34,606 nt of DNA from Candidatus Parcubacteria bacterium (lineage in GTDB: Bacteria > Patescibacteriota > Minisyncoccia > Minisyncoccales > JAGLPU01): assembly GCA_023137175.1 (NCBI GenBank), contig JAGLPU010000020.1:1-34606 (forward strand), in the 5' to 3' direction. A program made the translations under genes and the position numbers. A model generated the notes under the pieces. It saw only the letters and a program-made list of their open reading frames with translations. It ran no database searches and had not been told where the DNA came from. Position 1 is the stretch's first letter. Every line of letters starts with the position of its first letter. This document shows, one piece after another, positions 1-34,606 of this stretch.

Positions 1-28
1 TCCGAAATGTGTGTTAGTCGACTAACTA

Positions 29-56
29 TTGACAATTTCATTTAATGTAATATAGT
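29..56 (+). promoter_or_regulatory. Promoter of the small membrane-protein gene
   Basis: A perfect TTGACA (29-34) is followed after 16 nt by TATAGT (51-56). The predicted start is near position 63, giving a leader of about 38 nt before the ATG at 101. Predicted by eye only. Confidence 0.55.
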
Positions 57-100
57 ATTAATATTAGTATCTTAACAAATATAAATGCACGGGTGGTTGA

Positions 101-352
101 ATGGTAATAATAGGAATCTTTTTCTGTTTTATATTCGGATCTATTCTTCTGATCGCTAAAATTTATTTGGATCCGTTTATAAAGACTTGGCCCAAGAACC
201 TGATACATAAAAATTATGATCTTTCTAAATCATGCTTTGTGCTGTCAGCTATTTTCTTTATAATTTCATTCGTACTTATTTTATTCTCTACGGATGAAGT
301 TTTTAGGCGCGTTTTAAGCGCCTTTTTCTTTTACCTGCATACTAGAAATTGA
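101..352 (+). CDS. Small hypothetical membrane protein, terminator inside its 3' end
   Basis: I do not recognise this 83-aa protein. It has two hydrophobic stretches (about residues 2-20 and 46-63), separated by a short polar loop, so it is probably a two-pass membrane protein. The ATG is preceded by a clear SD (GGGTGG at 91-96), unlike the housekeeping genes around it, and by its own promoter at 29-56. The last dozen or so codons run through an intrinsic terminator (305-332), and the TGA lies about 20 nt beyond the T-tract, so many transcripts should end before the stop codon. The residues encoded by the hairpin (R-R-V-L-S-A-F-F-F) look like a by-product of that structure. It could be a real short protein or a decaying one. 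Confidence 0.55.
   Translation: MVIIGIFFCFIFGSILLIAKIYLDPFIKTWPKNLIHKNYDLSKSCFVLSAIFFIISFVLILFSTDEVFRRVLSAFFFYLHTRN
305..332 (+). terminator. Intrinsic terminator within the 3' end of the 101-352 gene
   Basis: AGGCGC (305-310) pairs with GCGCCT (318-323) across a 7-nt loop and runs into TTTTTCTTTT. The stop codon of the gene is downstream, at 350-352. Confidence 0.7.
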
Positions 353-376
353 AACTTATTTATTTTATGCTATTAT
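349..376 (+). promoter_or_regulatory. Promoter of alaS
   Basis: TTGAAA (349-354), a 16-nt spacer, then an extended -10 TGC-TATTAT (368-376). The predicted start is near 383, so alaS would have a leader of about 20 nt, with no SD in it. Confidence 0.5.
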
Positions 377-402
377 AGGGTAACAGAAAATAAACTAGAT
401 AT

Positions 403-2184
403 ATGGAACCGAACCAACTACGCAGCGAATTTTTAAACTTTATGGAGCAAAGGGGGCATAAGATAGTTCCTTCCAGTTCTTTGGTCCCTGACGACTCTTC
501 TGTTTTATTGACAACAGCCGGAATGCAGCAATTTGTCCCTTATCTTTCCGGTAAAATAGAGCCCCCATATAAGAGGGCTTGTTCCGTGCAAAAATGCTTT
601 CGCACCGGAGATATTGAAGAGGTGGGCGACAATACCCACCATACTTTTTTTGAAATGCTGGGTAATTGGTCTTTTGGGGATTATTTCAAGGAAGAAGCAA
701 TTAAAATGGCTTGGGAATTCTTAATAAATTTCTGCCATCTGGATAAAGAGAAGATCAGGATCACTGTTTTTAAAGGCAATGAAGATATTCCGGCTGACGA
801 GGAAGCAATTAAATTGTGGGAAAAACAAGGAGTTAAAAAAGAATGGATCTTTAAGTTTGATATGGAAGACAATTTCTGGGGGCCCACGGCAAAAACAGGG
901 CCTTGCGGACCCTGCTCGGAAATTCATTACGACAGAGGGAAAGAATTCGCCATCAGAGAATGCAGCATTAAAGGATGCGGACCCAACTGCAATTGCGGCC
1001 GTTTTGTGGAAATTTGGAATCTGGTTTTTATGGAGTACAATAAAGACGGAGGCTATCAGTTATTAAAACAAAAAAACATTGACACCGGAATCGGCTTTGA
1101 AAGGCTTGTTGCCATTTTACAGGAAAAGAATTCCGCTTATAACACAGGTCTTCTCCAACCTTTAATAAAAGAGTTGGAAAAGAAATCAGGGCAACAGTAT
1201 GATTCACAGAAAAAGACTTTCCGAATTCTGGCTGATCATATAAGGAGCGCTTGTTTTTTAATCGCCGATGGAATTCTGCCCAGCAACCTAGACAGAGGAT
1301 ACATCTTAAGGCGAATTATCAGGCGTTTTATAAGATACGCTCGATTATTAAACTTAACAGGGAACTGGTACCTTTCTTTAATAGAAACGGTTGTTAATCT
1401 TTACGGAGAAACTTATCCTGAAATTAAAAATGGGAAAGAGAACATTATCACCGTTATTCAAAAAGAAGAGGAAAAGTTTGGCCGAGCTTTAGCCAAGGGA
1501 TTAAAGGAACTGGAAAAATTGCAGCCGATTGACGGCGTAGTCAGCGGCTCAGAAGCTTTCTATATCTATCAAACATTCGGTTTTCCCATAGAAATGATAG
1601 AAGAAGAACTGGAAAAAAGAGACTTAACAGTTAACTCAAACGAATTTGAGTTAGAATCTAAAAAGCACCAAGATGTTTCCAGGGCCGGAGCGGAAAAGAA
1701 ATTCGGCGGAGTAGGCATTAAAAATGCCCAAAACAAGGAAGAAGCAGCCAAATTAGCTCAACTACACACGGCTACTCATCTGCTTCACGCGGCTTTGCGT
1801 CAAGTATTGGGCGATCATGTGGGACAAATGGGTTCGGATATTAATTTTGAGCGGCTGAGATTTGATTTTTCCCACCAAGAAAAAGTCACTGCTGAAGAAT
1901 TGAAAAAAGTGGAAGACTTAGTCAATGAAAAAATAGCTGAAAATATAAGCGTTAAAAAAGAAATAATGAGTTATCAAGAGGCTATTGTTTCAGGAGCATT
2001 GGCCTTTTTCAAGGAAAAATATCCGACAGAAGTGAATATTTATTCCATAAATTCTTTTTCTAAAGAAATTTGCGCCGGGCCTCATGCCAATGAAACCGGC
2101 AATTTGGGACACTTTAAAATAATTAAAGAACAATCATCAGGAGCCGGAGTAAGAAGAATTAAAGCTGTTTTAGAACAAGTATGA
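403..2184 (+). CDS. alaS: Alanyl-tRNA synthetase, C-terminally shortened
   Basis: This class II synthetase charges tRNA-Ala. The N-terminal catalytic core is intact: SSLVP...TTAGMQQFVPY near residue 25-45, the FRTGDIEEVG / HHTFFEMLGNWSFGDYF signature near 65-90, and GYILRRIIRR near 300. A cysteine-rich insert (CxxxxCGPxCxCG) precedes the FVEIWNLVFMEY motif. The editing domain has its metal-binding HTATH (H455-H459) and a C557-A-G-P-H561 pair, where CGGTH is usual. At 593 aa it stops right after the GVRRI segment and lacks the coiled-coil and C-Ala domain that bring most bacterial AlaRS to about 870 aa. There is no SD before the ATG. The stop overlaps the next ATG (ATGA), indicating translational coupling. 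Confidence 0.97.
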   Translation: MEPNQLRSEFLNFMEQRGHKIVPSSSLVPDDSSVLLTTAGMQQFVPYLSGKIEPPYKRACSVQKCFRTGDIEEVGDNTHHTFFEMLGNWSFGDYFKEEAIKMAWEFLINFCHLDKEKIRITVFKGNEDIPADEEAIKLWEKQGVKKEWIFKFDMEDNFWGPTAKTGPCGPCSEIHYDRGKEFAIRECSIKGCGPNCNCGRFVEIWNLVFMEYNKDGGYQLLKQKNIDTGIGFERLVAILQEKNSAYNTGLLQPLIKELEKKSGQQYDSQKKTFRILADHIRSACFLIADGILPSNLDRGYILRRIIRRFIRYARLLNLTGNWYLSLIETVVNLYGETYPEIKNGKENIITVIQKEEEKFGRALAKGLKELEKLQPIDGVVSGSEAFYIYQTFGFPIEMIEEELEKRDLTVNSNEFELESKKHQDVSRAGAEKKFGGVGIKNAQNKEEAAKLAQLHTATHLLHAALRQVLGDHVGQMGSDINFERLRFDFSHQEKVTAEELKKVEDLVNEKIAENISVKKEIMSYQEAIVSGALAFFKEKYPTEVNIYSINSFSKEICAGPHANETGNLGHFKIIKEQSSGAGVRRIKAVLEQV

Positions 2185-3359
2185 AATTTCCTTTTTTAAA
2201 AGCAAAAAAACAATATACTTTGATTTTGGATTTGGGCACGGAAGCAATAAAAGCTTTAATCGTGGAAAAAGGAAATAATGTTATCTTGGGATCTTCAAAA
2301 AACTATTTGACTTCTGACCTCTTGGAATTCAAAACTCTTAAAAAATCCATTCTTAGAGCGGGAACAGCAGCGCAAGACAAGGCTAAGGTGGCTCCAACAA
2401 TAGTAACGCTGGGATTGCCGGCTGATATCCTAAAAACCAGGGTTTCATTTTCAAGCTATCGCAGAAAATTTCCAAAAACAACAATTAATCTCCAGGAAGA
2501 AAAAGATATATGCCAAAAAGCCATTGAACGAAGCAGAAGGGAAATCTGCCAGAGCATTTCTGAAAAATCCGGGATTTTGCCGGATGATATTCAGTTTGTT
2601 GATTTCAAAATCCTGGAAATAAAAATAGACGGGTATCAGACTTCAAGGCTTAATGGATTCAGTGGGCGAAATCTGGAATTTAGAATTTTAACGGTTTTCC
2701 TACCCAAACATATAGAAAAATACGGAAATTGCGGTTTTGAATTTCTATCAAAAAATATTCAAGATTTAGGCTGGAAAACAATACAAATAGCTTATCCCTT
2801 GCAAAATCTGATTAAAAACAATAAAGAGAGCAAGGCCCTTTACCTTGATGTCGGCGGAACTTTAACTCAGTTTGTGATTATAGAGAATGGAAATGCCAAA
2901 AAAATAGAGGAGTTTGCGATCGGAGGCGAAAATTTTTCACAAATTATCGCAGAAACTTTAGGAGTCAGTCTATCCAGGGCTAGAATTTTAAAGCATAAAT
3001 ATACAAAAAAACTTGTTTCAGAACCTACCAGGAATAAGATAAAGGAAATTCTTGCTCCTTGCGTTAATAATTGGTTTGAGACGCTAAAGTCAAAATTAGC
3101 GGCTGAAAACAGCTTGATTCCTGAAAACATACTGCTTTTCGGCGGAGGGAGCATATTACCTGATGTGGCTGAAATTTTAGAAGAAGGAGATTGGAATAAT
3201 ATTCATTTCTCGGGACCGATTAAAATAGAATATGTTTCTTCTAAATATATTGATCTAGGGCCAAGTGCTGACTCTGTCAGCCCTCAGTTTATTCCTTCTT
3301 TATTACTATGCAAAACAGAATTTTTAGACTTTACCGAATTTAATAAAAATATCTTCTAA
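2181..3359 (+). CDS. FtsA/PilM-like actin-fold ATPase
   Basis: This 392-aa protein has the actin-like nucleotide-binding motifs in order: phosphate-1 (LDLGTEAIKALI, residues 16-27), phosphate-2 (LYLDVGGTLTQFVII, about 220-235) and the adenosine motif (LLFGGGSILPDV, about 315-326). An FtsA-type inserted subdomain probably lies near residues 75-190. FtsA tethers FtsZ to the membrane and PilM is the cytoplasmic scaffold of type IV pili; which role applies cannot be decided here. I see no obvious C-terminal amphipathic helix of the FtsA type. The start overlaps the alaS stop, and a one-pass membrane protein follows 2 nt after its end. An actin-like protein followed by a bitopic partner resembles a pilM-pilN arrangement, but the partner has a baseplate-J-like domain instead. 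Confidence 0.75.
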   Translation: MKFPFLKAKKQYTLILDLGTEAIKALIVEKGNNVILGSSKNYLTSDLLEFKTLKKSILRAGTAAQDKAKVAPTIVTLGLPADILKTRVSFSSYRRKFPKTTINLQEEKDICQKAIERSRREICQSISEKSGILPDDIQFVDFKILEIKIDGYQTSRLNGFSGRNLEFRILTVFLPKHIEKYGNCGFEFLSKNIQDLGWKTIQIAYPLQNLIKNNKESKALYLDVGGTLTQFVIIENGNAKKIEEFAIGGENFSQIIAETLGVSLSRARILKHKYTKKLVSEPTRNKIKEILAPCVNNWFETLKSKLAAENSLIPENILLFGGGSILPDVAEILEEGDWNNIHFSGPIKIEYVSSKYIDLGPSADSVSPQFIPSLLLCKTEFLDFTEFNKNIF

Positions 3360-3361
3360 AT

Positions 3362-4630
3362 ATGACCAATAAATTTTTAGACATAATTCCGCCGGGAACG
3401 CCTAAGGCTTTGTTTTCAAAAAAAGTTCCTCAAACTGCCAAACCAAATTCTTTTAAAAAAGGAATAATTATTTTTTTTACTGTTTTTTTAGGCTTGTTCT
3501 TGTTATGCCATTTTGTTTTCTCACAGGCAGAAGTAAAGATTTGGCCGAAAACGGAACTCTTGGAATTTAGTGAGACAATCACCGTGAGTGTAAAAACCGG
3601 GGATTTTGACTTTTCAGAAAAAACAATTCCAGGGCGGTTCTTTGAAAAAATTCAAAAAGACCAACAAAGCTTTTCTGCCAGCGAAATTTTCAGCAAAGAA
3701 GAAAAGGCCAGAGGAACTGTTAAAGTTTTCAATAAGCATAATCCGGCCAAATCTTTGAGTTTAATAGCCGGAACCCGCTTTTTGTCTTCAGATTCTGAAA
3801 AATACTTTACCGCCTCCGAAAAAATCTATATCCCGGCCGCAAAATACGAAGGAGGAAAGCTTGTGGCTCAATGGACAGAAGCAAAGATAGTCGCAATGGA
3901 ACCGGGGGAAGACTATAATATCGGGCCGACCACATTTTCCATTCCCGGACTTGTCGGCACCTCTTACTATTACAGCACTTGGGGAGAATCATCTGAAAAT
4001 ATGTCAGGCGGAATAAACATGAAAAAGAAACGCATTTCCCAAAATGATTTGGACAACGCGCAAAAGGTTTTAACTGAGAAACTGCTAGAAGAAGTTGAAT
4101 CCAGCTTAAGAAATAATATTTCTTCTGAGTTCATTTTATTAAAAGACGCTCTTACAAAAGAGATCACTGATAAATCTTCTCTGGCCGCTGCAGGCGCAGA
4201 GGTAGAATCTTTTATTTATGAAGCAGAGGCAATGGCTTCGGCATTGATATTCAAAAAGACCGACATAGAGCGGTTTGCTCAAGAACATATTCTTTCTCAA
4301 ATTCCAAGCATTGAAAACAATGAAATCTTTTTGAAAGAGAAAAAACTGTTGCCCGAAAGTTTGACAATAAGCTATCAAGTTGAATCAATTGACTTGGAAA
4401 ACGGTCAAATTATCTTAAATCTGGAATTTTCAGGAAAGGTTTATTCTGATGTTGATGAGGTAGTTCTTAAGCGGTCTTTTAGTAGAAAAAGCTTGCTTGA
4501 GATCAATACTTTTTTAGAAAATCAGCCGCAAATTATTAGATCAGAAACCAAATTCTGGCCTTTTTGGATCGGAAAAGCGCCTGACGAGCCAAAAAAGATC
4601 AAAATAGAATTAGAACTTGGGGTTGACTAA
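3362..4630 (+). CDS. Baseplate J-like domain membrane protein
   Basis: A 422-aa bitopic protein. It has a short cytoplasmic N-terminus, one membrane segment (about residues 33-53, IIIFFTVFLGLFLLCHFVF) and a large outer part. The region from about 115 to 220 has the pattern of baseplate-J/gp47-like proteins annotated in Patescibacteria: a G-T-V-K-V-F-N start, AGTRFLSSD, IPAAKYEGG, GEDYNIGP, F-S-I-P-G and a closing S-x-x-M-S-G-G. The C-terminal half is helical, then beta-rich. Its function in these organisms is not known. It starts 2 nt after the actin-like gene without an SD, so the two are probably co-translated. The promoter of the ribosomal operon overlaps its last codons. Confidence 0.65.
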   Translation: MTNKFLDIIPPGTPKALFSKKVPQTAKPNSFKKGIIIFFTVFLGLFLLCHFVFSQAEVKIWPKTELLEFSETITVSVKTGDFDFSEKTIPGRFFEKIQKDQQSFSASEIFSKEEKARGTVKVFNKHNPAKSLSLIAGTRFLSSDSEKYFTASEKIYIPAAKYEGGKLVAQWTEAKIVAMEPGEDYNIGPTTFSIPGLVGTSYYYSTWGESSENMSGGINMKKKRISQNDLDNAQKVLTEKLLEEVESSLRNNISSEFILLKDALTKEITDKSSLAAAGAEVESFIYEAEAMASALIFKKTDIERFAQEHILSQIPSIENNEIFLKEKKLLPESLTISYQVESIDLENGQIILNLEFSGKVYSDVDEVVLKRSFSRKSLLEINTFLENQPQIIRSETKFWPFWIGKAPDEPKKIKIELELGVD

Positions 4631-4651
4631 TTTAATTAAATTTGTTAGCTT
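4623..4651 (+). promoter_or_regulatory. Promoter of the infA-rpoA ribosomal operon
   Basis: TTGACT (4623-4628) covers the last codons and the first base of the stop of the preceding gene. After 17 nt comes TAGCTT (4646-4651) with an upstream TGT (extended -10). The predicted start at about 4658 is only 5 nt before the infA ATG, so the leader would be almost absent. Confidence 0.5.
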
Positions 4652-4662
4652 AAATACGCTAG

Positions 4663-4923
4663 ATGAGAAAAAACAAAGATAAAAAAAAGAAACAAAATAA
4701 TGTTCCTCCGGTTGAACCGGCTGAAAGGAAAGAAGGGATAGTATTAGAGGCTTTACCTGGCGCTCATTTTAAGGTAAAATTAGAAACCGGAGAGGAATTA
4801 ATGGCTCATCTTGCCGGGAAACTAAGACTTTATAGAATTAAAATTTTGCCAGGGGACAAGGTAACACTAGAATTAAGCCCTTATGATATTGGTAAGGGAA
4901 GAATTGTATATCGGAAAAAATAG
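4663..4923 (+). CDS. infA: Translation initiation factor IF-1
   Basis: This 86-aa OB-fold protein binds the 30S A site during initiation. The IF-1 core runs from about residue 24: [20 protein letters not shown], then [22 protein letters not shown] and KGRIVYR. About 20 extra residues at the N-terminus are lysine-rich (KNKDKKKKQ), longer than the 72-aa E. coli protein. It begins the ribosomal operon, followed by rpmJ, in the usual infA-rpmJ-rpsM order. No SD is visible before the ATG. Confidence 0.95.
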
Positions 4924-4956
4924 TTTCTATTGACGATAAGGTTTATATATATTATT

Positions 4957-5073
4957 ATGAAAGTGCAAGCATCTGTTAAAAAAATTTGTCGAGATTGTAA
5001 AAGCGTCCGCAGAAAAGGACGAGTTTATATAATTTGTAAAAAAAATCCAAAACACAAACAAAGACAAGGATAA
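4957..5073 (+). CDS. rpmJ: 50S ribosomal protein L36 (bL36)
   Basis: A 38-aa reading frame begins with [14 protein letters not shown]. It has the zinc-binding pattern C11, C14, C27, H33 of the cysteine-containing L36 type and the terminal HKQRQG typical of the family. It lies between infA and rpsM, where rpmJ is expected, with 33 nt before it and 58 nt after it. There is no SD (ATTATTATG). Confidence 0.95.
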
Positions 5074-5118
5074 AGGTTGTTCTTAAACAGCCTGAAATAA
5101 AATCAAATTGTTTTGATT
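5074..5118 (+). promoter_or_regulatory. Two hairpins in the rpmJ-rpsM gap
   Basis: AGGTTGTT (5074-5081) pairs with AACAGCCT (5086-5093) around a CTTA loop. Eight nt later AATCAAA (5101-5107) pairs with TTTGATT (5112-5118). There is no T-tract after the first hairpin, so termination is unlikely. In E. coli, ribosomal protein S4 represses the alpha operon by binding a structure at the start of rpsM; this could be an analogous site or an RNA-processing site. The function is inferred from position only. Confidence 0.35.
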
Positions 5119-5131
5119 GTGAATTTTAATT

Positions 5132-5521
5132 ATGCCACGTATCGCAGGAGTCAACATACCTGATAACAAACGAATAGAAATTGCTTTAACCTATATCTTC
5201 GGAGTAGGTTGTACTTCAAGCAAGAAAATTTTAGCTGAAGCAAAAATAGATCCTAATGTTCGAGCAATAAAACTGACCTCTGAAGAAATCAACCGATTGA
5301 AAGAAATAATCGTTAAAAATAATACAATTGAGGGAGAACTTAAAAAAGACAGAATGATGGCGGTTAAAAGATTAAAAGACATTAGTTGCTGGAAAGGAAT
5401 GCGTCATGCAAAAAAGCTGCCGGTAAGAGGGCAAAGAACTAAAACTAACAGCAGGACTGTGAGAGGGAATATCAGGAGAACGGTAGGCTCAGGCAGAAAA
5501 GGCGCTCCAGCCCCTAAATAA
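5132..5521 (+). CDS. rpsM: 30S ribosomal protein S13 (uS13)
   Basis: This 129-aa head protein of the small subunit contacts P-site tRNA and the intersubunit bridge. It opens with PRIAGVNIPDNKRIEIALTY and GVG, carries the helix-two-turn-helix part near residues 25-60, and closes with the RGQRTKTNSRTVRG tail and basic residues. It is slightly longer than E. coli S13 (118 aa). The start ATG follows AATTTTAATT, without an SD. It is part of the alpha operon, 18 nt before rpsK. Confidence 0.97.
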   Translation: MPRIAGVNIPDNKRIEIALTYIFGVGCTSSKKILAEAKIDPNVRAIKLTSEEINRLKEIIVKNNTIEGELKKDRMMAVKRLKDISCWKGMRHAKKLPVRGQRTKTNSRTVRGNIRRTVGSGRKGAPAPK

Positions 5522-5539
5522 AATTAATATTACACCAAT

Positions 5540-5992
5540 ATGGGCAAGAAACGTATAATAGCAAAAAGCGAAGAAGAGCTTATAAAGGAGAGAGATGCAG
5601 TCGATAATATTGTTAAGAAAGACAAGCAAACTAAAGCTAAAATAAGGACTCAAAACGGAAGAGTCTATATTGCTTCTTCTTATAACAATACTCTAATTAC
5701 CTTAACGGATGTTCAGGGAAATGTTTTAGCTTGGAGCAGCGCCGGAACCATTGGATTCAAAGGATCTAAGAAAGCTACTCCTTTCGCCGCTTCCAAGGTG
5801 GTTGAAACTGTGGCTAAAGTTGCCGAGAAAATAGGAATAAAAGAGGTTCATGTATTAGTAAAAGGAATAGGCGGAGGCCGGGAATCAGCCATAAGATCAT
5901 TAGCTGCCAAAGGCTTGCAAATTATGTCTATTGAGGATGTCACTCCGATCCCTCATAACGGATGTAGGCCGAAAAAACCAAGAAGAGTATAA
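5540..5992 (+). CDS. rpsK: 30S ribosomal protein S11 (uS11)
   Basis: This 150-aa protein of the small-subunit platform is recognised by [32 protein letters not shown] and the C-terminal [13 protein letters not shown]. An N-terminal charged extension ([20 protein letters not shown]) makes it about 20 residues longer than usual. It has no SD and sits 4 nt before rpsD. Confidence 0.97.
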
Positions 5993-5996
5993 AATT

Positions 5997-6626
5997 ATGC
6001 AAAGTAATAAATGTAAAATTTGTCGCAGGCTAGGAACTAAACTCTTTTTAAAGGGAGATCGTTGCTTGACGCCTAAATGCGCTATGGTGAAAAAACCATA
6101 TAAACCGGGAGAACCAAGCAAAAAAAGAGGTCGCAACATTTCTGAATACGGGAAAGAATTGGCAGAAAAACAAAAACTTAAAAATTGGTATAATTTAAGC
6201 GAAAAACAGTTTTCTAATTATGTAAAAGCTGTTTTAGCTAAAAAGGGCAAATCAAAAAATCCGGTTTTGGTATTGATCCAAAAACTGGAAGGCCGTTTTG
6301 ATAATGTGATCTTCCGCTTAGGATTTGCCTCTTCCCGCACGAAAGCGCGCCAATTGATTTCCCATTATCATTTTTACGTCAATGGAAAAAGAATGAATAT
6401 TCCTTCTTGTCAAATAGTAAAAGGCGACAAGATCAGCATCAACCCTTCGTCTATGAAAAAAACAGTCATGATAGAACTGGCAAAAAATATAAAAAAATAC
6501 GAAACTCCTGCTTGGCTTAGACTTGATAAAGAAAAAGTGGAAGCTGAGATGATCGGTCAGGCTTCAATGGAAGAAGCTCTTCCTCCTTCTGAAGTATCAA
6601 CAATTTTTGAATTTTATTCACGATAA
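5997..6626 (+). CDS. rpsD: 30S ribosomal protein S4 (uS4)
   Basis: This 209-aa primary 16S-binding protein helps nucleate assembly of the 5' domain and represses the alpha operon in E. coli. I choose the ATG at 5997: it gives the normal family N-terminus, follows the rpsK stop by 4 nt, and the longer frame from 5931 would lie inside rpsK. C6, C9, C23 and C28 form the four-cysteine zinc site of the C+ type. The S4 RNA-binding domain (about residues 98-160) includes EGRFDNVIFRLGFASSRTKARQLISH and HFYVNGKR. No SD is visible. Confidence 0.96.
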   Translation: MQSNKCKICRRLGTKLFLKGDRCLTPKCAMVKKPYKPGEPSKKRGRNISEYGKELAEKQKLKNWYNLSEKQFSNYVKAVLAKKGKSKNPVLVLIQKLEGRFDNVIFRLGFASSRTKARQLISHYHFYVNGKRMNIPSCQIVKGDKISINPSSMKKTVMIELAKNIKKYETPAWLRLDKEKVEAEMIGQASMEEALPPSEVSTIFEFYSR

Positions 6627-6680
6627 AATTAAAAGGTTGAAGCGCCAGCTAATTTATTCTGTTGCTTCCAACTTAATATT

Positions 6681-7607
6681 ATGATTCCTTTACCTCTTAT
6701 CCCAAAAATAACAGAACAAAAAGACAACCAGGCCACTTTTGAAATTGAAGCCCTGTATCCTGGTTATGGAACAACAATCGGCAATAGCTTGCGTCGAGTT
6801 TTGCTTTCTTCTTTATTGGGAGCGGCAGTGACCGAAGTAAAAATCAAAGGTGTTCAACACGAATTTTCCACAATTCCGGGAGTTTTAGAGGATATGGTTT
6901 CCGTTTTAATGAATCTAAAACAACTAAGATTCAAAATCCACGGTGACGAACCGCAAAAAGCTCAACTATTAATAAAGGGAGAAAAAGAAATAAAAGGTTC
7001 AGATTTTAAATTGCCAAGCCAAATAGAGCTGATAAATAAAGACGCTCATATTCTTGCGATAACCGACAAAAAGACAGAAATAGATATGGAAATTGTGGTT
7101 GAAAAAGGAATAGGTTACGAATTGGTGGAAAGAAGAAAAAAAGATAAGCTGAAAGTGGGAGTAATCGCTTTAGACGCTATTTTTACTCCAGTTAGGAAAA
7201 TAAGCTACAAAGTTGAAAATATGAGAGTGGGAGACAGGATTGACTTTGACCGTTTGATATTAACAATTGAAACTGACGGAACAATTACTCCGACAGAAGC
7301 CTTTGTGCAAGCATCTGAAACCTTAAAAGCAAACTATTCCTTGTTTGCCGACACATTCAAGAAAATTAAAACAGAAAAGAAAACAGAGAAAAAAGCCAAA
7401 GAAAAAAAAGAAACATCAAAAGACGGTTTGGAAGATTTGAAACTCTCCGGAAGAACTTTGAACGCTTTAGTTAACGGCGGCATTAAAACTGCCGAGGCAA
7501 TAGCTGAAAAAGAAGAAAAAGAGATTTTAGAATTGGAAGGAATGGGCAAAAAAGGAGTTGAGGAGATAAAGAAAGCTTTAAAAAAAATAGGATTAAGCCT
7601 GAAATAA
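6681..7607 (+). CDS. rpoA: RNA polymerase alpha subunit
   Basis: This 308-aa subunit dimerises and starts assembly of RNA polymerase. The N-terminal domain has GYGTTIGNSLRRVLLSSLLGAA and EFSTIPGVLEDM. A lysine- and glutamate-rich linker (about residues 228-248) leads to a C-terminal domain with helix-hairpin-helix elements. There SGRTLNALVN matches the part that binds UP-element DNA, with Arg and Asn where E. coli has R265 and N268, and GMGKKGVEEIKKAL follows. The domain ends in GLSLK, as in E. coli. It is therefore a complete alpha subunit. The 54-nt gap before it holds a weak imperfect inverted repeat; there is no SD. Confidence 0.97.
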   Translation: MIPLPLIPKITEQKDNQATFEIEALYPGYGTTIGNSLRRVLLSSLLGAAVTEVKIKGVQHEFSTIPGVLEDMVSVLMNLKQLRFKIHGDEPQKAQLLIKGEKEIKGSDFKLPSQIELINKDAHILAITDKKTEIDMEIVVEKGIGYELVERRKKDKLKVGVIALDAIFTPVRKISYKVENMRVGDRIDFDRLILTIETDGTITPTEAFVQASETLKANYSLFADTFKKIKTEKKTEKKAKEKKETSKDGLEDLKLSGRTLNALVNGGIKTAEAIAEKEEKEILELEGMGKKGVEEIKKALKKIGLSLK

Positions 7608-7613
7608 ACGAAT

Positions 7614-7973
7614 ATGCGTAAACGAACCAAGGGCAAAAAATTTAATAGAAAAAGAGACCAAAGAAAAGCTTTTTTCAAAGCGTTGCTTCGAGGTTTAGCT
7701 TTGCACGGCAAGATCAAAACTACTGAAAGCCGGGCAAAAGAAATCAGGCCTTTAATGGAAAAGTTCATAACTATTGCGAACAAAAAGGATGGAAACGATT
7801 TAGCTAAGCGCAGAATGCTGGCCCGTTCTTTTTCTCCGGAATTAGTGAAAAAAATAATGGCTGAAATAGCCCCGAAATACAAAGAAGGAAACGGGGGATA
7901 CACCAGAATAACCAAACTGGGCCAAAGAACATCAGACGGAGCAAGAATGGCAATAATAGAATTAATCAACTAA
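7614..7973 (+). CDS. rplQ: 50S ribosomal protein L17 (bL17)
   Basis: This 119-aa protein sits near the exit of the peptide tunnel. Family features include an RKRTKGKKFNRKRDQRKA start, LLRGLALHGKIKTTESRAKEIRPLMEK and the closing YTRITKLGQRTSDGARMAIIEL. It follows rpoA by 6 nt and precedes rplM by 1 nt, in the normal alpha-operon position. No SD (AACGAATATG). Confidence 0.97.
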   Translation: MRKRTKGKKFNRKRDQRKAFFKALLRGLALHGKIKTTESRAKEIRPLMEKFITIANKKDGNDLAKRRMLARSFSPELVKKIMAEIAPKYKEGNGGYTRITKLGQRTSDGARMAIIELIN

Positions 7974-7974
7974 T

Positions 7975-8322
7975 ATGGAACGAAAAACACACACAATTGA
8001 CGCTTCAGGCAAGATTTTAGGCAGGCTGGCAGTAGACGCCACAAACATACTGCGGGGAAAGAACAGACCCGACTATGTTCCTAATCAGGATATTGGCGAT
8101 TTTGTTATTATAAAGAATGTTTCCCAAATGAAATTCAGCGGGAAGAAAGCTGAACAAAAGATCTACTATCATCACTCAGGATATCTTGGCGGAATGAAAA
8201 AGACTCCGTTAGAAAGACTTTTCAAAAAAAATCCAAAGGAAGTTTTAAAAAAAGCTGTTTACGGGATGTTACAGAAAAACAAACTGCGCGATGAACAAAT
8301 AAAACGTTTAAAATTTGAATAA
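7975..8322 (+). CDS. rplM: 50S ribosomal protein L13 (uL13)
   Basis: This 115-aa protein is an early 23S-binding assembly factor. Family motifs are DASGKILGRLAVDATNILRGK, YHHSGYLGG and the KKAVYGMLQKNKL segment. It is shorter than E. coli L13 (142 aa) at the C-terminus, ending soon after the MLQKNKLRDEQIKRLK helix. The stop overlaps the next ATG (TAATG), coupling it to rpsI. Confidence 0.96.
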   Translation: MERKTHTIDASGKILGRLAVDATNILRGKNRPDYVPNQDIGDFVIIKNVSQMKFSGKKAEQKIYYHHSGYLGGMKKTPLERLFKKNPKEVLKKAVYGMLQKNKLRDEQIKRLKFE

Positions 8323-8852
8323 TGGAAAACAAAAAAACCACAACTAAAACAAAAAAGGCAACACCTAAGAAAGAAGTTGAAGAAACAATAGTTGAAGCTG
8401 TTGAGAAGGAAGAAGAAAATATTGAAGAAGAAAGCACGGAATTGGGACTGTCTGATAAGTCAAAAAAGTATATTGAAGCAATCGGCAGGAGAAAAACAGC
8501 AACGGCCAGAGTAAGAATTTGGACCAAAGGGGACAAGGAAATATTGATCAATGACAAACCCTATAAATCATACTTTAGCGTTCCTGAACTGCAGCAGACT
8601 ATCACGGCTTCTTTGGAAAAGATGAAGTGTGTAGATAAATTTAGAGTTTCAATCAAGGTAAAAGGAGGAGGAATCTTTTCTCAAGCAGAAGCGGTCAGAC
8701 ACGCTATTGCCAGAGCTTTAGTTAAGTTCAATCCGGAGTTTCGTAAAAGGCTTAAAAAGGCCGGGCATTTGACCAGAGACCCTCGGATGAGGGAAAGGAA
8801 GAAATTCGGCCTCAAAAGAGCTCGTAGAGCCCCACAATGGAAGAAGAGATAG
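8322..8852 (+). CDS. rpsI: 30S ribosomal protein S9 (uS9) with N-terminal extension
   Basis: The S9 domain starts near residue 48 (YIEAIGRRKTATARVRIW) and continues through GGGIFSQAEAVRHAIARAL to the basic C-terminal tail RAPQWKKR that reaches the P site. About 45 additional residues at the N-terminus are first Lys/Thr-rich, then strongly acidic (EEEENIEEE), making the protein 176 aa against about 130 usual. It is the last gene of the operon and is followed by a terminator. Confidence 0.96.
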   Translation: MENKKTTTKTKKATPKKEVEETIVEAVEKEEENIEEESTELGLSDKSKKYIEAIGRRKTATARVRIWTKGDKEILINDKPYKSYFSVPELQQTITASLEKMKCVDKFRVSIKVKGGGIFSQAEAVRHAIARALVKFNPEFRKRLKKAGHLTRDPRMRERKKFGLKRARRAPQWKKR

Positions 8853-8858
8853 AGAAAG

Positions 8859-8885
8859 AGCAGCCGCTAGGCTGCTTTTTGTTTT
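8859..8885 (+). terminator. Terminator of the ribosomal operon
   Basis: AGCAGCC (8859-8865), loop GCTA, GGCTGCT (8870-8876), followed by TTTTTGTTTT. A related second hairpin 22 nt downstream could back it up on this strand. Confidence 0.85.
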
Positions 8886-9403
8886 ATAAAAAAAGAACAG
8901 CCTTGTGGCTGCTTTTCTAGATGTTCAATTACTTCAGAGGTTCTTCTTTTATCAAGATGGTAGAAATTTATACCACCTTCCGAATATATTATATCTTTGA
9001 CTTTTTTCCTGTATGTTCTGACAGCTGCAATGCTGGAATAATTTCCAACTTCTTTGATCGCCTCCAAAAGATCATTTCTTGTTCTCATCGTGTCTGCTGA
9101 CATAACGATATCGTCCCACAAAATCATTTTTTCAAAAAAGCTGACATCTTTTTTCCGTGGGTTTCTAGTTATAATGTCTATAAAAGACCCTGTTATGTAT
9201 AGCTTTTGTTTTATTTTTCCGGTCTTTTCTAACATCAACAATTTTTTTATCAGCAAGAATTTGTTCGTTCCCAGTAACTCTCTCTTCAGATTTATAACTG
9301 TACATGCAGCTAAATCATTTGGCGCATTCAATATCTTTGCAACGACATCTTCTAAATTTTCCATATCTTCAATCTCTTCCAATTTCTCCATAATATTTTC
9401 CAC
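8867..9403 (-). CDS. Hypothetical protein, terminator inside its 3' end
   Basis: I do not recognise this 178-aa soluble protein. It is acidic and helical at the N-terminus (EKLEEIEDMENLEDV), with a basic middle and a helix-rich C-terminal half (RTRNDLLEAIKEVGNYSSIAAVRTYRKKVKDII). I choose the GTG at 9403 because an SD (AAAGGTGAT, core at 9409-9412) precedes it by 5 nt; an ATG four codons further in is not placed as well. It has its own promoter at 9448-9475. Its 3' end overlaps both the hairpin of its own terminator (8888-8911) and the terminator of the opposing ribosomal operon, and the stop lies past the T-tract. The final residues (QGCSFFIKQKAA) are encoded by those structures. Confidence 0.65.
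   Translation of the reverse strand: MENIMEKLEEIEDMENLEDVVAKILNAPNDLAACTVINLKRELLGTNKFLLIKKLLMLEKTGKIKQKLYITGSFIDIITRNPRKKDVSFFEKMILWDDIVMSADTMRTRNDLLEAIKEVGNYSSIAAVRTYRKKVKDIIYSEGGINFYHLDKRRTSEVIEHLEKQPQGCSFFIKQKAA
8888..8911 (-). terminator. Minus-strand terminator inside the 8867-9403 gene
   Basis: Read on the minus strand, CAGCC (8911-8907), a 4-nt loop and GGCTG (8902-8898) are followed by TTCTTTTTTT. The stop codon of the gene is about 20 nt further on, at 8867-8869. The stem is only 5 bp, so strength is uncertain. Confidence 0.55.
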
Positions 9404-9418
9404 AGTATCACCTTTTTC

Positions 9419-9442
9419 TTATTTTAATGAACTAATCATCAT
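9419..9442 (-). other. Possible 7-codon leader ORF
   Basis: ATG ATG ATT AGT TCA TTA AAA TAA. The first ATG is 5 nt after the -10 box, next to the predicted transcription start. It ends before the SD of the main gene. No direct evidence of translation. Confidence 0.25.
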
Positions 9443-9447
9443 CTCTT

Positions 9448-9475
9448 CTTATAACACACCCAGATAGTTTGTCAA
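9448..9475 (-). promoter_or_regulatory. Promoter of the 9403 minus-strand gene
   Basis: On the minus strand TTGACA (9475-9470) is followed after 16 nt by an extended -10 TGT-TATAAG (TATAAG at 9453-9448). It begins only 5 nt after the stop of the upstream PEGA gene. Confidence 0.65.
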
Positions 9476-9480
9476 GGAAA

Positions 9481-10860
9481 TTACTCTATAATTTCTTCTG
9501 ACTGATAAAGAATGCCTTTACTGAGAATATACAATTTTTTGTCATTGGAATTAAAAAGGAATTTCAATTCTTGAAATTTAGCCAAGTCATAGATATTTAT
9601 CTTGTCCCTGTCATCAATCTCAGTCACTTTTATATTATCTCCATTATTAAATATTAGATAATGGGAATTAAGCCAGAAAACCTGGCCAATCTTTTCGGAA
9701 AAACGGGTTAGAAATAGGGATGTTCCTTTTTGTCTAACCGGCTGTTCTTGAATATCCTCCAAGAAAAAAACCCAAAGTTCATGATTTTTTGCATAAACGA
9801 TCTTTTTATTGTCAGGAGACAGCTTTAGAAAGTTTACTGATTTTGCCAGTTCAACAAAAGATTTCGAAAAAAAATCAAAATAATAAGTAGTTTCTCCTTC
9901 TTCTAAGAAAATATTATTGTTCAAAATTTCCAAGCTGCGCCCAGTCTCTGTTTCTAAAATAAAAGGAATGCTTGATAATTTCTTTTGAGTATTTAAAGTC
10001 AAATCGCTGCTAAATAAATGTCCTGTTTGGTCAAAATAATAAATATTTTTGCCTGAAGTTTGATAAATTAATATTTCTTCCGACAACAATGATGTTTGCC
10101 GAGTGGTTAAATCAGCTTGACATAATTTTTCTTTTTCAAGAAAAAACACTTTCAAGGAATTCTGCGGATTAAAAGATACTGCTTCTGCTGTCGGCGGCAA
10201 AAAATCAAGAGAAATTAAGCTAGTGGTTGGCCTGTTCAGGTCTATAATAAAATGTTTTATCTGTTCTTTCAGACCCAGTTTAAGCAAAATTCTCTTAGAA
10301 TCAGGGGACAGCTCTAAATCAAGCAGTTCTGATTCATATCTTGAAATTTCTTCTTCTTTCACTAAATGGCTTTTGACTTCCTTGCCCAGATCAAAAAGCT
10401 TCAGGCTCCAGCCCTGCTCACCGTTTTCTTTTGAGACTATTTTTTTATTATTTGGCAGCAGCCAAATATCTTCAGCGCCCTGGAATAAAACATTAAACTC
10501 CGGATTTTCAGGAATCAGAGTAATATTTTTAGCTTCAATCACTTGTTGTTTTTCTATGGTCAAATTCTTTTCCCAATTAAAGTAACCGTCCTTTTTAACT
10601 TCTAGCCTATATTCCCGAGGCAAAAGGTTTTGGATTAGTACTGAATTTAAAAGAAAATTAGTCTTTTTAACCATTTTTTGGTCTACGCAAACTTTAACAG
10701 AAGAAGGAGATATGTTCAGAAAAAGCCCTCCTACTTGAACAATCTTTTTATTCTCAAAGTCGTAACGATATCCTTGAGAATAAAAAACCGCTAGGGGAGC
10801 CGCCAGAAGAAATAATAGAATCAAAGCGGAAAATAGAATAATTTTAGTTTTTCTATTCAT
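9481..10860 (-). CDS. PEGA-domain membrane protein with predicted beta-propeller
   Basis: A 459-aa protein with one N-terminal membrane anchor (about residues 7-28, IILFSALILLFLLAAPLAVF). It is followed by a PEGA-like segment (about 45-115) containing SSVKVCVD, LLPREYRLEVKKDGYFNWEKNLTI and ITLIP. The rest shows repeated blades of the WD40-like/TolB type: ELSPDSKRILLKL near 210 and KLSPDNKKIVYAKNHELWVF near 350-370. The anchor places it on the outside of the membrane. PEGA domains are common in surface proteins, and the role here is unknown. No SD precedes the ATG; a TATAAT exactly 6 nt upstream suggests leaderless translation. Confidence 0.75.
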   Translation of the reverse strand: MNRKTKIILFSALILLFLLAAPLAVFYSQGYRYDFENKKIVQVGGLFLNISPSSVKVCVDQKMVKKTNFLLNSVLIQNLLPREYRLEVKKDGYFNWEKNLTIEKQQVIEAKNITLIPENPEFNVLFQGAEDIWLLPNNKKIVSKENGEQGWSLKLFDLGKEVKSHLVKEEEISRYESELLDLELSPDSKRILLKLGLKEQIKHFIIDLNRPTTSLISLDFLPPTAEAVSFNPQNSLKVFFLEKEKLCQADLTTRQTSLLSEEILIYQTSGKNIYYFDQTGHLFSSDLTLNTQKKLSSIPFILETETGRSLEILNNNIFLEEGETTYYFDFFSKSFVELAKSVNFLKLSPDNKKIVYAKNHELWVFFLEDIQEQPVRQKGTSLFLTRFSEKIGQVFWLNSHYLIFNNGDNIKVTEIDDRDKINIYDLAKFQELKFLFNSNDKKLYILSKGILYQSEEIIE

Positions 10861-10866
10861 TACCTT

Positions 10867-10894
10867 ATTATACTTATTACCGAACTTAAATCAA
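10867..10894 (-). promoter_or_regulatory. Promoter of the PEGA gene (leaderless)
   Basis: On the minus strand TTGATT (10894-10889), a 16-nt spacer, then a perfect TATAAT (10872-10867). Six nt separate it from the ATG at 10860, so the usual +1 falls on the A of the start codon. Confidence 0.65.
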
Positions 10895-10903
10895 TTCAAA
10901 AGC

Positions 10904-10932
10904 TTGACTGACCAGCGGATTTCTGTTCTAAT
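10904..10932 (+). promoter_or_regulatory. Promoter of the NAPRTase-like gene
   Basis: TTGACT (10904-10909), 17-nt spacer, extended -10 TGT-TCTAAT (10924-10932). It shares the block TTTCTGTTCTAA with the related promoters at 14686 and 15225. Confidence 0.65.
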
Positions 10933-10943
10933 TAAAAAATCAA

Positions 10944-10985
10944 ATGTTCATTGATAATAAAATACGAGGTGGAAAACATGAGTGA
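10944..10985 (+). other. Possible 13-codon leader ORF overlapping the main start
   Basis: An ATG about 5 nt after the predicted transcription start opens a 13-codon frame. It reads through the SD, and its TGA (10983-10985) lies just inside the main gene (start 10978), in another frame. It may be fortuitous. Confidence 0.2.
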
Positions 10986-11934
10986 AGAAAAAAGCACTAG
11001 GCTGCAGAAGGGATATTGGTTTGACAATCCCTTTAAAATTGGACAAAAAAGAGCTGAAATATTCTCTGATTTGTATATAAACCGCACAAGGCTGACTTTG
11101 GAAAAAGACAATTTTCATCCTGAGGTTATTGTGGAATTCTATCTCAATCAGCCAAATGCTACTTATAGGATAGATGAAGCACTGGCTCTTCTCAGAATTG
11201 GAACTGGTTTTTTTAAAGAAGATAAATTTGTTGATAGCTGGGGAAAGCTTATTGTTAAAGCTCTCTATAACGGAGAAAAAGCAAAAATTGGAGAACCAGT
11301 GATAATTGTTGAAGGAGATTATCAACACTTTTGCCATTTAGTGCCGATCGCTCAAAAAATTTTAGCGGGACGCTTTGAAATAACCGAAGCCATAACCAGA
11401 GATGGCATACAACTCCCCATATATTATTGCCGTGACGATTTGAACAAAAAGTCACTGGAAGAAACAATAAGATGGGGAATAGTGCCTGAAGACCTTATTA
11501 CTGTTTATGGAAGCGCGGCAATAGCGGCAAGCAAGTTTATTACATCGTCTAGTGTCAGCATAATCCCTGTTGTTTCTTTAGACAAAAACTGCATTAACGC
11601 CGCTTATAAGATCACTCGAATGACGGCGCAACAGCAATGGGGAGTCTGTTTCAAGAAAATGGATGAAATAGAAATTTCCGACCTGAATTTAATTAAAAAA
11701 TTCAGGAAAAAATTGGACAAAAGTAGTTTTGGTTGGGTTAAAATAATGCTTTTGACAGGACTGTCGGGATTAAAAAATCCAAATGTTCTTAAAGCAATAA
11801 AAGCAAAACAATTCCCAATTGATGTCGTCGGTTTAACCGATTATTCTGCATCCTACGAATATAACTCAAGGATAGTCCCTATAAATGGAAAACCTAAATA
11901 TATAGAAAACCCACGGTTAAAGATCGTTAAATAA
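10978..11934 (+). CDS. Nicotinate phosphoribosyltransferase-like protein, active site degenerate
   Basis: This 318-aa protein resembles the NAPRTase family, which joins nicotinate to PRPP in NAD salvage. Matching parts are SDLYINRT (30-37) at the N-terminus, GEPVIIVEGDYQHF (about 104-117) with the following helix, and the C-terminal DVVGLTDYSASYEYNSRIVPINGKPKY, which corresponds to the family's GVG...D-x-V-x-x-N-G-K-P element. The middle is divergent. From memory, I cannot find the FG-R-R-x-H-P stretch, the G-T-M-P-H segment or the R-L-D motif, so catalysis is doubtful. The ATG at 10978 is chosen because GAGGTGG (10966-10972) is well placed. It is a monocistronic cassette with its own promoter and terminator. 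Confidence 0.6.
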   Translation: MSEEKSTRLQKGYWFDNPFKIGQKRAEIFSDLYINRTRLTLEKDNFHPEVIVEFYLNQPNATYRIDEALALLRIGTGFFKEDKFVDSWGKLIVKALYNGEKAKIGEPVIIVEGDYQHFCHLVPIAQKILAGRFEITEAITRDGIQLPIYYCRDDLNKKSLEETIRWGIVPEDLITVYGSAAIAASKFITSSSVSIIPVVSLDKNCINAAYKITRMTAQQQWGVCFKKMDEIEISDLNLIKKFRKKLDKSSFGWVKIMLLTGLSGLKNPNVLKAIKAKQFPIDVVGLTDYSASYEYNSRIVPINGKPKYIENPRLKIVK

Positions 11935-11940
11935 AACACA

Positions 11941-11966
11941 CCAAGGCAATTGCCTTGGCTTTTTTT
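11941..11966 (+). terminator. Terminator fused to the next promoter
   Basis: The perfect palindrome CCAAGGCA/TGCCTTGG (11941-11958) is followed by C and seven T. The last two T are the TT of the TTGACA of the next cassette. Confidence 0.85.
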
Positions 11967-11993
11967 GACAAATCAGGAAAAATATGTTTTAAT
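11965..11993 (+). promoter_or_regulatory. Promoter of the 12068 gene
   Basis: A perfect TTGACA (11965-11970), 17-nt spacer, extended -10 TGT-TTTAAT (11985-11993). The predicted start is at about 12000, giving a leader of about 68 nt. Confidence 0.75.
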
Positions 11994-12000
11994 TAGCGTA

Positions 12001-12039
12001 ATGAATAGAGATAAGCTGGAAACTTCAGCTTATCAGTGA
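12001..12039 (+). other. Possible 12-codon leader ORF (MNRDKLETSAYQ)
   Basis: Its ATG is at or 1 nt after the predicted transcription start. It covers the leader hairpin and stops before the SD of the main gene. It is preserved without change in the second copy of the module, but so is everything around it, so this is weak support for translation. Confidence 0.3.
12010..12034 (+). promoter_or_regulatory. Leader hairpin, copy 1
   Basis: GATAAGCTG (12010-12018) pairs with CAGCTTATC (12026-12034), and two more pairs can form inside the loop. An alternative pairing, CTTCA with the TGAAG downstream, would use part of the same sequence, so two exclusive folds are possible. The SD lies about 23 nt after the hairpin. 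Confidence 0.55.
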
Positions 12040-12067
12040 AGCTCATTAAAAATCAAAGGTGATGAAG

Positions 12068-12676
12068 ATGAAAACAGATACTATTGCAAGAATGGAAAAA
12101 GCGATTGCAACAAGAGAGCAAAAAGAGAAAGAATTAAAAGAGAATATAGTAGAACCAGATCAAAAAGCAAAAAAAATGCTACCGTATTTCCAAAAAGAAT
12201 ATGATTGTATAAAGAAGTGCCGAGAGAAAGAGTTTCTGTCAGGTTTAGATACAGAAGTCTCTAGGTATTATAAAAATATAAATAGCGTGGTTCTTAAGAC
12301 AAAATACTGTTCTCTGCTCATAAAAATATTGTATGATGTGGGAGCAACGGCAGTGATAAACGGCGTATGCCGTCAAACAGAAGACTTGGCAAAGTCTTTC
12401 AGAAACCAAGAGGCTTTCTTAGAAATAGTATATGCACACGGGTTTTTATTAATGGAATATAATCCGCCAGCAGCCAAAGATGTTTTTCTAAGAATGAGCG
12501 AAGTAGTCGGGGACATCAAGAAGGCTACTCCAAAAACCTTTCAGCTTATAGGGGATATTTCAAAAAATTTGGCAAAGATATTCTCTAAGGAGGGATCTGA
12601 TCAAGCCAGAATGTACCTTAGGATAGCAGAGATATACCACAAGGAAGCCAAAATCCTAAGAACCCAGAAAAAGTAG
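12068..12676 (+). CDS. Hypothetical helical protein
   Basis: I do not recognise this 202-aa protein. It appears almost wholly alpha-helical: a charged N-terminal coil (about residues 1-60, rich in Lys and Glu) and a C-terminal part of helix pairs that could be TPR-like (LLIKILYDVGATAVINGVC, AFLEIVYAHGFLLMEYNPPAAKDVF, ARMYLRIAEIYHKEAKIL). No signal peptide or membrane segment is visible. The start is set at the ATG at 12068, because AAAGGTGA (12055-12062) is an SD; an upstream GTG at 12059 lies within that SD. It is a single-gene cassette between two terminators, sharing its whole leader with the next gene. Confidence 0.7.
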   Translation: MKTDTIARMEKAIATREQKEKELKENIVEPDQKAKKMLPYFQKEYDCIKKCREKEFLSGLDTEVSRYYKNINSVVLKTKYCSLLIKILYDVGATAVINGVCRQTEDLAKSFRNQEAFLEIVYAHGFLLMEYNPPAAKDVFLRMSEVVGDIKKATPKTFQLIGDISKNLAKIFSKEGSDQARMYLRIAEIYHKEAKILRTQKK

Positions 12677-12706
12677 CTTGTCATAAAGATAAAAGCATTT
12701 AGCTTG

Positions 12707-12733
12707 CGTCAAGAATTCTTGGCGTTTTTTTTT
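12707..12733 (+). terminator. Terminator fused to the next promoter
   Basis: CGTCAAGA pairs with TCTTGGCG (12707-12724, one G-U pair), then nine T that merge with TTGACA at 12732. The preceding block AAAAGCATTTAGCTTGCG recurs with one change before the terminator at 13420. Confidence 0.85.
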
Positions 12734-12760
12734 GACAAATCAGGAAAAATATGTTTTAAT
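12732..12760 (+). promoter_or_regulatory. Promoter of the 12835 gene
   Basis: TTGACA (12732-12737), 17 nt, extended -10 TGT-TTTAAT (12752-12760), identical to copy 1. Predicted start about 12767. Confidence 0.75.
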
Positions 12761-12767
12761 TAGCGTA

Positions 12768-12806
12768 ATGAATAGAGATAAGCTGGAAACTTCAGCTTAT
12801 CAGTGA
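12768..12806 (+). other. Possible 12-codon leader ORF, copy 2
   Basis: Identical to the frame at 12001-12039, with its ATG within 1 nt of the predicted transcription start. Confidence 0.3.
12777..12801 (+). promoter_or_regulatory. Leader hairpin, copy 2
   Basis: GATAAGCTG pairs with CAGCTTATC exactly as in copy 1. The one base that differs between the module copies lies between this hairpin and the SD. Confidence 0.55.
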
Positions 12807-12834
12807 AGCTCATTTAAAATCAAAGGTGATGAAG

Positions 12835-13401
12835 ATGCAAGAAAAAATCAAAACGACAGTTGGAGTAGCAGTAGGAATTTTTAACAATAACGGAGAGTTA
12901 TTGTTAAAAAGAAGAAAACAAATCCCGTCAATTACCAAAGAAAGTTACTACGGATGTTGGGAGCTTCCACTGATAGCTGTCCCAGAAACAAAGGAAAAGA
13001 AAATACCGTACAACTACTTGGGCTTAGTAGTGAAGAGAGAAATTAAAAAAAGATGGGGAATTGATATCTTTCTAGATCCAATACCGGCCCTTTATCCGAC
13101 AATGTTCAAAACTCCGGCCGGAGACTATGATCTGGCGATGATCACTGTTGTCGAAGCAATGATAATGGAGCTGCCAGAATCCATTGAAATAAAATGGGTT
13201 TCTCCCTCTGATCTCAATCTGTTGGCAGTGAAATTTGTTCCCGCAAAAATGGATAAAGGTAAGATCATAAAAAACGGAGAAGGGCTGTTGAGCGGAAAGA
13301 AAAGGCAGTTTCATATGGCTTTGAAAGCGATCAAGGTCGGATCCCCTTTCCCAGAATACAGGAGAACAGCCAACGAATTTCTCATAAGAGAACAAATATA
13401 A
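12835..13401 (+). CDS. Nudix-fold protein with degenerate Nudix box
   Basis: This 188-aa protein starts like a Nudix hydrolase: TVGVAVGIFNNNGELLLKRRKQ, then YYGCWELPLIAV in the place of the usual G-x-W-x-x-P-G-G. The Nudix box should read R-E-x-x-E-E-x-G but is REIKKRWGI (about residues 69-77), so the metal-binding glutamates are replaced by basic residues. The later strand (DYDLAMITVVEAMI) fits the fold. Hydrolysis is therefore unlikely; ligand binding or regulation is more plausible. The C-terminal 60 residues do not show a recognisable DNA-binding domain. The ATG at 12835 is placed by the SD AAAGGTGA; the GTG at 12826 lies in that SD. It is a single-gene cassette. Confidence 0.65.
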   Translation: MQEKIKTTVGVAVGIFNNNGELLLKRRKQIPSITKESYYGCWELPLIAVPETKEKKIPYNYLGLVVKREIKKRWGIDIFLDPIPALYPTMFKTPAGDYDLAMITVVEAMIMELPESIEIKWVSPSDLNLLAVKFVPAKMDKGKIIKNGEGLLSGKKRQFHMALKAIKVGSPFPEYRRTANEFLIREQI

Positions 13402-13419
13402 TAAAAAGCAATTAGCTTG

Positions 13420-13448
13420 CGCTAGGAATTTATTCTTGGCGTTTTTTA
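13420..13448 (+). terminator. Terminator of the 12835 gene
   Basis: CGCTAGGAA (13420-13428) pairs with TTCTTGGCG (13433-13441), with two G-U pairs, then TTTTTT. The sequence before it is nearly identical to that before the 12707 terminator. Confidence 0.8.
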
Positions 13449-13465
13449 TTTAAATAATGTAATAT
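13436..13465 (+). promoter_or_regulatory. Possible promoter of the MFS gene
   Basis: TTGGCG (13436-13441, inside the terminator stem), 18 nt, TAATAT (13460-13465) exactly 6 nt before the ATG, which would make the mRNA leaderless. An overlapping TATAAT at 13465-13470 is too close to the start codon unless an internal start is used. Confidence 0.35.
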
Positions 13466-13471
13466 ATAATT

Positions 13472-14689
13472 ATGGAATTTACTTTACCTAGAATCCAAAA
13501 GATTACCAAATATGCGACTGTTTCGCATTTTCTTTTGATGTTTGGCTATAAGTTTTTCTCTCTGTTCTTTCCTTTGTTTTTAATAGCTAAAGGATTTTCT
13601 CTGCCGGAAGTGGGTTATGCTTATCTTTTATTGTATGTGCCGATCGCTCTTTTTTCGCCGGTAGTCGGCTTTTTAAATCACAAAATAAATCCGGCTATTC
13701 TGGCCGCAGCCGGCATTCTCGGTTATGGAGCCTATTCTCTGGGAATGATCTTTATCCAAGAACAATATTTATTCTATTTTCTGCAAATCTTACTGGGAAT
13801 CTCAGCCGCATTTTTTATGGTTTCTTTTCGGGCAATTTTAATAGGGCTACCTTTGGAAAACTATAATCGGTCTTTTGGCTGGTTTTACTCAGCTCCATCT
13901 TATGCCGCTGTTTTGGCTCCACTGATAGGCGCTGTAATCATTTGGCAGTTTGGTTTTGTTGGCGTTTTCACGGTAAGCCTATTTTTTCATCTTTTCAATG
14001 CTGTTTTTTGCTTCACTTACTTAAGAAAACCATCGGCAAGCCTAGTTGATAACGGCTTTAGTTTCCTGCAGTTTATGGGAAATTACCAGAAATCAATATT
14101 CAAAATTTTTAAGAAAGCTATTCTTCCTTTTGTGCTTATTTCTTTCTCCACTTTATTTCTAGCAGGTTTTTACCGAGCATTTTTTCTTTTATTCCTAAAA
14201 GATATTGGCTGGGAACAAAACCAGGTTATTTTGTTCTGCTCTTTGCTTCCTTTAGTATTTCTGCCGGTGTCTTTGTTGATAATTAAAAGGCTTAAAAAGC
14301 GAGAGGGAAACAGCAATATTATAAAAGGAGGCTTAATTGTTGCCGTATTTTCAATTCTATTCGGACTATTTGGAATGGTTTTAAACGCTCTTGTCTTTTT
14401 TAAAATATCAATTATAACAGCGGCTGTTATTTTGGCTTTGATGATTGGAAAATCTATTGGCGACTTTATAGCTAATTCCGGACGCAGCAGCCTGCTTTCT
14501 AGAAAATTAAAAGAATACCCCGAAGAAGCCGGAGCCATAGACACAATATTCGCTCCTTTGGGAGCCGGAATAGGCTCTCTTGTCGCCGGCTTAGCTATTG
14601 GTTTTCTGGATTTTAGCCTATTATTTATCCTTGGCGGAGCTATTGTTTTGGCAACAGTTATGCTAGGAAAACGGCTGATTAAGATTTGA
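13472..14689 (+). CDS. Major facilitator superfamily transporter
   Basis: A 405-aa integral membrane protein with about 12 hydrophobic segments in two halves, split by a basic cytoplasmic loop near residue 190-215 (KPSASLVDN...NYQKSIFKIFKKA). The first segments include LLMFGYKFFSLFFPLFLIAKGFSLPEVGYAYLLLY; the loop after them carries no strict GxxxDRxGRR motif. The last segments show APLGAGIGSLVAGLAIGF. The substrate cannot be read from the sequence. It has no SD and may be leaderless. It sits among nucleotide-enzyme-like cassettes, but a functional link is unproven. Its TGA stop overlaps the -35 box of the next promoter. Confidence 0.8.
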   Translation: MEFTLPRIQKITKYATVSHFLLMFGYKFFSLFFPLFLIAKGFSLPEVGYAYLLLYVPIALFSPVVGFLNHKINPAILAAAGILGYGAYSLGMIFIQEQYLFYFLQILLGISAAFFMVSFRAILIGLPLENYNRSFGWFYSAPSYAAVLAPLIGAVIIWQFGFVGVFTVSLFFHLFNAVFCFTYLRKPSASLVDNGFSFLQFMGNYQKSIFKIFKKAILPFVLISFSTLFLAGFYRAFFLLFLKDIGWEQNQVILFCSLLPLVFLPVSLLIIKRLKKREGNSNIIKGGLIVAVFSILFGLFGMVLNALVFFKISIITAAVILALMIGKSIGDFIANSGRSSLLSRKLKEYPEEAGAIDTIFAPLGAGIGSLVAGLAIGFLDFSLLFILGGAIVLATVMLGKRLIKI

Positions 14690-14712
14690 CAAATAAAGAA
14701 ATCTGTTCTAAA
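14686..14712 (+). promoter_or_regulatory. Promoter of the 14774 gene
   Basis: TTGACA (14686-14691) includes the TGA stop of the MFS gene. After 15 nt comes the extended -10 TGT-TCTAAA (14704-14712). The -10 block is repeated at 15238-15261. Confidence 0.65.
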
Positions 14713-14722
14713 AAGACGGCAA
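14699..14722 (+). repeat. 24-nt promoter block, copy 1
   Basis: AAATCTGTTCTAAAAAGAC-G-GCAA matches 15238-15261 at 23 of 24 positions. It spans the extended -10 and the predicted start of two adjacent cassettes. Confidence 0.8.
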
Positions 14723-14740
14723 GGCTGAAAACTCAGCTTT
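14721..14740 (+). promoter_or_regulatory. Leader hairpin of the 14774 gene
   Basis: AAGGCTGA (14721-14728), loop AAAC, TCAGCTTT (14733-14740), one G-U pair. The core (GCTG...CAGC around a loop with AAAC) and the downstream GTTAAAAA-G-GGTG resemble the leaders at 12010 and 12777, so this may be a diverged version of that module. Confidence 0.5.
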
Positions 14741-14773
14741 TAAACAGGTTCGTTAAAAAAGGGGTGTTGCAAT

Positions 14774-15187
14774 ATGGAAAAAAAAGAAAGAGATGTGGCT
14801 GAATTAAAGGAATATGCCGAAAAAATAAATAATGTACTGGAAACAGTTTTCAAAACGCTAGAAAGAGATTACATTGGAGAATGGCATATGGAATATAGAG
14901 AAAAGTCTTATCATGCCGGGGAATTATCAGAACATGCTACTATTGGACGGGATACTCCGAAAGAAGTATTAACACCTGTCTCTTCGATATTTCCAGGCAA
15001 GGAACTAACTTTGATTTTAACAAGAAATACGCGAGACCAAATTGGAAAAGCAGTATGGAAAATTTCTTCCGGATGGCCTTCTGACGATCTGAAAAAAATC
15101 ATAAAAGATGCGTTAAAAAGTCAAGGATTGGAACTAGAAGACAATAAAATACTAAGTGTAGAACCAGAAAAGCTTTTGCCCCGATAA
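14774..15187 (+). CDS. Hypothetical protein
   Basis: I do not recognise this 137-aa soluble protein. It starts with an amphipathic helix (about residues 8-33), followed by a beta-rich middle (EWHMEYREKSYHAGELSEHATIG, LTLILTRNTRDQIGKAVWKIS) and a C-terminal helix (SDDLKKIIKDALKSQGLE), ending in a charged tail. No signal peptide or membrane segment. The ATG is preceded by a strong SD (GGGGTG at 14761-14766). It has its own promoter, leader hairpin and terminator, like the neighbouring cassettes. Confidence 0.7.
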   Translation: MEKKERDVAELKEYAEKINNVLETVFKTLERDYIGEWHMEYREKSYHAGELSEHATIGRDTPKEVLTPVSSIFPGKELTLILTRNTRDQIGKAVWKISSGWPSDDLKKIIKDALKSQGLELEDNKILSVEPEKLLPR

Positions 15188-15195
15188 ACTTATTT

Positions 15196-15226
15196 GCCTA
15201 ACCGAAACGGTTAGGCGTTATTTTTT
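15196..15226 (+). terminator. Terminator fused to the next promoter
   Basis: GCCTAACCG (15196-15204) pairs with CGGTTAGGC (15208-15216) around AAA; a T-rich run follows. Its last two T begin the TTGACA at 15225. Confidence 0.9.
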
Positions 15227-15251
15227 GACAAAAACACAAATCTGTTCTAAA
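15225..15251 (+). promoter_or_regulatory. Promoter of the 15297 gene
   Basis: TTGACA (15225-15230), 15-nt spacer, extended -10 TGT-TCTAAA (15243-15251). The same spacing and -10 are used at 14686. Confidence 0.65.
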
Positions 15252-15261
15252 AAGACAGCAA
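15238..15261 (+). repeat. 24-nt promoter block, copy 2
   Basis: AAATCTGTTCTAAAAAGAC-A-GCAA, 23 of 24 identical with 14699-14722. The leader after it is different (T- and A-rich, no clear hairpin). Confidence 0.8.
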
Positions 15262-15296
15262 TCAGTTTTTTTAAAATATATATAAGGGGTGAGTTG

Positions 15297-15803
15297 ATGG
15301 AAAGAACAATGCAGAAAAAAATAGAAATAATCTTTGAAGAAATGAAAAAGAATTTGGACAATACAAGCAAAGCTGGCATCTATCTGGTATTTTATACAAG
15401 TCTGACAAATAGAATCATGTTTAGAAAAAACTCTTTCGGGCAATGGAGACTTCCTGACACAAAAGCGGTAATTAACAACTTTGAAGATATAGAGCCTGAA
15501 ACAATCATTGATTCTCTGGAAAAAGGATTAGTAAAAGATGTGGGATGGAAGCTGGAAGAGTTGCCTGAGTCAACAAATATCGTAATTGATTCTTCGGAGC
15601 CCGTGGCTGTTATAATTTTAACAGACCTTAAAAACCATATAAATACGGAAGAAAGATTTGCCAACTTCGTTAAAAATAAAAAATTAAAGTTTTTTTCGCG
15701 GCAAAAGATCATTAAAGTGGAAAAAGAGCCGGATGAATTTATCAAAAAAGCTTTTAGAGCAATTATCGCCAGGTCGCCAAAGTCCTGGCTTTTTTTTGCG
15801 TAA
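15297..15803 (+). CDS. Nudix-like protein with degenerate box, terminator inside its 3' end
   Basis: A 168-aa protein from the ATG at 15297, placed by the SD AAGGGGTG 5 nt upstream; a longer frame from 15225 would make the promoter coding. AGIYLVFYTSLTNRIMFRKN followed by FGQWRLPDT resembles the entry to a Nudix fold, and TIIDSLEKGLVKDVGW lies where R-E-x-x-E-E-x-G is expected, again without the metal-binding glutamates. A strand (PVAVIILTDLKN) and a C-terminal helix follow. The last 12 codons or so are encoded by an intrinsic terminator (15768-15797), and the TAA comes after the T-tract, predicting transcripts without a stop. The Nudix relation is weaker than for the 12835 protein. Confidence 0.6.
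   Translation: MERTMQKKIEIIFEEMKKNLDNTSKAGIYLVFYTSLTNRIMFRKNSFGQWRLPDTKAVINNFEDIEPETIIDSLEKGLVKDVGWKLEELPESTNIVIDSSEPVAVIILTDLKNHINTEERFANFVKNKKLKFFSRQKIIKVEKEPDEFIKKAFRAIIARSPKSWLFFA
15768..15797 (+). terminator. Terminator inside the 15297-15803 reading frame
   Basis: GCCAGG (15768-15773) pairs with CCTGGC (15784-15789), followed by eight T (15790-15797). The TAA stop is at 15801-15803, beyond the T-tract. Confidence 0.85.
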
Positions 15804-15821
15804 AATTTATCTTCCTAGAGT

Positions 15822-15850
15822 TTGACAAGCCTTCTGATTTTTAATAGAAT
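15822..15850 (+). promoter_or_regulatory. Promoter of murA
   Basis: A perfect TTGACA (15822-15827), 17-nt spacer, TAGAAT (15845-15850). The predicted start (about 15857) is 3 nt before the ATG, so the transcript is nearly leaderless. Confidence 0.65.
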
Positions 15851-15859
15851 AAACAAACA

Positions 15860-17134
15860 ATGACAGAGAAATTTATTATCCAAGGCGGGGAAAAACTTGA
15901 AGGAACAATTGACGTTAGAGGATCAAAAAATGTCACCTTTCCGGTTTTAGCCGCCACTCTTTTAAGCAAGGAAGAATGTATAATCAGCAACATACCTTTG
16001 ATTGAGGATGTTTTTCGCATGATTGAAATACTGGAAAGCATGCAAGTCAAAATTATATGGAAAGGGAAGCGAACTTTAAAGATTAACGCCAAAGACCTGG
16101 ATCCAAGCAAGATCAAAAAAGAAATAGTGCGCAAATTCAGAGGCTCAATTCTGCTTATCGGCCCTTTATTGGCTCGCTTTGGAGAAGTTGAATTTCCACA
16201 CCCCGGAGGATGTATCATCGGAGCCAGACCGATTGAAACTCATTTAGACGCTTTTTCCCAACTGGGAGTGGAAATCACTCCGAAAGCCAAAACTTTCAAG
16301 TTTAAATTCAAGAGAGAGAACCTTACGGAAGATAAAGAAGTGGTTTTAAATGAATTCAGCGTGACAGCAACGGAAAACATTATGCTCTTTGCCAGCAATC
16401 TCACTAAGAAGGTTACCATTAAAATTGCTGACAGTGACTACCAAATTCAGGAATTGGCAAAAGTGTTGAAAAAAATGGGAGCGAAAATCAAAGGAGCGGG
16501 CACGCATACGATAACTATCCAGGGAGCGAAAAAGCTGAAAGGCGTAAAGTATAAGATAATTGGCGACCCTATTGAGGCCGGGACCTTTATCTTAATGGCA
16601 GCCGCTGTTAAAGCGCCGATCACTGTTAGGAACGCAGAACTGGGGTATCTTGAATTCTTTTTAAAAAGATTAAAAGTATTTGGCGTTCCTTATGAAATTA
16701 TAGATAAAAAAACCATTAAAATTAAGCCTTGGGAAACTTTGAAAATAGATAAAATCCAGAGTCTGCCTTATCCGGGAATGCCTTCTGACCTGCAGTCGGC
16801 TTTTGGAGTTTTATCCACCCAGGCAAAAGGCTCAACTTTGATCCATGATCCTTTGTACGAAGGCCGATTGAAATATTTGGAAGGATTGATCAAAATGGGA
16901 GCCGACATAATTTTTGCCGACCCTCATCGGGCGATCGTTAACGGCCCAAGCCAGCTTTACGGCTCTGATCTAGGAGTTTTTGACCTAAGAGGAGGCGCAG
17001 CCCTAATTGTCGCCGCTTTGATCGCTGAAGGAGAATCAACTATTAACAATGTTTATCAGGTTGATCGGGGATACGAAAGAATAGAAAAAAGGCTGCAAAA
17101 ACTGGGAGCAAAGATTAAAAGAGTTAAGAGTTAA
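15860..17134 (+). CDS. murA: UDP-N-acetylglucosamine 1-carboxyvinyltransferase
   Basis: This 424-aa cytoplasmic enzyme transfers enolpyruvate from PEP to UDP-GlcNAc, the first committed step of peptidoglycan synthesis. Recognised features are IQGGEKLEGTIDVRGSKN with the conserved Lys-Asn (K23-N24), RGSILLIGPLLARFG, the active-site loop PGGC118IIGARPIETH with its cysteine (fosfomycin-sensitive type), and the late YPGMPSDLQSAFGVLST and YEGRLKYLEGLIKMGA segments. The length matches the family. It heads a likely operon with mreB and a DNA polymerase III delta'-like gene, 8 nt apart from mreB. No SD; probably leaderless. Confidence 0.96.
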   Translation: MTEKFIIQGGEKLEGTIDVRGSKNVTFPVLAATLLSKEECIISNIPLIEDVFRMIEILESMQVKIIWKGKRTLKINAKDLDPSKIKKEIVRKFRGSILLIGPLLARFGEVEFPHPGGCIIGARPIETHLDAFSQLGVEITPKAKTFKFKFKRENLTEDKEVVLNEFSVTATENIMLFASNLTKKVTIKIADSDYQIQELAKVLKKMGAKIKGAGTHTITIQGAKKLKGVKYKIIGDPIEAGTFILMAAAVKAPITVRNAELGYLEFFLKRLKVFGVPYEIIDKKTIKIKPWETLKIDKIQSLPYPGMPSDLQSAFGVLSTQAKGSTLIHDPLYEGRLKYLEGLIKMGADIIFADPHRAIVNGPSQLYGSDLGVFDLRGGAALIVAALIAEGESTINNVYQVDRGYERIEKRLQKLGAKIKRVKS

Positions 17135-17142
17135 AATAAAAT

Positions 17143-18150
17143 ATGTTTTCAAGAAAAATTGGCATTGATTTGGGAACGGCTAATTCTTTGGTTTTTGTCC
17201 CTAAAAAAGGAATAGTTTTGCAGGAACCATCAGTAGTTTCTGTTTCTTTTGAAGAAAATAGAATTTTGGCGATTGGCACGGACGCAAAAGAAATGATGGG
17301 ACGCACTCCTGACACTATCAGGGTTTACCGACCCTTAAAGGACGGAGTTATCGCTGATTTCAGGGTGACTCAGGCCATGCTTAGGCATTTTATCATAAAA
17401 ACTGCCGGGTTTTTCAAATTCATTAAGCCTGAATTAATGGTGGCTGTTCCAGCCGGAATTACTTCCACTGAAAGAAGGGCGGTGATTGAAGCCGGAATTG
17501 GCGCGGGAGCCAAGGCGGTTTATTTGGCTAAAGAGCCAATTTTAGCCGCTATTGGAGCCGGCGTTCCCATAAACGCTTGTTCCGGCAATTTAATCATTGA
17601 TATTGGCGGAGGAACTGCTGAAATAGCGGTAATCTCTTTGGGCGGCATCGTTGCTTCCGAGTCAGCCAGGGTTGCCGGGGATAAAATGAATATGGCTATA
17701 GAAAACTATATCAAGGAAAAATACAATTTGGCCATAGGCACCCAAACAGCGGAAATGATCAAGATAAAGATCGGCACGGCAATACCCTTGAAAGAAGAAA
17801 AAAGCATTGAAATAAGGGGCAGAGATCTAATTTCCGGACTGCCAAAGAACATTAAGATAACTTCCAACGAAACTTGCGAAGCAATCTCTGAGGTTTTAGA
17901 CGAAATTATCCAGACAATCAAGCTGGTATTAAGAAAGACTCCGCCGGAACTCTCGGCAGACATCATGGATAAAGGAATGGTAATCTCAGGAGGCGGAGCC
18001 TTATTAAGAGGTATTGCCGAGCTTGTTGCCAAGAATACAGGCGTGCCTTGTTTCTTATCTAAGGACCCGTTGCTTTGCGTTGCCAAAGGGACAGGGGCGG
18101 TGTTAGATAATTTAGATATTTATAAGAAAAGCGTAATGAGCAAAAAATGA
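17143..18150 (+). CDS. mreB: Rod-shape-determining actin MreB (paralogue 1)
   Basis: This 335-aa bacterial actin has the three nucleotide motifs: IGIDLGTANSLV (residues 6-17), IIDIGGGTAEIAVISLGG (about 150-167) and VISGGGALLRGI (about 284-295). The family pattern RPLKDGVIADF and the ...AEPSVV-like stretch (QEPSVVSV) are present. MreB filaments guide the cell-wall elongation machinery. It follows murA and overlaps the next gene by 4 nt (ATGA). A second MreB lies at 22100. This copy diverges more in places, for example GIVASESARVAGDKMNMAI. Confidence 0.93.
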   Translation: MFSRKIGIDLGTANSLVFVPKKGIVLQEPSVVSVSFEENRILAIGTDAKEMMGRTPDTIRVYRPLKDGVIADFRVTQAMLRHFIIKTAGFFKFIKPELMVAVPAGITSTERRAVIEAGIGAGAKAVYLAKEPILAAIGAGVPINACSGNLIIDIGGGTAEIAVISLGGIVASESARVAGDKMNMAIENYIKEKYNLAIGTQTAEMIKIKIGTAIPLKEEKSIEIRGRDLISGLPKNIKITSNETCEAISEVLDEIIQTIKLVLRKTPPELSADIMDKGMVISGGGALLRGIAELVAKNTGVPCFLSKDPLLCVAKGTGAVLDNLDIYKKSVMSKK

Positions 18151-19106
18151 TCTTAGGCCATAAAAAACAGCAGCAGTTTTTAAAAAAATCAGCCGAATTA
18201 GATAGAATTTCCCATGCTTACTTATTCCACGGCCCCAGCCATTTAGGAAAAAAAACCATAGCTGTTGAGTTTATTAAGCTGATCAACTGCCAGAACCCTA
18301 ATAAGCCCTGTGGGAAATGCCGTTCCTGCGAAGACATTCAAAAAAACGCTTATCCTGATTTGACTGTTATAGAGCCCGAAGCAAGGACTGCCTCCAAAGG
18401 AGGCTCGCTCCCCGGAAGGGAGATCAAGATTGGTCAAATTAAAAAACTGCAAAAGGAACTTTCTCTTTGTTCTTATCAAGCTAAAATCAAAGCGGCAATT
18501 ATTAATAAAGCCGAATGCATGAATCAAGAAGCTCAAAATTGCTTTTTGAAAACTTTAGAAGAACCAAAAGGGAAGACTCTTTTAATCTTAATAGCCGAAC
18601 ATCCCGAAACGCTCTTGCCAACCATTCTTTCGCGAATGGAGAAAATCAAATTTTCCACTCTGTCTTATCAAGAAATTGAAAAACATCTTCTAGCCCTGGG
18701 AGCTGAAGAAAAGTTGGCTCAAGAGATCGCTTTAATCTCTGAAGGAAGGCCGGGAATCGCTATTGAACTTTTTTCCAATCCTCAACGGTTAGCCGAACAA
18801 AAACAAAGGATAAAAGAAATAATGCGCTTAGTTTCCGCTGATATCTCTTTCCGCTTCCAGTACGCAAAAACTTTAGCCCAAAGCCCCGAAGATCTGCCAA
18901 AAGTTTTGGATATTTGGACCAGATGCTTTAGGAACGCGCTTTTGGCAAAACTGGAAGTAAAAGAATTTTCAACAACCAATTTTAAAAATTATTCCGTGAT
19001 CAAATTAAAAAATATTCTTAAAACTCTTCAGATCATAAGGGATTTAATCGCAAAAACCAATGCCAATCCCAAATTGGCGTTGGAAATGCTGATGATCGAG
19101 TTGTAA
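18147..19106 (+). CDS. holB: DNA polymerase III delta'-like clamp-loader subunit
   Basis: This 319-aa AAA+ protein opens with a GHKKQQQFLKKS helix and SHAYLFHGP. A Walker-A-like loop (G29-PSHLGKKT) and a four-cysteine zinc site (C48, C55, C58, C61) follow. KTLEEPKGKTLLILI and LPTILSRMEKIKF are the usual sensor-1 region of gamma/tau and delta' subunits. At this length and without a long C-terminal tail, delta' is more likely than gamma/tau. It would load the sliding clamp at the replication fork. Its start overlaps mreB. Confidence 0.85.
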   Translation: MILGHKKQQQFLKKSAELDRISHAYLFHGPSHLGKKTIAVEFIKLINCQNPNKPCGKCRSCEDIQKNAYPDLTVIEPEARTASKGGSLPGREIKIGQIKKLQKELSLCSYQAKIKAAIINKAECMNQEAQNCFLKTLEEPKGKTLLILIAEHPETLLPTILSRMEKIKFSTLSYQEIEKHLLALGAEEKLAQEIALISEGRPGIAIELFSNPQRLAEQKQRIKEIMRLVSADISFRFQYAKTLAQSPEDLPKVLDIWTRCFRNALLAKLEVKEFSTTNFKNYSVIKLKNILKTLQIIRDLIAKTNANPKLALEMLMIEL

Positions 19107-19130
19107 TTATATCCAATAATCTGCTATATT
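19101..19130 (+). promoter_or_regulatory. Possible promoter of the pseudopilin gene
   Basis: TTGTAA (19101-19106), an 18-nt spacer and an extended -10 TGC-TATATT (19122-19130). The block TGCTATATTAAA-TATAATATATAAATAT recurs before frr at 20418. Several further TATAAT-like words downstream make the true start uncertain. Confidence 0.4.
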
Positions 19131-19174
19131 AAACTATAATATATAAATATTAGTATAATATTAATTAAACGATT

Positions 19175-20350
19175 GTGAGAATTTTACAACAGCCAGAAAC
19201 AATCTTTCCTAAAAAAAATAGGAAAGTTCTTTCTAAATCTTTTACTTTAATTGAACTTTTAGTAGTTATAGCCCTGATCGGTTTATTGGCTTCTATTGTT
19301 TTGGTTTCCCTTCAGGATGCCACTGCCCATGCCAGAGATAGTAAGAGGGATGCTGAAGCAGGAGAAACAAACAGTACTTTAAGGAAAACCTTGGAAGTGT
19401 ATCACAGTGTTCATGGAACCTATCCCCATAATGAAGATACGGAAGGAGATGTTGGCTGCTGTATAGAAGACAACGATGCTATTAAGCTTGATCTAGCTCC
19501 ATATATCACTGATATACCAGAGGATCCTAGATATAATCCTAATGACCCTAAAGAAGATCACGATCTAAGCAAGTATTGCTACCGTTACAAGACGGTGAAC
19601 GGGGGAGAGGATTATAAGATAAGGGTTAACTATGAAAGAACAGGCACTAAAACAATTGCTTCTTGGGGAGGGGGAGACATAGACTATGATGCGACAGGAG
19701 GACCATCGGGTCATGCTTTACAATTTGATGGAAATGATCATATTGATTGTGGAGGCCATTTGAGTTTGAACCTCACTAACGAGATGACGGTTGAAGCATG
19801 GATCTATGTTGCAACAATAGATGGTTTTGGTTATTCAATTATGGAAAAAGCTGTCTTTGAGAAAGACAGTAGATTGCAATATAGTTTATATCTCTTATCT
19901 GCCTCCGACGCTAGGTTTACAGTTCACAAAGGTGGTTCTGATTTTTTTGCTTCTTCAGATAGCTATCCCTTAGATACATGGACACATATTGTGGGTAGAT
20001 ATGATGGGAGTGAAGTATCTATCTGGCTAAACGGCGTTAAACAACCGATAACCAGTACTGTTGCTCCTCCGCTTGATAGCGGAAATGATGCGCTTCTATT
20101 TGGCAAATCAATTTTATTCAACCTTCCATTCAAGGGAATAGCTGACGAAATCCGAATATATAATAGAGCTTTAAGCCCTGAAGAAATAACAGAACACCAT
20201 AATGGCACTTTCTCTAATGAAACAGGATTAGTGGGACTTTGGCATTTTAATGAAGGGGTAGGCGACACAACAGCTGATGATTCTGGCAATGGAAGCAATG
20301 GAAATTTTTTTCCCGCTTGCCCTGATTGTCCGGGCTGGATTACTCTTTAA
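19175..20350 (+). CDS. Pseudopilin-like protein with C-terminal LamG domain
   Basis: This 391-aa secreted or surface protein starts with GTG. A type IV prepilin signal covers residues 20-45: K-S22|FTLIE27LLVVIALIGLL, with Glu at +5 after the likely cleavage but Ser instead of the usual Gly at -1. A pilin-like stalk follows (RDSKRDAEAGETNSTLRKTLEVY), then a Cys-containing loop (GDVGCCIED) common in minor pilins. From about residue 180 there is a laminin-G/concanavalin-like jelly roll: ALQFDGNDHIDCG, EMTVEAWIYV, WTHIVGRYDGSEVSIWLNG, GIADEIRIYNRALSPEEI and LVGLWHFNEG. Such domains bind sugars or proteins, so an adhesive pilus tip or minor pilin is a reasonable guess. It is probably transcribed alone. 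Confidence 0.85.
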   Translation: MRILQQPETIFPKKNRKVLSKSFTLIELLVVIALIGLLASIVLVSLQDATAHARDSKRDAEAGETNSTLRKTLEVYHSVHGTYPHNEDTEGDVGCCIEDNDAIKLDLAPYITDIPEDPRYNPNDPKEDHDLSKYCYRYKTVNGGEDYKIRVNYERTGTKTIASWGGGDIDYDATGGPSGHALQFDGNDHIDCGGHLSLNLTNEMTVEAWIYVATIDGFGYSIMEKAVFEKDSRLQYSLYLLSASDARFTVHKGGSDFFASSDSYPLDTWTHIVGRYDGSEVSIWLNGVKQPITSTVAPPLDSGNDALLFGKSILFNLPFKGIADEIRIYNRALSPEEITEHHNGTFSNETGLVGLWHFNEGVGDTTADDSGNGSNGNFFPACPDCPGWITL

Positions 20351-20396
20351 TTTATTTGGCGTTATGTGGACGCAGAGCATTAGCTCCGATTTTTAT

Positions 20397-20425
20397 TTGT
20401 TTTCTTTAATCTTCTTTGCTATATT
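20397..20425 (+). promoter_or_regulatory. Promoter of the frr operon
   Basis: TTGTTT (20397-20402), 17 nt, extended -10 TGC-TATATT (20417-20425). The predicted leader is about 25 nt and has no SD. Only a weak hairpin (GAGC/GCTC near 20375-20386) separates it from the pseudopilin gene. Confidence 0.45.
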
Positions 20426-20456
20426 AAAATATAATATATAAATATAAAGTAAAATT

Positions 20457-21014
20457 ATGTCTTATCAAGAAATCATAGATAAAATTAAACCGGAGTGTGA
20501 TAAAGTAGTCAGCTTTTTGGAACAGGAAATGAGCAAGATCCGAACCGGCCGGCCTTCTCCTTCTTTAGTGGAAAATATAGTGGTTGAATGCTTTGATCAA
20601 AACATGCCCTTAAAACAATTAGGAACGATAACTTGTTCCGGAGCAAGAGAACTGGCTATCCAGCCATGGGACAAATCATATGTTGAGGCAATCCAAAAAG
20701 CTATTTCCCGTTCAAATACCGGAGCTTCTTCTGTTTTAGACCAAGATATTGTCAGAGTGAAATTTCCTCCTTTAACCGAAGATTACCGCAAGAGCTTAAT
20801 CCGTGTTTTAGCTGAGAAAAAAGAAGACGCCCGCAACACTATCAGACACCACAGAGAAGAAGCATGGAAGCAAACGCAAACCGGATTTCAGGCCGGAGAG
20901 ATCAGGGAAGATGATAAGTTCAAAGCAAAAGACAAGCTGCAAGAATTGGTTGACGAGTATAATAAGAAAGTTGAAGAGATGTTGAAGAAAAAAGAAGAAG
21001 AAATTCTAGAATAA
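20457..21014 (+). CDS. frr: Ribosome recycling factor
   Basis: This 185-aa factor splits post-termination ribosomes together with EF-G. It has the family N-terminus (MxxVxxFLEQEMSKIRTGRPSPSLVENI-like), ITCSGARELAIQPWDKS, and RVKFPPLTEDYRKSL with the long three-helix-bundle C-terminus (RNTIRHHREEAWKQ). The length equals that of E. coli RRF. It heads a run of genes with gaps of 1-4 nt (rseP, mreB, gatC). No SD before the ATG. Confidence 0.97.
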   Translation: MSYQEIIDKIKPECDKVVSFLEQEMSKIRTGRPSPSLVENIVVECFDQNMPLKQLGTITCSGARELAIQPWDKSYVEAIQKAISRSNTGASSVLDQDIVRVKFPPLTEDYRKSLIRVLAEKKEDARNTIRHHREEAWKQTQTGFQAGEIREDDKFKAKDKLQELVDEYNKKVEEMLKKKEEEILE

Positions 21015-21015
21015 T

Positions 21016-22098
21016 ATGATTTCCATTATTTTTCTAGTTTTTATTTCCATAGTCGGTTTGCTGGCGCTGCACGAATTCGGACATTTCATTACAGCAAAAA
21101 AATTCGGCATAAAAGTTGAAGAGTTCGGCATTGGCTATCCGCCAAGACTCTTTGGCAAAAAATTTGGCGAAACTCTTTATTCGGTAAACTTGCTGCCTTT
21201 TGGCGCTTTTGTCAGTATTCCAAGTATGGAAGGAGGAAAAGGCGATGACCCTAACAGTTTTTGCCAAAAACCCATCTGGCAAAGAGGTTTGGTTCTTTTT
21301 GCCGGCGTAGCCATGTTTTGGTTCATTGCCTGGATTATTTTTTCCGCTATAATGATATTAGGAGTGCCCACGGCCATAGACGATGACGCTCAAGGCAATT
21401 TTAGCAACCCGGAAGTAAAGATCATTGCCGTGGCTCAAGGATCTCCGGCTCAAGAAGCCGGAATCAGTTTGGGCGACACTATTAAAGAGATTTCTGCCGG
21501 GGAAGCGCAATTTTCAATCAATAGAGTTGACGAAGTTCAAGAATTAATTGAAACACATAAGGGAGAAGAAATTACTTTGACTATCCAAAGAGGAGAAGAA
21601 ATAAAAGACATCTCTTTGGTTCCCAGAATCCAGCCGCCTGAAGGAGAAGGGGCGATCGGAATATCCCTATCAAGGGTGGCAATGGTAAAGCACTCTTGGT
21701 GGACAGCTCCTTTCAAGGGAATGGAAGCCACCTATAACACTACTCTGGCGATCATTGACGGTTTTGCCACGGCAATATCAAGAGCTATTGGAGGCCTTCC
21801 CAGCGGAGTCCAGTTTATGGGGCCCATTGGCATTGTTTCCTTAATGGGACAAGTGGCTCAAATAGGCATTATTTACTATTTACAGTTTATCGCCATAATT
21901 TCCATTCATTTGGCTATTTTCAATTTACTGCCTATCCCGGCGATAGACGGAGGAAGAATTTTCTTCTTGGGCATTGAGAAAATGAAAGGCAGCCCTATCA
22001 ATCAAAAGATCGAACAAAAGATCAATAACGGATTCTTTATTCTGCTTATTATCATCATGATTTTAGTAACTTTTAAAGATATTCAAGCATTACTCTGA
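21016..22098 (+). CDS. rseP: Site-2 membrane metalloprotease (RseP family)
   Basis: This 360-aa intramembrane zinc protease cuts membrane-anchored regulators or signal-peptide remnants. The first membrane segment carries the catalytic H19-EFGH23, and the second zinc-ligand motif NLLPIPAIDGGRI occurs near residue 305-317. Between them is one PDZ domain (about 125-220, VAQGSPAQEAGISLGDTIKEI). E. coli RseP has two PDZ domains and about 450 aa. Four membrane segments are likely. It sits between frr and mreB; frr next to rseP also occurs in other bacteria. Confidence 0.93.
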   Translation: MISIIFLVFISIVGLLALHEFGHFITAKKFGIKVEEFGIGYPPRLFGKKFGETLYSVNLLPFGAFVSIPSMEGGKGDDPNSFCQKPIWQRGLVLFAGVAMFWFIAWIIFSAIMILGVPTAIDDDAQGNFSNPEVKIIAVAQGSPAQEAGISLGDTIKEISAGEAQFSINRVDEVQELIETHKGEEITLTIQRGEEIKDISLVPRIQPPEGEGAIGISLSRVAMVKHSWWTAPFKGMEATYNTTLAIIDGFATAISRAIGGLPSGVQFMGPIGIVSLMGQVAQIGIIYYLQFIAIISIHLAIFNLLPIPAIDGGRIFFLGIEKMKGSPINQKIEQKINNGFFILLIIIMILVTFKDIQALL

Positions 22099-22099
22099 T

Positions 22100-23152
22100 A
22101 TGTTTAATAAACTTTTTTCATATTTATCACAAGATATTGCCATTGACTTGGGAACAGCCAACTCCCTGGTTTATGTCCGCGGAGAGGGAATTGTTATTGC
22201 CGAACCTTCAGTTGTGGCTATTAACAAAAAAACAGGCCAGGTTTTGGCCATTGGCAATGAAGCGAAAAAAATGGTTGGCAAAACTCCATCTCATATTGTG
22301 GCGACCCGGCCATTGGTAAAGGGAGTGATCTCTGATTTTGAAGTCACTGAACAGATGTTGAGGTATTTTATTGAGAAAGCGCAAAAAAAGAGATTTCTTA
22401 TCGGGCAGGCTCCAAGAGTGATTATCGGAATTCCTTGCGGCGTGACCGAAGTGGAAAAAAAGGCGGTTCAGGACGCGGCAAAATCAGGCGGAGCCAGAGA
22501 AGTTTTCTTGATTGAACAGCCTATGGCCGCCGCCATCGGCGCGAGGCTGCCGGTTCAGGAAGCAGGAGGCAATTTTATCGTTGACATTGGAGGAGGAACA
22601 ACGGAAGTGGCGGTTATTTCTTTGGGAGGCCTGGTATTGGCAAAAAGCCTGAGAATTGCCGGAGACAAGCTTTCCGAAGATATTATTTATTTCGGACAAG
22701 AAGAATATAAGCTGCTGATAGGTGAAAGAACTGCTGAAAACATAAAAATTAACCTTGGCTCAGCTTATCCGGTAAAACAAAAAAAAGAAATGCCTATGAG
22801 AGGCAGAAATCTAGTTACGGGACTGCCGGAAGAAATCTCAGTTTCTGACGTGGATATCCGCCGAGCCATGGAAAAATCAGTAAAACAGATCGTAAACGCG
22901 ATAAAAGCCACTGTAGAAGAAACCCCTCCCGAACTGCTGGCTGACATTATGTCCAGAGGAATACATCTTGCCGGAGGAGGAGCATTATTAAGGGGATTGG
23001 ATTCTTTGATCTCCAAAGAAACCAAAATTCCCTGCAAGATCATTGACGACCCTTTGACCGCAGTTGCGAGAGGAGCGGGAATGGTTTTAGAGAACATAGA
23101 CGAACTTCACGATGTATTAGTAGAAATAGGAGAGCTGGAGCCTCCAAAATAA
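22100..23152 (+). CDS. mreB: Rod-shape-determining actin MreB (paralogue 2)
   Basis: This 350-aa protein is the more canonical of two MreB copies. IAIDLGTANSLVYVRGEGIVIAEPSVVAI, RPLVKGVISDFEVTEQMLRYFI, FIVDIGGGTTEVAVISLGG, SLRIAGDKLSEDII and LAGGGALLRGLDSLI are all present, as is GMVLENIDELH at the end. It follows rseP by 1 nt and precedes gatC by 4 nt, with no mreC or mreD beside it. Its presence with murA and peptidoglycan-editing genes implies a walled, possibly elongated cell. Confidence 0.95.
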   Translation: MFNKLFSYLSQDIAIDLGTANSLVYVRGEGIVIAEPSVVAINKKTGQVLAIGNEAKKMVGKTPSHIVATRPLVKGVISDFEVTEQMLRYFIEKAQKKRFLIGQAPRVIIGIPCGVTEVEKKAVQDAAKSGGAREVFLIEQPMAAAIGARLPVQEAGGNFIVDIGGGTTEVAVISLGGLVLAKSLRIAGDKLSEDIIYFGQEEYKLLIGERTAENIKINLGSAYPVKQKKEMPMRGRNLVTGLPEEISVSDVDIRRAMEKSVKQIVNAIKATVEETPPELLADIMSRGIHLAGGGALLRGLDSLISKETKIPCKIIDDPLTAVARGAGMVLENIDELHDVLVEIGELEPPK

Positions 23153-23156
23153 AAAT

Positions 23157-23438
23157 ATGATCAATAAAGAAGAAGTTAAACATATAGCCGAATTAGCCAG
23201 ACTGGGCTTGAATGAAGAAGAAATAAAAACAATGGAAAAAGAACTTTCCTCTATTTTGGATTATATGGAAACACTCAAAAAAGTTGATGCCGAAGACAGC
23301 GCTATCACCAATTATTCAAAGTTGATTGAAAACACCATGAGAGAAGATAAAATAAAAACAACGGAAAACAACGCTCAATTAATGGGCGCTGTTCCGGAAA
23401 TGGAAAAAGGATTTATTAAAGTTAAAACAGTATTATGA
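23157..23438 (+). CDS. gatC: Asp/Glu-tRNA amidotransferase subunit C
   Basis: This 93-aa subunit wraps around GatA and stabilises the GatCAB complex that converts Glu-tRNA-Gln and Asp-tRNA-Asn to the amidated forms. Family features are a MINKEEVKHIAELARLGLNEEE start, a helix SSILDYMETLKKVD, and a C-terminal tail including the MREDK stretch. It overlaps gatA by 4 nt (ATGA). Confidence 0.92.
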   Translation: MINKEEVKHIAELARLGLNEEEIKTMEKELSSILDYMETLKKVDAEDSAITNYSKLIENTMREDKIKTTENNAQLMGAVPEMEKGFIKVKTVL

Positions 23439-24859
23439 AACTGTCTAAACTTGATATCAACCAACTTCATCAGGGATTAGTTAAAAAAGAATTCTCCAGC
23501 CAGGAGATCACTAAAGATTTTTTGGAACAAATTGAGAAAAAGAACAAAGAAATCTTTGCTTATTTAAGCGTGCATAAAGAATCTGCTTTGGCTCAAGCTG
23601 AAAAGGTGGATGCTTTAATCGCTGAGAAAAAAGAAATCCCTTTATTGGCAGGTATCCCGACGGCAATGAAAGACATTATTATGATTGAAGGAGAAAAATG
23701 CACTGCGGCTTCAAAAATATTGGCTGACTATACTGCCTCTTTTGACGCCACTGTTATTAAGAAACTGAAAGAACAAGGCGCAGTAATCTTAGGCAAAACC
23801 AATATGGATGAATTTGCCATGGGTTCTTCAACTGAAAATTCCGCGTTTGGAATCACTCGCAATCCTTGCGACACTGAAAGAGTCCCGGGAGGCTCGTCCG
23901 GAGGCTCGGCAGCGGCCGTGGCGGCTGACATGTGTGTCTATTCCTTAGGCTCAGACACAGGGGGTTCCATTCGCTTGCCGGCCTCATTTTGCGGAACAGT
24001 GGGTTTAAAGCCCACTTACGGAAGAATTTCCCGTTATGGATTAATGGCTTTTGCTTCTTCTTTGGATCAAATCGGACCTTTAACCAAAACAGTGGCAGAC
24101 GCTAAAATCGTTTATGACGCGATCAAAGGAAAAGATCCTTTGGATTCAACTTCAGTGGAAGTAAAAGATGAAGATAAGAAGATAAGCGTTAAAGGATTGA
24201 AAATAGGAGTGCCTAAAGAATATTTTGTTAAAGGAATGGACCCGGAAGTTGAAAAGGTAATTAGAGAAACAATTAAAAAATATGAACAAGAAGGAGCGAT
24301 CATTGAAGAAATAAGCTTACCCAGCACTTCTTACGCTCTGCCGGTTTATTATATTATCGCCACCTCGGAAGCCAGCTCCAATTTAGCCAGATACGACGGT
24401 ATCAAATACGGATTTTCTAAAACAAAAGACAGCAAAAGCTTATTGGATGTTTATTTGCAAAGCAGGGAAGAGGGAATGGGCGAAGAGGTCAGGAGAAGAA
24501 TCATGCTGGGAACATATGTTTTGTCAGCCGGCTATTATGACGCTTACTATATTAAAGCTCAAAAATTAAGAAATATCATTAAACGGGACTTTGCCCAAGC
24601 TTTTGAAAAAGTTGATGTTATTTTTACTCCGGTCTCTCCGACAGTCGCTTTTAAGATCGGCGATAAAATCGCTGATCCTTTATCAATGTATTTGGGTGAT
24701 ATTTACACCATTTCTGTTAATCTTGCCGGCTTGCCGGCAATGTCTACCCCTTGCGGTAAAGCTCACAACCTTCCGGTGGGACTTCAGATTATCGGTCCGG
24801 AATTTTCGGAAAACAAAATATTTAGCGTTGGACAAATATTAGAAAACTATGGACATTAA
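23435..24859 (+). CDS. gatA: Asp/Glu-tRNA amidotransferase subunit A
   Basis: This 474-aa amidase-signature enzyme releases ammonia from glutamine for tRNA-dependent amidation. It has the catalytic lysine in GIPTAMKDII (residues about 74-83), the glycine- and serine-rich VPGGSSGGSAAAVAADM, the GSDTGGSIRLPASFCG segment with the cis-Ser and nucleophilic Ser, GLKPTYGRISRYGLMAFASSLDQIGP, and a C-terminal NLAGLPAMSTPCG. The length is normal for GatA. gatB is not in the window. Its end overlaps the next gene by 11 nt. Confidence 0.96.
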   Translation: MKLSKLDINQLHQGLVKKEFSSQEITKDFLEQIEKKNKEIFAYLSVHKESALAQAEKVDALIAEKKEIPLLAGIPTAMKDIIMIEGEKCTAASKILADYTASFDATVIKKLKEQGAVILGKTNMDEFAMGSSTENSAFGITRNPCDTERVPGGSSGGSAAAVAADMCVYSLGSDTGGSIRLPASFCGTVGLKPTYGRISRYGLMAFASSLDQIGPLTKTVADAKIVYDAIKGKDPLDSTSVEVKDEDKKISVKGLKIGVPKEYFVKGMDPEVEKVIRETIKKYEQEGAIIEEISLPSTSYALPVYYIIATSEASSNLARYDGIKYGFSKTKDSKSLLDVYLQSREEGMGEEVRRRIMLGTYVLSAGYYDAYYIKAQKLRNIIKRDFAQAFEKVDVIFTPVSPTVAFKIGDKIADPLSMYLGDIYTISVNLAGLPAMSTPCGKAHNLPVGLQIIGPEFSENKIFSVGQILENYGH

Positions 24860-25367
24860 TCCTATAATTTCATATATAATTTCGCCTGAGCTGCAGGAAA
24901 CTCTATACCCTCTTAAAGTCGCTTCTTTTATTGTTGTTTTCTTTTTCTTAGGTTTTATCACTTGGGCTGTCTTTAAGACAATGTGGATTAAGTTCCATAT
25001 ACTTTTTGATCTGGTGGAATTTTTGACTATGCGCCCTTACGGAGTTAAAAAAGTTAATAAAATATGGAATAGAGCGGCTGAAAAAGTTAGAAGAAACGAC
25101 CAAAGAGAATACAAGCACGCGTTGGTTGATCTGGATAAAACTTTGGATTCTATTTTAAGAAAATCAGGGAATAAAGGAAAAAATCTGGAAGAAAGATTGA
25201 GCCAGCTCACGGAAGGAGGATTTCCTCCTTTGCTGCGAATATTGGAAGCTCATAAAATCTGTGAAGAAATCAAAACCGACCTTTATTACGATCTTGAGCC
25301 GGAAGAAGCAGAAAAAATGCTCGCTGCTTACAAGGAAGCGTTTTTGTGTTTACACGCTTTTAATTGA
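24849..25367 (+). CDS. Hypothetical membrane-anchored protein
   Basis: I do not recognise this 172-aa protein. A hydrophobic stretch (about residues 22-47, VASFIVVFFFLGFITWAVFKTMW) gives one membrane anchor, followed by a basic segment (MRPYGVKKVNKIWNRAAEKVRRNDQREY) and a helical C-terminal domain (LVDLDKTLDSILRKSG, RILEAHKICEEIKTDLYYDLEPEEAEKMLAAY). It overlaps the end of gatA by 11 nt and is probably co-translated with it. Its TGA stop is part of the -35 box of the next promoter. Confidence 0.75.
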   Translation: MDINPIISYIISPELQETLYPLKVASFIVVFFFLGFITWAVFKTMWIKFHILFDLVEFLTMRPYGVKKVNKIWNRAAEKVRRNDQREYKHALVDLDKTLDSILRKSGNKGKNLEERLSQLTEGGFPPLLRILEAHKICEEIKTDLYYDLEPEEAEKMLAAYKEAFLCLHAFN

Positions 25368-25392
25368 CATTTTCTCATTATCGTACTAAAAT
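25364..25392 (+). promoter_or_regulatory. Promoter of the 25440 gene
   Basis: TTGACA (25364-25369) contains the TGA stop of the preceding gene. A 17-nt spacer and TAAAAT (25387-25392) follow. The predicted start is at about 25399. Confidence 0.7.
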
Positions 25393-25397
25393 AAAGA

Positions 25398-25433
25398 ATG
25401 CTCTTTAAAAAGAGTTATAAGATTAAGAGGTGA
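25398..25433 (+). other. Possible 11-codon leader ORF (MLFKKSYKIKR)
   Basis: The ATG coincides with the predicted transcription start. Five of its eleven codons are Lys or Arg. Its TGA (25431-25433) is the end of the SD word GAGGTGA of the main gene, so a terminating ribosome would be placed for reinitiation at 25440. The leader also holds a short hairpin (CTCTTT/AAAGAG). Confidence 0.35.
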
Positions 25434-25439
25434 TGACCG

Positions 25440-25862
25440 ATGGTTGGAGAAGATGGCACTTACAAAATAGGAGATTTCGATCCGGACTTAATGAGACTTC
25501 TAAACAACATAGAACAAGAAATTTCCAAAATGGAAGTGTATGAAGTAAATCCGGAAAGATTAAGAAGCCTATATTCCATATACGGAGAAGGTGGAATAAT
25601 GCTTGGCGTACCAATAAGATACATAAGAGACGACATTAATCTGAAAGAGGGTTACGAAATTCTTGACCAAAAACGTAAGCGCGTAGAGGAAAAAATTCCT
25701 GAAGGAATACCATTCCAGGCAAGATTGAAAATAGAAGATGTTACGCAAAGCGCCTACGAAGAAGCTGTCCAAGGATTGGAAGAAATACATAAAGACAAAG
25801 AAGCGGCAAAACAACGGGCTGAAGATATAAATAAAATGGAACAATTCGTGCCCTATGTTTAA
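25440..25862 (+). CDS. Hypothetical protein
   Basis: I do not recognise this 140-aa soluble protein. It has an acidic N-terminus (MVGEDGTYKIGDFDPDLM), a helix (RLLNNIEQEISKMEVYEV), a short beta-rich centre (GGIMLGVPIRYIRDDINL) and a long charged C-terminal helix (AYEEAVQGLEEIHKDKEAAKQRAEDINKM). The ATG follows a strong SD (AGAGGTGAT) by a normal distance. It is a stand-alone cassette of the same build as those at 10904-15803, with its own promoter and terminator, located just before the tRNA genes. Confidence 0.7.
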   Translation: MVGEDGTYKIGDFDPDLMRLLNNIEQEISKMEVYEVNPERLRSLYSIYGEGGIMLGVPIRYIRDDINLKEGYEILDQKRKRVEEKIPEGIPFQARLKIEDVTQSAYEEAVQGLEEIHKDKEAAKQRAEDINKMEQFVPYV

Positions 25863-25869
25863 ATTATAT

Positions 25870-25896
25870 TGACGGAAATTTTCCGTCATTTTTTTT
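25870..25896 (+). terminator. Terminator of the 25440 gene
   Basis: TGACGGAA pairs with TTCCGTCA (25870-25888), then eight T. Confidence 0.9.
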
Positions 25897-25902
25897 GAAA
25901 AC

Positions 25903-25931
25903 TTGCTTTTATTCTACTTTTAGATTAAAAT
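25903..25931 (+). promoter_or_regulatory. Possible promoter of the tRNA operon
   Basis: TTGCTT (25903-25908), 17 nt, TAAAAT (25926-25931). The usual +1 would fall on the first base of the initiator tRNA at 25938. An alternative TTGAAA (25895-25900) with TTTTAG would start about 8 nt earlier. Confidence 0.35.
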
Positions 25932-25937
25932 AATCAC

Positions 25938-26008
25938 AGCGCCGTGGAGGAGTAGTACCTCGTGGGTCTCATAAGCCCAAGGCCCTCGTGCAATTCGGGG
26001 CGGCGCAA
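25938..26008 (+). tRNA. tRNA-fMet (CAT), initiator
   Basis: A complete cloverleaf with anticodon CAT at 25970-25972. Initiator marks are visible: the first pair is a mismatch (A1 against A72), positions 11:24 are A-T, and the anticodon stem has G29-C41 and G30-C40. The third pair of the usual GGG/CCC set is U31-G39. The elbow is unusual: the D loop is AGTAGTA with only one G where GG is expected, and the T loop reads TGCAATT with G at position 55. CCA is not encoded. Confidence 0.9.
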
Positions 26009-26023
26009 CAAGCAGTGTTTTTA

Positions 26024-26096
26024 GCCGGTGTAGCTCAGCGGTTAGAGCAGAGTCTTCATAAGGCTAAGGTCGTAGGTTCGACTCCTACCATCGGCA
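26024..26096 (+). tRNA. tRNA-Met (CAT), probably elongator
   Basis: A 73-nt cloverleaf with a normal D loop (AGCGGTTA) and T loop (TTCGACT), acceptor GCCGGTG pairing with CATCGGC, and A73. The anticodon loop is TTCATAA. The anticodon CAT allows elongator Met or lysidine-modified Ile; the acceptor pairs 4-6 are not the C-G run of E. coli tRNA-Ile2, which favours Met. There is one G-A mismatch at 27:43. CCA is not encoded. Confidence 0.88.
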
Positions 26097-26111
26097 CAAA
26101 TCTTATATTAT

Positions 26112-26185
26112 GCAGCGGTAGCTTAGTGGTTTAAAGCGCCTCCCTGTCACGGAGGAGATCGTGGGTTCAAATCCCATTCGCTGCG
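26112..26185 (+). tRNA. tRNA-Asp (GTC)
   Basis: Acceptor GCAGCGG pairs with TCGCTGC, and the discriminator is G73 as expected for Asp. Anticodon stem CCTCC/GGAGG with loop CTGTCAC; T loop TTCAAAT. CCA is not encoded. Confidence 0.94.
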
Positions 26186-26191
26186 CAAAAT

Positions 26192-26222
26192 AAAAACTAG
26201 CGTCATTTAGACGCTAGTTTTT
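26192..26222 (+). terminator. Terminator of the tRNA operon
   Basis: AAAAACTAGCGTC (26192-26204) pairs perfectly with GACGCTAGTTTTT (26210-26222) around a 5-nt loop. The symmetric A and T runs could let it work on both strands. Confidence 0.88.
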
Positions 26223-26257
26223 AATCTTTTACCTGTCTATAAAAATACCTGAATTTA

Positions 26258-26266
26258 TGTTAAAAT
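26258..26266 (+). promoter_or_regulatory. Possible extended -10 of the transpeptidase fusion gene
   Basis: TG-T-TAAAAT, with a predicted start near 26273, 5 nt before the chosen ATG. No good -35 is visible at 16-18 nt. Confidence 0.3.
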
Positions 26267-26277
26267 ATTCTATAAGC

Positions 26278-27666
26278 ATGAAAAAATTCGGAATTGTTTT
26301 TACATTATCAATCTTTTTTATTTCAGCCTGTTTTTATTTGGCTTCTTTTTTTATCCCCAGAACGGCTATGGTTGAAACTATTCCGGATATTTATGCCGGT
26401 GATTTGGTAAATTTAACAGTAAACCAAGAAGAACCTGAGCGAAACTCCGTTTACCTGAAAACCATTCCTGACTTAAAAAAAGACTTTATTCTGGAGAAAA
26501 AAGACTTTTTGGAAATAAACCTGGACAAAATGGAGGTGCGAGTGTATCAAAAAGGGGAAATCATTAAACAGGTGGAGATTTACAAGAAAGGTAATGTCGA
26601 CAGCTGGGGAGGAACAGCCTCGGGACACTATGAAGTGCTGAGAAAGATTAGAACAGCTTGGTCAGCTGTTTCAGAAGTGTATATGCCTTATGCTCTTCAT
26701 TTTTACGGCAAATACTATATTCATGGCGAATCTTACTACCCGAATGGCAGTAAGCTTATTTCTTCGGTGTCAGGAGGCTGTATCAGGCTTTTGGACAAAG
26801 ATGCCAAGGAAATATATGGACTGGTTGACAAAGGAATGGCCGTTTTGGTCATAGACAAAGAAAACAGCAAATACGAACACCAGCCCTCAGAAGAGCTTCC
26901 GAGTATAATGGCTAAGAGCTGGCTTGCGGCTGATTTAGGTTCCGGTTTCGTTTTTGGCTCCGCAAGTTCGACTGAACAATATTCAATCGCTTCTTTGACT
27001 AAGTTGATGACCGCCATAACAGTGGTTGAAAAGATAAGCTTAGATAAAACCATTTGGGCAAGCAAGCAAATGTTGGAAGCTTATGGCTCCACTGAAAAAC
27101 TGACTGCCGGAAGCAGATACGGAGTAGTTGAGCTGCTTTATCCCTTTTTAATAGAATCCAGCAATGATGCCGGAGAAATTTTAGCCGGCTATTTGGGAAG
27201 AGAAAATACTATCGCGTTAATGAATGAAAAAGCAGAAGCAATTTTGATGGAAAAAACTGATTTTGCCTGTCCCAGCGGCTTTGATTTGAACAATATCTCC
27301 ACTTCTCAAGACCTTTTCCAATTAGCCAGATACATATTTAACAACCGTCCTCCTCTTTTAGCGATCAGCAAAGGAGAATCCGTTCCCATTTTTGGCTCCA
27401 ACCGCTTTAAAAACGAAGGATTATGGAATAAAAATCTTTTTACTTCCGACCCTAATTTTGTCGGCGGGAAAACAGGCTACTTGCCGGAGATAAAAAACAA
27501 CGGGCTTTTCATTTTTCGTTTCCTTGACGAAAATGAAGAAGAAAAAAACATAGTAATTGTTGTTTTAAACTCAAAAGACAGCAAAGGAGACACTCAAAAA
27601 ATTTATCGCTGGCTAATGGAAAATTATTCATTATCGCCGGCAGTCCCAATCAATGAACAAGAATAA
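26278..27666 (+). CDS. L,D-transpeptidase / D,D-carboxypeptidase fusion
   Basis: This 462-aa exported protein has one N-terminal membrane anchor or signal (residues 4-26) and two peptidoglycan-modifying domains. The first (about 75-195) is a YkuD L,D-transpeptidase with H149 in YIHGES and the catalytic S-G-G-C168-I-R motif. The second (about 205-450) is a peptidase S11/PBP domain with S239-x-x-K242, S294-S-N296 and K398-T-G. The second removes the terminal D-Ala of pentapeptides and the first crosslinks the resulting tetrapeptides, so one chain could run two successive steps. I use the ATG at 26278 because the anchor starts there and the ATG at 26257 lies inside the likely -10. It overlaps the next gene by 14 nt. 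Confidence 0.9.
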   Translation: MKKFGIVFTLSIFFISACFYLASFFIPRTAMVETIPDIYAGDLVNLTVNQEEPERNSVYLKTIPDLKKDFILEKKDFLEINLDKMEVRVYQKGEIIKQVEIYKKGNVDSWGGTASGHYEVLRKIRTAWSAVSEVYMPYALHFYGKYYIHGESYYPNGSKLISSVSGGCIRLLDKDAKEIYGLVDKGMAVLVIDKENSKYEHQPSEELPSIMAKSWLAADLGSGFVFGSASSTEQYSIASLTKLMTAITVVEKISLDKTIWASKQMLEAYGSTEKLTAGSRYGVVELLYPFLIESSNDAGEILAGYLGRENTIALMNEKAEAILMEKTDFACPSGFDLNNISTSQDLFQLARYIFNNRPPLLAISKGESVPIFGSNRFKNEGLWNKNLFTSDPNFVGGKTGYLPEIKNNGLFIFRFLDENEEEKNIVIVVLNSKDSKGDTQKIYRWLMENYSLSPAVPINEQE

Positions 27667-28696
27667 CGTTGTAACAATCTGTCTGCTGATAATGGCGATA
27701 GCTTTTGTTTCTTACCTTATTATTTCTTTAGATGAAATAATAGCCATTCCAACTCAATCTCCACCAATAATTTCAGTGGGAAACATCCATCCGAAAACAA
27801 TCGCTTTCGTTGGTGATATTATGCTGGACAGGGGAGTGGAATACTTGATTGGAAAAAATGATGTTTTTTATCCTTTTGAAAAAATCAGCCCGTTTTTAAA
27901 TGAATTTGATTTTGCTTTTGGAAATCTGGAAGGGCCAATAGTGAGAAAAACAAAAGCCTTTCCTGATGAAAGCCTGATGTTTTGCTTTGAAAAAGAAACA
28001 ATTAATGGTCTTATTTCAGCCAATTTCAGCGTTGTTTCGCTGGCAAACAACCACACCCTAGGCATGGGAAAAGAAGGATTGAATGAGACCAAAGAATTAT
28101 TAACAGAAAATAAGATAGGGTTTGTTGGCGATCCTTTATCTTGTTCCGAAGATTTCATTCTTGAAAAAGACGATCTGGTTTTCTTGGCTTTTGACCGCAC
28201 GCTGCGCGGCTGCGAAGATAAAGAGCTTATTAATACCATAAAATCAATCAGAATTAAAAATCCGGACAAATTCTTAATCACCAACCTGCATTGGGGAGTG
28301 GAATACGAATTGAAAAGCAACGCTTCTCTGCAGCAAGAACTGGCCCATCAAATAATTGATGCCGGAGCTGATCTAATAATCGGCAGCCATCCTCATGTGG
28401 TCCAGGAAATAGAAAAATACCAAGATAGGCTCATATTCTATTCTTTGGGCAACTTCATCTTTGACCAGTATTTTTCAACAAACACCCAACAAAGCTTAGC
28501 TGTAGGATTGGAAATTTACCCTAACGAATTAGTTTACAAGATATATCCTTTACAAAGCCATTTGGCACAGCCTGCTTTGATGGAACAAACTGAAGCCAAA
28601 AAATTTCTGGAAGAGCTGTCTGAAAGGTCTGCCAAGGATTTGTCTTCTGAGATAAAAACTGGTATAATAAGAATAGAAAAACAGCTTGATTCATAA
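27653..28696 (+). CDS. CapA-family metallophosphatase-like protein
   Basis: This 347-aa protein has an N-terminal membrane anchor (about residues 6-25). Its domain matches the CapA/PgsA (poly-gamma-glutamate capsule) family of the calcineurin-like fold: FVGDIMLDRGV (about 51-61), FAFGNLEGPI, VSLANNHTLGMG, TNLHWGVEYE and IGSHPHVVQEIE, ending with IFYSLGNFIFDQY. The metal ligands of these motifs are present. The family is linked to capsule or surface-polymer production, but most members have no known substrate. It starts inside the preceding transpeptidase gene, which suggests a shared envelope role. Confidence 0.85.
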   Translation: MNKNNVVTICLLIMAIAFVSYLIISLDEIIAIPTQSPPIISVGNIHPKTIAFVGDIMLDRGVEYLIGKNDVFYPFEKISPFLNEFDFAFGNLEGPIVRKTKAFPDESLMFCFEKETINGLISANFSVVSLANNHTLGMGKEGLNETKELLTENKIGFVGDPLSCSEDFILEKDDLVFLAFDRTLRGCEDKELINTIKSIRIKNPDKFLITNLHWGVEYELKSNASLQQELAHQIIDAGADLIIGSHPHVVQEIEKYQDRLIFYSLGNFIFDQYFSTNTQQSLAVGLEIYPNELVYKIYPLQSHLAQPALMEQTEAKKFLEELSERSAKDLSSEIKTGIIRIEKQLDS

Positions 28697-28707
28697 TATA
28701 AATTAGT

Positions 28708-29730
28708 ATGCTTAAAGACCTTAAAGAGCTAAAAGACAAAGCTCAAGAAGAAGTAAAAACAGCCAATAGCTCAAGAGAATTGGAAAGAATATCCAAAGAA
28801 TATCTGGGTAAAAAAGGAGAACTTACCCAGATTTTGCATTCTTTGAAAGATTTGCCCAAAACAAGCCGAGCAGAAGTGGGAAAAGAAACAAATGAGATTA
28901 TAGAATTCTTAAAAACTGAAATTGAGAAAAAACTGTCAGAGATGGAAGAAGTGGATAAAAAAGAAGAAGAGCAAAAAGAATGGATTGATGTTAGCGCTCC
29001 GGCTCCAAAGCCCAATTTGGGTCATTTGCATCCTTTGACCATACTTAAAAGAAAAATTGAGAATATTTTCAACACTATGGGATTTACCATAGTTGAGGGT
29101 CGGGAGGTGGAAAATGAATGGTATAATTTTGACGCTTTAAATATTCCAAAGAACCATCCGGCCAGAGACGCTTGGGACACCTCATGGCTCAAAGATGGCA
29201 ACTTGCTTCTGCGCACCCATACTTCGCCAGTGCAAATACATTATATGGAAGAGCATCAGCCGCCTTTGCGCATTGTTGTTCCGGGCAAGGTTTTTCGGCA
29301 CGAGGCCACTGACGCTTCTCATGATTTCCAATTTTATCAAATAGAAGGATTGATGGTGGATAAAGAAATCTCAGCCGCCAATTTTAAGGCTGTTATTGAA
29401 GAATTTTTCCGCCAATTCTTTGACAAGCCGGTTAAAGTCCGGCTTCGCCCAGGTTTTTTTCCTTTTGTTGAACCCGGTTTTGAAATAGATATGAGCTGTA
29501 TGGTCTGCGGAGGGAAAGGTTGCAGCACCTGCCAAAAAACAGGCTGGATAGAAATGATGGGAGCGGGAATGGTTCATCCCAATGTTTTAAAAGCTGCCGG
29601 CCTGAATCCCAAAAACTGGCAAGGATTTGCTTTTGGCATGGGTTTAGATAGACTGGTAATGATGAAGTATAAGATAAATGATATTCGCTTATTCCATGGC
29701 AACGATTTAAGATTTTTAAAACAGTTTTAG
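28708..29730 (+). CDS. pheS: Phenylalanyl-tRNA synthetase alpha subunit
   Basis: This 340-aa catalytic subunit has an N-terminal coiled coil (about residues 1-85) that binds tRNA, followed by the class II core: HPLTILKRKIENIFNTMGF, LRTHTSPVQIHYM, PGKVFRHEATDASHDFQFYQIEG (motif 2) and GFAFGMGLDRLVMMKY (motif 3). A cysteine cluster (C-x-x-C-x-x-x-x-C-x-x-C, about 262-273) lies between motifs 2 and 3. The length is normal. It is 3 nt before pheT. Confidence 0.97.
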   Translation: MLKDLKELKDKAQEEVKTANSSRELERISKEYLGKKGELTQILHSLKDLPKTSRAEVGKETNEIIEFLKTEIEKKLSEMEEVDKKEEEQKEWIDVSAPAPKPNLGHLHPLTILKRKIENIFNTMGFTIVEGREVENEWYNFDALNIPKNHPARDAWDTSWLKDGNLLLRTHTSPVQIHYMEEHQPPLRIVVPGKVFRHEATDASHDFQFYQIEGLMVDKEISAANFKAVIEEFFRQFFDKPVKVRLRPGFFPFVEPGFEIDMSCMVCGGKGCSTCQKTGWIEMMGAGMVHPNVLKAAGLNPKNWQGFAFGMGLDRLVMMKYKINDIRLFHGNDLRFLKQF

Positions 29731-29733
29731 ATT

Positions 29734-31776
29734 ATGATATTTTCATATAACTTCCTGCAATCTTTTTTCAAAGAAAAACTGCCCCAGCCGCAAAAACTGG
29801 CCGACCTTTTAATAAGGTATAGTTTTGAAGTGGAAAAGATGGAAAAAAGAGGCAATGACTGGCTTCTGGATATTGATGTTCTCTCCAATAGGGCAGCTGA
29901 CTGTTTTTCCTATCTAGGAATAGCCAGAGAATGCGCCGCCATTACAGGAATTAAATTGACAATTAAGAAATATAATCTAGTTGAAGATAAAACGATAAAA
30001 ATCAAGGATCTGATTACCGTAGAAGTAGAAGACAAGAAAATCTGTTCCCGCTATACGGCCAAGGTTATTAAAGGAATTAAGGTAAAACCTTCTCCTAAAT
30101 GGCTCCAACAGAGACTAGAGTCCTGCGGTCTAAGACCTATCAACAATATTGTGGACGCGGCAAACTATATAATGCTGGAGACGGGACAGCCCTTGCATAC
30201 TTTTGACCTCGATAAGATAGAATCAATTGCTGTCCGCCAAGCTGTTAAAGGAGAAAAAATCGTTTCTTTGGATAATGAAAAATATGATTTAGACGAAAGT
30301 ATTTTGATTATCGCGGATAAGGAGAACCCTTTGGCTATCGCCGGGATCAAGGGAGGAAAAAGCGCGGAGATCAATTCCGAGACTAAAACTATAATTTTAG
30401 AAGCTGCCAACTTTGATTATCAAAGTATCCGAGCAGCTTCCCGCAAATTAAAGCTGAAAACTGACGCTTCTTTGCGTTTTGAGCATGGCTTAGACCCAAA
30501 CTTAACTGAGTTCGCCTTAAAAAGACTTGCCGGCCTGCTTCAAGAGATAGCAGGAGGAAAAGCGGCTAAAGGCATGATCGATCTTTATCCTCAAAAAACT
30601 CTGCCCAAAAGAATTAAATTAGATCTAAGCTACACTCAAAAACTCATAGGGATTGACATAACAGTCAAAGAAATAATTAAAATCTTAAAATCTTTAGAGT
30701 TTAAAGTCATTTCTCAAAATCAAAACAAGGAATTATTAGTGGAAGTTCCCACCTATCGTTTAGATGTTTCTCTTCCCGAGGATCTAATAGAAGAGATTGG
30801 ACGGCTTTATGGCTATGAAAACATTGAAGCTGTTCTTCCAACCACTGTTTTGATCCCGCCGAAAAGGAATGAAGAGCTCTTCTGGGAAAATAATATCAAG
30901 GATATATTAAAAGAGGCCGGATTCAGCGAAGCATATAATTATTCCTTTAATTCCGCTGAACAACTTAGAAATTTTCAATTTCCTCTGGCAAAAAGACCGG
31001 AAGTGAAAAACCCGATGAGCGCTGAACAAAAATATTTAACGCCGAGCTTAATCCCTAATTTATTAAAAAACATAGAAAAAAATCTAGACTATTTTAACGA
31101 AATTAAAATATTTGAACTGGGAAAAACTTTCTCTAAAACAGCGGCTGCTGTGGCAGAGAAGAAAATGCTTACTGCCGTTATCTCCCAAAAAGGCTCTAAG
31201 CCCGAACTGTTTTATGAATTAAAGGGGATAGCTGATTTGTTGCTAAATAATCTGGGAATCACTGATGTTTGGTATGATGAACATCAGCCAACCCCGGAAG
31301 AATCAAAATCTAACATCTGGCATAGCAGAAAATGCGCTGAAATCAAAATAGGCAATAAAGAGATTGGGTTTTTAGGAGAAATATCTCCTGTCTTCTTGGA
31401 TATTTTAAAAATAAAGGCAAAGGTAGCTGTTTTTGATCTTGATTTCCAAGCGCTGAAAGAAGCAGCCTTGGAAGAATGCGAATACCGGCCAATTTCCCGT
31501 TTTCCCGCCACAATAAGAGATATAGCCATCTTAGTGCCGAAAACCGCAAAGATCATTGACGTTTTAAATAAAATTAACATTGCCGGAGGAGAGCTGGTGC
31601 GCGATGTGGATGTCTTTGATGTTTATGAAGGAATCTCCGAGACAAAAAAGAACCTGGCTTTTCATATTGTCTATCAGGCCGATGACAGAACATTGACGGC
31701 CAAAGAAGTGGACCAAATTCAAAATAATATTATAACAGCATTAGAAAAAACCCCGGAATGGGAAGTGCGAAAATAA
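29734..31776 (+). CDS. pheT: Phenylalanyl-tRNA synthetase beta subunit, short form
   Basis: This 680-aa protein pairs with PheS. It starts directly with FSYNFLQSFF and the B1-type fold. The EMAP-like tRNA-binding domain that occupies roughly residues 40-150 of the 795-aa E. coli protein is missing. The B3/B4 editing part (SCGLRPINNIVDAANYIMLETGQPLHTFD) and the B5 part (LPEDLIEEIGRLYGYENIEA) are present, as is the C-terminal anticodon-binding fold (YRPISRFPATIRDIAILVP ... AFHIVYQADDRTLTAKEVD). It follows pheS with no SD, 11 nt before gyrB. Confidence 0.95.
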   Translation: MIFSYNFLQSFFKEKLPQPQKLADLLIRYSFEVEKMEKRGNDWLLDIDVLSNRAADCFSYLGIARECAAITGIKLTIKKYNLVEDKTIKIKDLITVEVEDKKICSRYTAKVIKGIKVKPSPKWLQQRLESCGLRPINNIVDAANYIMLETGQPLHTFDLDKIESIAVRQAVKGEKIVSLDNEKYDLDESILIIADKENPLAIAGIKGGKSAEINSETKTIILEAANFDYQSIRAASRKLKLKTDASLRFEHGLDPNLTEFALKRLAGLLQEIAGGKAAKGMIDLYPQKTLPKRIKLDLSYTQKLIGIDITVKEIIKILKSLEFKVISQNQNKELLVEVPTYRLDVSLPEDLIEEIGRLYGYENIEAVLPTTVLIPPKRNEELFWENNIKDILKEAGFSEAYNYSFNSAEQLRNFQFPLAKRPEVKNPMSAEQKYLTPSLIPNLLKNIEKNLDYFNEIKIFELGKTFSKTAAAVAEKKMLTAVISQKGSKPELFYELKGIADLLLNNLGITDVWYDEHQPTPEESKSNIWHSRKCAEIKIGNKEIGFLGEISPVFLDILKIKAKVAVFDLDFQALKEAALEECEYRPISRFPATIRDIAILVPKTAKIIDVLNKINIAGGELVRDVDVFDVYEGISETKKNLAFHIVYQADDRTLTAKEVDQIQNNIITALEKTPEWEVRK

Positions 31777-31787
31777 TAAATAAAATT

Positions 31788-34606
31788 ATGGTAAAAGAAA
31801 AAAAAGAATCTTACGGCGCTAAAGATATTCATGTTCTTGAAGGTTTGGAACCGGTCAGAAAAAGACCGGGAATGTATATTGGCTCAACAGGACCCGACGG
31901 ATTGCATCATTTAATTTGGGAATGCGCGGATAACTGTTTGGATGAATTCATGGCCGGATACGGCAGCAAAATGGGAATAACTCTGTTTCCCGGTAATAGA
32001 GTTAAAGTAACGGATGATGGCCGCGGAATTCCGGTTGACAAACATCCTCAAACTAAAAAATCCGCTTTGGAGACAGTGATGACAACTCTGCATGCCGGAG
32101 CAAAATTCGGCAGCAAGGCATACCAAGTTTCCGGAGGGCTTCACGGAGTGGGAGTTTCCGTGGTTTGCGCTTTGTCTAATTACCTCAAAGCTGAAATTTG
32201 TAGGGATGGATTTATACACGCCCAAGAGTATAAAAAAGGAAAACCGGTCGCAAACGTGAAAAAAGGAGAAAAATGCCGCGGGACAGGAACAACGATAATC
32301 TTTGAACCGGATGATGGAATTTTTCAGGAAACAAATTTCAATTATAAGAAGATAGTCAATCACTTGAGACAGCAAGCCTATTTAACCAAGGGGATAAGAA
32401 TAAAAATAGACGATAAAAGAAATCCTGAAAAGGAAGAAAGCTATACTTTCTATTTTGAAGGCGGGATAAAATCGTATGTAACTTTTCTGACCAAAGGCTC
32501 TATCCCAAGCCAAGAAAATGTTTTTTACGCCAGTGGTAAAAGCAACGGAGTGTTGGTTGAATGCGCTTTCCAATATACGCAGGAAAGAGAATGCTATGAA
32601 GAAAGTTTTGCTAATAATATCTATACCGGAGAGGGAGGGACCCATCTTACCGGAATGCGCGCCGCTTTAACCAGAACCCTGAACGAATACGCAAAAAAAA
32701 ATAACTTTCTAAAAGAAACTGACGAAAACTTAACCGGAGAAGATACCAAAGAAGGACTGACTGTTGTTGTTTCTGTAAAAATAAGAGAGCCTCAATTTGA
32801 AGGCCAGACAAAAGCCAAACTGGGAAACCCGGAAGCCAAAGGAGCAGTGGAACAAATAGTGGCTGAAGGCTTGACTGACTTTTTGGAAAGAAATCCTCAA
32901 GACGCCAAAGCTATTATTAATAGCTGTTTTCTGGCTGCCAAGGCTAGAAAAGCGGCTAAGGCGGCACGGCAAACAGTTTTGAGAAAAGGAGCTTTGGAAG
33001 GATTGACTCTGCCCGGCAAGCTGTCTGACTGCTCTTCCCGCAACCCGGAAGAATCAGAAATATATCTTGTTGAGGGCGATAGTGCCGGAGGATGTTTTAG
33101 CGGAGAAACAAAAGTTGCTTTAACTGACAACCGCAATTTAACCTTTAAAGAGTTGATTAAAGAAGATGAACAAGGCAAAAAAAACTATTGTTATACTATT
33201 AAAAATGATGGTTCTGTTGGCATTGAATTGATTAAAAATCCTAGAAAAACAAAAAACAACGTAGAAGTTATCAAAGTGGTATTAGATAATAAAGAAGAGA
33301 TAATCTGCACTCCAGACCATAAATTTATGTTAAGAGGAGGGGGTTATAAAATGGCAAAAGACTTAACCGTGGATGATTCTTTGATGCCCTTATACAGAAA
33401 ACACTCAAAAATAGGAGGCAAAATAACTATCAAAGGATATGAAATGACTTTTGACCCTTCAAAACATTACTATGTATTCACTCATCTTTTGACAGACCAA
33501 TATAATTTGAAAAAAGAAAAATACAGTAAGAAAGAACAGCAAGCAATCCATCATATTGATTTCAATAAACTCAATAACAAACCGGAAAATATAGTAAGAA
33601 TGGATTCTAAAAAACATAGAAAATTCCATAGCAAATTAATTCAGAAATTAATGTCTAATCCGGCTGTTCAGGAAAAATTAAGAAAAATTCGTCAATCCGA
33701 AGAATATAGAGCAAAAGTAAGAGCCACCATGCTTAAGCCGGAAATGCGAAAAATGCTGAGCGATAGAGCCAAAAAACAATGGAAGAGTAAAGAATACAAG
33801 GAATATATGACTAAAAAATTCCTTGAATTTTATAGAACAAACAAAAAATACAGAGAGAAAAATAATCAGATGCTCAACGAAAGCCAAAAAAAATATTGGA
33901 GCATGGCAGAAAATAGAACAGAACAAGCCAAAAAAGTAAAAAAATATTTTGAGAAAAATCCTGAGAAGAAAAAAGAACTTGCTGAAAAAGCAAAAACACA
34001 ATGGCAAAACAAAGAACTGATAATGTGGCGCAGTAAAAAAACTGCAGCGCAATGGACAGCAGAATTCAGAGAAAAAAGAAAAATAGCTTACAATAAAACT
34101 TACAAAGAAAAGGCTTTGAAGTTGATGAAAGAAGTCTCAGAAAGAGAAGGACTTAACGAAAAAGAATATAATAAAGTAAGAATAGAAAAAAACGACAAAA
34201 CTTTATTAAAATACGAGACAATCTGCCAGCGTTTTTTTGGCAATAACGAGAGTAAGTTGAAAGAAGCTGTCTTAAATTACAATCATAAAATAAAGAAAAT
34301 AGTGAGAATGAAGGAAAACAGAGATGTTTATGATATTGAGGTTGAAAAAACTCACAATTTTGCCTTGGCTTCTGGACTTTTTGTCCACAATAGTGCTAAG
34401 CAAGCCAGAGACAGAAGATTTCAGGCAATTCTGCCTTTGCGCGGAAAAATATTAAATGTAGAAAAAGCCCGGCTTGACAAAATATTAGGATTTAAAGAAA
34501 TAAAAAATCTGGTTATTGCTTTGGGCGCTTCTATCGGCCAAGATTTTAATTTGGAAAAATTAAGATACCACCGCATAGTTATTATGACTGATGCTGATGT
34601 TGACGG
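31788..34606 (+). CDS. gyrB: DNA gyrase subunit B, intein-containing, cut by the window end
   Basis: GyrB is the ATPase subunit of gyrase. The GHKL ATPase domain is present: RKRPGMYIGSTGPDGLHHL, ECADNCLDEFMAG, VTDDGRGIPVD, and GGLHGVGVSVVCALS. The transducer domain follows (QFEGQTKAKLGN), then the TOPRIM domain begins with EGDSAGG. An in-frame intein interrupts it after that motif (33093-34391), and the host protein resumes with SAKQARDRRFQAILPLRGKILN up to TDADVDG, where the window ends. GyrB is preferred over ParE from SAKQ-x-RDR and the general pattern, but this is not fully certain. The frame is open for 939 codons. Confidence 0.93.
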   Translation, partial: MVKEKKESYGAKDIHVLEGLEPVRKRPGMYIGSTGPDGLHHLIWECADNCLDEFMAGYGSKMGITLFPGNRVKVTDDGRGIPVDKHPQTKKSALETVMTTLHAGAKFGSKAYQVSGGLHGVGVSVVCALSNYLKAEICRDGFIHAQEYKKGKPVANVKKGEKCRGTGTTIIFEPDDGIFQETNFNYKKIVNHLRQQAYLTKGIRIKIDDKRNPEKEESYTFYFEGGIKSYVTFLTKGSIPSQENVFYASGKSNGVLVECAFQYTQERECYEESFANNIYTGEGGTHLTGMRAALTRTLNEYAKKNNFLKETDENLTGEDTKEGLTVVVSVKIREPQFEGQTKAKLGNPEAKGAVEQIVAEGLTDFLERNPQDAKAIINSCFLAAKARKAAKAARQTVLRKGALEGLTLPGKLSDCSSRNPEESEIYLVEGDSAGGCFSGETKVALTDNRNLTFKELIKEDEQGKKNYCYTIKNDGSVGIELIKNPRKTKNNVEVIKVVLDNKEEIICTPDHKFMLRGGGYKMAKDLTVDDSLMPLYRKHSKIGGKITIKGYEMTFDPSKHYYVFTHLLTDQYNLKKEKYSKKEQQAIHHIDFNKLNNKPENIVRMDSKKHRKFHSKLIQKLMSNPAVQEKLRKIRQSEEYRAKVRATMLKPEMRKMLSDRAKKQWKSKEYKEYMTKKFLEFYRTNKKYREKNNQMLNESQKKYWSMAENRTEQAKKVKKYFEKNPEKKKELAEKAKTQWQNKELIMWRSKKTAAQWTAEFREKRKIAYNKTYKEKALKLMKEVSEREGLNEKEYNKVRIEKNDKTLLKYETICQRFFGNNESKLKEAVLNYNHKIKKIVRMKENRDVYDIEVEKTHNFALASGLFVHNSAKQARDRRFQAILPLRGKILNVEKARLDKILGFKEIKNLVIALGASIGQDFNLEKLRYHRIVIMTDADVD
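33093..34391 (+). mobile_element. GyrB intein with HNH homing endonuclease
   Basis: This 433-residue protein intron begins with C1 (CFSGETKVALT) and ends in FVHN with Ser as the first residue of the C-extein. The splicing blocks are clear: TPDH (block B, about residue 73), VYDIEVEKTHNFALASG (block F) and VHN (block G). The ends closely resemble, as I remember it, the cyanobacterial Synechocystis GyrB intein at the same EGDSAGG/SAKQ site. Between the splicing halves is an HNH nuclease (HHIDFNKLNNKPENI, about 153-167). A long lysine-rich region follows, with repeated helical units of NUMOD type (QSEEYRAKVRATM, KPEMRKMLSDRAKKQW, EYMTKKFLEFY), probably for DNA binding. Confidence 0.93.

Follow-up and report, generated by a model that had tools for sequence, protein, structure and literature searches.

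The window, the whole stretch of 34,606 nucleotides analysed here, contains on its forward strand two ORFs in tandem, each preceded by nearly the same promoter and 5' leader and followed by a terminator. The preliminary description of this DNA had reported that positions 11965-12070 and 12732-12837 are identical except for one base, that promoter, hairpin, Shine-Dalgarno (SD) sequence and start codon are all part of the repeat, and that the proteins that follow are unrelated. All three statements were borne out. The only difference within the repeat is an A at 12048 instead of a T at 12815, and the similarity extends slightly on both sides (11960-12073 and 12727-12840, 98% over 114 nt), starting at the T-run of the terminator before it, taking in the start codon and ending at most two codons into the ORF. 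In a search of the organism's own genome, the repeat departed from chance with an E value of 4e-52.

In the first copy, the T-run of the upstream gene's intrinsic terminator (11940-11966) merges into the -35 box of a consensus-like promoter (11965-11993), composed of TTGACA at 11965-11970, a 17-nt spacer and TTTAAT at 11988-11993. Transcription is predicted to start near position 12000. The leader then carries an 11-bp hairpin with a 3-nt loop (12010-12034; -18.4 kcal/mol, z -2.7), a site resembling boxA (AGCTCATTAAAAAT, 12040-12053) and an extended SD (AAAGGTGAT, 12055-12063). The corresponding elements of the second copy are the promoter at 12732-12760, the hairpin at 12777-12801, the boxA-like site AGCTCATTTAAAAT at 12807-12820 and the extended SD at 12822-12830. 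The single base that distinguishes the copies falls inside the boxA-like motif. No known Rfam leader or riboswitch was found at the gathering score, the only matches in the window being three tRNAs. Both copies also contain a 12-codon upstream ORF (MNRDKLETSAYQ, stop TGA; 12001-12039 in the first), which starts at about the predicted transcript start and covers the hairpin. It was rejected as a conserved element, as inspection of the other leader families described below revealed no counterpart.

The first enclosed ORF (12068-12676) codes for a protein of 202 amino acids that is all-helical by structure prediction (pLDDT 67), and the second (12835-13401) for one of 188 amino acids with a weak resemblance to a degenerate Nudix protein. 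Their similarity is at the level of chance (z 0.0 for the coding DNA and 0.1 for the proteins). The predicted helical structure of the first had no PDB match at E 0.001; the structure model of the second was of poor quality, and no homolog of it was found among 84,980 genomes. Neither has a detected homolog in the sister genome, designated G001, the assembly of which breaks in this region. There was no significant PHROG match that would point to phage origin, and the leader hairpin was not found in viral contigs. A second weakly Nudix-like protein, with a GQWRLPD motif and no library match, is encoded at 15297-15803 and is possibly a remote relative of the product of the ORF at 12835.

The terminators behind the two ORFs (12691-12730 and 13404-13447) are homologous as well (44 aligned columns, z 14), and a pattern built from both matched only these two places in this genome and in G001. 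Since the terminators are homologous and the leaders nearly identical, a shell of leader and terminator has been duplicated around unrelated ORFs. The earlier proposal that the leader is copied or conserved as a unit thus describes the leader correctly but is incomplete, as the homologous terminators were also duplicated.

To place these leaders in context, all gene-upstream regions were compared in the 779-kb assembly of this genome (G000) and, except for 6 kb of one contig, in G001, the sole genome of the same genus included; both are draft assemblies with home-made gene calls. The RpoA protein is closest to those of Parcubacteria MAGs; the nearest named groups include Wildermuthbacteria and Nealsonbacteria. 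About ten recurrent leader families, the repeat described above being one of them, were found in G000, mostly clustered and located before lineage-specific ORFs. They include the pair at 14685 and 15224 of the window, three copies at C16 with C19, four at C10, four at C31, and further families at C14 with C24, C11 with C13, C27 and C12. Within families the leaders are alike and the proteins mostly unrelated, with occasional remote relatives (C10, and C30 of G001). This pair in the window, family G, is related to the leaders of the repeat and consists of a leader at 14685-14773 before the ORF at 14774, with a hairpin at 14721-14740 and a weak boxA-like site (GGTTCGTTAAAAAA, 14747-14760, 5.6 bits), and of a second at 15224-15296 before the ORF at 15297, with a site at 15264-15277 (11.7 bits). 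A boxA-like site, TGCTCTTTAAAAAG, also occurs at 25399-25412 before the ORF at 25440. Elsewhere in the window, a promoter-like repeat of 29 nt (97%; 19122-19150 and 20417-20445) precedes a pilin-like ORF and the gene for ribosome recycling factor.

Between G000 and G001, orthologous leaders share 85-90% identity, whereas their proteins are 34-47% identical in five pairs and 70% in a sixth; at the sequence level, these leaders are thus better conserved than the proteins behind them. At the rnhB/rpmF-nusB locus, G001 has one leader-ORF unit and G000 three, of which the one beside rpmF is the ortholog of the G001 unit and the other two hold unrelated ORFs. That the leader is regulatory, as had been suggested, is probable, given that other orphan genes lie behind leader arrays of a similar kind and that the hairpin stem covaries in a sister family, family E. 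There, 10 of 10 pairs were kept between species with three double changes, in a comparison of only three sequences, and 38 of 500 shuffles matched this result. The few changes make the covariation suggestive.

A boxA is the binding site of NusB-S10 and is normally known from ribosomal RNA genes. The resemblance to it was noticed when the other leader families were read side by side. As neither the G000 nor the G001 assembly contains rRNA genes, a scoring matrix was built from 16 rRNA leaders of other genomes of the same order (boxA approximately AGTTCTTTGAAAATTNAATA), with sites chosen by visual inspection, a step that allows some freedom. The rRNA sites themselves mostly scored 12-18 bits with this matrix, and in several of these leaders the boxA is preceded by a hairpin. 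Among 357 leaders of G000, the two described here scored best (14.6 bits for the first and 14.2 for the second), although the lineage's own rRNA boxA may differ from this same-order matrix. The ranking was maintained when the most similar rRNA site was dropped. The third-best site of the genome (TGTTCATTGATAAT, 10945-10958, 13.3 bits) precedes the adjacent upstream gene (10978-11934), which codes for a divergent protein resembling nicotinate phosphoribosyltransferase (NF005529, E 9e-14, below the cut-off).

Leaders reaching at least 9 bits were found before 23 of the 188 ORFs that have no G001 homolog, compared to 6.1 with dinucleotide-shuffled and 4.4 with column-shuffled controls. Genes shared with G001 showed no clear excess of boxA leaders; ten such leaders precede them. 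The motif is AT-rich and degenerate. In the leaders of ORFs without a G001 homolog, its plain consensus GYTCTTTRA occurred 10 times (7 after related leaders were collapsed) versus 0.7 expected and 0-2 for permutations. No overall enrichment was seen in G001, though orthologous leaders keep the site. As to position, the site starts at -28 in the leader of the repeat, and 18 of the 23 sites before orphan ORFs begin between -45 and -24. Among the boxA leaders of orphan ORFs, 87% carry an SD, compared to 20% of the other leaders of orphan ORFs. A simple pattern applied to G000 detected an SD in about 80% of boxA leaders and in about 20% of the genes that have an intergenic leader; strong SDs therefore mark the class of genes with boxA leaders. 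Of 384 genomes in the class, 82 contained boxA core, SD and ATG in combination, compared to 16 for a permuted motif; a looser, order-wide pattern used before this stricter one had given 109 versus 62 of 247 genomes. In the order-wide scan, the downstream genes, judged from their translations by the author, included orphans as well as ordinary genes (pyrE, thyX and a sigma factor among them), so that in the class the combination of boxA with a neighbouring SD extends beyond orphan genes. NusB is encoded in the genome (PF01029, E 1.3e-35). No match to the Rho family PF07497 was found in G000 or G001, which are drafts of 88-90% completeness.

As judged from sequence, the motif is similar to the boxA of rRNA operons in the same order, occurs before orphan ORFs more often than expected and adjoins a strong SD. 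The explanation that we favour, with a probability of roughly 0.55, is that the repeat is a promoter with a 5' leader made up of hairpin, boxA and extended SD, that it belongs to a large set of boxA leaders placed before fast-evolving, lineage-specific ORFs, and that it is controlled through NusB-S10. NusB-S10 would bind boxA on the nascent leader and, once bound, would control the access of the 30S subunit to the neighbouring SD, in the manner of Escherichia coli suhB. By analogy, repression is more likely than activation through S10-assisted loading of the 30S subunit. Genes with boxA leaders would then follow the pool of free NusB and S10, i.e. ribosome supply, and the leaders would have spread by local copying.

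A different reading of the motif, possible but considerably less probable, is that it is not a boxA and that UUCUUU or CUCUUU acts, within a structured leader, as an anti-SD or as one arm of a hairpin, by turns exposing and hiding the ribosome-binding site, as in a translational switch, a thermometer or a ligand sensor. In families B and C the motif is able to pair with a downstream AAAGAA or AAAGAG, with a compensatory change in each, and some boxA-like sites could pair with the SD itself; the pairing and the single compensatory change in family B keep the hairpin switch alive there. However, the motif in the leader of the repeat is not complementary to the SD core, and it is the rRNA matrix, not SD complementarity, that ranks the two copies first. 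The permuted control can moreover pair with an SD to much the same degree, although it is found five times less often in the class.

The order of hairpin and boxA, shared with several rRNA leaders of the order, might instead indicate antitermination of the rRNA type, in which boxA modifies RNA polymerase to read through terminators in or before the gene. This is unlikely, as Rho was found in neither draft genome, boxA adjoins the SD, and the intrinsic terminators come after the units.

The slower evolution of leaders than of proteins among orthologs, the remotely related tandem proteins at C10 and at C30 of G001 and the homologous terminators would all fit plain tandem gene duplication, followed by extremely fast protein divergence, with the leader retained by purifying selection only and boxA without function. 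Leader identity of 99% together with zero protein similarity requires recent copying as well, and the enrichment of boxA would be left unexplained; we consider this account quite improbable. Duplication of the 106 nt by an assembly artefact or a strain chimera, a concern raised at the outset for which the metagenomic origin of the assembly and the break of the G001 assembly in this region would speak, is very unlikely, because the copies differ at one base, their flanks are different and their terminators have diverged, and because arrays of this kind are also present at other loci and, in smaller number, in the sister species.

The recent spread or gene conversion proposed in the preliminary description agrees with the difference of 1% between the copies. 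Orthologous leaders differ by 10-15% between G000 and G001, so that the difference between the copies arose long after the two species had split. The suggestion of a mobile 106-nt module was not supported, as only two full copies exist and no third was found in the 779 kb of G000 or in G001; with no further full copies at unrelated places in either genome, the repeat is not an obvious mobile element. The two copies may stem from a unit that was duplicated locally as a whole, leader and terminator included, and whose intervening ORF was subsequently replaced. Alternatively, two older neighbouring units may have undergone recent gene conversion of their leaders. Since the terminators are more diverged than the leaders, an older duplication of the unit followed by leader conversion is tentatively favoured.

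For a small number of proteobacterial genes, boxA has been shown to control the mRNA (PMC5725501). At E. coli suhB, NusB/E on a boxA located 6 nt from the SD was proposed to block 30S binding, which is followed by Rho termination, and boxA-mediated translational repression was also described for the ParE-like gene CKO_00699 of Citrobacter koseri (PMC5725501). The leaders described here are similar in that the boxA-like site lies in the 5' UTR, less than 50 nt from the start codon and beside the SD, and in that NusB is encoded. They differ in their number, with about 30 candidates preceding orphan ORFs in a single genome versus 0-7 per genome, in the upstream hairpin, in the failure to find Rho and in the copying of leaders between unrelated ORFs; they are, in addition, candidates identified by sequence. 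The succession of a hairpin and a similar boxA sequence recalls the boxB-boxA antitermination leader of rRNA operons, from which the present leaders are distinguished by a protein ORF downstream, an SD directly after boxA and, again, no detected Rho. Unrelated ORFs lined up between repeated elements are also seen in integron gene-cassette arrays, but here the repeated element precedes the ORF as promoter and leader and is not a recombination site behind it.

Within the literature collection searched, no paper was found that links boxA or NusB regulation to Patescibacteria. Here boxA appears as a large set before the orphan genes of an uncultured lineage without detected Rho, and boxA beside the SD recurs across the class. 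More speculatively, and with a rather low likelihood in our estimation, the rRNA boxA might have taken on a broad role in regulating the mRNAs of lineage-specific genes in Patescibacteria lacking Rho, with the shells serving as homologous landing sites for swapped-in ORFs, so that arrays would grow already wired to ribosome supply. If true, these leaders would offer a handle on how ultra-small genomes couple the expression of unknown genes to the supply of ribosomes, would allow the role of boxA without Rho to be tested directly, and would provide a case of new genes possibly acquired behind ready-made regulatory shells.
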